Shown here: positions 1 through 64,000 of the stretch, one piece after another | Layout of the letters: each line of letters opens with the position of its first letter | How positions within the stretch are numbered: position 1 is the stretch's first letter | Assembly: GCA_006384855.1 (NCBI GenBank) | Contig: VCJN01002488.1 | Span: 62,001 to 126,000 of the forward strand | From: Tetraselmis striata | Lineage: Eukaryota > Chlorophyta > Chlorodendrophyceae > Chlorodendrales > Chlorodendraceae | Direction: 5' to 3' | Length of the DNA stretch: 64,000 nt | The notes under the pieces: model-generated | Databases searched by the model: none | Seen by the model: only the letters and a program-made list of their open reading frames with translations | Told to the model about the DNA's origin: nothing | Program-made: the position numbers and the translations under genes

Positions 1-2541
1 AAAGTGATGGGGCCTTCGTTACATCCGGAACTGACAATGACCCGCTACTAATAAATCTAAAACTCGCCGAATACCCAAATTAATGCCAAACCCGCTGCTA
101 TGATGTTAGATAGCGGTGCCTCTAAATGGTTTATTGACGATGACTATGTACGTCTAAACAAACTCCGCCCCCCTGCCCCCCCCCCCCCCCCCCCCCCCCC
201 CCGGCCAATAAAATCCGTGTTGTTATGGCTGATGGCCGGATTTCTTTCGCCGCTCAATCGTGCACCCTACAGCTCATTCTCGTTGGATTCACGGCTACTA
301 TTGATTTTGTCGTTACCAATTTACAATGCGCATTTGACTGCGTCCTTGGCTAATCGTTTCTGAAAAACATAACCCGATGTCGAATGGCCTTTTGGAAAGC
401 TCACCTTCCCTAATGGCCACTCAATCACCTGCCCAACTCAAATTGAATAATCTAACGTAGACAGCGTACATGCCAACGCCATGGCCCGAGAAAGAAAGCG
501 TATCGATCCGGATACTGCTGTATTTTTCAGAACGATACTTAAAGAGTGCACGATGCTCCTGGGGCCACAACTTCTGAATCAATTGATGCCGACGTAGTCT
601 CCATTACTCCGAGCGACCAATCCCCTGAATATACAAAACAATCCAATCGCTACTGCTTAAAAATAAAGCAATCTGCCAACCGCTAGACTCTGTTCCCCGA
701 TCTCGCCATGGCTTTGACATGGAAATCCCGCTCATATCGGATGCTAACATACCACCCGGCAAAGTATATCGGCTCTCGCCTGCTGAATAAGACCACAAAG
801 GCTTATCCGCGAGTATTTCTCGCCCTTCGATGCACTTTTATTGTTTGCCAGAAGGGCAACGGTGGTTTATGCATGTGTATCCCCTGCCGCCAACTTAACA
901 AATATACATAGAAGAATGAATTTATTCCTGTCCCGAATGCGGACCAACTATTGGATATGCTTTTCGGCACCTGCATCTACTTTGCCCTTGACCTCGGCCT
1001 AGGATATCACCAGCTCCGCATAAAAGACTCCGATATTCAGAAAACTTCGTTTAAGTGCAAATTTGGACAATTTGAGTTTACGGTTAAGCCATTCGGTTAT
1101 CAAACGCCCCGACCTTCACCACAGCATTACCGCAGCCAAAACCTACCTCCTTGATACCAACTCGAGGGCATGCATGATTTTTTGTCTTCTATGTGTCACT
1201 TGCAAATCGACCCCGCGCTCCTTACTCGGATTAACACGGCTACACCATTGACCCCATTTACTGTGGCAACTCTATCCCCAACGGCGGCATTACATTCGAT
1301 GCCACTGATAAACTATACTCAATGGCCGATAAAGTATACCTCCCCTGTGCTGACAAAGCCCTATTCATCTCAATTGTCCACAATATCGTGACGCTACTGT
1401 CGGTCATCAAAATATACCGAACGGACCTTACTCAATGTTTCCAAAACCTTTTAGTGGCCACATATGCGCAAAGACACCGTCCAGATGTTATTGCAAATTA
1501 AATAGGCCCAACCAGTCAACGCATAAGGAATTCTACACTAAGACCACTCGGTGAATTATCACCCTTACCCAAATCGTCGCGCCAATGGGAAACGATTTAT
1601 ATGGATTTTATCACCGGTCTCCCATTGTAGAACGGCTACGACGCCATTGTCACCTTCGTGTGTACATTCACCAGACAGCCACATACCATACCTTGCAATA
1701 TGCCCATCGACGTCCCTCAACTCGCCCGCATGTTCCTGGATAACATAAACCACCACCATGGCTTGTGCCGCACCATTATTTCTGACTGTGATTCCAGCTT
1801 CACCTCGGCATTTTGGCAAAACCTATTCCGCCGCCTCAAAACAAAATTAAATGTCTCCTCTGCACAATCCCCTTCCGCAGACTGACCGCACAATGGAACA
1901 AATCCTCCGCTGCGCTTTCGTACAATAAAAAACACGATGACTGGCTCAACACCCTATCCCTTGCCGAGTTTAGTTATAAGAAGTCCTACCACTCGGCAAC
2001 TGAGCATACCCCCTTCGAAGCACGTTGTGGTCTAAATCCCCTAATCCTAGCCAATCTCTTATCCCGCTCTCCGGCCTTCTCACCCAGTGACCTCGTATAA
2101 AAGATTTGTGACATGCACAACCTAATAATTGAACATCTGAATTAGCCGATGCTTATCAAAAAAAATCCGACCGCCGCACCCCCCGGTAGAATTGGCCAAA
2201 GGCGATACTAGAAGTCTTGTCCGCTGACCACCTGCTCCTCCGAAATCAACCAACTAAAAAATCCGCCAACAATATACTGGTCCATTATGGCTAAAGTCTC
2301 TTCACATGCCTACCACCTCATGTTACCGCCCGGTATGGATTGTCACCCGGTTTTTACATTTCCCATCTCCGTCGTTGCAACTCCCATGATACTCCACCCG
2401 ACACTATCCCCGATCGCATTATCTCACCTAAAGATGATTTCGTCGTTGACTGTCACAAACCAACGCGTAGACGGCTCCCGTACCGCTTATACACGCGATT
2501 CCCTCTGCACATGCCCTGACCGATGCCATTTTTCGGTGGGG
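1..2541 (+). pseudogene. Decayed Ty3/gypsy retrotransposon pol
   Basis: Pieces of a Ty3/gypsy polyprotein follow in the usual order but in changing frames. A retropepsin start with MLDSGAS lies at about 100-170. RT blocks run from about 705 to 1100: a segment like PPGKVYRLSPAE, then LNKYT, then FALDLGLGYHQLRIKDSD and KPFG. The integrase zinc-binding and core region is at about 1320-1900 (MDFITGLP near 1600, then IISDCDSSFTSAFW near 1780). A core C-terminal piece, SATEHTPFEARCGLNP, is near 2000, and the GMDCHPVF tether motif of Ty3 integrases is at about 2335. Stops and frameshifts interrupt every domain, so this copy is dead. A 27-base C run at 176-202 sits inside the protease-RT coding stretch. 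The left end lies outside the window and no LTR is recognisable on the right. Confidence 0.85.
176..202. repeat. Poly-C tract, 27 nt
   Basis: An uninterrupted run of 27 C lies inside the degenerate Ty3/gypsy coding sequence just after the protease active-site motif. It is one of about sixteen C or G runs of 11-30 nt in the window. Confidence 0.95.
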
Positions 2542-5372
2542 TAGGAATGTCAGGGTTACGCCCGTAACCCTCACTGCACCACTAACCCCTATATTGCACT
2601 ATACATGATACCGCGTACGGGCACACGTTACTCCGTATTAAGGACCACTAATTCATGATGACATCCGCGTACGGCAGTTCCTAAATATCATACGACCGTC
2701 TTCAACTATCGCACGGTCGTTCCCATCCATTGTACGCGCATTCTGTCTTCCGCACACGCATGCATGCTACCCTATGACGCATGTATCGTACCGTTTGTAC
2801 CTCTGTGGCTCAGCATGCATAATGTTGGTAACTAACTATCGACTAACTGTGCTGACCATGATGCAATATATCCTGAAGATCTTCAAGGCCTCCGAACAAT
2901 ATGCCACGGCTACAGCTTGTGCTCTAAACAATTTGCCACGGCTATAGCTTCTGCTCTGCTTTGCTGACCGATATAGCGGGATCGCTATAAATGCCAAGGC
3001 AATGCCAAAGATCCATAACGTGCGGTTCTGCAACTAACAACCTCTCCATTGCACTTGCATTACATTTCTGTCTGAGCAGGGCACGTATTTATTGTGCATT
3101 GCGCGTACATAAACTCTAGTCTCTGGGTGTAATACTGTACTTGGCGGCGGCTTGCGTGAGGGTGTTTCCTTTGGAATCGAATAGTGCAACCCGTTGTTCC
3201 GCCGACTCGGGGACCTTGTTGTGTTTCGTGCTGCGGGACTCGTCCACCCCCACGTCTTTTCTCCAGAGGGTTATTGCGAGGTGTAATAGGTAAGTGCGAT
3301 GCAATACTGAGGCAAGGACAAGTGGGTTGAGCAGACGGATTGTGGTTACACGCCAGTTGGCCGCCGGCTTATAACTGGCAGGTCGTGGCAGATCGGGCTA
3401 GAGGTCACGGATCACCGGGCGGTAGCAGTGAGATGGCACCATATGTAGTATAGCATATGCTGGGCGCGGGGATTACTCTCGGTTATTTAGCGCATGCAAG
3501 TAGTATATATACGATTATAGTCGTAAAGATAATGAGGATATGGGTACACGTATTATACAAATTATATATGTACCAGTGGTGCGGGTAGTATGGAGGCGAT
3601 ATTCGTCTCAAAAGAATAACTTGCCACATGGCGGCATTATATGGCGGTACATATACTCGAGTAGTCTCAGGTCAATATTGTACTAGTAATCGTACACATA
3701 TGTTTGGTAACTCATCGTATCAATATAGTACTTGTATAATTGTCACACCTACAGTGAACACCGTATCTTTGTGCCTTGTTATGTTACTAATTCGCTGGTT
3801 CTCCCTCCCCCTGCCTCCCTTCTCTCTCATTATCTGACTTTCTCCCTCCCCCCCCCCCCCCCCCCCCCCCCGCTTCCCCGCTCTTCCTCTCTTTCTCACC
3901 TCCCTCCCTCCCTCCCTCTCTTTCGCGCCGCACGCGCGCATGCTGGCGGTTACATTAGGACATGATCAAACAACCGCCGCTTGTCCAGCGTTTAATCAAG
4001 TGCATCAACAAAGCGAAACTGGCACTCAGTGACTGTACTAGCAATTGCTGCATATGACGTCATTAGTGTCTATATTACACACCAGTAACTAAGGATTACG
4101 CATCCGCACTGGCGAGCAACAAGTGGATAAACACAAAATATTGCCTGCGACTATTGTCAACAAGCGTCGAGGTGTCGATCAAAATTACATTTATATGCAT
4201 GAACTCGCGTATTAACTATATCTGTGTCTATGTCTATTTCGTATAGTGTCGAGCGATGAAGCAAGTCGCGAGGGCGACTGTTATTCGTGGCTGCTCCCTA
4301 GCCTGTGCTGGGAGTGAAACATATACTGCATAATTTGTTGATACATTAGTTATTAATAGTGGCAAATCAGAGTACGACGATGACTTATTCATAATGCATA
4401 TATGTGATATTCTTGGCACTTACTAATCGTCTATCAAGACGATGTGCGAAATGCAATTCAGCAGTCGCCTCAACTGCGCACAGAGCAGGGGGCGGGGTGG
4501 CGGAGTTAATATGAGGGATGGTAGATATCGTATAAAATCAGTGAACATGTATATGATAAATATTAACAAGGAATTGTTAATATTATTTGATAAAATCTAT
4601 GATGATAATTTTGTAGATAAGGTTCCTTTATTTATTTACTGCAAGTCACAACAGGTGCAATGCCGGTATTATTATGATTCCTACTCCTGGTATAATAAGG
4701 AGAAGACGTAAATATCAACTACCCGTATACGGACATCAGCATCTGCATATGTCTTCATCAGGTGGTGGCGGCAGCGCGAAAGCAGTGCATGGCTAAGTAA
4801 GACATGCAAGTATCTGCCCACCCGTAGATGAACGTAGTAGTTGTATTATCAAAACGATTCGTGTAGCGGGCGATCGACAACAAGGTCAATAGGACGATAC
4901 GGTATATGTGAGTATTATTATGCTGTACGAACGACGTGACGAGTGAATTGTAGTAGTGACAGCACAATTGGCATGTATAATGATTCTACAAATTATAATT
5001 GAGAACAGTATACTCGCTACTGCAGTCCTATTGAGATACAATTCCACTGGCAACAAATCCGACACATACCGTGCTAAGCCACCACTGCTTTGCCAGGCAG
5101 CGGTTGTGGTAGTATTGTCAGTCGGGGTGTCGTCGATATTGACACAATATTCCCGCGGTCCGCACGCATCGCTCCTAGCTCTTCGTCACTGTTCCGCAGG
5201 CACATAACGTATATAGTCGTCGTCTCCACGACACGCCTAAGTTAATGTGCTAGAGTAAGTCGGAGGGTCCCTTACAGCGCGTTATTGTAAAGGACACTGG
5301 CGAGCAAGACGCTGCAGGCACTAGAAAGAATTGGCAAACGATTAAAGCTCTGCAGTCACTGCGACCACAGTA
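2542..5372. other. Intergenic, no gene recognised
   Basis: No ORF here matches a family I recognise, and no convincing splice chain is visible. The stretch holds a short imperfect tandem duplication at about 2897-2960 (unit near 32 bp, containing GCCACGGCTA), a C run of 24 at 3848-3871 followed by a CCCT-rich pyrimidine tract to about 3925, and AT-rich DNA at 4500-4720. Confidence 0.6.
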
Positions 5373-5674
5373 ATGCAGAATTTGCCAGGAAGCAGCCGTC
5401 GGCACCGCCTCAGGGCGCACGGTCATGGCGGCACTTTTCTTAAAGGATTTGGCGTGCTGATGATCTTGCAGTGCTTGGCTATGCGAGTCGCAGCACAGGC
5501 TCCCCCCGCCGGAGGTACCGCTTTTCATGCCGCGCCAGCAACGGCATATATACACTCTGTCGGAGGCACAATGACTATGGTGGAATGATTTTTTTTGATA
5601 AGATTTACGAGGATTCGCAGTGTTCATTATTGCTGTTTGGAGCACTCAAAGTATCATTGGAACTACAGCGATGG

Positions 5675-5718
<44 letters not shown>

Positions 5719-8089
5719 AGATCAAGAGACCCCTCCGAGACATCAGCGGGCGGGTTTATGCAATCATCGTATGTGGTCTCGTCAGCTTCCGGTTATCTCT
5801 GAGTGACTTCACCAAGCACTCTTCGGTGCCTATCCTGCGCGAAAGGATGACAGTATTTCTTAACCTATCCTGAACCCACCCGTGTGCGCCTTGCTGTTCG
5901 CAGAATCCGGCAATTCTACAGGCTCTCCGTCCGACTCAGATTGGCCGCAGCCAAGTACCCCGAGCAACAGCTCCTCTGAGGCCACTCCAGTGGCAGGCTC
6001 CACAGAGTCATTGGACGACTTCGCGGAAGGAGGACCGTCCTGCCTGAAGGTCACGCAGGCACTTGCCGAGCTGTCGGGACTCAACTTTGCGTCCGTGTAC
6101 GGCGTGGCGCTTGCCGAACAAGGGTTTCTCAGATTCATCGACAGAATGGCCCCGGTAACGGTTCTTATCCCGACCGACGAGGTGACTTCCAGAATCGTGC
6201 CATATCTTGAACGTACAGCATGGGATAGTCTTAGCGCATTGACGTAACATTTGCATGGCAGCATCTTTTTTTATTTGACTCTTTATCTTATTTGACTCAA
6301 AGCGTTTCATCGCCAGTCTCTCAGCGGGCTACCACATCGCTTCATTGAACATGGCGTTCTCATTGAGCTCTGGCTCTCCTGTTTGCTAGTTATCTTTCAG
6401 AGCTGTGTAGTGTGTGTCATGTTACTGGTTTAAGGTTAGCATCACAGTCTTTGATGCTTTGATAACACCGTGGGGCAAGCTACGCCTTTCTCAAGGAAGA
6501 ACGTGACACTAACAAGCAGAAATCTGTGTCTACAAGGCGTTCTACAGGCTGGCAGGCCTTTACTCAGAGTTATCGTTGACAGACATTTTGGATGACGAGT
6601 ACTTCATTCAACGAGTTCTCCAGTTTCACATCCTACCAGAGGTGACACCGCCCTCCTCTCCCTGCTGCCTGTGCTTTTAATGCGCGCTTGCAACAGGAGC
6701 TGCATGCCCCGCAACATGCTCTTACAGTTTGCTGAGCACGATAAGCATGTCACTCCGCAGCTTGCGTCAAGGAAGGATCTGCTGGAGCTGGGGAAGAGAT
6801 TCCAAACGCTGGACGGCGGGAACGTCGTTTCGGTCGTCTCCTCGGCTGATGACACAAGCAACAACAGCACCCGTGGCTCCCGGACTCGCCTTCAAGGGGC
6901 TATCGGCAGCTACGCCACCGTTCTGGGTGATATACAGCTGGGGGACCTATGCCCGGTAAGTCACCGCACCAGACGCCACCATGGCTGCCAGGATTCACCC
7001 ACTGCAAACAGATTGAGCAAAGACTGCTCACGGCATGTACTCCTGGCAGTGTTTCATCCGGCAGCGCTCTGACCGTGTCCTTGCTGCAGGATATCCAAAT
7101 ACATTTCATCGACAACGTGATGCTCCCACCGCAAGGCAACATCGACCAGTGGCAGCGCCGAAGGAACATTCTGCCACCACCACCACCGCCGGCACAGAAC
7201 GCCGCACGTGGGCCCGTGGCAGCGAGTCGCCAGGAGCCAAACCCACAGCCTGATGGCGTGCCGTCACCGGCCATGTCTTCAAACGGAGAGTCATCCCCAG
7301 TAGAGTCGTCAACACCACCAAGGGGCGCACAGAATGACAACAGCAGCAACGAGAGCAACGGCAGCAGCAGTAGCGCTGCCGCACGCCGGACCAGTCGTGT
7401 TCTCAGCCCGCCGCCGCCCCCCCCTCCCGCGACAACCGTTACTCTTCCTTTCGGCATTTCAACAGCGGTGGTTCCGCTACCTGCCGCCGGCGGAAGCAGC
7501 GATGAACCAGGTAGGTCGTGCTGATGTCACATGCAGCATCGCGGAGTGCAGAGGCGCAAAGGCGCGCATTCCTTCTTCACCTTTGTAACGGATTAAGCAG
7601 TGTACTCGTTGGTGGACACACCATCTTTCTTACACCCTTTGCTGTTTCTGCCGCGTTACATACGTAGGCGACGCTGGCGCGTTTCCATTTGGATTTGGAT
7701 TTGGCGGGGCAGGGCTCCCCGGAGCTGGGCCAATGGCCGACTTCCTAGGTGGGGGAGCCGGGGGATTTGGCGGCGGCGGACTTGGAGGACTCGGTGGTGG
7801 ACCTGGAGGATTTGGTGGAGCCGGAGGATTTGGTGGTGGTGGTGGACTTGGAGGACTTGGTGGTGGTGGAGCCGGAGGATTTGGTGGTGGCCCTGGAGGG
7901 TTTGGTGGTGGCCCTGGAGGGTTTGGTGGTGGCGGAGCTGGAGGGTTTGGTGGAGCCGGTGCCGGAGGATTTGGCGGCGGCGGACTTGGGGGACTCGGTG
8001 GTGGTGGAGCCGGAGGAGGTGGCGGTGGTGGACTCGGAGTATTTGTTGGCGCTGGCCCGTTCGCGGGCGGGGCCGGTGGGTTCCCCTAG
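5373..8089 (+). CDS. Secreted fasciclin (FAS1) protein with Gly-rich tail, six exons
   Basis: Inferred exons are 5373-5514, 5904-6181, 6537-6641, 6761-6955, 7090-7510 and 7668-8089. All junctions are GT-AG and phases match (1,0,0,0,1), giving 520 residues. The N-terminus has a hydrophobic stretch ending VAAQ (residues about 27-42), so it is probably secreted. One FAS1 domain covers about residues 78-254: TVLIPTDE joins AFYRL across an intron, then VLQFHILPE, then IHFIDNVMLPP at the end of the fold. Residues about 255-380 are low-complexity Pro/Ser/Asn with two Pro runs. The last exon encodes about 140 residues of GGFGG and GGLGG repeats ending at TAG. FAS1 proteins usually act in cell adhesion or matrix assembly; a wall or matrix role is inferred. 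The gene at 28344-30145 shares two intron sites and the same layout. Confidence 0.85.
5678..5714. repeat. (GA)n microsatellite
   Basis: About 18 GA units lie in the first intron (5515-5903) of the fasciclin gene. Confidence 0.95.
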
Positions 8090-8947
8090 CTGACAGTCGT
8101 CATTACTGGAAAAATCGGATTGTGGCGAGAACTCAACAAGGGCCCGATGCTCTCGTCACCTGGCCACAACTTCGCCGAGAGAGAGGTCTCGCCAGCTGCA
8201 AGCACCGAGCGGCATACCGATGACATCCCCTCCGCAGCAGTAGATAGACAATGTAGACGTTGACTTGGGTTTTACCTGTGTACATGTTTCTCAAGTATAG
8301 CGTTGTACCGCAGCACTGACAGTCTGTTTTAATACAAGTGCATTGAACCTATTACAGTACCCAGGTCCCCATCGCTTGCTGATCAGAAGCTGAACAGTCC
8401 TGATCATCTGTTTCCCCAATGCCCTCTTCACATGCACTACTCTCACTTGAATTTGACCGAATGGCAATTGCCATGGCTGCGGCCATCCCGACAAGAGACA
8501 TGCACCGAGTCTCCCTGGAATCCGCATGGGAAAGTTATTGCATGAATCACATATGCCGTGGAATTTTGGCATTCGTGGATTTTTGGTACAGCATGTAACA
8601 GGCTGTAACACCGTGCTTTGATACAGTCCGATTTATTTAATGTCAGCTAGTCAAATACTCCATGTAGTCATGCAGTCACAGAAAACCTTGCTGACAATGC
8701 ACGGTCTAGGCGCAAGCGGCGTAACTTTCTGCACAAATACGCAGTAGTGGCGTCAGTGGTGCGATGGTTACATTAGGGATGCTCAGGCATCAATACTGGA
8801 TTACATATCCAGCAATCTACATTACAAAGTCCCACCATATTGTACAAAGCGCAACATACTATGGTGCAACATATGCTCTTGGATTATAGTCATCCAAGAT
8901 GAGAGCTAAGCTTTCCAGGAAGCACAGCAGGATAGCTGGAACAATGC

Positions 8948-10357
8948 CTAAGGGAATGACATACCCATGCCAGCAGCCGGAAACGGCCCTGCGCGGCGGC
9001 CGCCGCCGGAAGCAGCTGGCATCCCAAACATACCCATGCCGCCGCCAGCAGCTCCAAAAGGAAAAGCAGAGCCGCCGACACCGGCCGCTCCGGGAAAAGA
9101 GTCGGCGCCCGGAAAGCCCGGAAAACTGAAGCCGGCGCCAGAACCAGCATCACCACCGGCAAAGCCTCCCGCCATGGGAAATGCGCCAGGAAATCCAGAT
9201 CCGGCATCGGTGGCCATGAAGTCACCGAGCCCAGGGAAGCCAGCCGCACCACCGCTGCCCCCACCAAAGAGGTCAGCGAGACCGCCAGGTAGTGCGCCGC
9301 TCGCAGCGGCTGATCCGCCTCCGGCACCGAAAGGGAAGGATGAGGCATCTCCGGCAGCACCGCCAGTGAATCCTCCCATGAAGTCGAAAGGGCCTGAGGC
9401 AGTGTCACCGCCTCCAGGGATACCGAACGGCAGGCCAGATGCGCCCATTGTCGCATCCATGCCGCCAAAGTCCGGCATGCTAAAAGGAAGGCCAGCTGCG
9501 GCACCAGTGGCGCCTGTTGCTGCGTCACCGCCACCAAAGCCGGTAAAGGGTAGAGCGGAGACGGCTTCGGTCACAGCTTCCGCCCCAGGAAGTAATGCCG
9601 TGTCTGCAGCATCACCACCGGCCACCGGGGGTGTCGTCAGACACTCCGCTCCCAGCAACAAGCATGCTGAGGGGGATTGAGCAACGCAAGGCCTCAACTC
9701 AATTTTCTTGGGGCAGCATACCTGTCAGAACCGGAACTTCAAGGACGATCGTCTCGACGCCTGTTTCACCATTGGCTGAAGTAAGTAACACAGTAATCCC
9801 CATGTTCATGCTCATGCAGGTGCAGCGTGTAACTCACATGGAGGCAAATAGATATGAAACATATACACCCCAATATTGACAGTGGCGCCTATTATATCGC
9901 CTCGCGTACTGTGCCAGCATAATTTGAAGCGGCTGAGCATGCCACTGATGTTTTGAGTGTGCATTCACAACTTTCTGATGTGCATTCACAACTCCTTTCC
10001 CCGGCGAATGGCACGTGGTCGCCTTGAATTAACAGCTTATTTGAATGGTACATATAGGCAGGAACATATCTTCATAGAATATATTGTTCATTGATTATAG
10101 TCGTCATTCATTATGTTATATCCGAGGTGCCTTTGTAGTGAATAGAGCAAAGTTCTAAAAGTGGGCAGAGCCGACAGTGAATGTGCATAGTAATTTACCA
10201 GCTAATCTCCTTGGACGAGTGCATACATATATGCAGGGTCCTTACCAGGTGACTCGCCGTCCTGAGCCACCGCATTTCCCGCGAGAACTAGAAGTACTGC
10301 AACTGAACCGACCAGGATCCTCAACATGGGTCTGCTCCGCCCGCCGACACTTGCCAT
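8948..10357 (-). CDS. Secreted Gly-rich protein, three exons, FAS1-less relative
   Basis: Inferred exons, in transcript order, are 10357-10246, 9775-9722 and 9666-8948. Every junction is phase 1 and the chain gives 294 residues. The start is the ATG just before a clear signal peptide (MASVGGRSRPMLRILVGS, then a VLLVLAG core, ending NAVAQ). The middle exon is only 54 nt. Residues about 60-294 are Gly/Ala/Phe/Pro-rich, with FPG, GGG and FPFG words spaced by Asp. The layout resembles the tails of the two FAS1 genes in this window, but I find no FAS1 domain in the intron space. It is probably a matrix protein that lost, or never had, the adhesion domain. It lies tail to tail with the fasciclin gene to its left. 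The reverse strand is open by base composition only. Confidence 0.65.
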
Positions 10358-12114
10358 CTTGCCGGCCTTTTCTGACGGTTTGCTGTGCCTGTCAAGATCG
10401 ACGCGCAAGAGTGATCGAGTCAAAGCGCGAGGTATGAACGCCGGATGCAGTTCCATCAGTCTTTGGGAATCGATGAAGCCGGACACGGTCACCGGTAGCC
10501 AAACAGCAAGTGTAGAAAAAAAAATTCTAACAAGGGCCAGCTAAGACAGCTCGGCATCGCGCGATTCATTTAAGCACAGTCAGGGGGTCAAGGGTGCAAA
10601 ACCGACTCACTTCCTGACGCAATGGGAGCGAACAGCGATAAGTTTTCAGTGAAAATACGAAAGCGGCAGATCTTCGCTGTGTCTTGAATTCAACAGTGCT
10701 AGCTGTGTGTGGTTGTAATACCAACACGCGGGGGAAGACGTAAAACTCTGCGCGTGACATTGACGGTGGCGAAACATTTCAGCATATTATTAACTTCTGG
10801 CAGTGGCATGCGCGCGAATTCATTCATCCTTAATCCTTACGTCGTCCTGGCCTCGCAATATTTTCTTGGGCTAGTCAAGCTTGAAATCTTCATTGACGGC
10901 CGACGTTCGGCAGTGGTCCTACGGCGTCAGTTCGTCCGGCGCTTCACCTCCCGGGAATGTACGTAGATGCCAGGTATTTGATGTCAATGCCCGGAGCCTA
11001 CTGTAATTGCCTAGTCGACTTTCAGCGCGCGTACTTATACCACCCACGTAGGTCACTGATGGCCTGTGCATTATTACGTATAATGACATCCTTGTACATA
11101 AATTTCAGGAGGCCTGACCGTCAACATCAATCCTGCTAGCGGCCAAAATGATAATATACAGGGTGCCGTTGAGGTCAACCGTCGGAATACTCGTACAAGG
11201 ATCTGGCGAAATCCGCGCAGTACTGCCTCATCACTAACACTATATGGATGAACAAGCTCTACCAAAGTGTACACTCCCCTAGCCACTATCTACGTAAGGG
11301 CGTGCCATACTTGGCGTACCAAAGCGACAAGTGATGATTATGTTGTCGTGGCTCTAGCGGCTATATAGTATGATGTCCAGTACAGGTACCTCCCCTCACC
11401 ATGGCAACTTGATTGCTTGATTGACAAGGCGCCTACGCGGCAAACTTCAGCTACAGTACATACAGTCACCAGGGGCACACAACGTTGCACAAATCATTCG
11501 GAGTGCTCATTGGTGATGCAAGTCCACAGTCCCTGTGCGAGTGCTAGGGACGACACATGGTGTCCAAAGCTCTCAGCTGCAGCATCTCCACATCCAGCCA
11601 GAAGAAATCAGACGTTGATCCTGGGTGACTCTCATTCAGGACGGTGCTGCTAGTGGAGCACATGATAATAAGCCCAACCAAGTTCGAGCAATCGCATTTC
11701 ATGCATGCCTGGGTTAGCGCAACGAGAACAACAATCCCAGCGCATGAAATCGATGACCACATAACCTACTGGTCCGTCCATGGCGTGATGTCGGGTATGT
11801 ATAGCAAGCAGGGACGCAAACAGGCACTCTGACAGTCAAAGGCATCGCAGGGTCATGGCAGGTACAAACGCTGAAAGAGGGGCACTGCCACCGCGGCGCC
11901 GATGGTGTGCTGGCGGGACTGTCTGGCGGCACGGCTGGTTGGACATACAATTGTATTATAGACTTTGTAGCAAACACCGCGCTGCAGGCAGGGCGCGTGG
12001 TTTCTCAACCATGGCCAGATCACAGTTAGGTACCCTGAGTGCCCCCCCCTTCTTGATGTGTGCTACCAAGAGTTGCGCCTATGAGCCGGTACAGGTAGCT
12101 GGCTGCCCGCAGAC
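10358..12114. other. Intergenic, no gene recognised
   Basis: This should hold the promoter of the Gly-rich gene (its left part) and the 3' flank of NF-YA (its right part). ORFs here are short and match nothing I know. Confidence 0.55.
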
Positions 12115-13095
12115 TCAGCCTGCATTCTCCTCCGAGTCGGATTTCGACGCCTCGGATATATTGTGCTTTTGCCGCCACTCCTCCAGCTCCGCTGACGTCA
12201 GAAACCGCCCCCCAGGGCCGCGCGGCCGCCGCACCGCGTGGTTATGCCGCGATTTGTGCAGGTACGGCCGGCGCGCCGTCAGCATCTTGTTCTGCTCTTC
12301 CGCCTTGGCCCGCTGCTGGCGCCGCCTCAGAATGGCGGCGTACTGCTTTGCGTTCACGTACACGGGGTCCTGCATTGCCACCACGACCGCAGGGGTCAGG
12401 GCAGTGGGAATCGCAGCTGGGCCGTCGCCGTACAGTAACTTCACTCCCCACCCCAGCACTCTCGAGCAAACTTAAAGAGAAAATAACGAGTTGCTTTTCA
12501 AACCCACACTAACGAAACGATGCGCATCCAGGGAGGGGCGATCCAACATCACAGAGCAAAAAGCATATCAGGGGGGGGGGGGGGGGGGGTTGCTGCACAG
12601 AGGGCTTACCTCATCCACGGCTGTATTCTCCTGTGGGATAGGGACCCTGGAGCTCGGCCCAGCAAGCTGCGCGTTTGGCTTGGCGTAGCTGTTGTATATA
12701 CTGCTATAATACGACGGATCCACCACGTAGTTTGGGGCGCCGGCGCCGGGGACCTGCATGCCGCCCACGCCCGGCGGCGGCAGTGCAAGCGTGGCGGAAG
12801 GCGCGGGGCCTGTGGGCGGGGCAGACGCGGCGTGCTGCTGGGGACAAGCTGGCGCAGGCTGCTGCGGGGCTGGCAGTCCCGGGTGGTGCTGGTAGCCCAG
12901 GGGGATGCCGGACGTCGGCTGCACCGTTGTCGCTGTTGTGGACCCTGGCAGCAGCCCCAGGATGGGGATGGACAGCGACGGCGCGTGGGGGACTGCGCTG
13001 CTGCCGCTTGGAGCGGCCGGTGCGGGGAGCGCTGCCGCTGCTGCTGCCGCATTGTTGGCGTGTGCTGCGACGCCCGCGTACTGCGGATCCCACAT
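12115..13095 (-). CDS. NF-YA (CCAAT-binding factor subunit A / HAP2)
   Basis: This is the sequence-specific subunit of the NF-Y trimer, which binds CCAAT boxes in promoters. The C-terminal exon holds the whole conserved core: an NF-YB/YC contact helix beginning PVYVNAKQYAAILRRRQQRA, and the DNA-binding half with RRPYLHKSRHNHAVRRPRG and GGRFL. Key Arg, His and Gly residues of the family are present. Inferred exons are 13095-12610 (donor GAG|GTAAG) and 12438-12115 (acceptor AAG), giving about 269 residues. The N-terminal exon is rich in Ala, Pro and Gln, as in NF-YA activation regions. An in-frame TAG lies four codons above the chosen ATG. The second junction is the least certain, because a 19-base G run (12571-12589) lies in the intron and nearby AG sites compete. 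Untranslated exons further upstream are possible. Confidence 0.9.
12571..12589. repeat. Poly-G tract, 19 nt
   Basis: A run of 19 G (C on the transcribed minus strand) lies within the NF-YA intron, just downstream of its donor site. Confidence 0.95.
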
Positions 13096-16000
13096 TCCCA
13101 GCAGCTACTCCGTCTCCGATTGCCCCAGGAGGACGCGGCGCTCCGGCGGCGCGACGAGCGTGCACCTAGATCCACCTACAGCAAAGGAGAGAAGGGAGGA
13201 AAAATACAGGGCCGCGTGTGTTTTGCGCTGTTTGGAGTCCAGATGCCACATAACCTATTCAGCAGGGCGGCATGGAAATGCGCGCCATGGCAGCCAGAGG
13301 ACAGGGTGCCCCTGCACAGTCGGGAGCACACAGGGAGCGGGGGGGGGGGGTCAGCGTCCAAAAGCGCCACCTGACCGTCCCCCCTCCTCCCCTTCTTCTC
13401 CCACATGTTCCCCACAAAAACCACTAGGTAGCCATGCAAGGCAACACCGTTAGGGTCTCGCCTTTGCTTCCGGAGAAAAAGACGGGGGGAAATAAAGAAA
13501 AACTTGACACAGCCACACGGTGGCGGTCTGCCTCAGAACACCTTGAAACAAGGGACGGAAACCCACAGCTGAAATTTGACGCGGGGCGAGCTGGAAAATT
13601 CGAGTGAATATGTCAGGGAGGAAGGTGGAGGTCGGGCACGCAACGCGATAGGAGAGGAGGGGCTGGGAAACTTCGCGGATATGCCATGACACGGTGGAAA
13701 CGCCCCGGCGAGGGCGCGTCCAGTGCCGCGACACAGCATATGGGCGGGCCCGTGTAGCTGGACATCAAGGAGCACCGTTGGACCCATCCCTCCTCCATCC
13801 GGATCTGCAGCCTCCAGCGACCAGCCTATCTAATCAGTATCGCCTGACGAGGCTGTTAGGCTGTTCGACGCGCTGGCGCTGGTGGTCGTGCTGCTGCTCT
13901 GCTTTCGAAAGTTTGAGGTACTAGCCTGATCTGGAGTCTCGCAACGGAAGCCCGCGACGCGTTGCAGCTTCAGGTTTGAAACGGGCGCGAGGCGGTCGGG
14001 AGGGCAAGCTCGGCGAGGGACGAATCCTTGTCTCACCTTCCAGGCCAACCAGGTGCCAAGCTGGGGCCTCAACGCCTGCTACGGTGTGGCGGTAGCAAAC
14101 CACGGGCGTAGCGCAGGTTCAATAAAACTGCGCAGTATCGTACCTTAGTTTTCGCGTGCTCGGCGCGGGTGTACTCGTATCGTCGTGGACGACCAAGCGG
14201 GTCGCGTATGACGGGAGATTTAGAGCGCAGCAGCACAGAGTGCGCTTCAAATCCAGGCACAGCTGCAACTCAAGAAGGGTCGCGAGAAGGAGCCGCCAAC
14301 GCCACGGTCTTCCGGCTGTTTCGGTGGCGGTGGGCTTCGCATCAGGAGCTTGACATCGACAGGTGGGGCGTAACAAGCGGGGACAATCAGCCAGGCAAGC
14401 GCTGCTGTGACATGATGATGAGAATGACATAAGGCGCGTAAAGTACTGCACTGTCTGGCGCACCTGCTGAGGGTGGCAGCGTTGCGGCTGAATGCTGTAC
14501 GAGGAGAGGAAATGGTTTAAGCTCATTCTCCGTGAAAGAATAGTTTACAGCAGTATTTGGGACTTAACAGCCGCATACACCGCAATGGAATGCCAGCATG
14601 GCGCTTAGAGATTCGGCTGGCTGAGCGTCCACGAGGTGAATACGGGTACGACAAAATGTTGCTACAACTGGCCATAATAATCCGATGATTTGTGAGTAAA
14701 CAACGGCAAATTTGAAAATACTTTGGGTTCCATCAGAGTGTCACGTGATAAAATCTGTTTCCAGATAAGCATATCAAATCTTAACTCCAAGGGGCTATCA
14801 GTACATTCGTAGATGTTATTGAGTGCACGATGGCTATTCGAGCTGTCAAGTACACTATGTCGTATAGTACTATGGTCAGACCCTCGCAGAATCAGGGTAA
14901 GGAAGAACAGTATACCCTACTGAAACCTAAAGCAGGGCGTCATGATGATGACATGATTTGGTTGATCATCATCAGCGCGCAACGGTCGCTATTTCATTTC
15001 GGTCCGCGATAATCCTCAGTGATTTCGTGGCAGTCGCTATATAGCGACAACTGGTGGTTAAGCGACAGTGATCGATATGAGTAGGGAGCATTGATTGTCA
15101 AATCTGGCTCAGCAAATCAGAGAAGATGGAGGGCAGGGGGGGGGGGGGGGGGGGGGGGGCGGGGGAGAAAATATTATAGGTGGCCCAAAATGTTGTAGCT
15201 AGTACATTAACAGGAATTTCGGGCCGCAAACCGCCGCATTACGCAACGGCTACATACTACGGCGGCTAATATTGCGGGGTGGCCGCCGGGCGCATGCTGC
15301 TGCACTATCGCTTCTTTGCCGCCACCCACACCAGTGCCACGGGAGGTCCATGTTACCGACCCGGCTCAGCTAGGCTAGCTAACGGCGGAAATATGGCAAA
15401 TGTCGAGGAACTCCATGTCAAGGTCCGTCGTGAGCGTGACATGGGCCGGCTGGCCGATGGGTTGTCACAATACTTCACACCGAACGTTGGTATAGCATCA
15501 AAACCTATTGGATGGGGGTGGGGGGGAATCAGAGGAGAGGGTCCTAAGCTTTGATTCGCACTAGCCCAAAAGACAACACAACAAGGCGCCTAAAAACGGC
15601 CCGCATCCGGCAATAGGCGGGATGGATGAGCACCGATTGGCGCCCGGTTGAGGGTCCGGCGAGCCACGCGCATGCACGCGTGTCCAGAAAAAGACCCCAG
15701 AAATCCTAAACCAAAACTCCATAGTTACCCAAAATCTTGATCCCCGTGTACTTGCTACCTAAGATCAATAAGCATGAGTCGAAAATAATCGCATGGTGTT
15801 GTTTTGAACTCATAAAATATCGTTTTACATAGGGTTATGTAGGTTTTACATGCTATTTAATCGATCTACGCTAGAGATGCAGCCGGAGAGACATTGATTG
15901 GAGGAGTTCCAATCGAGGGCTACATGTGTATGTACCATTGCTCAAAGGGTCGGAACGATGTGGGTGTGTGGACTGCCTCACGGGACGTGTTGTCAGAGGC

Positions 16001-16390
16001 TACGAATGCCCACTTCTGCCTATCGTTTGCTGCACCATCCAGTAGCAGCGCTAGTACGAGCAAGAAAATTCCAGCACCTGTTATAGAAGCAGTATAGGTA
16101 CTCTTACTGACCGGTAAATGGGTAATCATCCCATCGGTGTGCTATCTATATATGCTACTTCATCGACATCACTAGTAGCAGCGACCAGTCGATAAATAAT
16201 ATATACGCCGCTCATACTCGTATATAAAAGCGGCCGCCCGCAACCCGCAACTAGACCTGCGCAGGAAGCTGCCGGTACCAGTTTTTTTTCCCTTCCCCGG
16301 GACAGGACCAGTATTACCTGGAACTTTAATTTGTCTTGCAAAATGGTGATTTTTTGGGTGATTTCCTGATATCGCCTTCTGCTGCTACAG

Positions 16391-16566
16391 TGACACTACC
16401 TCTATAGTGAATATTCGCCCCCCCCCCCCCCCCCCCCCCCCCCCCCCTTCGTTCACTATAGAGGCAGGTTCACTATGGAGGTATTCACTGTAGCCTTCCG
16501 GCAGCCTACCTCTGCAGTGAATGTGTTCACTAAAGGGGTAGGGTTTTCACTATAGGGGTAGTGTCA
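16391..16566. mobile_element. MITE-like element with 21-bp inverted ends
   Basis: The ends are inverted copies of TGACACTACCTCTATAGTGAA, with one mismatch between left (16391-16411) and right (16546-16566). Inside are more copies or half-copies of the CACTATAGAGGTAG word and a 30-base C run (16418-16447). There is no coding capacity. A single extra copy of the word sits at about 17821. It could be a non-autonomous DNA transposon or a simple foldback sequence. I see no clean target duplication. Confidence 0.5.
16418..16447. repeat. Poly-C tract, 30 nt
   Basis: The longest homopolymer in the window, inside the MITE-like inverted repeat. Confidence 0.95.
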
Positions 16567-18388
16567 GACGGTTATCGTTGTGGCGGGGCGAGCGGTTGAC
16601 CTTTAGACAGGTGGGAATAGTTTCTTGCATTACATCAAACAACACCCCGGCCCTGAGAGGGATGGGGGTTGTCATCTGTGGGCTGCACCCTTTCTACAAC
16701 GGTGGAATAAGAGCCATTGGCACGTCACTGTATTTCTCGGGAAACTTGGCCTCGTACTCCCCTTGGCACACGTGGTGCAACAGTGCGGTGCAACCCGCTA
16801 CGCCACACTCTTTCAGCTCTGGCCCGCCGGGCTCTCCCCTGGCGGCAACTACGCAGTGCATGCCATAGCAGCAGCGCTGAGCGGGTTCCGCCGTGGCGGC
16901 GAAGCTTGCGTTGCTGTGATGGCAGATTGTGCATGCAGCGAATATATCACAGCCAACCCTCGTACATGAAAATGTAAGCGGGAATACGATTCAATAATTA
17001 GCTCACGCGAGTGCCGCGACTACCTAAGTGGCTCCTCTAACTATGGGCCGCTGCCAGTAGTGCTCCCGGTGCCGCTCAATTAGGGATTGTTACTGGATAC
17101 CCGTACTACGACGGGTACCTTATCCTACGGCGGGCCGCGGGCACGTCGTCGCGTCGCCATGCACTAGCCCTTACATACTTACTGCCAGATATGTGATAGC
17201 CACGCTGTACAAAATGACGTGCGGGGGGTGCGAGGGGGGGGGAGGGGGGTCGACGGGGGCGGACGGCGCCTCGCGCGGGCTGACGGTGAGCTGCGCCGAG
17301 CGCTGATCCGCAGCTGCAGGATGCCCGCCGGGGGCGAGGAGGGGCTGTAATAGCAAGGTTATTGTGACACCCCTGACCGGTGTGACGCCCCGCTTGTTGT
17401 TAGCTGTTGCCCCAGCCACGGCCAAACCTCGTCCGAGCAGGCGCGCGACTGTTCGCTGATCCAGGCCGGTCAAACATCGTACGCATGTGCAGCGCGGAAG
17501 CGCCAGGCTGGCGATGACGAGCTGACCGGCCGGCTGATGCGTGCAGCGCGCGCTGATGGAGGGCGAGTACAAAGTACTGAAATCATCCGAGTTTTTCCTA
17601 CAGGGCTGTCGTAGTGGTGCTCATATCATCGTCATTTAGGCATACTAGCGCGTAGTGTTGAAGTACTGCGCCGCGCCGCGGAGCATAGCGCGATAAATAC
17701 GAGGGTCGGCTGTGATATGCCGCCAATAACACTGCTGTGACAGTGCAGTACACTAAAGAGCCGCCGCGCACGCCGCCACCGCAGCCGGCACTCTACTTTA
17801 CAGCGAGTAAAGTACTTGAGGTTCACTATAGAGGTAGGGAAGCAGGACCAGTATACCTACGGGCGCCGGCGCACTTTCTATAAGAAAGTGATATTTACAA
17901 GAAAGTGCCCTGCCCGATACCGTTTTGCTGCCGCCATCCGCCTATAAGGAAAAACATAAGAAATTGCCGGGTACCGCCTGGAGCCGTACAGGGTATTCTT
18001 GACAGCGGAGTGGCGGGTTGCAAACGACCTCGCAACGACCTCCTAACGGCCGTCAGCGAGCGCTAGCTATACCGGTTCGGACTACCTGTACGAATACCCG
18101 TAACGCTACCAGTATTAATTAACACAAGGACACGAGGATTTGCCTTCGCCCGACTCTACCCCGTGTAAGAAACCCATCTCAATGATTTTCTTACGCCGGC
18201 AATCCAGTTTCAGCAACTGCCGCCGACGTGTTTACATTCGTTGCGTGCGTCTCACAGGTGCTCGACAGCCAGCTGCCAGTCCCCGAAATCGTGGCAAAGA
18301 ACCTTGTTGGCGTGAGCTACCTGTGTTCTGTGTCTACGCGGGTGTGCCTCTTCGCTCGTCACCGAACGCGGCGTCCGGTACGGCGGCG

Positions 18389-21300
18389 ATGGCAGCACCG
18401 CCTCTTCGTCTCGGCCGTCCACTGTCGCAAGTAGTCCTGCTGGCTTTATTCGTGGCACGAGTCGCCACAGGCGCGAAAGGAGAGAATCCGCGCACCAACT
18501 CGCTCCCCCAGCTGGAAGAATACCTGGGTGCGCTGCAGTCGTTGGGCGAAGACGTGCGAGCTCACGCAGAAGGGCTTCCCGGTCGCGCCCGCACAACGGT
18601 GGAGCTTCTGCAGGTTTTCGACACTCGCGCAGGTACATTGCAGCTTACGAGCCAGGCAGCGAGCCGCGGTCGAGAGCCCCCACCTCCCCCCCCCACTTGC
18701 CTATCTCGCTCTGCTGGATCGGAGATCTCCCCTCGGAGGAGCGCCCCCCCCCCCCCCCCCCTCCCCCGCTCTTCCATAAAGGAAGGTCCTTCGAGACAGT
18801 CGACACCTACGCACCGTCGTTCACCGAAGTACCGACTACTGCTGGTTCCGAGCATTCGAATACGCATTCATCATTCGAATCCTTCTGCCCCTCCTCCTGC
18901 TCGGCTTGACTGCATTCCAAACGATGCCTTCTCTGAGCTGAAGCCGTGTTCCCCTGCTCGCGTCCGCAGACTGTCGCCGTGGCCCAGATGAATCCTGCCC
19001 CGACCCGCTGCTCGAGGTTGACCTGCCTGTCGGGCAGCACAAACTGGTGGACCCATCCTGGCAGGCGCAGTGGCGCTCAAACGTGATCACAGTGACCAAT
19101 CACAGCTGCGAGGTGCGCGGACTTGGCCCCTGTACCTATCCCTTGCTGATTTGTCCCACACCTGCTTGCCTAATACTTGTTGAGCCTTCACTCTTAAGAG
19201 GGGCTCAGCCCGCGAGAGCACGGGAGTTGTAAATACCATTGGATGCAGCAGCAGTGCGCGGGGGTTACTGGGCTGACGCAGATGACGTGCTACGCAGTTC
19301 GATATCTTGTGGCTGGGAGATGAAACGGTGGCAGACTGGCAGCGAGAGGCCCAGGCCACGTGGAGGCGTTTCTATGAGGGCAGATTTACCGCTGTCAACC
19401 TCGGCATCCAAGGTGGGTGAACACCTGGCCAGATGTCCTTGGAAGCTTGCCGAATGCACCCAATGCCCACCTCGGAGCAAGACAGGCTGCCGGAAGTTTA
19501 CTGAAGACCTCCCTCTGAACGTTGTCATCCCCCAGGTGACGGCGCGCAGAACCTTCTGTGGCGGCTTCGGTTCGGGGAGTTTGCCGGTGTGGTGCCGCGC
19601 ACAGCCGTCGTTATGGTGGGAGCGTGGGATCTCCTGCAAGCACAGGAGCGGGGATGGAGTGCGAATGGAAAGACGCAGGTATGCATACAACTTGGCCGCT
19701 GCGCTTGCGAGCATGTCATTCCCTCCAATTGCGCCACACTGCCAGTAGGCATCCGCGGAAGGATGGCATGTCCATGCCGCCGGGGATTCAGCCGTGGACG
19801 ATCTGGCCTAATCAACGGATCTCTGTGCCCGCATCAGGAAATCGCAACCGCCATCGCGCGCGGCATTACTAATGTGGCAACGTATATTCGACAGCAGTCA
19901 TGCAACACATCAGTGATCCTCCCAGCTCTGCTCCCCATGGGGGCGCTACCCAGCAGCGGACAAGCCGGTGAGGTTGAAACGGACGAACTTCTGCAGTACC
20001 CAAACAAGTAAGTGCTTGGGTGTTGCCCCTGACATCGTAATGAGTGCCGCTTGCATGCGCCAAGCCCTGCCTTGGCCCCTGTATGAACTGCCGAGGCAGG
20101 ACTGACGCTGCGGTGTGCTGCCCCATGTAGTTTCACAGACATCACTCTCGCTATCAACGCACAGTTGAGACAGTTCGCACTGGAGCACCACCAGATGTAC
20201 TTTGTGGACTGCAGCCCCAGCTTTCTCACTTCTGTGAATGGCAGCCAGGCCATCGATTCCACCCTCGTGCCGGATGGCCTCCATCTGAGCCCCCTGGGCT
20301 ATGCGCGCCTCGGGTCGTGCATGCATGGCACCTTCCTGGAGGCCACGCTCAATCCGCCGCAGCGTCGGCTCATCTCTCCGCCCTCCCCGCCCTCGCCATC
20401 ACCGCCTCCACCTTCACCTCCGCCACCCTCGCCCCCTCCCTCTCCGCCCCCGCCCTCCCCGCCCCCGCCGCCATCCCCGCCCTCCCCGCCCTCTCCGCCA
20501 CCGCCGCCAGGCAGTGCGTCATGGCAGTACGGCGAGTGGTCCACGTGCTCTGCCACGTGCGGCGGGGGTGTGCAGACAAGGACTGCCACGTGCACACTTG
20601 ACAGCAGCAATGAAGTGGCCCCAAACATCCTCTGCCCACAGGTAAGCCGCCGCAGCTTGCGTTGCGGGCGCCAGGATGTGCCACGCCTCTCTTGCATGCC
20701 CTGTTGCGTCCACCGATTGCTCTGCCTAGGAGAATATGTGATGCATCGGTATGGGGATTGGCGCCGCCGATACATCTTGGCTGACCCACTACATTGTCAT
20801 CCCTGCAGGAACTGTCTCCGCACCTCAACCAGTGGTTGCAGCGGCCGTGCAACACGCAGGCATGCCCGCAATATGGGTGGCTGGTGGGGCCCTGGGAGCC
20901 CTGCTCCAGCACAGGCAGCTTTCCCGAGTGCCCCATGGCAGCCGCAGCACAGAGCGGCGCCGCCGTTGCGTATCTCCGCCGCGAGGTGTCTTGTGTGGAC
21001 CAATACGGCTCACCTGGAGCAGCCATGCAGTGCCGCCGTCTGTCATCCCCACCCGAGGCGATCACGCCCGTACAGGTGCAGTCCGGCCCACTGTCATCGA
21101 TTCCACACGTTTATTCATTGTGTCGCTGTGGTACTTCACGCGATACAGAGTAACTAGCGTATACACATTAGTTGTAATCCTCACTAGCGCGCAGCTGGCA
21201 AAAAGTACAAGGTGCTGCCTGGCCGTGTTCTGCCCCTTTTCAGCGTTTTCCCCTGTTTCTATTCGATTATGGTATTATTTAACTTTCATTTTTTAAATAT

Positions 21301-24300
21301 TGATACAGTTCCATCGTAACAGACTGTTTGGACGCGATGCAAAGAATTATGCAATCCTGCATGTCTGCAATATATCCTACCCGGTAGTAACAAGATACTA
21401 TACTTTATGCTACCTGATACAACCTGCACAGACTAACAAATACCAGGAGTAGGAGTACTCTTGTGAATTACGGAAGCGCGAGTACTCGTACTGCCTCCTG
21501 CTATTACTGCCTGCATAGAATCGCGTTCCAAGTGTAGTACAAGTAACGTCATCTTATCCCTCATGCATCTGTGCGCATTCCTGTTTCTCAATATAGTTTC
21601 AAACAATGCTTCACTACTAACGTATAAATACTTTTCCTTTGTAAATGGGCAATACAAACTCAAATAATGTGCTTAGGACTATATATCCGAAATTGATTTG
21701 CAACACACCTGAAATGCATCTGTCAGTTTTCTTTCAAGAATGTCCAATTTATCAACACATTTTCTAGTTTTTCTACTCTATTCTATTCGAATCTAATCTA
21801 ACTGCCAAATACGGACAGACTGGTTAATAGCTTGCGGATGAGGTACCAAAACCGATGCCAATGCTTCCTGGTATTGCACAGCTGTGTATAGCATGATGGC
21901 CGTTTTGCAATAGTGCAATAACTGCGATGTCGAATGGTGATGTTTAGGAACGCTGCGAGGTGAGATCCTGATTGCATTCCTGTCCTGTATCCCGACATGC
22001 AGAGTGCGGGGATTTGCGAGATACCCAGCATTGGAGACTGCGCTGGGCATGGTTCATGCCAGAATGGTGCCTGCGCCTGCGAGGATGGCTGGTGGGGCCT
22101 CGGCTGCCAGAGCGCCACCGAGTGCACCGGCGCGGCGCAGCTAGTCAGCGCTCGCGGGGAGTGCTGCGGCGTCGGCGCTTCCGTGGATGCACGGGGCGAC
22201 TGCTGCGAGTCCGGCGTGCTGGACCGGCGCGGCGCGTGCTGCGCGAGCGGCTCCCTGGACGCGTGCGGGGAGTGCGGCGGTATGGCGGCGGTGGTGGACG
22301 CGCGGGGCGGCTGCTGCGCCGGCCTGCTGGACGCCAAGGGAGAGTGCTGCCGAGGAGAGGACCTTGACGAGTGCGGAGTGTGCCAAGGGGACGGGTCCAG
22401 CTGCGGCACCACCGCGGAAGTCACAATTCTGATGACGCGCCAGTTTTCAGAGTGGAACGACGTCCTCCAATATGCGGGCAAGTTCCTCCTAGAGAGGCTG
22501 TCCGACTTCAGCATCACCGGAGAGATGCTGAGCATTGTCAACGTGGACGTGCTGCTCCCCGGCCAGGCCGACGACGACGGCGGCTCGGAGCCGCAGGTTA
22601 CAGTCATGGCATCGCTGTCCCCCAGCACGATCGATGTGCTGGGCACAAGCCTGCCAGATGCGGCCGAGCTAGCGGGGCAGACGCTGGAGCTGCGGATTCG
22701 CTTTTCGGTGCACGCTGCCCCTGCCGAGAGGCGGCAGCGCGGGCGCGGGATGCCGCCGCGCATCCCGAGCGTGTCGGAGCTGTACCGCGCATTTCTGCGG
22801 CCAGGAGAGCAGCCCGCGCAGCGCGGCGACGAGCTGCAGGTCCTCCAGGTACGCCGCCGCCGTCACTGCTGGCTGGGCGTATAGATACCGTACTGTCGCC
22901 GCACCGGTACAGTTTTTTCGCGGTTGATCAGTAGATAAACATACGGATTTATCAGGATTGGATCCACCGGTCGAAGCGACTACTAATCCCGCTTATTCTG
23001 CTTGTAGTCGCAATAGTAGTACTTTTCTAAATGACGACCCCCTAGTTTGCCCCATATGTATCCCGCACGACAACCCACCGTGCCAGGAGGCCCTTTCTAC
23101 AAGCAGCCGCCCTCATTGTTGGAGGAGACACGGGCCCTCCTTTGCTGTGGCCTTTCAGGTTAAGCTGTATCTGACGCTATTATATCCGATTTGGTGCAAG
23201 GTACTTCTTTGGGAGGTTTGGTTCCACTGTTTGTCACTGTATATACTCGTATATTGATATGCTTTCAACTTATTATAGCGCTCACTCATCGATGCTCATG
23301 ATGTATTTCAGCTGGGTGTACTTAGCATCGCTTTTGGTCCTGCTGTAATTAGAACTGAAGCCAGATGTGTATGGTTGCAATGCTGAGGCGCTTTGCAGCA
23401 CCTTTCTACCTGGTACCTGTAAAACCATATTAGTCCATGAATTGCGATGTAATAACCATTGAACCCTCCAGCCAGTAATGATTAAAACCTTTGGATATAG
23501 CGCCATGTTTCGACAAATCCACTTTACGTCGTTTGTGGAACACCGCTTGGATTTAAAACATCATTACACGGCTTTCTTATCAAACACACACCATAGTGGG
23601 CATTTGAAGGATATGACGATGATTTGATCGGGGCGGCATATCTACTGGTGACACTGCTCCCGACTATGTGGCACCACTTTTCACTGCCAACGGAGGGTGC
23701 TAACATTTCGGTGCTGTCGATGCTGCGCCGAGTAGGTGGGCAGTGCGTCTCGGGAGAGCACGTGCGGCAACGGGTGGTGCGAGTGGGGGGAGCAGTCGCG
23801 CGCAGGACAGCCGGCCAACATCTCGTTCTGCCCATCGGACTGCGTGGTCGAGATGCTGGCCTGCCCGCTGGGAGCGAGCGATCTGACCTGCAGCGGTGTT
23901 GGAGTCTGCGTGCCGGCGACTGCCTCATGCGACTGCTTCACGGGCTACGCCGGCGCCGACTGCTCGCAATGCGCAACGGGTTTCTTCCCGAATGGCGACC
24001 GCTGCCTGCCGGCTGCCGCCTTCGATGGTTCGGCAATGCCCCCGGTCGAGGCCGCACCCTCATCAGCCCTGAGCAGTCGCTCGCAGTGGATCATATTCGG
24101 CGTGTGCCTCGGCGTGCTCATCCTAATCGCCACAGCCGTTGCGGCGCTTTTCCTCGCGCGCTTGCTCCGACTTCCGACGCAGTCACGCGCACCGCAACAG
24201 CCGCCGGTGATGCCTCAGGACCAAGGGCGGGAAATTCGGTCGCAGCCCCAGCTCAAAGTCAGGACACCTCCTGCACGCGGCGGCGGGATTTCGTTCAGCG

Positions 24301-25970
24301 ACCGCGTGCGCTCCCCCGGCACGATTCTTTCCATGGCTAGCGTCCCCTGTGGGCGCAGCGACGCCGTCAGCCCGTCGGCGCTGGAGGCCGGTGTCCGCCC
24401 CGCCAGCGCCCCGTCGTCACCGCCACACGCCGCATTCTCACAGCCACCACGCGCAGAAGCCCGCATCAGGGCCGACATCCGCAGCGTTGGGTCACGAGGG
24501 GCGCACCACCCCGTTGCTCCAACGAGCGCGGCCAATGCGGAATTGCCGAAAAATGCTGCATTTGCAAAGGGAGAGCGCGAGGCAGCCTGTCCGCATGCCG
24601 TCGGCACAAAGGGGGTGTTGAATTCACCCCACCAGCGCAACGCTGACGGGCAGGCAGTGGAGTCGGACGGTAGTGCCCGAGATGCCATCTCGTGTGCAGG
24701 AAGCGCTGCTGTGAGCCCTCAGATTCCGGCGGCTCATTGCACGGCCGAGCGACCCCATCCAACCAACGCATGCATGAGCACCCCACGGCAAGTCACATCT
24801 AGCCATGTCATGAAGAAGCGATCAGGAGTGTCTAGCACCCTACAGAGACAGGACGACGAAGTGGCTGACGCGCCGCCCCGTACCTCCTCCATTGCGGACG
24901 CCGCATCGGAGGTGCCCTTCCAGCCTGCCTCCTCGGCCAGCGAGGAGCACGAGGTTTCCGGCCCGCCGAGCATGGCCAGTGTCTGGGCTAGGCTCCGGGG
25001 ACTAGGAGGTGCCTCCGCGCCCTCGAATGGGCCTCCTGAGGCTCAGAGCCACCCGCAAGGCATCGCCTCTGCGCCGAGTCCTGCGGGGGCTTCCAACCGC
25101 ACCGGAGCCTGCGCGTCATCGACGCCGCAGAATAAGCTCCCGCCTACCTCTCCAGATGTTGTCGCCATTCACGAGCAGCACGCGGCGCTGCAGAGGATCA
25201 AGACAGAGTTGCTACTGCGGCAACACATGGAGAAGCTCGAGGCTTCACTGACGCCCGTCAGGGGGGGAGGCAGGCGTGGCGATTCTTCCCAGATGCGCTC
25301 AGCGAAAGATGCTCTGGCGAGCTCCTTCTGGATGATCCCGCCGGAGTCGACCGCTTCGCAGCCGCATGCTGATGACGATACCGGGGCACAACGCCAGCGC
25401 GAGTCGAATGTGGCATCGGACGTGCCGAGCATTGTGATCGATCCGATCGACCGACCCATAGCTGCGGAGCCGGCACAGGCGGCAGCCGCGCCGCCCGAGC
25501 GAGACGGCGTCGAGTCTGTCGAGACAACCGTCGGAGCGCGGCAACCGTCGTCGCAGCCCATGACTTCCGTCGGCCTGATGCCCCGCCTGCAGCAGATATA
25601 TGCCTCCTTTTCTCGGCCGAGAGCCACCGATGGCCGGAGGGGAAAGTCCCCGGCAGAGCCATCATCGAGTGTTCCCCCTGTGGCTGGAGAAGGGCGTCCT
25701 CCGCCGGCCTCAAGTCAGCCCCCCGCACCGCTCAACTACTTCGCCACCACCGCCACGGCGGTGTGGCGCGGCGGGCGCGTCCCGCCCCAGTCCTCAGCTG
25801 GCCTGATCGACGTCGGCGCCGCTGCTGCTCGCGGTCGCCAGCAGCAGGGGCGGTCCTCCCAGCCTTATCACCACCACCATCAGCAGCCTGCGGCGCGCGG
25901 TGTCGTGCATGCTGAGCGCGCATCGCCCTCCCCCGCTGGACGGGGCACACCCGACGGGAGGCACAAGTGA
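18389..25970 (+). CDS. Large type I membrane protein: pseudo-SGNH hydrolase, TSP1, EGF, TM
   Basis: Inferred exons: 18389-18632, 18970-19112, 19298-19412, 19536-19678, 19838-20007, 20131-20641, 20809-21075, 22003-22848, 23736-25970. Phases agree throughout and the sum is 1557 residues. A signal peptide starts MAAPPLRLGRPLSQVVLLAL. Residues about 130-330 follow the SGNH/GDSL fold closest to PAF-acetylhydrolase: DILWLGDETVADW (block I), NLGIQGDGAQNLLWRL (II), MVGAWD (III), DGLHLSPLGY (V). The nucleophile Ser of GDS is Glu, and the block III Asn is Trp, so catalysis is unlikely. A Pro/Ser linker (PPSPP) follows, then TSP1 (WSTCSATCGGG) and a second TSP1-like module. The next exon has an EGF module and repeated CC..G..D..G.CC units. 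The last exon gives an EGF module, a membrane span at about residues 931-953 and about 600 disordered cytosolic residues. Small exons inside 22849-23735 cannot be excluded. A cell-surface adhesion or sensing role is inferred. Confidence 0.8.
18744..18761. repeat. Poly-C tract, 18 nt
   Basis: A C run in the first intron of the large membrane protein gene. Confidence 0.95.
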
Positions 25971-28343
25971 CCCCTACTCAAGGCACTTATCTCCTTCATG
26001 CAGTCAGCCAGGCCGCCAGTAAAGGAATAGCGCTCTAGTCCTTAGCCATCTCAAGCCCCGTCCAGCCATCATCCATCATCTGCTCAGAGCATGATGAACG
26101 TGGCTGCACATCACCCTCAGGGCAGAGCCCTTTCACACCGTGCTGCTGCGCATGCTGTGTGGAAGAGTGCGGAGCCTGGGGGCAGTGCTCTGTAGGAATG
26201 AAAACCAGCGTGCACGCATCCTTTGCTCACTGCCTTAGAGGTTGACATCCCTGTGTGGCCACCAGGTCCTGGACAAAATCACCGCATCAGACATGTACAT
26301 AGCATTGCGCACGCAGCGTGCGTGCAGTCGGTTCAATCCTGGCGCTGAAGGACTTGCTGCATCACCCTGCCAGCTGCGCTTTTTTTGTACATCGGAATTC
26401 ATCCGCTGAATGGATTGATAATCTAAATGGGGCTTCTGCACCTGTGTATGCCGATAGCTACCCGTCACTACCCGTGCTGTGATAACGCTTACGTGTCATC
26501 ACGGGCGGCAGCAGGCGCCCGACCAGCAGGCGGACCACCGAGAGCAGTACAGCAGGTGAGCCGCGAATGAACATGCTGCCTCAGCAAGGAGTACGGGGGA
26601 GATGAAAAATCGGATAAATACGTCTATGTACTCCCAACATGGGCGACAGCGTGTTGTCTGGCTGCGTGAGGTGAGGTGGATCATAGACACTGCAGCGGGT
26701 TACACGATGCGCCAGCCCCAACCACTGGGACATTGTCTGCCCTCGCATCGTCTCCTCAAATATTGGGTTGCATGTGCTGCGCAGCTCGTGCCATGACACC
26801 GTCAAGCAATCCCAATGGACTAGCGGCTGGGGAGCGAGCCCTTTATATTAATTATATATAAATATAATATATTCATAAATATATGTGTATACATAATATA
26901 TACATATTATACACATACACATATATACATACATATGTATGTATGTATATATATCATGTGTTATATATATATATATATTTTATTTATATATATGTAATCT
27001 ACACATGTTGATAATATATCTGATATATAAATGGAAATATATACAGCATACACACATATATATACATTAATTATAATTATACATTATATATTTATGTATA
27101 TATATGTTGTATTATTTTACATATGTATATGTTGTACATATATATGTATATATTGCCCAGCTACTGATTGCTGCATGGCATTGTTGCACGAAATCCGTGC
27201 GCGGGAGATGTGGACACAGGCATTGCTTGGCAATCACAGACACACGCACATGATGTCAGAAGGCATAGTATACCATGCGGATATCGACGTTCCCGTGCGA
27301 TGCAGAATCAGGCTGCCAGTCCTCACCGCCGAGGCAGTGTTGTCTCCAGGGAACCTTGCCACCTCCTAGCATGCCTACATTAGGCCTGCGGTGAAACATC
27401 ACCCGAGGTGGATGGTTCTGCACGGTGTGCAATTATTATAAGGCGTTGGCGTTCTCAAGCAACGCATGTGGCTGTCCACTTGTTAGCCAGTGGACGAAAA
27501 CCCCGGCGGTGCGGCTTGCCTCCGCTGTCTGCGTGAGTATTAGTCCTCGAGGACTTCCTGCGATGCCCCTTTGAAGGTTTAGAGCGACCACTGGCGTTGG
27601 CATGGGGGAGCAAGTCCTAGCTAGGTTCTGCCCTCCACATGCCCAGCTGACAGATTGGCAATGTTGCATGACACACCATTCGACATCATCCTCGAGCACC
27701 TGCGGGTGCTGATGCTGCCAGGTTTGATGCCATGGCCCAATGAGTTTTATCCGTCATCCCTCCTGTGAGAACCATGCCGACCTTCCCCGCCTCACCCAAT
27801 ATGACTCAACAGCCAAATAGCGCAACCACTTCAATGTCACATCACGTTGCAAGATCTCTGGGCCGCGGTGCAGCAGTGTGCGCCGCCCACACGCACATGC
27901 GGCCCAGCATTCATGGAGCGACCTGCCAGGAGGCGCGCATACGATGTGGGATGAGTGCGCTCAGCGGGCATATTTACATGGCGCACTCCACTACAAGCAG
28001 CGTGGTCATGGCGTGTTTCTGATGGGCGAAACAACCAAGCGATTCTACCACCAACAGCTGGATACCACATCAACACCGCTATCAAATGAAGCCCGGGAGG
28101 CCGCCACACATCCTCATTCCAGGTTTCTACCGTGCACTATGTACACACTGTCTACGTGATGGGGGGAGGCTGCATGCTACATGGTGGATGGGCGGGGCAA
28201 CAGCCGCGAAATGTACTCTCGCGGCGACCCATAAAGTGGCGAGGTCTTCGGCAATGGGGTTCCTTGAGGGGGCTTGGCACAGTACTTGAGCATGTTCCAT
28301 TCTCTCAGCTTCAAAGAGAGCAGTCGAAGGAGGCGAGCGCCGC
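25971..28343. other. Convergent intergenic region with AT-rich block
   Basis: This lies between two convergent genes, so it should hold both 3' ends. From about 26840 to 27165 the DNA is nearly pure ATATAT/ATACAT low-complexity sequence. No gene is recognised in the remainder. Confidence 0.6.
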
Positions 28344-30145
28344 TTAGGGGGCAGCAGCAGCGCCGCCGCCAAAGCCGGGGAAGCCGGGGAAGCCCGCGGC
28401 GGGGCCACCAGCATCGGCGCCGCCAAAGCCAGGGAAGCCGCCGGCGCCGCCAGCACCAGCACCGCCGAAGCCAGGGAAGCCGCCGGCGCCACCGGCACCA
28501 GCACCACCAAAGCCAGGGAAGCCCCCCGCACCGCCACCGCCGGCTCCGGTGGTACCAAGGAAGCCGGTGAAGCCAGTACCTGGCGCGGCGCCGCCGGCGC
28601 CAGCCCCGGCGCCGCCCGCAGCTCCTGCTCCAGGGGCGGCGCCAGCGAAGATGCCGCCAGCGGGGCCGCCAGCTCCGGCTCCAGCGGCGCCGGTGCCGGC
28701 GCCGGCGCCGCCAGCGCCAGGGAAGCCAGGGAAGCCAGCACCATCGGCGCCGGGGAAGGTGAAGCCGGCGCCAGCGCCATCGGCGCCGCCGGCAGCGCCC
28801 GGAAAGCCACCGCCCCCGAAGAAGTCGGGGAAGACAGGTGCGCCGCCACCGCCGGCGCCACCGCCCTCGCCGAAGGGGAAGAAGGCCGGGAGGCCGCCAT
28901 CTCCGCCGGCGCCGCCGGGGAGGAAGGCCGCGAAGGGGCCGAACAGCCCAGCGAGGGGGCTTTCGGGCTCGGGCGGAGGCGCGGTGAGCCGGTCGGGGAG
29001 GTCAGCCGCAATGCCCTGTGGCCGCAGCACGTTGTCGATGACAAACACCTGCGCGGGCTGCAATTGGATGAAGAAAGAGCGCGTTAGTCTCCATGTTATA
29101 ATCGGCAAAACTTAAACAATTCAGCTTATCAATTAAATATTGGTCGACGAAGTAACAGTAAGATTCGGATTACTGACGGCGTAATCTTATGGATACAACG
29201 AATTTGATTACAGTGCAGAGAACAATTATAGCAAGCATCAGGTGGGGCCGAGACGACGTCGCTGGCCGCGTTGTCAAACGTCTTGAGCGACTTGCGTACC
29301 GGGCAGACGTCTGCGATGGACAGGTCGACGATGTCAGCCTCGGAGCTGTTGCTGGCCGAAACGGTGGTGACGCCGTTGCGGGTGCGGAGTTCCAGGCGGC
29401 TGCCGAAGTCGAGGGTGGGCACGCGCAGTTCGCGGGCGATGACGTTGGAGGGCAGAGGCACTGGGATGATGTGGAGCTGTAGGATGCGCCTCAGCAGGAG
29501 GGGCTCCCGCAGGAGTCGCTCGGCCGTTGTATTCAGCGCGTTCAGAGTCCTGTTGAAGGCCTGTCATGCAGAGGGATCGGCGACAAGAGTGTAAGTCGAC
29601 CGGAAAAGAAAATGTGTATCGAGTGCAACCATTGGCAGTCTGAAGGGTAGCAATTGCTTGCGAGGCCGCGTTTCGCATTTACTAATACACAGCAAGTTGA
29701 CATGCGTCCGCCAAGGTATATTGCGGCTTGAAACGACGGCAAGGTGGCACGGAGAATGCCGCTGCGAGGGACTCACCGCATCTGTGGGCGCCAGGAACGA
29801 GATGGTAAGGTCTTTCTCGTTGAGGGTATCGGTCATACCCGCGGCGACCAGAGCGGCGCGAAGCGTGCTCAGGAAGTCGTACGACTGGAGAGCCGTCGCG
29901 ATGGAGCGGCACTGTCGGCGATTAGGGGGTGGGGCTCCCGGGCCGGCACCCGGCGGCGGCGTGGAAGGCGGGCCAGAGGGGGCGCCATTCCCGTTGGTCG
30001 CCTGCCCGTTTGTCGCCGGCTCGATAGACTGACCGTCGCCGTTGGTGCTAGTCTGATTCTGTCCCTGAGCATGACTCGAGATGGGGCATGCCAGCAATAG
30101 GCAGCCCGCTAGTAGAAGGCACGCCGCTTTCGTGGAATTCTTCAT
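28344..30145 (-). CDS. Secreted fasciclin (FAS1) protein with Gly-rich tail, three exons
   Basis: Inferred exons, in transcript order, are 30145-29777, 29560-29300 and 29057-28344. All junctions are phase 0 and the chain gives 447 residues ending at TAA. The signal peptide starts MKNSTKAACLLLAGCLLLAC and ends SSHAQ. The FAS1 domain runs from about residue 75 to 222: ISFLAPTDA, intron, AFNRTLNAL, RRILQLHIIPVPL, VTTVSASN, and VFVIDNVLRP closing the fold. Introns fall after PTD(A/E) and after VCP, the same two places and phase as in the gene at 5373-8089, which marks the two as paralogs. The other gene has extra introns. The tail, about residue 240 onward, is GGAGAGG-rich with FPGFGG units. The likely role is cell wall or matrix adhesion. 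The plus strand stays open across the tail only through composition. Confidence 0.85.
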
Positions 30146-33111
30146 CTCGTGTGCACGACGTGAGGAAGCGGGAGCCCGTCCAGTGGGTGGATCGGCACCT
30201 GTAGACATATAGAACACGGTTGGTCGATAGCAACGGGTCCACTGATTTTTGTTTCGACCCTGGGCGACGTGACTCCGGAAGACCAGCGCCGAGAGAAGGT
30301 GTAAGAAAAGGACGACATAAATTTTAATGTGGTCTTTTAATGTCGAGATCAGCGCAGCAGTTTCTATAATTGCGACGAACCCCCCCCCCCCCCCCCTTCC
30401 CGGGAACTCGTCATATGTGAAGATACCCGCAATACTGTCGATGCAGCCCAACGTCGAGGCAGGTCATCCGGCGGGGAAATGATACTGTCGCTCGGTGGCT
30501 ATCAAACTAGAATCACAAGATGATTCGGCTGCCTCTCACGTGTGCACCAGCCACCATACCCGACCCAGCAGCGATCGTATCGACCCATGCACTAGGCATG
30601 GCACAAGAATTACTGTTCCAAGCTATTTACTGTGGCAGTGGCAGGGTACATGGACTCCAGGGGAAGCGAGACGGCATGAAACTGGAGAAACAGATAACCC
30701 TAGGTATCTGATTAAATTGTGCCAGCTGCGGGCTAGTCGTCTCAGCCATCGCGCCTATCGAAAGGACAAATTCTACAGTGGGTGCGATCAGAATTGTCAG
30801 ATTATTCAAGTGTTTTTAGAGGTTGCACAACGTGCGGGAAGTGTTGGATATCTGCGCCAGCGGGTCATCCGACGGAAGGCCGAAGGTGGGGCGGGGGCCA
30901 AGTTCCGTTGCCGACTTCCGCACCTGCAGCAACGATTCGGACTAAGATCTCGCGTTCCGGTTTTTTGTCGCGGTATCGAGGATGACCGGCAGCTCGTGCA
31001 GGCGGCGGTGGACGAACGTCGGCGAAATATGCGAGTGGCACTCTCCCAGCGACAAGGATATCCTATTTATTTCTCGTAGCAGTGGCAGTGCGCCGAGAAC
31101 TGGCGCCTACCTAGTCATCTATACATGCCAATACTTGCCGGTACAGCTTCAGCGTTCGCCCCTTCATCCAGCAGTTCAGGCGCGGCGTTTCAAGTTCTGG
31201 CAGCAAATCATGGCATGTGTCCTTATTAGTAATCCTATATTTCATGTATTGTTTGCCAGAACCGAAATCGTTCTTAGGACCACCTCACTGAGAGCGATAA
31301 CATAGAACGCTAAGTTTGTGCCCAGATGATATGCGTTTAAAAAACATTGGAAGTCGCACTCCCCTGTTGACATATATAATAGAATCGCTTTACCGATGCG
31401 TCGCGAGCCTGTCGGTAAGACGTTAAGCTAGCACACAATTTGATGTCGGTCCAATTCCATACGATCAAACTCACTTATTGGCATCAACTTAAGGATCGTA
31501 TACACACGCAGCATGTTTATATCGTTTCGCAACTGCCATTCCAAGAAAGTGTCGCACGCCTAATAGCGACGAAAAATTCCAGCCGTATTTACCATCTCTG
31601 TCCCGTACTGCCATCCGTACACTCCTAGCTGCAGCACGTGTCGGGACAGTGTGGATTACGAGCACGCGCCACATGTGACTGCTATGCGGCTCAGAACGGT
31701 TGTTGTCCGGGCTGATCCGCACGCCTGTCAAGCTCCTTCAAACCGGGCGCTTCTCTGCGCTGCTGGATCGGATCTCAGCAGTATAGAGGATAGCAACTAA
31801 GACAAACCCATGGTGGGTATAGTCACTTTACCCGTAACTAGGACATGTGTTGCGGAAAGATTATACTAGCATTTAGAAATATCGATACAAAGAACTCTGA
31901 AATAATACTTCAGAACTTTTAATAGCTGCAAGGCATATGACTTCAAAAGTCGTGTTTATTTCGAAACGCCTGTCGACTGTAACCTCTCATCGTTATCCCC
32001 CAATACTCTTAAATTCTGTCCCTGGGGTGAGTCCAAGACATAATGGAAATGAGTTGGATGAGTGGCCATATCTTTGCATGCGCTACGATGTAAGATGCAA
32101 GCAGGGCATTAGGCAGCAATGTCAAGGGCTCCTTTGTTCACGCTAAACACAATCTATACATAACAGGGCAGACCGCACCCTGCCTGTTGACCGTCTGGGC
32201 TTGCCTTGACCAACGTACTACGACGGGTATTACCATAGGAAGCACTGCATGCAAAGTCATGGTAAGGGAGCCATCCTGAAGGGAGCCATAGTTGCGTGTG
32301 AATCAAAATTGTGCATGATGGATTCCGGTTATTTTGAGATGATGTAATTACGTCATGCGGAATAGCTAACTAAGAGTGTATAGCAGTAGCACAAAGTTAT
32401 GGTATGTTGGTGGCACGACATAACTATGGCTTAGCTATGAGCATAGTCATAGTCCCATAACTACGTATGCCATAATTGCATTGAAATGGGTGTTATGGTT
32501 TGGTGTGTCAGGCACTGAAATGGTCGGCAGATGACAGCACCGAGCGCTTTTTGTGGTTCAGTGTACAATTCACATACACAAGCAAAAACGTTGCCCTAGA
32601 GGAATACCACTTGGTGGCGCAGTGCAACTCACGCCGAAATTGATTTCTGGCTTGGTACTTAGTCCTGAACTGTATATTGCTGCACAGAACGGAGGGAGGC
32701 AGTGGGAGGGCACGCCCTCCTTGCATGTGGCGCAGGCGGCTACCGCCTGATTGAACGGCATGTTTGGTAGTGGCCTGTGGGCCAGGGCCACACTGGTTTT
32801 CTGCAGATGAAGGACGAGGCAAGAGAAGATCAAGACCAAGAAATAGGAAAAATATAGTTACAATGATTAGTTACATGGATTCGTGAATGGCAGGTGGATC
32901 CGTGAGGAAACCCAACCGCCTGGAGCAGACCTGGGGCTGTGCCCGAGCTGTCTAGAAATGAGTTGCGTTTGCTGGAAACTAGGGGGGGCAGCCGGGGCTG
33001 TTCCTCACAACAGCCAGTTTTTCAGCATCTGTATCCATCAGCGTCACAAGTCACCCGCCTGAATCTGCGCCCTTGCCTCCGTACACGAGCCCGCAGCCAT
33101 CTGCACTGCAC
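30146..33111. other. Intergenic, no gene recognised
   Basis: The left end should carry the promoter of the minus-strand fasciclin gene and has a C run of 17 at 30380-30396. I see nothing that reads as a known protein. A short open stretch at 32508-32839 (-) with several Cys is unrecognised. Confidence 0.55.
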
Positions 33112-35740
33112 CATGGCTTTTGGCTCGGGCGGCTCCGCCGCCGACGAGCGTCTCCCTGCGCCGGCACGAGCCGCCACCGAGACTCTCGCCGAACAGTATA
33201 GCGAACGTGCCCACGGCCTGTATGCTACCTTCAAACCCGGTGCAATGGGCAAACTGGCTGCACACCGCCGCCGAGGTCCACTGTACTGACTGGTTCCCCC
33301 TAGCCAGCCTGGCACTGCTCTCCCGGGCACTGGCCCACTACGACACCACCGCTCGACTGACGGACACCGACTGTACTGCGCTCTTCGGCTACACGAGCCG
33401 CATTCTGCGCCTCCTGGAGGACGACCCGGCTGCCCACTGTGTGGCAGTCCACCTTAACGGCCAGCGGTGCCCATACAGCAGCAGCGGCCTGCCTTAGTGC
33501 AAGCGCCACAGCAACCATGGACTCCCCCTGCTAGCACACCACGACGGCGGCATCACCAAACACGGGCACAGCTGCATGTGCTTCGGCTGCGGCCAGCTGA
33601 ACGACGACCATCCTTCCGACAGCGAAGAGGCCGACGGAGTCCACACCTTCACATACACCACATGTGCCGGCAGCATCGCAGCTGCCTGCGCAGCGGAGGC
33701 ACTAGGATCTGACCTCCCTTCAGCTGCTCGAGTGATGTGCGACTGCTGCTTGGGCATGCGCCACCGTTGGGGGCTGATCCTCACCAACGAGGTTACTGAA
33801 TCGGGCGAACCGGCCGTCCCGCAGTACTTCCGCCTACCCGTACAAGCTGACCTGCTACCCGCCATGATCACGGCCCGGTCCACCCGCCAACTGCACATCC
33901 GCTGGCCGAGCGCGCGCCTGCGTGTGGTCTCGCGGATGGGATCACCCCCGCGAGGCTAACGCTGGCAATGCCGCTAGCGGGGACTCCGGCACCGGCCCCA
34001 GCCCCAGCTCCGGAACCTGCTCCGGCCCCGTCGGAGCCCGCGGCCCCACCTGCCCGGTTCGCGCTCACCCCTGCCGACCGCACCAAACTGGTCGAGGCTA
34101 TCGCTGCCCTCACGGGCAAGGGCAAACAGGTGGTTAAGGAGAACCAATCCATGAAGGCCCAGGTCCAGGCGGGCGCGACGCGCGCTGTCCCGGCGGCCCT
34201 GAGCCCTCCCCCCCCCCCCCCCCCCCCGCGCGGCAGCTCCGAGAAACTTCACCCCGAGGAGCTGCTCTCATCCACAGGTGCGTCCACCCACCGCTGGGGC
34301 GTCCTGCCGCACCTACATTTAGTCCTACCAGGGCTCCAAGTACCACTTGAATGCGTGCGGCCGCCCCCTCAGCTCCCCGCTGCACTGCGCCAACCGGGCG
34401 TACGGGGCGCAGCTCGACCTGCTGGCCGCTACGCCAACCGACGACAAAGCCCGACGGTGGCACGAGCTCCACGGCTACCAGCCACAAGCCAACCCTGCTC
34501 AAATCTACCCCGACTGCCACCACATGGAGGCCTACCACGTCAACATGCTCACCTGGCACTGGGAGCTGCTGCGCGTGGTCGACTCCCCGCTCTTTGACGC
34601 CTCCCCCGACGGCGAGCGACGCGTGGGGACCATCGTCAGCGTCACGGGCCGCATCCGCTTCATACAGGCCGTGCAGAAGGCCCGCGAGCACGACAACGGA
34701 GGCCCCGCCCTGAGCTGGCCCTCGGTCGACGCGTACAGGCACAGGGGCCACCGCACGTACCTGGTCTCTCACGAGCTGTCCCTGTTCGGCCAGTGGTTCT
34801 CGCGGCTGCAGGCCAAGCAGATGGACCTGCTCCCCGAGGGGGTGGCACCGCACCTGCATGATGACCTCCAGCTTCAGCTCATCTCAGCCGCGCGCGGTCT
34901 CCTCAACACCAGCTGGCTGCACGAGCTTTGCGGCAAACGCGGGCCGCCCCCGGGAACAGAACCCTCCTGCCCCGGGCCGCCCCAACCCGAACCCCGCCCC
35001 GTCGGGCCCCAAGGCCTGCGCCCACTGCCTTCACTGGCGACCACAAGACTAGCCAGCACCCGGCGCACGAGCCGACCACCCAACTCTGCCCCAAGTGCCG
35101 TCAGCCGCACGCACGGGAGGGCAAGCCGGCCACCCTCTGCCCCAGCGGTCCATCCACGGGCCAGTGACAAGGGCGGACGTGGGGCTCGTTGAGCTCAGGC
35201 GACACAGATTCTACCCCCCTCAGCTCACCGCTACCCGCTCTGCTGCTGCGTAAGTTCGGCATCGACCACGCCCTACTGGCCGTAAGGACCGGTGCGGCGG
35301 CGAGCGTCCACATCCCTGCCGCCTACGCCAACCTGGACGGCGCCGACTGCAGGCTCATCTACTCTACCGACGGCACAGCTTACCAGAAGCTGGTGCTCAC
35401 CCAGCGGGCTGCCGGACTCGGTCTGCCAGCCGACCCACTCGCCGAGCTGCTGTCCTTCATTGACGGGCTCCGTGCCGTGCGGCGCTCCTTCAAACCCTCT
35501 GGCTCCCGGAAAGCCGCGAACCGTTGCTACCTGGAGCTGGGATACCACGGCGACAGTGCGCCACCCTCGCTGATGTGGACCATCCCCCCAAACTATGCCT
35601 TGGGCTGGGCGGAATGGTTGTTCAAGTTGTGGGAGGGGAGCTGTGCAGTAGCTGCGGTTGGGAGGGTGGTGGTGGGGGGGGGGGGGGGGGACCATGCACA
35701 GAAGTGGAGGTACACAGCGACCAGGCAGTAAGCGGGGGAG
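33112..35740 (+). pseudogene. Broken coding region of unknown (probably mobile) family
   Basis: Several long GC-rich ORFs line up on the plus strand but are cut by a frameshift near 33236, in-frame TAGs at 33495-33497 and about 34317-34319, a frame change near 33960 and an in-frame TGA near 35165. Pieces read NWLHTAAEVHCTDWFPLA, then MCFGCGQLNDDHPSD, then SKYHLNACGRPLSSPLHC, then AYHVNMLTWHWELL. Near 35010-35130 there is a CAHC...CPKC zinc-binding pattern like a nucleic-acid-binding tail. A 20-base C run (34208-34227) sits inside. I cannot name the family. The decay, the knuckle-like Cys pairs and the neighbourhood suggest an old gag-like ORF of a retroelement, but a host pseudogene is possible. 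Confidence 0.45.
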
Positions 35741-38082
35741 CACAGGCCGCGGCATTGCGAGGGGCGCCACAAGTCAAGCTGGTAGGCATGCCCGGCAGCA
35801 GACCCTGCATGGGGATAAAGAGAGAGAGAGAGAGGAGACGTAGGAGGAGAGAGAGAGACCGCATGTACACAAAGCTGCAGTTGGGGTTTATGAAATGGCA
35901 TTCGCCGTACCCCGAGCGTGCATAGACAGGGGAGCCCTCTTCGGGCAGCTGGATGTATGATTTGTTACAACTTAGTTCCGGCGAGTAGCGCCGCGGGGCA
36001 GCTGTCTTCCTCTTCTTCACGCCGACCTCGTGTGAACGTGCACTATATCGGCTGGACGGCAACACGGAAAGAGGGGGGGGGGGGGGAGTAAGCTGGACGC
36101 CCCGTGTACCCTGGTAAGTTAGGGCATGCCCTATTTATCTGTGGTCCGCAAAGTAGTACGAAAAGTACTACCACACAGTACACAGTGCATAGTAGTCGTC
36201 ATTGTGGACCAGTTCTGTAGCCGGTGCTTAGTGGCAAGCCGGTGCGTAGCAGGGCGAGGTCCTGCCGCGGATGGCATGGTGCCGGCAGCCACTCACCCAG
36301 GGCCCAGCGTGAAGAGTCCGCCTACTTCTCTGCGGGCGGCCACACGGCTGCGCTGCTCGTGGGCACCGCCCCAGCCCCAGCCGCAGCAGCCGCCGCCGCG
36401 CCGCCGCTGCCTACGCTCTTGCCGCCCGCGCGCGGGGCGCTGGAGCCACTGTGCAGCCCCTCCACGTTTAGCGGCACCTGCGCAGTGAACGTCCGGATGA
36501 TTCATGGCGAGTGACTACATTCCAGAGGCGTAGGCAATGGGGGTGAGGCAAAAAATGCGCCCCGGTGACTCCGTGTATGGGGACAGCTCATGGCCCATCG
36601 TCCTGCATCTACCCCCCCCTTTGTCCCCGAAAGGACAGGTGGAATGACTGACAGTAGCAGGTTAGCACGGCGAGCGATGCAATTACAATCGACATACGGT
36701 TTCTGCGACTAGGGAGCTTGGTACCCAGTCGAGATTCGATTGATTCTGTTTCATTGGCAGCCCCCCATCCGGCCACAGTTGCCACTGCCACGCTGGAGCC
36801 CTACACAGGCGAGCATGAAGAGAGTGCAGGCGCATGTATGGGGCGGGGCTGGATAGGGGGGATGTGAGGTATGGCACGGGGTGGCCGGGCGCGGCGACGT
36901 ACCTTGCATGGCGGAGCGTAGCAGTACTGGCACATGCCTACTTCGCGGGGACCGCAGCCATCCGGGCGCAGCAGTGTCCGGGTCGCACACAGGCCACCAT
37001 GTCACTCGGGAGCAGTCCCAGAATAAAGCGACCCGTATAGGCAGATAACCTCTGCATGCGTCACCCCCCCCCCCCCCCCCCCCCGGCGACCTTTTCGCCC
37101 CCCTTTTCCCCCTTGCGTAGTCCACCTTTGAGTGACTTGCGGACTGCCTCGCAGCTCCAGCAGACCTTGGAGGGCCCCACAAAGCACAGCTTGCCTGCGC
37201 GGCAAGGCGGGTCCCACAATGAGCACCAAGTGTCTGGCAGCATGCCTCCGCCGGTCCCCCCCCGCCCCCCCTGCCCCCCCGAGGATGGGCCAGCGCAGCC
37301 GGCGTCGGGGCACTCACACATCGTCCCTTGTTGCACCGCCGTCCGGCGCCCTGGCGATAGCGCCAGTCAGTGCGGCTGATCGTGCTGGCGATGGCGTGCC
37401 ACACTCGGGCCTTTCTCTACCTGGCAGGGCCCACGTGCCTGCGAGCCGCGTCGTCGCCGTGGGACGTCCCTGTTCACTTATGCACGCAGGGTGCCCACGA
37501 GTCAAAAAGACAGCGCGCAGGGGCCCGGCGGCAGTAGCAGCGAAACGGAGGGCGGGGCGTTGCACCTTGGGAATATCACTTGCCGGCGCACTCAGTATTA
37601 GCTAGCGCGTCAGGACAACGCGGCGAGCAGGTATGACGTGTGTCACTGGGGCCTGTGGTGGCTGCGTGCTATCCTGGGCGTGCTGCAGGCTGAAGGTGGC
37701 ATCGTTGCAGTGACAGTGGCGCGCAGGCGCGCAAACCGGCGGAGCCGGGGGGGGGCGCAGTCCCATACACAAAGAATCGCTGCATGTATGGCGAGAATGA
37801 TTTTTTTCGCCCCCGGGACAGGACTGGCACCAGTGAAACCCTTGCAGCGTCTCTACGACGGCCGTTTAGGCAGCAATCCAGTCACGGAAAGCCCTGGGTA
37901 GGCGAGAATAATGATATGAAGCACGCACGCGTATTGAAACGCCTTCCTAAATAAGACAAAAGTGGCGTAACCACCGCCGAGGATCAAAGCTCGTGAGGCA
38001 TCGTGCACGCCGTGGAAGGTCAGACGTCGCCGTGCATATAGCGCTATATATGATATATAAAATATATGTATGGATTTGTCAA
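35741..38082. other. Intergenic, possible Cys-rich minus-strand exons
   Basis: Homopolymers are at 36073-36086 (G) and 37064-37084 (C), and AGAGAG repeats are near 35820-35850. On the minus strand, a stretch at about 37100-37330 encodes spaced Cys pairs (CECPDAGC, then DTWCSLWDPPC, CWSC). Another at about 36905-36960 encodes MCQYCYAPPC before a possible donor, and a donor-like GGGTGAGT lies near 36296. These could be exons of one zinc-binding protein, but I could not join them and know no match. Confidence 0.3.
37807..37905 (+). repeat. Dispersed repeat, copy 1
   Basis: About 95 bp containing CTACGACGGCCGTTTAGGCA is repeated, reverse complemented, at 52640-52740 with roughly 95% identity by eye. 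A more diverged plus-strand copy is at about 53655-53770. It is probably the body of a short interspersed element. Confidence 0.75.
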
Positions 38083-38430
38083 TAAGATCCATGTGGACAT
38101 GCGGTCCATGTGTACCCGTACATATGGAGCGGTCCGTGTGGACATGGAGCCTCCATTGACCCATGTCCACATGGCCCCGTACCATGTACACATGGAGCAA
38201 TCCGGGTCATATCCGTGTGGACATAGGCCGTCTGTCGCCGACGACAGACGGCCTATGTCCACATGGGTCGACCCGTGTTAGGACGGAACGTCTGTGGGCC
38301 GACCCATGTTCAAACATCTGTGGGCCGACCCATGTTCACATCTGTGGGCCGACAGACGGCCTATGTCCACATGGGTCGACCCGTGTTAGCACGGAACGTC
38401 TGCCGCGTCCCATGTTCAAATGGGCCGCGC
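38083..38430 (+). repeat. Left inverted palindrome array
   Basis: This holds many CCATGT/ACATGG half-sites, a perfect hairpin at 38216-38263 (22-bp arms, 4-base loop), and a roughly 50-bp direct repeat (38244-38293 and 38350-38401) containing GACAGACGGCCTATGTCC. The first 115 bp is the mirror of 42582-42696. Confidence 0.8.
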
Positions 38431-38741
38431 TGGGCAAGCCCATCTGCACATGGCCACGACGCACGGTGGCGGGTAAGGTGTTGTTCGGGCAGGCGCCGGA
38501 TCACGGTTACGACCCGGCCTTTGTACGGGCAGGTGCTGGTTGGCGCTGCGGCACCCGCCATTCTGCGGACGAGTGCCGTGCCGGCGCGGGAGCTGCGATC
38601 GGGCGCCAGGTACAGTCGCTATTAAAAACCCCTGCGGACAGGCCGTGCTCACTCGTCCCCACAGTAGCACTCAATCGCAGCTGCGCAACTCCCCTTTCCG
38701 GGACAGCCTCTGCCCGGCTCTGGCCGGCTCTGGTCGATACT

Positions 38742-41700
38742 ATGGCCTTAGGCAATACTGATGCTACCGCAGGCGCTGCCGCACCGGAGGATGGGCCGGC
38801 CGAAGATCAACCGGAGGTTGAGGTATCATCGGTGGTGCAGGCGCATCGCGATGTCTTGAACAAGAGACTTCGTGAGTATGTGGGGCAACGTCGAGACAAC
38901 CAGACGTTGCGGACAGAGGCAGGGTACAATGAAGCCATGCAAACCTCCGTACCTTCGAACAAACGACGAGAGAGGTGGGGCCCGCCGACATGCCTTGTTC
39001 GCAGGTTGCCCCCCGATATGGGCCACAGACCTCGCGGGTAGGCGGGTTCGCGTGTTATCACTGTACAGTCTGACGTTTAGCCGACCCGATCGCGCACCAG
39101 CCCGCTCATCCTCTACATAGTACAGTTCCCGACAGTCGACTCTTTTGCCTCGTTGTTTGCGCCTGTAGCTCCGCTGCCGGCGCCGATTCTACGGTACGGC
39201 ATGCAACTGGGCGGGCACTTGCAGCCGCCGCCTGCTGTACTGCCGCGCCGAGCCGAAATGAACTGGCACCGCGCCTCTGCCATGTACTGAGGTGCAAAGT
39301 GCTCTTCTTGTTGGACTGTCGAGCAGGAATGATCGCGGGCCTGGGCTACACAGCGCCGCTTCGATATCCTGACCTGCGGAGACTCCGATATGCGCATCCA
39401 AAGAGGGGGCAGAAATGTCCCTCTGGAGCAGGTGAAGCTCGTCAGTCACGCCGGGATGGTCTTCGAACACATCCGGGATTTGCACCTCAAAGGGGTGCAC
39501 GCCAAGGTGTACCTCCCTGAGCCCTCCCATTGTCCCGCTCTGCTTGCTGCCACTGCATGTCGGCTACGTACACACCACTAAGTGTACCCTCCCCCCATCA
39601 CACTGTGCAGCTCAAGAAGCTTCCCAAAATGATTCCGGGAAGGTACTGCGACATCCCCAGGTGTGTCGTCAAACTTTTCTGCGAAACATGCGTCACCTGC
39701 GCCAAGCACAGAACTACTAAGGCTAAGGCCGGTCACCGGCCGATATTGTCCAAGGGCATGTTTGGGGCCCGTGGCCAGATCGACCTCATTGACTACCAAT
39801 CATCAGAATACAAGGGCTACCGCTTCCTGCTCACCTACATCGATCACGGCATCAAGTTTTGCTTCTGCACTCCGATCCCTAACAAGGAGGTTTGTATGCC
39901 ACAGTAGCGGACGAGTTTGATATTTGCGCGCCTATCCAACCCCCTTGCTTCCGCCTTCCCCCTTTCTTATTTACTCAATGTATCTTATCACCCCGCCCCA
40001 TCCCTGCAGAAGGATACCATAGCAGGGAAACTGTTTCTACTCTTCTTTCTCCTTGGGCCGCCTGCCATCTTTCAAGCTGACAATGGTAGAGAGTTCTCCG
40101 TGTTGCCGACAAGCAACCGAGCAAGATAATTGGTCTCTCGGAGGAGGAAGCAAAGGAGGTTTGTGGGCCATTGTGTAATAAATAGCATGCTGCTCAGCCT
40201 GCATACAAGTGCAAGTCTAAGATATGTGCGTGTTGTGATTGCAGGTGATTGAAAGCACCAAGAAGCTCTTGCCTGCCTGCCAAATGGTAACAGGGAGAGC
40301 TACGCATAGCCCCAGCAACGGCGGCATTGAAAGACTCTACCGTACCATTGAGGAGTACATCGCACATTGGTGTGATGAAAACAACTCCCCCAATTGCCTT
40401 TTGACGAAAAGGAGCAGCAGACAGAGGAGCAGGCGCGACAAGAGCAGCAGCCACAAGAGCAGGAAGACATGGATGTCTTCAAAACGCCAACGCCTCTCCC
40501 AGTTGGTGAATGCCCGCAAAGCCGTTGCAGTATTGTTGGCCTGCCATGCTGCGCATGTACTGCGCCATAGCATAAAGTGCTGAGCAATGATTATATTAAT
40601 GTGATTATGATCAACGAATATAACAATCGACAGTAGTATTATCACTACTCTTATCAACGTATGTTAATATTATATATATTGGGTTTTATATATAATTACT
40701 GCTGCTGCTATTGGGTTATGTATATTAGGTTATGATGTTCTACATACTGTTATATGATAATGTCCTCTAGCCAAGGCCATACCTTTGATTGTAATGTCTC
40801 TCTCTCTCTCTCTCCAAACAATACTTATTATATTTTTATGTGTGTTTGCTGTATTATGTATTTATGTTGAATCCTATAATTATGTAGCAGTGCTAGCTCG
40901 TATTCCACAGCATATATATCATGAACACACAAGTGCTAACTTATATTCCCTTCTCCCCGCTCCTCCATGTAAAACGAAACAGATCTGCCCATCACGTCCA
41001 GGATTAGCGTGAACGCGCAGCACGATGAGCAGCTGCTCACTCGCAACGAGGACCAGCAGACACTACGCGCCTACGTCCCAGACCCCAACTTGCCATGAAC
41101 CCGGACACATATTGCGCCCCATGCAAGGCTTGCTGCGATGGTGGGCATTGCAAGATTGGGATGCTTATCCCCACAGCCGGCCTTGTCAAGGGTCATCAGT
41201 GTGCGCGCGGCAAGGCCTTCTACCATGTCATGTCCACAGGTAACCTGTTGTTGCTGTCAATCTTGTCAGCATGCCCGTTATTTATGGCATGGGTGTGACT
41301 GTGTCACTCATGTGTCTTGCACGCAGATGGAACGGATGATGGCCACTGCAGCAACGATTGCATGGCTGCTGGGACAGTGGATGTGGTGCCTCGCTCTGTT
41401 GAAACGACAAGTGCAACCACCGTTGCAGCTGCCTCGTCCTGTGAGTCAGTGGGCCGTAAGAGGCAAAGGTCGCCCGAGGAGCCACCAGTGCTTCCGGCTG
41501 CAGCGGCAGAGGCTACTCCACAAGTCCTCGTGCAAGCACGCGCGGCCGTTGGCGATTGTAGTCCAGTATCTCCCTCCCAGCTGGCCAACGGTCCCGGGCG
41601 GCGCGCAATCAGGGCTCAGTGCGGTGCTGCACAGGCCAAGCAGGCTAGGGTGATGCGTGCCCGTGTCGCTGCCAAGGCCGGCCCAGCACCGGTGGTGGGT

Positions 41701-42287
41701 GATGTGGTCAGAGTGCCGTTGGAAAAGGAGGACCGTGGCAAGGTGGACCTTAGATTCTTGACATGCGTGGTGAGTGAGATGAGTTATGTTATGCTCCTCT
41801 TGTTGTATACTGATGCCAGTTGCACGCAATGCTTGATGTGTCCTAGTGATGACGCGCACATCGTCTTTCTCAAATGCCCTCCCCAACCCCCTGTTTGCAG
41901 ATGACAGAATGCAATTCTTCCAGAGTGGCTGTGGACGCAGGTGTTGTCAAGACCACATATGGGCAGCAAGATATGGATCAGTTGCGCAACATTGCACCCG
42001 CGCGGGTGGGCTTGGCGGGTGTGGTACAGAAGTGGAGCGACCAAACATCATGAAAGAAGATCTCCCTCAGAGAAGGTGTAAGATCTGTGTCACTATTTGG
42101 GGGCCGAGGAATGATCAAATGCACATGTAAAGGGCCGTGTGCCAGTAGTGTGTGCAGTTGCCGCAAAGCTTGTAGGAAATGCAACTCTAGGTGTCACCCT
42201 GATAACAACTGCTGTCGGAACATTGAGGACCATGGTGCTGGCACTAGCGCTCAGGGAGCTGCCACCACAGTCCGTGTGATGAACTAA
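38742..42287 (+). pseudogene. KRBA2/Ginger-like DDE integrase gene, multi-exon, one in-frame TGA
   Basis: Exons I can support: one from the ATG at 38742 (end unclear), 39354-39506, 39611-39889, 40010-40099, from 40245 (end unclear), one ending 41239, 41327-41769 and 41901-42287. Phases fit wherever both sides are known. The protein has an H/C zinc-binding N-terminal part (FEHIRDLHLKGVH, then CETCVTC). The DDE core has Asp in GQIDLIDYQ, Asp in QADNGREF and Glu in NGGIERLYRT. The tail has GDVVRVPLEKEDRGK and a C-terminal Cys cluster (CTCKGPCASSVCSCRKAC, then CNSRCHPDNNCC). This matches KRAB-A-domain-containing-2-like and Ginger integrases. An in-frame TGA at 42051-42053 cuts off the last 78 residues, so the copy may be broken. 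Exons covering 40400-41100 are not resolved. Confidence 0.7.
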
Positions 42288-42419
42288 ATTCTGAAATAAA
42301 ATAAAATTTAACCGAATTCTCTATTTAATTTCACTCTAATTTAAAGGTAATGGAATCTGCTACTTAATTTGAACTTCATTGAAATCGAATTAATTTTGCC
42401 TTAAAATGCGGACAGACAC

Positions 42420-42695
42420 TTACCATATCACACATGGGCTGGATAGCGTGGATCCATGTGTAAATGGTCCAAGTACCGCGCTCCATGCGCACATGGGCCG
42501 GTCCGTGTGTGCATGGTCGTTTGTCGAGGGCAGTCCATGTGTACATGGGTCAGCCAACGACCCGTGTTCACATGGACCGTTTCCGGTTAACTCCATGTGT
42601 ACATGGTACGGGCCATGTGGACATGGATCAATGGAGGCTCCATGTTCACATGGACCGCTCCATGTACACATGGCCCGCATGTCCACATGGATCTT

Positions 42696-42696
<1 letters not shown>
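42420..42696 (-). repeat. Right inverted palindrome array
   Basis: An array of CCATGTGNACATGG-like palindromes at about 20-30 bp spacing. Its outer 115 bp is the reverse complement of the left array start. Confidence 0.8.

Positions 42697-42743
<47 letters not shown>
42697..42743. repeat. (TA)n microsatellite
   Basis: About 22 TA units directly outside the right palindrome array. Confidence 0.95.
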
Positions 42744-42745
<2 letters not shown>

Positions 42746-42861
42746 CAAGGAGGCACGATTTGCCAAAGAATGTCAGCTCGCTTACATTGGAGGCTAAGAC
42801 GAGAACCACAGGCTTGGCCTGGGTGTCTCCTAGCGCAGAAAGATGGCTGTGGGTGGGTGGG

Positions 42862-43037
42862 TGCGCGAGCCGGTTGAGGCGAGCGCAAAGCAGAGAGTGC
42901 CGGTGCCCGAGGGCGGATCCCTCAGGTCGTGGTGCTGGTGCGGGCCGGCAGGCCCCAGTCCGTGCGCCGACCGCGGGGATCGGGCGCAGTACAACATTGC
43001 TAAGTACTGTAAACCTCTAGATGACTACATCTGACCA
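42862..43037. repeat. 176-bp direct repeat, left copy
   Basis: Starts TGCGCGAGCC and ends ATCTGACCA. It pairs with 51985-52160. Confidence 0.9.
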
Positions 43038-43104
43038 TTTACCCAAGGAGGCACGATTTGCCAGAGAAGAAAGCCAAAGGCTTGCACAGGTAGCGAAGTG
43101 TAGC

Positions 43105-43626
43105 TGCGACAGTCTCGGGTGCCTCACGCAGGTCAAGCAGACAAGGCTGTCGTAAACACAAAGAAGGCAGCAGAGAGAGAAAGAAACAATGGTTACAACG
43201 TTGTCACCACCCGCCGCTATTTATGCGTATGGCTAGCTCACAGCTAGCCACCACCAAGCGGCACGCGCACTGCTAAGCGCGTCACCGTGAAGAGTCGTGC
43301 CTCGAAGTGTCGAACAGGAGGTCGTCGCTTAGAGACCTCCGCACATGTAGTTGACACATCAGTTTATACACAAGTATACAACTGATGTTCCAGAGGCAGG
43401 CACATTATACTTGTGCCCGCTACGGGTACGCACATGCGTATTATCCCGTAACTACTACTGAACAGTGTACCGGTACCAGTAGGACTCGTCTCATGATTCA
43501 TCATCCACCAGTACTCGTATTGTGGCGCGTGACACACGCGCGCACACATACGATACAGCAGGTACTCGTACATGAATGATGCTACGATCATACAGTACCC
43601 GTACAGAGTATGCCATTATTGTCACA
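43105..43626 (-). repeat. 3' LTR of the Ty3/gypsy element
   Basis: 522 bp, identical to 50146-50667. On the minus strand a TATA-like ATAAATA lies at 43218-43224. The LTR contains several short GTACTCGTA-type words. Confidence 0.95.
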
Positions 43627-43631
43627 CTACA

Positions 43632-43644
43632 TCTCTCCCCCCTT
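43632..43644 (-). other. Polypurine tract
   Basis: On the minus strand AAGGGGGGAGAGA lies five bases upstream of the 3' LTR, the expected place for the plus-strand primer. Confidence 0.8.
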
Positions 43645-43677
43645 GACAACAGTGTGAAATAGCATTCCACAGGCAGT

Positions 43678-46600
43678 TTAATTTGCAGTCGGCACACGTG
43701 CCGGGTATTTATGCATATGCTCCACAAATTCAGGTGACTTTACAAAGTCCAACCATTTGGGAGTAGCCATAAAATCCTGCAATGCTATTGTCCTTTTAAC
43801 ATCAAACAAACGATGCCAAACAGGGGCAATAGACTCATCCGCAAAGTGAACAAGAAATTGCAACTGAGTACCACGTAAACCGGGCATGGAACCGATCTTA
43901 ACGCTGGTAATCTTGTCAATCTCATACTCATCATCAGAGTCGTCACCGGTACCAACAACAAGAGGTACATGCGGGCGCAACGGCGCAGTGGGACAGGGTC
44001 TCAAGTTATTAACATGAAATACTGGGTGCAACTTAACACCAGCAGGTAATTTCAGTCGATAACTATGACCGCCAATTTTCTCTACAATAGAAAATGGGCC
44101 AAGCTGCTTGTCCATCAGCTTTTTGCAAGGCTGACCTTTGACCTTAAGCAGACGGGTATCCACAGATACTCTATCTCCAACATTGAAGATAGGAGGATTG
44201 CGCTGTTGCCTAACACTAGGACGAACAGTCAATTCATCTTTATGGACAGCCAACACTGACCGAACCAACTCGTGAATCTCCTTCATATCTTGGATACGTT
44301 GCTGAGCATCACGAGAGAATGCTATTGTTGGTCTCATACCAAACAATACATCCGGAGGCGTTTCAGGATTGAAACCATACATAACCTCAAATGGTGCATG
44401 CTCAATGCCAAGTGCTTTGTTGGAATTATACGCAAATTCCATCAATGGTAACTGGTCTACCCAGTTTGAACCATCGAAACAACAAAACGCACGAGCCAAC
44501 TCAGTGACTATGGCATTAATGCGTTCGGTCAAACCATCTGTTTCAGGATGTTGGCCACTAGACATGTTCAATTTAGTGCCAAGTCTCCGCCACAGAGTTT
44601 GCCAGAATGCAGACAGGAACCGTGGATCTCTATCAGAGACGATCACACGAGGTATTCCATGCAGCCTGAATACTTCCTTCAGAAATAATTCAGCTGCCTG
44701 TCCACCAGTCACGTTGACTGTGGTTGGAATAAAATGTGCTTGCCGGGACAGATGGCAACACACAACCAACATAGTATTATAACCATTACTCTCAGGTAAC
44801 TCGGTTATAAAATCCAAACCAACCGTATGCCATGGACGTGGCGGTACTGGTAAGGGCTGTGTTGGTGCAGGTGGCTGCGGACGTGCACGAACACGCCGGC
44901 ACACCGAACATTGTTCACAATAGGTTTTCACGTCATGTCGTATGCGTGTCCACCAAAAACGGTCCAAGGCACGTGCCAAGGTGCTTGCATAAGCACGGTG
45001 ACCAACAGAATCATGTAGCTCATACAATATCTTATTGATGATGTCACGATTGGTTGGTATGCAAAGACGTCCATGTCTCCAAAAATAACCATCGTGCTCT
45101 ACCACATGACCGGACTGCTTCCACCCCCCCCATAAGGAGTAGAACGCGTCCTCTGCATATCCAGCCTTAATAAGGTGGAGAATATTGTCATCAAGGCTAA
45201 GTGACGACGCACTTACAGCCGACAATACCGCAGTACATGGGCGATGTTCACTCACGAGTGATTCAGCCGCGTCCGGCACATCCCCGGTCCAATATAAGCC
45301 ACCGAAACCAATCGGCTTAAAATCCGGTCTACGCGACAACGGATCGGCTTCATTCCACTTGCCCTTTCGGTATGCAAGAGATATGGACCCAACAAACGGC
45401 TGCAAGTCGCGTACATAGCGCACTTGTCGCCGGTTCAACCTTTCTGCCGGTTGCCTGAGCAGATGACGCAGGGTGTCATGATCTGAGACAACAAGGAATC
45501 GACAGCACCCTTCAAGGTAACAACGCCAGTGCTTAATTGATTCACAGACAGCCAAAGCTTCCAAATCATAAGCACTGTAGGTATTACCACGCTCAGCTGC
45601 ATTCAGCTTTCGCGCCCAGTAACTCACTGGTTGAGGACCTCCTCCTTGGTCCTGCAGTAGTACTGCAGCAAGCCCTACGTTGGACGCATCTGTCGCTACG
45701 GTGAACGTCGCATCCGCCCCCATGGAAGGAATGGAAAGACACGGAGCGGAAATCAGTCGCAGACGAAGGGTCTCAAAGGCTTCCTGACACGCCGGTGACC
45801 AGTCAACATGAACTGGTTTAGACTTACGCAATAAGTCAGTCAATGGTGCAGTTAAATCACTGAAATGATGAATAAACTTAGAGTAGAAATTGCAGAATTG
45901 TACGAAACTTCTGACTTCACTCTGAGTTTTAGGGACAGGCCAATCCCTAACTGCAGCCACTTTGGCCTCTGAAACAGACAACTTACCATCAGCGACGGTA
46001 TACCCCAAATAATCCATAGATTGCATGCCAAAGAAACATTTCTTTAATTGCAACCTCAGATTATATTCATTCAGTTTCTCAAAAACTAAACGAAGGTGCT
46101 TTATGTGGTCATCATAATTATCTGAATATATACATATATCATCCAGATACACCACCACAAAGTCACGCAAAAATGGTCTCAAGATGTCATTCATCATGCG
46201 CTGGAAAGTGGCTGGGGCATTGCACAAACCAAATGGCATTGCAGTCCACTCCCATAGACCATCAGGTGTCTGAAACGCTGTCTTGTGGATGTCCTCCTCT
46301 GCAATGGCAACCTGCCAATAACCTGATGCTAAATCCAGATGGGTATAGCAACGGGCATTGCGGAGAGAATCCAACGTTTCATCAATTCGCGGCAAAGGAT
46401 ACATATCCTTTCGAGTGACCTCGTTCAGCCCACGAAAATCGACACACAACCGAAGGGATCCATCTGCCTTCTTAACAAAAAGAATAGGCGAACCAAACTC
46501 AGATTGACTAGGACGAACAAGTCCAGCGGCAATCGCATCTTTGAGTTGGCGATCCAATTCAGCACGTTCAGCGGGAGACAAACGATTAAGTCTTTGGCGT

Positions 46601-48186
46601 TTCATTTTGCCAGTTAACTCAATTTTGTGATCCCATGGCCGATGAACAGGCGGCCTGTTGACTGGACGCAAAATTTCAGGAAACTCGTCATACAACAAAT
46701 GACGAATAGAATCCTTTTGCTCTGGTGTCATAGCATTGTCTAAATGCAGGTCAGGATCATCCTTTATAACCGACATTTCAACGACATAGAATTCAGCCAA
46801 AGAATTATGCTTAGACGCACGAGCAGTTTTGCGCATCAACTTTTGTACCCTAGTGGAAGTAATCATGCTACATGCAGGAGTACGACCCACTATTACAACA
46901 GGTACATGGGTTCCATCCATTAGAGTCATGATACGTTCCGTACCATACTTAATGGTAACTTGCGCTTCATCAAGCCAAGTTAAACCCAATACAATGTCGG
47001 AGACTTTGAGCTCACGCAGTATATAAAATACTCGATTCTCAAATACATGTCCTCCAACAGACAGAGACACAACAGTTGTATGGCAACATGAGACACGTTG
47101 ACCATTAGCCAAACGGACAGGTGTTCTGGCTTTCAACTTTTGTATCTGCAAGTTGTTTCTGCGCACAAAGTCCTCAGATATAAAATCTAAAGATGCCGCA
47201 TTATCAACCAGTGCATCCACAACGGCGTCATCGTTAATTGTCACATTGACTTTCAACAATGGCCTGGGGTCATCCCAACGAGTCAAAGAAGCAATCTGAG
47301 GCAAACTTTGCCTTTGCATACTCCAAAATGATGGATCAGTCACATTGACAGCATCACACTCATTTATAGACTCAGATGCACGTTCACCAATACCAACGCT
47401 AGAATCTGCAACTTTTGCAGAGTCCACGTTAAAACTCACATTTGGACTTGTGACAGTTTTAGGTACAAAGTCATCAGGAAAATCACAGTTAGCATCAACT
47501 AACCAAATGTTAACCCCATACTTTGGCGGTCTAACATTTTCCTGGACTGTGGCATTTTTATCAGACCACCTGGTGAACAAAGGTGTCTTTGCCGGGTATT
47601 GCTGCAATAGTTTCCAATGCTTTGTCAAAGCACTGAATCTATCAAATGCAGGCAATACAAACACTCCTACAGTATGTTCTTTAGCCCTACTGCGGCATTG
47701 CTCAAAATGCCTCGCAATAGACTCAGTCATATGCCATGGAGGGTGAATAAACACACGTTCATTCGACAAGTCGCGCGATAATATCGAATCTTGTTCTGAA
47801 CAGAACGGCAAGTTTCGATGGGTATTCAGACCCTCATTATCCGCACAGCCCTCCAGCGTAAACTGGAACATCTCATGTAAGGGATCGAAGACTCTATCGA
47901 CCAGTCGCCACTCGGCACTGACTGCAGTCTGTCTAGGCATTCGACGCCTCAGAGCCTTTACGCGACGATGAGTCGAAACTTTCCGAGCACCCGTTACACA
48001 GGCTACTGGCAAAGTCGTACCAGACTCGCGTACACTATTCGAGTTCTCATCAGTAGGCGACTCAACATAGTCGTTACTACTCTCAGAGATGACGACATCG
48101 TCACTCGAACATGTACTCGTCACAGGTATATCGTCATTCAGACGTGCATTAGACAATAATGCGGATACCTCAGGTGCCAATGACAT
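43678..48186 (-). CDS. pol: Ty3/gypsy Pol polyprotein (PR-RT-RH-IN-chromo)
   Basis: 1502 residues from the first ATG; the frame is open upstream to a TAG at 48304-48306. Domains in order, by approximate residue: retropepsin near 327 with LVDNAASLDFIS, where the usual D-S/T-G is D-N-A; RT with VVYLDDICIYSD near 680; RNase H with FTVATDASNVG and the following catalytic Glu/Asp blocks; integrase HHCC (HDSVGH...CEQCSVC) near 1060; DDE core D (LDFITELP, 1126), D (SDRDPRFLSAFW, 1183), E (TDGLTERIN, 1222). Then come GPFSIVEKIGGHSYRLKLP (GPY/F module) and an aromatic tail at about 1420-1490 (QFLVHFADESIAPVWHRLF) resembling a chromodomain, which in chromoviruses guides integration to chromatin. It is made with Gag and processed in the particle. 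All residues needed for RT and IN are visible. Confidence 0.95.
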   Translation of the reverse strand: MSLAPEVSALLSNARLNDDIPVTSTCSSDDVVISESSNDYVESPTDENSNSVRESGTTLPVACVTGARKVSTHRRVKALRRRMPRQTAVSAEWRLVDRVFDPLHEMFQFTLEGCADNEGLNTHRNLPFCSEQDSILSRDLSNERVFIHPPWHMTESIARHFEQCRSRAKEHTVGVFVLPAFDRFSALTKHWKLLQQYPAKTPLFTRWSDKNATVQENVRPPKYGVNIWLVDANCDFPDDFVPKTVTSPNVSFNVDSAKVADSSVGIGERASESINECDAVNVTDPSFWSMQRQSLPQIASLTRWDDPRPLLKVNVTINDDAVVDALVDNAASLDFISEDFVRRNNLQIQKLKARTPVRLANGQRVSCCHTTVVSLSVGGHVFENRVFYILRELKVSDIVLGLTWLDEAQVTIKYGTERIMTLMDGTHVPVVIVGRTPACSMITSTRVQKLMRKTARASKHNSLAEFYVVEMSVIKDDPDLHLDNAMTPEQKDSIRHLLYDEFPEILRPVNRPPVHRPWDHKIELTGKMKRQRLNRLSPAERAELDRQLKDAIAAGLVRPSQSEFGSPILFVKKADGSLRLCVDFRGLNEVTRKDMYPLPRIDETLDSLRNARCYTHLDLASGYWQVAIAEEDIHKTAFQTPDGLWEWTAMPFGLCNAPATFQRMMNDILRPFLRDFVVVYLDDICIYSDNYDDHIKHLRLVFEKLNEYNLRLQLKKCFFGMQSMDYLGYTVADGKLSVSEAKVAAVRDWPVPKTQSEVRSFVQFCNFYSKFIHHFSDLTAPLTDLLRKSKPVHVDWSPACQEAFETLRLRLISAPCLSIPSMGADATFTVATDASNVGLAAVLLQDQGGGPQPVSYWARKLNAAERGNTYSAYDLEALAVCESIKHWRCYLEGCCRFLVVSDHDTLRHLLRQPAERLNRRQVRYVRDLQPFVGSISLAYRKGKWNEADPLSRRPDFKPIGFGGLYWTGDVPDAAESLVSEHRPCTAVLSAVSASSLSLDDNILHLIKAGYAEDAFYSLWGGWKQSGHVVEHDGYFWRHGRLCIPTNRDIINKILYELHDSVGHRAYASTLARALDRFWWTRIRHDVKTYCEQCSVCRRVRARPQPPAPTQPLPVPPRPWHTVGLDFITELPESNGYNTMLVVCCHLSRQAHFIPTTVNVTGGQAAELFLKEVFRLHGIPRVIVSDRDPRFLSAFWQTLWRRLGTKLNMSSGQHPETDGLTERINAIVTELARAFCCFDGSNWVDQLPLMEFAYNSNKALGIEHAPFEVMYGFNPETPPDVLFGMRPTIAFSRDAQQRIQDMKEIHELVRSVLAVHKDELTVRPSVRQQRNPPIFNVGDRVSVDTRLLKVKGQPCKKLMDKQLGPFSIVEKIGGHSYRLKLPAGVKLHPVFHVNNLRPCPTAPLRPHVPLVVGTGDDSDDEYEIDKITSVKIGSMPGLRGTQLQFLVHFADESIAPVWHRLFDVKRTIALQDFMATPKWLDFVKSPEFVEHMHKYPARVPTAN

Positions 48187-48326
48187 ATCGGCAACAGTAA
48201 CTTCGCAGTCATGCGACTCGACAGTTACTGGACAGCATGATGTAACACAAACATCACTTACATCCCTATCTACTGAGCTGTCAGCAGCAGAATAAGGGCA
48301 CCCCTATTTTATCTTAGGGCAGTCTT

Positions 48327-50066
48327 TCAGAAGGTGAGCCTCACATCACCACACTTAAAGCATGTTTTAGCAGCCAGATGCTTAGCATACTTCTCAGGCT
48401 CATGCATTTTGACATGATTAAGATAATCTACTATCTTTCTGCCAGGTGTGGTGGTGTTATTACCCTTCTGCTTTCCGTCGCTGGACTTCTGCCTTTTGCC
48501 GTTGTTGGTGTGGCGTCCATTGGCTGCGACAGGTGGAGCATCATCTCCACGGTTGCGCTTGCTCATGTTGGCAGCCTTGGACTTCTTCCTGGAGTCATGT
48601 CCTCCATTGCCATTGCCAGCAGGATGTCCATTGGCCACAGGCTTAGCCGCATTGCCAAGCGCCTTGTTGCTCCCAACCATCGCCGTTGTATACTGCTGTA
48701 GCTCAGCGAGTGTCGATGGTTGTCCAGCTCGCTTCTGGTCAGTCACAAACTTATGGGCAATCTCTTTAAGCTTATTGTGACTCAATGCAGATGCAAACTT
48801 AAGGACCATGAACTCATCAGGAAAGGTTAGTCTGGTCCTTGCTAGGACATCGTTGAAGGTCTGCACAAAGTCCTTATAATCCAACGGAGAGTCTTGGGGA
48901 CCAGCAGACACCTGCTTGATGCCATCAAGCTCTATGCATGCATCATGCACTATGTCATGCATCAATGGTGAGTCTCTAACTGCCTTCACAAACTCTGCAG
49001 CGTTGGTAGGACGCAGCGAAGGAGGCTTGGAATCAAATCCCTGCCACCAACGCTGGAACTTGCCACTCAGAGTCTGCACGGCATATGCAAGACCAGATGC
49101 AGTTGTGGACTTCAGTCCCACAGTGCCAAGCAGCTCCGGTAGTCCAGTCAGCCATACATCTAGCTTGAGGACATCCTGGCCATCTTGCTTGGGCTGGGTT
49201 TGAGCAGACTTCCTCTGGGACTCAGTTAGTTGTGCATCACGCGTCTCATACCATGGTATGTCAGTGATTGTTATATTGCTGAGGTCAGTTGCCATCGGAT
49301 CTACAACTAGATAACGATGCACAGCATGCCAGATAGGGGACTCACAAGAGTCATACCTAAATGCGAATTGTTGAGGAAGCTCAGGGTATGAACGGTTCAT
49401 CCAGAAACCATTCAACACAGACTTATAAATGGTTGCCCATGAATCACTTACCGCAGTATGAATCATGAACGGAGGGTACCACACAGTCGTCGGCACAGGC
49501 TTGCCTTGACTGTTCAATGCAATGCTCACGGAGTACGAATCCTCAGACTCCGGGTCTAGGGTGATACTCTCAGGGAAGGTGCGCGCGACGTCGGGTAATG
49601 CATCGCCGCCATCATCAGCATTTAGTTCTTCACCAGCTGCAGCCACCGGTGCTACTAAATGCGACATGACTAAGGCGTGCGATCTCTCTGGTGTGCGCAT
49701 CTCCTTCGCTATCTGCTTCGCCGATAGCTTAGATGCATATAAGAAACAACGCATGCCCTCGATGTTGAGAATGTCAAACAATTCTAAATCATCTTCATCG
49801 ACAAGCAAGCCAGTCTCTTCACGCAGTTTGCGCACCGCCGTGCCGCGCACAGACTTGTCAGACGCTATCGACTTTCCGACAGGTAAGAAAAGAGTCGATC
49901 TAGCGTTCGGTTCAGTCGTCAGAATCACTTGGCGTTCGACCGAGTGACCCTTACCGTAAGTCACCACCACGGCTGCACAAACCTTGGTAGTCGACAGGTC
50001 GACAGAACTTTCCTCGTTGAGCAGCAGCTCTCGGCTCTTGCCAGCAGAATTCATCGACTCGGACAT
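48327..50066 (-). CDS. gag: Gag with N-terminal Nudix-like domain
   Basis: About 579 residues from the first ATG after the LTR (MSESMNSAGK); an upstream in-frame ATG lies within the LTR. Residues about 24-115 resemble a Nudix hydrolase: a beta strand KVCAAVVVTYGKG, then LFLPVGKSIASDK and TAVRKLREETGLLV. The Nudix box (G-x5-E-x7-REUxEExGU) is slightly altered: Asp for the first Glu, one extra residue in the loop, and RK for RE. The metal-binding EE pair is intact. Residues about 290-480 form the Gag core (GKFQRWWQGFD, then VLARTRLTFPDEFMVLKFA). A basic Asn/Lys-rich stretch leads to the start of a zinc knuckle (CFKCGDV), where a TGA ends the frame. Gag builds the particle. A Nudix part could hydrolyse damaged nucleotides or caps; that function is inferred only. 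Confidence 0.8.
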   Translation of the reverse strand: MSESMNSAGKSRELLLNEESSVDLSTTKVCAAVVVTYGKGHSVERQVILTTEPNARSTLFLPVGKSIASDKSVRGTAVRKLREETGLLVDEDDLELFDILNIEGMRCFLYASKLSAKQIAKEMRTPERSHALVMSHLVAPVAAAGEELNADDGGDALPDVARTFPESITLDPESEDSYSVSIALNSQGKPVPTTVWYPPFMIHTAVSDSWATIYKSVLNGFWMNRSYPELPQQFAFRYDSCESPIWHAVHRYLVVDPMATDLSNITITDIPWYETRDAQLTESQRKSAQTQPKQDGQDVLKLDVWLTGLPELLGTVGLKSTTASGLAYAVQTLSGKFQRWWQGFDSKPPSLRPTNAAEFVKAVRDSPLMHDIVHDACIELDGIKQVSAGPQDSPLDYKDFVQTFNDVLARTRLTFPDEFMVLKFASALSHNKLKEIAHKFVTDQKRAGQPSTLAELQQYTTAMVGSNKALGNAAKPVANGHPAGNGNGGHDSRKKSKAANMSKRNRGDDAPPVAANGRHTNNGKRQKSSDGKQKGNNTTTPGRKIVDYLNHVKMHEPEKYAKHLAAKTCFKCGDVRLTF

Positions 50067-50127
50067 GTCGAACTGCTCAGTCGAGGTATCGCAGGTTGAG
50101 CAGTGGAAGCTAGAATAAGGAGCGCAA

Positions 50128-50145
50128 CAGTCGCTCCGAAACCAG
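50128..50145 (-). other. Primer-binding site
   Basis: One base after the 5' LTR the minus strand reads TGGTTTCGGAGCGACTG. TGG matches a tRNA CCA end, and the rest would pair with a tRNA 3' end of the form CGCTCCGAAACCA. It is near, but not identical to, the initiator-Met site TGGTATCAGAGC. Confidence 0.7.
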
Positions 50146-50667
50146 TGCGACAGTCTCGGGTGCCTCACGCAGGTCAAGCAGACAAGGCTGTCGTAAACAC
50201 AAAGAAGGCAGCAGAGAGAGAAAGAAACAATGGTTACAACGTTGTCACCACCCGCCGCTATTTATGCGTATGGCTAGCTCACAGCTAGCCACCACCAAGC
50301 GGCACGCGCACTGCTAAGCGCGTCACCGTGAAGAGTCGTGCCTCGAAGTGTCGAACAGGAGGTCGTCGCTTAGAGACCTCCGCACATGTAGTTGACACAT
50401 CAGTTTATACACAAGTATACAACTGATGTTCCAGAGGCAGGCACATTATACTTGTGCCCGCTACGGGTACGCACATGCGTATTATCCCGTAACTACTACT
50501 GAACAGTGTACCGGTACCAGTAGGACTCGTCTCATGATTCATCATCCACCAGTACTCGTATTGTGGCGCGTGACACACGCGCGCACACATACGATACAGC
50601 AGGTACTCGTACATGAATGATGCTACGATCATACAGTACCCGTACAGAGTATGCCATTATTGTCACA
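50146..50667 (-). repeat. 5' LTR of the Ty3/gypsy element
   Basis: 522 bp, identical by eye to 43105-43626. It is the promoter-bearing copy for the minus-strand transcript. Confidence 0.95.
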
Positions 50668-50689
50668 GTAGCGGCCGGACGGGGACGAG

Positions 50690-51955
50690 CTAGCAGCAGA
50701 ACCGCATCATAGCAGCTCGCTGTCGAGGCCGCGCCTTTGCGCAACCTGTGCGATGCCCACGTGACACTGGGGGGCGGCTGGGCGCCCGTCGCCAGGCAGG
50801 CGTCCCGCAGCCAGTCAGTGGGAGTGGCTGAAAAGGACCAAGCGGCGGAAGGCTCCAGCGGGGAGACGCTCCAAAACTTGGTCGGCAGGCCGGCGCCTCA
50901 GAGAGGGCGGCAAGAAGGCGGGGCTCGGCCGCCATCGACACCGTCCAGGGCGCTCCAGAGCCCGGGCGCGGGCGCCGTGCGCGGGACGGGCGGCCCAGGT
51001 ACTGTACATTGTACTGCAGTGACGGCCGTACCGCCAGGGATTGGCCGCAGGCCTTAGCATAACAGCGAAGATAAAGGTTGTCGTACGCTGCCAGACCCCG
51101 CTGCTCCGCGAGGCCGCGGGCGGCGGTGTCGTCGGTCAAAATCCACAAGCGAGGCTCGTCGCCGTCGCGTGGGGGTGGCTCCAGACCGGAAGGGGGGACT
51201 TGACCGCAGTAGGCGAAGCCGACGTACTCGAGCTCGGTGTCGAGTGCGTCCAGCTCAGCAGGAAGGGGCTCTTGCGCTCCTTGCTCACCACCCTCGGGCG
51301 CAGGCGCGCCCGCGGGAATGGCTGGCTGGGTGCCTTTGGGAGGAGGCGGTTGCACGGGAGGGGCCAGTCGAGCGAGTAAGGCGGCCGTAGCCGCCTCGAA
51401 CTGCTCGGCCAGCCGCTTCTCCAGGGCTATTGCTTGGGCCGTCAGGCGTTTTTCCAATTCGGTGTCGTCGTCGGTCAGAATCCACAAGCGAGGCTCGTCG
51501 CCGTCGCGTGGGGGTGGCTCCAGACCGGATGGGGGGACTTGACCGCAGTAGGCGAAGTCGACGTACTCGAGCTCGGTGTCGAGTGCGTCCAGCTCAGCAC
51601 GAAGGGGCTCTTGCGCTCCTTGCTCACCACCCTCGGGTGCAGGCGCGCCCGCGGGAACGGCTGGCTGGGTGCCCTTGGGAGCAGGCGATTGCACGGGAGG
51701 GGCCAGTCGAGCGAGTAAGGCGGCCGTAGCCGCCTCGAACTGCTCGGCCAGCCGCTTCTCCAGGGCTTCCGCTTGGGCCGTCAGGCGTTTCTCCAATTCC
51801 GCGATGGATGCCGCAGTGGCGCCGCCCGGGGCGTCGTCGACTAGGGCGTCTTCCGGTACAGGACGAGGGGGCATCCTGCTGTCGCGGGGTGGGGAAGGTG
51901 TAGCGTCTCGGGAGGCTGAGGCTCGGGTCCGAGTCGGCATAGAGTAAGCTGACAC
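50690..51955 (-). CDS. Gag-like coiled-coil ORF with an internal tandem duplication
   Basis: 421 residues from an ATG at 51955. A 113-residue unit is present twice in tandem (DNA 51131-51469 and 51470-51808, period 339 bp). Each unit has a heptad-like helix (ELEKRLTAQAEALEKRLAEQ), a Pro/Gly-rich spacer and a segment with YCGQVPPSGLEPPPRDGDEP. After the repeats comes a short conserved-looking stretch with YDNLYLRCYAKACGQ. I know no close family. The coiled coil followed by a compact domain, and the place just inside a 176-bp terminal repeat, suggest a structural Gag-like protein of a non-autonomous element. The nested Ty3 insertion begins 22 bp past its stop. Confidence 0.55.
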   Translation of the reverse strand: MSAYSMPTRTRASASRDATPSPPRDSRMPPRPVPEDALVDDAPGGATAASIAELEKRLTAQAEALEKRLAEQFEAATAALLARLAPPVQSPAPKGTQPAVPAGAPAPEGGEQGAQEPLRAELDALDTELEYVDFAYCGQVPPSGLEPPPRDGDEPRLWILTDDDTELEKRLTAQAIALEKRLAEQFEAATAALLARLAPPVQPPPPKGTQPAIPAGAPAPEGGEQGAQEPLPAELDALDTELEYVGFAYCGQVPPSGLEPPPRDGDEPRLWILTDDTAARGLAEQRGLAAYDNLYLRCYAKACGQSLAVRPSLQYNVQYLGRPSRARRPRPGSGAPWTVSMAAEPRLLAALSEAPACRPSFGASPRWSLPPLGPFQPLPLTGCGTPAWRRAPSRPPVSRGHRTGCAKARPRQRAAMMRFCC

Positions 51956-51984
51956 TCTGCTCGACTGCTAGAGTCGAGACTGCT

Positions 51985-52257
<273 letters not shown>

Positions 52258-52639
52258 CCTTCATTTCGGGCGGGTTCCCGCCTCCCCTCCACGGCGCCCT
52301 GGATCTTGCTGGGAATGGGAAATTTTTTGCTATGGCGTCGGGCCCTCCCCTACATCGCCTTTTCGGTTGCATATGTATCGCACTCCCGAAATGCTTTGCT
52401 GCGCGGGTTGGGGCTTGCCCCAACTTGCATTCGCGAATGGGCCGACGCTAATGGGCCGACGCTAATTCGCTACTCGAATGGGCCGACGCCCAAACGGGTA
52501 GGGCGGACCTTCGGTGGTCAGTGCCGGGTATTTTCATGGCAGTGTTTTAGACGGTGATCTAACATTGTTGGAAATTTTGTCACTGACCAAATTTATTCTT
52601 CCAGAATGCTTCGGCAATTTGCTTGATGACTGCAACGGA

Positions 52640-52740
52640 GCGTCGCCTACCCAGGGCTTTCGGTAACTGGATCGCTGCCTAAACGGCCGTGGTAGAGACC
52701 CTGCAAGGGTTTCACTGGTGCCAGTCCTGTCCGCCCGGGG
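52640..52740 (-). repeat. Dispersed repeat, copy 2
   Basis: Reverse complement of the repeat at 37807-37905, about 95% alike by eye. Confidence 0.75.
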
Positions 52741-52959
52741 GCAGAAAACAATATACCCTGAATATGTAGCACGATGGTTTCTTTGACCGCGTCCGCACAC
52801 GTATGCCAACGTGCCTCGTGCCCATACGCGCTTAAATTTATGCTCGCGCTCCATAGCAACCGCTGGCGGCGGTACGAGTAGCGACTAGTACCAGTGGCAC
52901 ATCCCCGTTTGTATGGGTTCCCTGGTCGGTCCAACCATCAGACCCGGGAACTTATGCTG

Positions 52960-53320
52960 ACTAGGGCGCTCAGTGGTAGAGCGAGTGACTGCGAGTATGT
53001 AAGTCGGCGGCTCGAGACCGGCCGGGCCGTGAGAGCTTAGTCGTCACTGCATATTCGTACCGGTGCTGTCTCATCTCGTAACAAAGACGCAGTGATTCAG
53101 TACCGGGCTACGTCGCGAATTGAATGAGGACCTGAAAAATGGGCCAACGTGCGGATAGGCGGGCTGGTCCCAGCTCGCCTAGGCCGTCTGTCCGGATTAC
53201 GAGTACCTGCACCCGTAATACCGGCAAAACCTTTACAAGGTACATCCCTTGTCCGCTCGGTAGAGCGGTCGTCTCGTGTGCGAGAGGTACCGGGTTCGAT
53301 TCCTGGCCGATGTATTTCGG
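52960..53320 (+). mobile_element. tRNA-like SINE sequences
   Basis: Two stretches carry RNA polymerase III promoter boxes. At about 52970-53030, GCGCTCAGTGGTAGAGCG (box A) is followed by GGCTCGAGACC (box B-like). At 53241-53314 a 74-nt unit has a 6-of-7 acceptor pairing (TACATC with GATGTA), a D arm CCGC/GCGG around TCGGTAGA, and a good T arm around GGTTCGATTCC. Its anticodon arm has shrunk to a 4-base loop, so it is not a working tRNA. Both look like heads of tRNA-derived SINEs. Confidence 0.6.
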
Positions 53321-53654
53321 CAATATCGGCCCGGCGTGTCCCGGGTTTCCTCGGTTGATGCATTAGCCCTTCGGGGTTCGAATGAGGCAATGGTCTATGG
53401 GCTATGCCAGACCTACGACTGCAGTTGGCGCACGAGGTCAAGTGCTGGGGTGGCTTCGGCCGATGTCCCGGGGCGAACTTTACTTTTACCAGTGGCACAC
53501 GCGCGCGATGAGTCGTGAGTTCTGGTAGCACCGGTACCCGTACTTGTACCACCCCCGATGATAATGCTCTAGCAGCGCCGCAGCATATTATTATAAATTT
53601 CGATCGAAGCTTCTATTATTCTCTCTCTTTGCACCACCGGGACAACGGGACTGA

Positions 53655-53770
53655 TGGCAGCGACAATGAAACCCTACTTGCAGCAGAGTCTCTACGACGG
53701 CCGTAGTTTAGGCAGCGATCGAACTAATACCGGTATTCCAGGTACGGCGGGAAGCCCTGCCTGGGAAGAG
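53655..53770 (+). repeat. Dispersed repeat, copy 3 (diverged)
   Basis: Shares GTCTCTACGACGGCCGT and TTTAGGCAGCGATC with copies 1 and 2, with several insertions. It lies just left of the split-direct-repeat element. Confidence 0.6.
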
Positions 53771-53797
53771 GCGACGCTCCCGAAAATAAGCCCATAT

Positions 53798-54241
53798 TCG
53801 AAAAGCCGCTAGATCGGACGTACGAGGCGGATATACTCAAGACCGTCCTAGGGCGTGCCACCGTAAATTTCAAATAATTTCGATTTTTTACTACTATATA
53901 CTGATTAATTGTATAGTAGCGGCTCCGCGGCTTTGGAAAAAGGAGGCTGGGCCGTTAATACGGTTACGGTTCATGGATTCGCATATAAAAGTAAAGGAAA
54001 GTAAAGTTCGCCCCGGGACATCGGCCGAAGCCGCCCCGGCACTTCACCTCGTATTCTTATTCTGATTCTTGGATTCGCATGTACTTATATATTGGAAGTT
54101 CGTATAAAGATGTCGTATATATTTCGTATTCCGCATTTCGTACTCCGATAGCTAGTGTGCGGCCGAGAGAAGTTGCCGGTTGCCAGTGAAAAAATGCGTG
54201 GTCTCTCTGTACCCGTACCATAGTACCTGTAACGCGATATG
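53798..54241 (+). repeat. Outer repeat X1
   Basis: 444 bp, identical by eye to 57521-57964. Ends in ATG, the joint with the inner element. Confidence 0.95.
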
Positions 54242-54425
54242 ATCTAAACTAGTTTATGGGGTTTCCATCCTTGACCTAACCGCTTTTCAGCTACAAGTGC
54301 TGCGCAGTGGTACGGGAACTAGTAACTGTTGTTGCGCCCTTGTTGGGTGCAGCACGAGTAGACATAAAAGCAGCCAGAACAGCTGAGCCTGCCATCTTCC
54401 AGTTTTCGCTGCGTTCCACGCAGCG
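54242..54425 (+). repeat. Inner repeat A1
   Basis: 184 bp, identical by eye to 57158-57341. It probably includes the promoter of the element's coding region. Confidence 0.95.
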
Positions 54426-54538
54426 ATGTAAAAACTGTCTCGTAACCCGTTGCGAGCAAGGTCACCCCAGGTTGTTCAAGACCACACCCGGCTCGCCACC
54501 CGAGTGTGATATTCTCGTCCGTACGTCCGTGCGTTACT

Positions 54539-55414
54539 ATGTCAGATGGAGAAGAACCCGTCGCTGAGCCGACGCTGCAGTCGCTGAACGCAGATATGAG
54601 GGCCCAGTCTTCATTACTGCGAGAGTTGGCTACAGCTGTGGCACAATTGACGGCTCGTGATCGCGTTGTTGATGGAGAAGGGGCACATGGCTCCGGCTCA
54701 GGGCAGCGCTTCGCGAGACAGCCGACAGGCAGCGGGGGAGCCGCAGAGCGCCCCGACTTGCTAGAGCTAGCCCAGAGCGGCCGTGTCGGAGCAAAATCCG
54801 TGAGTGCCGAGGATGATTACCTCGCGGTGCCAGAGCTACTGCAGAGAGCAGAGTCTGGTTACGAGGCCGTTCGACCGGTCAGCCGAGTGCCTGGACTTTT
54901 CCCTTTGAGCACCGACCTAACGAACGAGTACCTCAAGCAGGATGACCGGCGTCTGCCGGCCCAGGAGGAGTACTTGTGGATGTCGTGTTTCGGGGCCCAC
55001 ATGGCCGCCCTTTTCGTGGCGCTCGACGAGCTACTGCCCTACGTCCCTTCCAGCAACCAGGACTTCACCCCCTACCTCGCGAGAGCCCGGAACCACGCCG
55101 AGGCCATCGACAAGGCGTTTCGGTTTCGTTTGGCCTTCCTACGGAAGCTCAATGAGATCAAGCGTGTGCACGGTGACCAAGGTGTTCTGGATGTGCTGCG
55201 AGCTCAGCATTTTCAGCCTGCTTCGGAGCACCTGGGTTCCGCGATCTTTGGGGACCTCATGCGGGACTACGAGCGTCGTGTTTTCGAGGCGACCGTTGCC
55301 AGCAGCGCCAAGGCGACCGCTACTTCTCGAGTGGCGGCTGCAGCTGCAGGTCGCGGGCGTGGGCGAGGACGTGGCGGGGGACGTGGACGTGGCCGCGAAG
55401 GTGAGCACGAGTGA
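54539..55414 (+). CDS. Gag-like ORF1 of the inner YR element
   Basis: 291 residues from the ATG at 54539 (MSDGEEPVAEP); the frame opens 33 bases earlier. The N-terminal part is a short predicted coil (LNADMRAQSSLLRELATA). The middle is a helical domain (YLWMSCFGAHMAALFVAL, then RFRLAFLRKLNEIKRVHG). The C-terminus is a basic RGRGRGRGGGRGRGR tail suited to RNA binding. This matches the general make-up of Gag-like ORF1 proteins of DIRS-order elements. Its stop is TGA followed by CGG, and the next ORF lies in the same frame, so a readthrough fusion is possible. Confidence 0.7.
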   Translation: MSDGEEPVAEPTLQSLNADMRAQSSLLRELATAVAQLTARDRVVDGEGAHGSGSGQRFARQPTGSGGAAERPDLLELAQSGRVGAKSVSAEDDYLAVPELLQRAESGYEAVRPVSRVPGLFPLSTDLTNEYLKQDDRRLPAQEEYLWMSCFGAHMAALFVALDELLPYVPSSNQDFTPYLARARNHAEAIDKAFRFRLAFLRKLNEIKRVHGDQGVLDVLRAQHFQPASEHLGSAIFGDLMRDYERRVFEATVASSAKATATSRVAAAAAGRGRGRGRGGGRGRGREGEHE

Positions 55415-57076
55415 CGGTGTGGGGCGCCGTTCGTCGGAGCTGCAGGAGCCTTGCGAGGCCACCTTTCGGTGACCGCCGCAAGGCGCACCCTTGCAGCTCA
55501 ACGACGGGATGAGCGCCCTGTGTCAGGACCTGACCCCCCCACCTTACAGACTTCATTTAGACCTTCCTCGGTGCGGCGCTTCTTACAGCTACAGCCGAGT
55601 GCGGCTCAACCATCCGCACACCTGCACATGGCGGCTCAACCATCCGCCTTTCTTACAACCCCATCTCTGCGTTCGTCGGTTGTTACACTACGAGTTACAA
55701 CCGGTTCGCAACGACCAAGTTTCGCGCGTGTACGTTACGCACGGGACAGGCGCTATGAGCGCGAAGGGCGCGCGGGGCGGCCCTCCTACCTGAACCTAGC
55801 CCCGCAAACCCGTACTGGAGCTACTGCAAACCCGTCCAGCAACTACCGGCCAACCGCCGGGAACCTAACCGCTGCTGCCGAGTACTTTGCGAACAGTAGC
55901 CGTCCCGGTGGCACTCTGTCAGTAAAACGCCGCACTTACGTAATCGACGAGCCCGCAGCTATCGCTCCGTGGGCTGCGTCACTGCGATCCCGACTACAGG
56001 ACGCGTTCGGCTCAGACGAGCTAGGCCAGCGGACGCTCGACCTGCTCTCCAGCTCCCTCAGCGCTCAGACCCTCAAGAGCTACGCCGGCAGGTTGGCTCA
56101 GTTCGCTGAGTTCTGCCACGACTCCGAGAACATCAGCCCGCTAGAGGCGACTACTGCTACTGTTGTTCGGTACGTTGCCTGGATCGGGGAGCGAGGGCAT
56201 ATCGCAGCTAAGTCGCTGCAGCCCTATCTGTCTGCCATCAACACCTTCTTCGAGCTGCACAACCTCGTCCCGATCGCCAAGGACAGCCTACACCTCACTT
56301 CGGCAAGACGTGGGTTAATGTTACGTCAGCGTCGACTGGACGCTGCCCCTTTGCGTGTCCCTCTGCCTGCGGATGTAGCTTACCGCTTCGTCTCAAAGGC
56401 CGAGCTAATTGTGTCTGCTCCTTACCCAGAGTCCCACCTCGACTACCGAGCCCTCTTGGCCTCGGTTGTCAACTTCCTGTTCTTTGCCAGGGGCCTTACT
56501 GGCGTCTCCTGTCGAGTGCAAGATGTGCATGTCGACACCTACAACATCACCTTGCAGATCTACCGCGAGAAGGGTCGCGCCGGCCGGCGGGGACCTGACG
56601 ACCTGCGCGTACTTCTCCTTCCAGTGTCCGAGCACCCTCGAGTGGCACGTCTCTTGCGCTACTTCATCGACAACGTCCAGTCTGTCCCCCTGGTTACTGT
56701 TGGCTTGGCTACCTCCAACTTCTGGGCTGTCAATGTGGCTGAGCAGTCGAAACCTTGGACTGCTACTACGATGTCAGACTGGTTGTCTACAGCAGTCAAC
56801 CTAGTCAACGCTGCCCCCCCTGCTGGCACTTCCTGGACTTCACACAGTCTACGCAAGGGCGCAGCCTCTGCAGCAAACGCCATTGGAGCGCCACTGTCCC
56901 ACATCCGCTACCAGGGCGGTTGGGCCACTAACTCTGATGTCGTTCTGGACTACATCGACCCCAACGTTCTTCCTTCTCCTGGCGCATGGTTCTTCTTTGG
57001 ACACATCGCCCCTCTCCGCCACTTCCAAGTCCAACAGGACTCCGCAGCGGTGGCCTTCCCAGTGCCTCCTTCATGA
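55415..57076 (+). CDS. Tyrosine recombinase (site-specific integrase)
   Basis: Open from the codon after the ORF1 TGA to the TGA at 57074-57076, in the same frame as ORF1. The first internal ATG is at 55628 (MAAQPSAFL), giving 482 residues if made alone. The N-terminal SAM-like core-binding region is at TLKSYAGRLAQFAEFCHD. The catalytic domain shows Arg in FARGLTGVSC, HSLRKGAAS (H-x-x-R), a Trp/His-position block YQGGWATNSDV, and the nucleophile Tyr in VLDYIDPN. These are the residues of phage-integrase-type recombinases of DIRS, Ngaro and Crypton elements. It should integrate a circular DNA form at short matching cores. It lies directly before B1. Confidence 0.9.
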   Translation, partial: RCGAPFVGAAGALRGHLSVTAARRTLAAQRRDERPVSGPDPPTLQTSFRPSSVRRFLQLQPSAAQPSAHLHMAAQPSAFLTTPSLRSSVVTLRVTTGSQRPSFARVRYARDRRYEREGRAGRPSYLNLAPQTRTGATANPSSNYRPTAGNLTAAAEYFANSSRPGGTLSVKRRTYVIDEPAAIAPWAASLRSRLQDAFGSDELGQRTLDLLSSSLSAQTLKSYAGRLAQFAEFCHDSENISPLEATTATVVRYVAWIGERGHIAAKSLQPYLSAINTFFELHNLVPIAKDSLHLTSARRGLMLRQRRLDAAPLRVPLPADVAYRFVSKAELIVSAPYPESHLDYRALLASVVNFLFFARGLTGVSCRVQDVHVDTYNITLQIYREKGRAGRRGPDDLRVLLLPVSEHPRVARLLRYFIDNVQSVPLVTVGLATSNFWAVNVAEQSKPWTATTMSDWLSTAVNLVNAAPPAGTSWTSHSLRKGAASAANAIGAPLSHIRYQGGWATNSDVVLDYIDPNVLPSPGAWFFFGHIAPLRHFQVQQDSAAVAFPVPPS

Positions 57077-57129
57077 CTTGGCGCTACCCCTTCTCCGTCA
57101 ATCCACCGCTCTCTCCGTTCGCTCAAGAC

Positions 57130-57157
57130 TGGCAAAACCAGACTCAACTTTGAAATG
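57130..57157 (+). repeat. Inner repeat B1
   Basis: 28 bp ending TTTGAAATG, directly joined to A2. Repeated at 57435-57462. Confidence 0.9.
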
Positions 57158-57341
57158 ATCTAAACTAGTTTATGGGGTTTCCATCCTTGACCTAACCGCT
57201 TTTCAGCTACAAGTGCTGCGCAGTGGTACGGGAACTAGTAACTGTTGTTGCGCCCTTGTTGGGTGCAGCACGAGTAGACATAAAAGCAGCCAGAACAGCT
57301 GAGCCTGCCATCTTCCAGTTTTCGCTGCGTTCCACGCAGCG
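57158..57341 (+). repeat. Inner repeat A2
   Basis: 184 bp copy of A1. Followed by 93 bp unique to the right end, then B2. Confidence 0.95.
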
Positions 57342-57434
57342 CCCCCCCTGACTCCGTTTTCCCTCCACGCTTTTCGCTAAACCTTCCTGCCAATTTCGGC
57401 TCTTGACCGTGTAAAACAGCCTGCGCGACCTTTT

Positions 57435-57462
57435 TGGCAAAACCAGACTCAACTTTGAAATG
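57435..57462 (+). repeat. Inner repeat B2
   Basis: 28 bp identical to B1. Its last bases ATG form the right joint of the inner element. Confidence 0.9.
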
Positions 57463-57520
57463 TGTCCATACACTGCCCGCACCTACACCCGCTGTCCAGT
57501 AGTCGCTACTGGTACGATTG
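57463..57520 (+). repeat. Outer repeat Y1
   Basis: 58 bp starting TGTCCATACACTGCCC, identical to 57965-58022. Confidence 0.95.
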
Positions 57521-57964
57521 TCGAAAAGCCGCTAGATCGGACGTACGAGGCGGATATACTCAAGACCGTCCTAGGGCGTGCCACCGTAAATTTCAAATAA
57601 TTTCGATTTTTTACTACTATATACTGATTAATTGTATAGTAGCGGCTCCGCGGCTTTGGAAAAAGGAGGCTGGGCCGTTAATACGGTTACGGTTCATGGA
57701 TTCGCATATAAAAGTAAAGGAAAGTAAAGTTCGCCCCGGGACATCGGCCGAAGCCGCCCCGGCACTTCACCTCGTATTCTTATTCTGATTCTTGGATTCG
57801 CATGTACTTATATATTGGAAGTTCGTATAAAGATGTCGTATATATTTCGTATTCCGCATTTCGTACTCCGATAGCTAGTGTGCGGCCGAGAGAAGTTGCC
57901 GGTTGCCAGTGAAAAAATGCGTGGTCTCTCTGTACCCGTACCATAGTACCTGTAACGCGATATG
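57521..57964 (+). repeat. Outer repeat X2
   Basis: 444 bp copy of X1, contiguous with Y1 on the left and Y2 on the right. Confidence 0.95.
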
Positions 57965-58022
57965 TGTCCATACACTGCCCGCACCTACACCCGCTGTCCA
58001 GTAGTCGCTACTGGTACGATTG
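57965..58022 (+). repeat. Outer repeat Y2
   Basis: 58 bp copy of Y1. Just beyond it, ATTGTCACTTTTTTA recurs at about 58064, perhaps part of the original target. Confidence 0.95.
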
Positions 58023-61000
58023 TCACTTTTTTAAGGTACAAGTCCTCCACGTTCGTGTACGAACATTGTCACTTTTTTACGACATCATATTAAATAGTTA
58101 CATCGTAAAAGGCTTGCTGTTAACGGCGATCAGGAAACCCGAATAGGCATTAGGAAACGTCCACTACCTGTACAGCAGTTGCGAGGTGGAAGCAGCACCA
58201 GAAGAGGGTGCGGAATGAGCACGGGCAAACGCATCAGACTAGGCCGTTTACACCATGTTAGAATACGAGTAGCAGTAATCTAACCGTTACTCGTATTCGT
58301 ATATAATAGCGACTACATGACTTCTAGCATCGCACGAGAATTACTGCGGGAGAATTTATTACCGGTACTTGGCTTGGTGAGACCAAACATGATGAAAATG
58401 AGGCAGCGTAGCCAGGACGCAGGCAGGCAGGCGGGTGAGCAGGCATAAGGATTACATGCATCCACGAGTTCGATCTAGTACATGCATCGCTGCAGTACCT
58501 GAGTGATAATTATCGACGGAATTCCACGCGGGTCGACCCAGTGTATTTGCGACAGTCTCAACCGCTTGGAGACGATGGGGAACTATACAAAGGAGGTACG
58601 CAGTGGTGGTGCAAAGACGAGGGGCTTCAGTGTTTTGACAATACAAATATATATACAGGTTCATCACAAAACGCTTACCACATGTACAATGTGTACTCAT
58701 CGCAGTCTCGAGTACACATTGTACTAGAAGTCGTATACATAGTACATGTACTAACTCGTGGTACATCGTACTCGTATAATTGTCACATATTTCAGTATTG
58801 GCCGCTCCAGATTCCACTACTTTATCGAACACATGTCGCACCGGCCACTCAACATAAGGGGACGAGGGAACATATGCCATCCCGTAAGTACGAGTACTTG
58901 TAAGCGTATAATTCAATCCAGTACGGGTACGAGTGTAATGCGACGTCGGGTGGACGGTCTCCATGAAACCGTGCATTTCTACTAAATATTGTGGTTTCCA
59001 ACACAGCTTCAAACCTCTAATTAAACTTTATCGATATTTCCAGGGCACCTAAGACTACGAATTCGGCCATTGCGCATCGAATGATCTGGTGGCGACGTCG
59101 AATTTGGTCCGTTTGGGCAACTATTAAGCACTTCACCTCCTCAAAATGTGTCCAAAGGGACCAAGGTCGACGTCGCCACAAGATCACTCGATGCGCAATG
59201 GCGGAGTTTCGATTAGTCTTAAGTGCCTTTAAAATCTCGGAAATGTTTATTTAGAGGTTTATTTGGAACCTTGGAAACACCTCTAATATGACACTCTTTG
59301 GTATACCTGCCTCGTAGTTGTGGTCCGTGCTAACCTAGGGAAACCCTACATTTGAAAAGGCGTTACATCGTAAATTCAATCTAGGACATCGTATATTCGA
59401 CCCCAAAGACCCTAGATTAGCCCAAGTACAGGACAAAACGAGTAAAAGTCTACGACGTTCTAGATTGGCATCGAGGGCCGTTTTAGCCCATCCGGTGCGT
59501 ATTTTAGGCCTCCCGGGCAACCCCGCGAGCCATACATCGCAACTGCCGCCACCACCCATCGCGACTCCACCGCTCCGCCATCGTCTGCGCTAGGGTCCCG
59601 CCGCCTATCATGTGCCGCCGCGCCCGCCGCCGCCATACGCACATATATATAGGCGCTGATTTCGGGGCATCGGTCATGAATATCTCTCCGTCATGCCAGG
59701 CTCGCATCGTTGCGTAGCCAGTCGCCCGTCGCCGCCACCTCGTCGCCAACACGAGGCGATAGTAAGCATGGCGATGGACGGCGAGGCCATACAAGCTCTA
59801 CGCGAGAGGCTTTAGCGTACTAGGCAAGGACCGAACATGTTTGTTGCAAATGATTTTTTACAGTGTACCGAGGCGTGTACACGTCCTTTACACATAATGG
59901 CTAGCGGCTTGGCAGCCGGTTGCGCGTAGGCACTAAGCTTCGGGAATGCAATCTAGTCTTGGGTCATCAAGCATCGCTGCAACATTGCTACGGCATTGCC
60001 GTGGGATTGCGATATTGCTGCAACATTATTGTGGCATTGTTTATGCGGCATTGCGACATATCGGGTGGGGCTAATATGGTGCAGCCTCGTATATATAAGT
60101 ACGAGCTAGCGATTGATTTTAGGTGGGCAGGCATACGTTATCATTAGACATCTAGCATAATCCGTCGTTGGAATTCTATAACGCGATTTGGGATACGGCT
60201 ACCGTAAGCGTTTGCTTTGGTAGTATAGCTGTGGCGAATCCGATCAATTAATTATAAATAAACTAAGGTGGAAGTGATGCACAATATGTGCGAGAATATC
60301 GGGAATATGCGTTAGACTTTGTCAAACAATTGAGTGTTATGTTTTGTTAAGACCATCACAACTTGATTTGTCGTTTTAGGTGCCCGCCACCTTTTTCTGA
60401 GCTCCCTTCTATTCTCTTGCTGCATCCACATGTACTACAAAGTACTGTCAAAAGCGCTACAAAAGATGCAATTGGATGGTTGTATAATTGATGGTGATGT
60501 CATGCAAGCACACATTGGCCGGCAAGCTATTGCTTCAGGAATAGCGTGCACAAGAGATGACAATTACGAAGAAAATCCACATTATTACAGTGTTAAAGTA
60601 TTAACTCCTTGCCCTCCCGGCCAAAGCCTACCTATCGTTTATGCCGACATCGCCGTTTCAAGGGTGCTGAGATAAGCGAACACGATGGGCGACTTGCCCT
60701 TCGTCTTCCAATTGCCGTTGCCGCGGAGCAGCTTGTGATGTAGTCTATTCGCAGCTTTGCCAGGATCCGGCTCGTCTGCGTGCTTGCCCATTTCAAACTT
60801 GCCTCCGAAGAACCGTTCTAGACAGTCGTCGGGGGGGGGGGGGGGGTTCCCCATCTGCGCCCATACCCCGCCGTTCTGTTTGTTATTCCCAGGTGAGCTG
60901 CACGGGAACATCGCGAGGTGCGCATGCTGCACATCAGCACATACAACACAGTTTTGGGGGGTACCTAGGGCCCCCACACACGGCATGCTTGTCGGGAACA

Positions 61001-62640
61001 ATGCAGCTCCAGAAAGTGCTCCGAAACCAGTGCTGAAACCGTCGCCGCAACGCCCGGATGCTGCCCAATATGGTGGTTGTTCCAGCTCAAATCATGGTGG
61101 CATAATGGACTATATACAGCCAACACATTGTATGATTTGCAGCTGGAAATGTGGCGATTGCTATCCGAGTACATATTTGTTGCCGCTCCGTAGAGTACAC
61201 CGCAGTGTTAAGTGCACAATATGGCACTGCGCCAACCCAAAAGTGCGCAAAAGTGTACTCGCGCTGGGGGTCGCTAGAGAGCGACTATACATATGACTAC
61301 ATATCAGCACATACAAACAGTTTGGGGGGGGGGGGGACGCAGCTCCAAATATTGCTCCGAAACCAATGCTGAAACCATCGCCGCGGAGCACCGCACGGCC
61401 GCTGCGTCGCCGGGACATCACCCAGTGGGTATGCTGTCGGCACATGCAAACGGATGGCGGGGCAACAGCTCGGCGGCAGCAAGCGGCGATGCGTGTTGCA
61501 CGCTGTTGCTGCGAATTCAAGAATTCATTACACGGAATGATGGAATCGCCACCGCGGCGCACCGCACGGCCGCTCATGCGTTTCCGGGACGACTCTCAAC
61601 ATAGTTAGTATCCCAAACCAGCACTACAACAGCCGCACCAAGCCCGTAGCACCGCCAAGTGCCCTCTGATGGGTCGCCATGGCACTTCGCAACTAACGCT
61701 TGTTCTCTCAAATTTTCTCCACCCCCTCCGCATGTTAGTGGCTGCCCGTAGGCATTTGGGGTGGGGGAGAGGCATGGTGCATCGCGTTGTTGTTGGAAGT
61801 GCATGCCACAATAACATAGTATGCCGCAGTACATAAAGTACTAGAAAGTCATTACAAACAAACCGGAGGGGGGGGCTCCCAAATGGAGGGGAGTGTGACC
61901 ATTTTTGTCGCAATAGCCTTATGTACCGTATAATTGTCACACTTTCAACATAACCTCCGAGCATGTCGCCGTCGGCCGAACTCCGTCGCTTTCCTCCACG
62001 ACGGCTTGAACTGACACGCGTTGTCGATGACGCATACTGCTGACAGCACACCACCAATCAGTTTCAAGGGCATAGCGGGGGTGGCTGCGGTGAGAGTGGG
62101 TGTTGTGATGCCCCATGGCGGCCCGTGGCTAGGGTGCAAGACGCTTTGGCTTTCCTGCACGCCCGACCCGCGTATGAAGACCCGCCGTCCTCCGAACGCC
62201 GATACCGTCTTCTTGGGTGCGAATAGCCGACTTCTGCATGTCTGCTGACCGTCGACGACTTTAAGTCGCACCTTCGAAAAGGCGAGCGCTAAGACACCGC
62301 GCCCCCCTTTCATCGAGCCTCTCATCCCGACCGCGCATGTTGCGCGGGTTGGTGGTACACGTGGCTCCCATCTGCGTGCCCTCACCTTGATGGCACGCTC
62401 CATCTTGGCGCCGACGGCACGGCGCCTCAACCTAGCTGGCCGATTCAATCGCCTACCTCGGGGCTGGCAGCACTTCCGTGCCCGGCCGGTAGCCGATTCG
62501 ACTACCTTGACCGAACGAGCTACTCCCTCTGGTCGGCTACTTCTGCCTCGACGCTCCACGGGCACGCGGCCTAGGGCGGTCGATGTCGCTCCCAAGCGAG
62601 GACGAACACCTAAGCACTAGGCGCACGGCCATGCGGACTG
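58023..62640. other. Gene-poor stretch with foldback and short repeats
   Basis: No known protein is recognised. It holds a long imperfect palindrome at 58990-59285 (separate entry), G runs at 60831-60846 and 61324-61336, and two imperfect direct repeats at about 60935-61060 and 61300-61390 that share GCTCCGAAACCA and a G-rich start. The plus-strand ORF near 62387-62620 may be the worn 5' part of the DIRS-like element that follows. Confidence 0.5.
58990..59285. repeat. Long imperfect inverted repeat (foldback)
   Basis: The left arm (about 58990-59115) and right arm (about 59150-59285) are complementary over most of their length. Landmarks are AAACCTCTAA, GGCACCTAAGACTA, CCATTGCGCATCGAATGATC and GGCGACGTCGA, mirrored with scattered changes. 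The loop is about 35 bp. No coding capacity. It is probably a foldback or MITE, though a hairpin RNA source cannot be excluded. Confidence 0.75.
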
Positions 62641-64000
62641 CGGCTCACTTGCCGACTCGTGCACTCCTGAGTCCAACTACATACGCCACCGGGTGTGACG
62701 CAACTAGCAAGCCTGGGCGGACACCGGCGCCGGCCGCAAGGCCGTCGATATGATCCGCACCGGCGCGCGCATCCCGTTCAAGAGCGCGCCACCCGCCGCC
62801 TTTCACCAATGGACCTCGATGGAGGACGCCACCCACGACCGACTACGCTTCATGGACGGCGAAATGGCTCGCTTGCTGGTTGGAGCGTGGGAGGAAGGCC
62901 ATTGTTTGCGGTGGGTCTCTCGGGTGTTCCTTGTCCCTAATCGTTGACAGATGGCGCCTCATCATCAACCTTCGACCTCTCAACCGGTACCGCGAGGAGC
63001 GGAATGTGAGTTTCGAGACCCTCGCGCGGCTGCGTTACCTTGCCCGGCCGGGTGACTGCATGCTCTCCATGGATCTACATGACGGCTTCTACGCCGTCGG
63101 CATTGCTCCTGAGAACCGAGACTATCGACTCTGTTTTACTGTCGACTACCGAGGCAAGCTCTACCGGCTGCCGCGGCTTCCCATGGGGTGGAGCCTAAGC
63201 CCCTACTACTTCTGCTCCCTCACTGCGGCGTTCAACCGCCACCCGCGGCGCCCCGACTTCGCATTAACCTCCCAAGGGGTGCGTCGCGCCAAGCTCAACA
63301 TGGGGCGCCGCCAGGCGCCGCGCAGCCACTTCCGTGGCTGCCGCATGCTCCCCTACATGGACGAGTTCATGTTCTTTGCGTTCAGCCGGGCGCATGCCGA
63401 CGATGTGCGCGACCGCCTCACCTCCCTGCTCGGAAAGCTAAGTCACAGCATGCACCCCGACACGGGTCTGTGGGAGCCGGTACAACGGCAGGAGCACCTC
63501 GGCCCGGAGTCCGACTCACATAGCGGTAGGATTCGAGAACCCCCCCCCCCCCCCCCCCCCCCCCAGGAACTCGATTCACTCGCTGCGACAGCCCTCGGCC
63601 TCATCTGCGTGCTAAGCGAGACAAGCGATGGCTGCCAGTGCGAGAGCTCGCTTCCCTGGCTGGTCGTGCCCAGTTCATGTTCCTCGCCATCAAGCCAGCG
63701 CAGTTCTAATCGCGCGAGCCGCACGATGTGCTCCGCTCCAAGGACTCGCGGAGCGGGCGCGTGAAGATGACGCACCAGCTCCGACACGACCTCGAATGGT
63801 GGGTGGCGGTCCCTAACCACAACAACGGCCGCTCCATCTACAAGCCCGTGGAGACGGCCTACATGCATATCGACAACTACGGCTACGGGCGGGCCGTCGT
63901 CCTCAACGCGACCACCGAGGCGCGCGGTTTATGGTACGACTGCGACCGCGAGCTGCACATTACATACAATGAGCTCAAGGCTGTCCGGTATGCCGTGCTC
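62640..64000 (+). pseudogene. Decayed DIRS-type reverse transcriptase / RNase H, runs off the window
   Basis: Frames shift several times, but the order is clear. Upstream, GARIPFKSAPPAAF and LVGAWEEGH, then WVSRVFLVPN (RT block 1) ended by a stop at about 62944. In the next frame come WRLIINLRPLNRYREE, CMLSMDLHDGFYAVGIAPE, LPRLPMGWSLSPYYF and LPYMDEFMFFAFSRAHA, where the catalytic Y-x-DD is Y-M-D-E. Then GLWEPVQRQEHLG and, after a 25-base C run (63540-63564), the thumb region in other frames. From about 63765, LRHDLEWWVAVPNHN and AYMHIDNYGYG begin the RNase H, still open at the window end (HITYNELKAVRYAV). The LPMGWS and HLG signatures are those of DIRS/Kangaroo-like elements rather than Ty3. 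It could once have served RT-less relatives. Confidence 0.8.
63540..63564. repeat. Poly-C tract, 25 nt
   Basis: Interrupts the RT thumb region of the DIRS-like pseudogene and coincides with a frame change. Confidence 0.95.

Follow-up and report, generated by a model that had tools for sequence, protein, structure and literature searches.

A Nudix-like domain in the Gag of a Ty3-type retrotransposon family of Tetraselmis striata, with a homologue in the Pol of a second family

Here we describe a Ty3-type LTR retrotransposon family of Tetraselmis striata, family A, whose Gag is headed by a Nudix-like domain (residues ~24-134), an assignment confirmed by profile and pairwise sequence comparisons, and a second Ty3 family, B, which carries a homologous domain in Pol. 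We propose that the domain is a putative RNA 5'-end or nucleotide phosphate-binding module, a reading that we favour over a nucleotide-cleaning enzyme and regard as about evenly poised between right and wrong. LTR elements are known to acquire dUTPases, esterases and exonucleases; as part of the particle proteins, a Nudix domain would add a new type to these accessory modules.

The family A element was found in a stretch of 64,000 nucleotides of contig VCJN01002488.1 (the window). It lies on the minus strand, is complete, with an LTR pair, a GTAGC duplication, Gag and Pol (Table 1), and is a recent Ty3-type insertion. The LTRs had been described as identical in the initial annotation, and they match at 522 of 522 bp, with TG..CA ends and GTAGC on both flanks. 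Family A shows the features of Ty3/gypsy elements (Metaviridae), namely LTRs, a short target duplication, Gag, and a Pol with the order PR-RT-RH-INT, in which the integrase H2C2 domain scored above its Pfam cut-off and rve under it (15.9 bits; cut-off 32.6). Residues 146-579 of Gag gave no Pfam match, and so no recognisable capsid profile; we identify the protein as Gag from its position ahead of Pol and from the CX2CX4HX4C zinc knuckle present in other family A copies (L130, L176 and L178). The window copy deviates from the others at this knuckle, in the last part of its Gag (48327-48400), and most full-length matches stop at residue 577.

Table 1. Coordinates of the family A element and its parts in the window
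Feature	Position	Strand	Basis or remark
5' LTR	50146..50667	-	522 bp identical to 43105-43626; TG..CA ends
3' LTR	43105..43626	-	522 bp identical to 50146-50667
Target-site duplication GTAGC (5 bp), 5' LTR side	50668..50672	.	Flanking letters
Target-site duplication GTAGC (5 bp), 3' LTR side	43100..43104	.	Flanking letters
Putative primer-binding site TGGTTTCGGAGCGACTG	50128..50144	-	One base past the 5' LTR
Purine-rich tract	43627..43646	-	Adjoins the 3' LTR
Gag ORF, 579 aa	48327..50066	-	Nudix-like N-terminus, CA-like region, basic/zinc-knuckle end
Nudix-like domain, Gag residues ~24-134	49665..49997	-	Pfam, fold prediction and fold search, homologous Pol domain
Nudix box, Gag residues 64-87, G-x5-D-x8-RKLREETGL	49806..49877	-	ORF translation
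K80 codon, site of the first Glu in REUxEE	49827-49829	-	Nudix box alignment
Pol ORF, 1541 aa: Dam-like, protease, RT, RNase H, integrase, SH3-like end	43678..48303	-	Pfam; Dam-like through family B homology
Dam-like region, Pol residues 150-287	47443..47856	-	blastp E=2e-8 to L174 Pol (family B)

Outside its LTRs the element is bracketed by a 180-bp direct repeat (99%; 42862-43041 and 51985-52164), with a 425-aa ORF between (50693-51967), and the stretch 50906-50703, which overlaps this ORF, resembles a recombinase-like ORF (55415-57076) at 45% over 69 aa. The Ty3 element thus seems to be nested inside another element. The recombinase-like ORF lies with a second ORF (54446-55414) in the region 53798-57820, between split direct repeats (53798-54097/57521-57820 and 54236-54425/57152-57341), and we take this region to be a putative tyrosine-recombinase-like element, its split repeats being arranged as in PAT/DIRS elements. 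At 837-2355 there is a decayed Ty3 pol fragment of a further lineage, kin to many copies, some of them in 1525-1534-aa frames; its flank (L237) holds no Pol start. Stretches rich in short repeats, CCATGTGTACATGG-like and related, occur at 42500-42700 and 38242-38402.

The initial annotation had placed a Nudix-like domain at 49709-49997 (Gag residues 24-119), fused to the N-terminus of a Ty3 Gag, and this holds, because PF00293 passes its cut-off on the domain scanned alone and family B has a homologous domain. The three deviations that it had read in the Nudix box are also there: Asp for the first Glu (G64-x5-D70), a loop of x8 instead of x7, and R79-K80 for R-E, after which E83 E84 T G L follow. 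The strict pattern GX5EX7REUXEEXGU is therefore matched neither by family A (Asp for Glu, x8, Lys for Glu) nor by family B, in which Arg takes the last of these sites and the second Glu of the pair is gone. The profile search that the annotation had proposed as a check came out in its favour, in that residues 20-145 alone match PF00293 with 22.7 bits (E=1.1e-4; cut-off 21.1); in the whole 579-aa Gag this is the sole Pfam match, at 19.1 bits (E=0.0013) and under the same cut-off. For comparison, L002, a true Nudix protein found on a viral contig, reaches 21.3 bits with PF00293, so the family A domain falls within the range of divergent Nudix members; two further Nudix proteins reach 43.3 (L121) and 47.1 bits (L104). 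Among five proteins that bear the motif without a recognisable Nudix context, four (L045, L111, L120 and L006) gave no NUDIX match and one (L052) scored 16.5 bits. Matches in NCBIfam and PHROGs were of Nudix type and weak (E 0.027 and 0.019), and a sequence search of the PDB found no relative, the sole match being PTS EIIAB at E 0.6. A fold model of the domain matches Nudix structures in a fold search, many of them decapping and Ap4A enzymes; the alignment behind the model consisted of Nudix proteins, so that the fold is partly imposed, and it says nothing about activity.

We considered whether the likeness could be due to chance, with an amphipathic helix that happens to carry REETG and no true Nudix domain around it. 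A home-made profile of 59 Nudix proteins, which favours the motif because the proteins were gathered by it, gave the family A domain 32.5 bits, and none of 5000 shuffles exceeded 8.8. When the 11-residue motif was held fixed and the rest shuffled, 2 of 2000 sequences reached the real score (32.0), and when the motif was masked the score fell to a non-significant -0.3; both motif and context therefore contribute, the motif more. The loss of signal on masking is in keeping with chance, as are the sub-threshold Pfam score of the whole Gag, the three viral-contig proteins with an RK motif and no NUDIX match, and the score of the whole Gag with the home-made profile (28.9 bits), which is closer to the values of seven controls bearing the motif (9.8-21.4) than to those of nine genuine Nudix proteins (48.8-82.5). 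The domain scanned alone nevertheless clears the Pfam cut-off, and the second family weighs more heavily still.

Family B, of which the initial annotation makes no mention, emerged from a PF00293 search of the genome (224 Mb, 2903 contigs), which has 48 matches to the chlorophyll a/b-binding family at E <= 1e-10, as befits a photosynthetic eukaryote. Among the 149 places listed, 105 (counted by eye) start at profile position 8 and score 27.1-35.1 bits, often in a 1539-aa frame, and all 13 copies read from these 105 belong to one Ty3 family. The copy read through Pol (L174) has a Dam-like region, NUDIX, protease, RT, RNase H, integrase and a chromo-like end that is under its cut-off; the Nudix domain, with the box PEGKRGDTDATPETTAVRRLLEQTGY, sits between the Dam-like region and the protease. 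PF00293 scores this Pol at 26.5 bits, above the cut-off, and two more copies at 29.8 and 34.2 bits, although family B does not share the REETG letters. Pairwise alignment shows the two domains to be homologous, with a blastp match between the Nudix parts of Gag A and Pol B (E=2e-6, 32% over 84 aa) and a phmmer score of 24.2 that none of 3000 motif-kept shuffles of A attains (maximum 13.5). The family A domain scores 23.4 and 29.2 bits with two B copies and 20.3 with the best of the 59 collected Nudix domains, and none of the 22 Nudix matches that we took as host genes is among its best 14 matches. This homology is the strongest evidence for the Nudix identity of the domain. Family B largely refutes the chance explanation, which we now consider very improbable.

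The Gag of family B, read in two copies, is an ordinary 393-aa ORF without a Nudix domain; Pfam finds Ty3_capsid in one of them (34.3 bits) and CCHC under its cut-off. Two further families, C and D, were read in one copy each and have the Dam-like region and protease in Pol, with no Nudix domain within the 475 and 472 codons read. An unrooted tree of the four sequences, built on the Dam-like region and the protease, unites C and D (100% ultrafast bootstrap) and does not resolve A and B as sisters. Nor do A and B stand out as a pair by identity in these two regions, with 26% and 23%, compared with 29% and 27% for A and C and 30% and 27% for B and C. A single acquisition of the Nudix domain in A plus B is thus no more than possible. 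We infer for the domain itself a common origin in A and B and a transfer between ORFs. The Dam-like region ahead of the protease is common to all four Ty3 families (window 47443-47856; L174 Pol residues 57-154; L238; L239). On L174, PF05869 (Dam, DNA N-6-adenine methyltransferase) scores 23.7 bits, under its cut-off of 28.1, and the Dam-like motif site reads HPPW in A, NAPY in B, HPPY in C and NPVY in D.

In the REUxEE motif the Glu residues bind metal (excerpted text of PMC6913127). At the first of them family A has K80 in 75 of 75 rows, which correspond to 65 distinct places (ten rows being repeat fetches); the relatives of the element thus keep the Nudix box, as the initial annotation had expected of a genuine domain. 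R79 is likewise present in 75 of 75 rows, and E83 and E84 in 74 of 74. Family B has Arg at the first Glu site in 13 of 13 copies read, and its second Glu of the pair is replaced by Gln, Lys or Arg. A search of viral contigs with a pattern that accepted Lys or Glu equally returned at least 120 stretches; among those listed, 117 have Glu, most but not all of them in Nudix proteins, and three have Lys (L045, L111 and L120), none with a NUDIX match; one of these three is a ParB, one an RNA replicase and one an unassigned protein. The prokaryote genome collection contains a single instance of the exact RK form, a clear Nudix protein of a Kaiserbacteria MAG (L121:2372-2824) that is otherwise a good match and offers a natural test of Lys at this site. 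Few Nudix proteins thus have a basic residue in place of the first REUxEE Glu; in the copies read of A and B it is fixed. One Nudix match of the T. striata genome, L217, reads RRRLDEELG, with Arg at this site; we take it to be an IPP isomerase.

The nucleotide-cleaning or decapping activity suggested in the initial annotation is not supported, since 'RK for RE' hits a metal-binding Glu, with Lys in all family A copies read and Arg in family B, and ordinary Nudix hydrolysis appears to have been lost in both. Binding rather than cleaving, which it had offered as an alternative, fits the residue pattern better. The pocket seems to have kept its shape and its constraint while a positive charge took the place of a catalytic acid, which would suit it to holding phosphate, and it is for this reason that we propose a binding module. 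As part of Gag (A) or Gag-Pol (B), the domain would be carried into the particle; its location would allow particle entry either way. There the former substrate pocket of the fold would hold a nucleotide, or the element's own RNA by its 5' phosphates or cap region, and such binding could help to select, protect or position the genomic RNA. In its way of working the proposed module would be akin to CFIm25 and to MERS1, a protein of mitochondrial 5' mRNA processing in Trypanosoma brucei; MERS1 has Thr254 where the first REUxEE acid would stand, retains both Glu of the pair and binds single-stranded RNA (PMC6913127, excerpted text). Our weighting of the binding, enzymatic and structural readings follows from the state of these residues together with the homology of A and B.

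One alternative is an active but unusual Nudix hydrolase (for dNTP cleaning, decapping or 5'-pyrophosphate removal) whose missing acid is supplied from elsewhere. The invariance of E83 and E84 in the copies read points in this direction, and an invariant Glu pair in family A would be odd if metal were irrelevant, which counts against a binding-only reading. Many of the fold matches, moreover, are decapping and Ap4A enzymes, although the fold is silent on activity. MERS1 offers a precedent, since a partner, proposed to be MERS2, may make it active by contributing a Glu (PMC6913127); because MERS1 may be such an enzyme, one missing Glu does not prove that catalysis is absent. The residue at this site in both of our families is, however, Lys or Arg and not a neutral one, and family B has lost the second Glu of the pair as well, so we judge a hydrolase unlikely.

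Alternatively, the domain could serve Gag structurally, as a matrix-like head or an assembly interface that descends from the Nudix fold and needs no ligand. Retroviral matrix domains occupy the Gag N-terminus, just as this domain heads Gag in family A. In family B, by contrast, the homologue lies in Pol upstream of the protease, while the Gag has an ordinary Ty3 capsid and no Nudix domain, and this Pol location makes a purely lattice-related role less likely. The invariance of R79, K80, E83 and E84 suggests more than a surface, although helix packing could explain it. We rate the structural reading as improbable as the hydrolase, and retain a binding module as the preferred one.

Gag A matches 78 places in the genome and the domain alone at least 151. 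In 12 divergent copies compared with the window copy, omega was 0.09-0.17 in the Nudix part and as low in the linker (0.08-0.16, with 0.33 in L213); the CA-like region gave 0.10-0.16 in the 11 copies that cover 150 codons or more of it, and 0.26 in L137 (50 codons). These are rough estimates: each comparison involves the window copy, synonymous divergence is large (dS 0.67 to 1.53), and stops interrupt 10 of the 12 copies. They still indicate that selection has maintained the family A domain about as tightly as the capsid-like region. In a set of 29 distinct, nearly identical full-length Gags, pN/pS was 1.05 in the Nudix part, 1.05 in the linker and 0.56 in the CA-like region, based on very few differences (in the Nudix part, 0.6 synonymous ones per pair). 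We read the ratio of about 1 in these young copies as recent post-insertion change, which lends no support to constraint.

Many further copies of family A, likewise absent from the initial annotation, seem to lack the capsid part and to have a stand-alone Nudix ORF. Among the domain matches listed (151 reported), 55 (counted by eye) end at domain residue 108-111, in open frames of 128-217 aa, most of which measure 155 aa or about 205-212 aa. We read 22 of these 55 (L175-L178 and L195-L212). The four read at length (L175-L178) have the LTR (97-98% identical) and the 5' Nudix part; where the capsid part would lie they carry sequence that is mostly unrelated, and the Gag end or the Pol start follows. 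L178/L180 also retains Pol, as two overlapping frames. In the other 18, read around the Nudix ORF only, similarity to Gag stops at residue 127 or 134. Such copies would yield a free Nudix protein of ~147 aa. Their pooled pN/pS of 0.21 looks at first glance like strong constraint, and all 22 are free of stops, a biased count because they were chosen from stop-free matches (1 of the 55 listed has a stop). In the alignment, however, the copies look like mosaics of two full-length lineages, and the changes absent from all full-length copies (18 non-synonymous, 9 synonymous) give a ratio of 0.66 (P=0.37 against neutrality). We therefore do not take the pooled ratio as evidence of independent selection on the stand-alone ORF.

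A broader scenario, in which an algal Ty3 lineage captured a Nudix domain, made it a reader of RNA 5' ends, shifted it between Gag and Pol and spawned capsid-less elements whose free protein acts on their own RNA, strikes us as rather doubtful when taken as a whole. The putative module would provide a way into the question of how LTR elements recognise or protect the 5' ends of their own RNA. With a basic residue for the first REUxEE Glu in two families and strong constraint in family A, the idea that a Nudix fold was turned over to binding can be put to the test. The initial annotation knew of no described Nudix-Gag family, and we found none in the literature that joins Nudix with retroelements, judged by titles and abstract starts; with subscription journals mostly outside the coverage, this is weak evidence that the fusion is new. 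The word Nudix is absent from the main text of a paper on Ectocarpus transposons (term search; PMC12477816). Viral contigs searched with Gag, the Nudix domain, Pol and RT held no relatives, nor did the phage collection.

Compared with the Nudix superfamily (PF00293), the domain shares the predicted order of strands and helices, the G-x5-acid, the R-x-L-x-E-E-x-G helix and the Pfam match; it differs in having Asp for the first Glu, an extra loop residue and Lys (A) or Arg (B) in REUxEE, and in being fused to Gag or placed within Pol. CFIm25/NUDT21 and NrtR are Nudix folds used for binding. Both are among the fold matches of the family A model, and CFIm25 resembles the proposed manner of working; they are cellular proteins, not parts of mobile elements, and the likeness seen here is one of fold. 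IPP isomerase is a Nudix-fold isomerase with an active site of its own; L217, which we take for this enzyme, has Arg at the same site as family B. IPP isomerase differs in its activity and does not rank with the top matches to the element domain. MERS1, as far as the excerpted text goes, has in common with our domain the R-x-L-x-E-E-T-G motif, the missing first acid of REUxEE and, as in family A, the kept Glu pair; it has Thr instead of Lys and is a mitochondrial host protein that acts with MERS2, and the likeness seen here is one of motif and proposed manner of working. TR-GAG elements, known here by title in PMC12477816, are non-autonomous plant LTR elements that retain a Gag domain, and compared by title only they differ from our capsid-less copies, which retain the Nudix ORF and drop the capsid part. 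LTR elements of bdelloid rotifers carry dUTPase, GDSL esterase and DEDDy exonuclease modules, the latter two as ORF3s (PMC5408684, excerpted text). None of these is Nudix, but like the domain described here they are accessory domains captured by LTR elements and common to different retroelement types.
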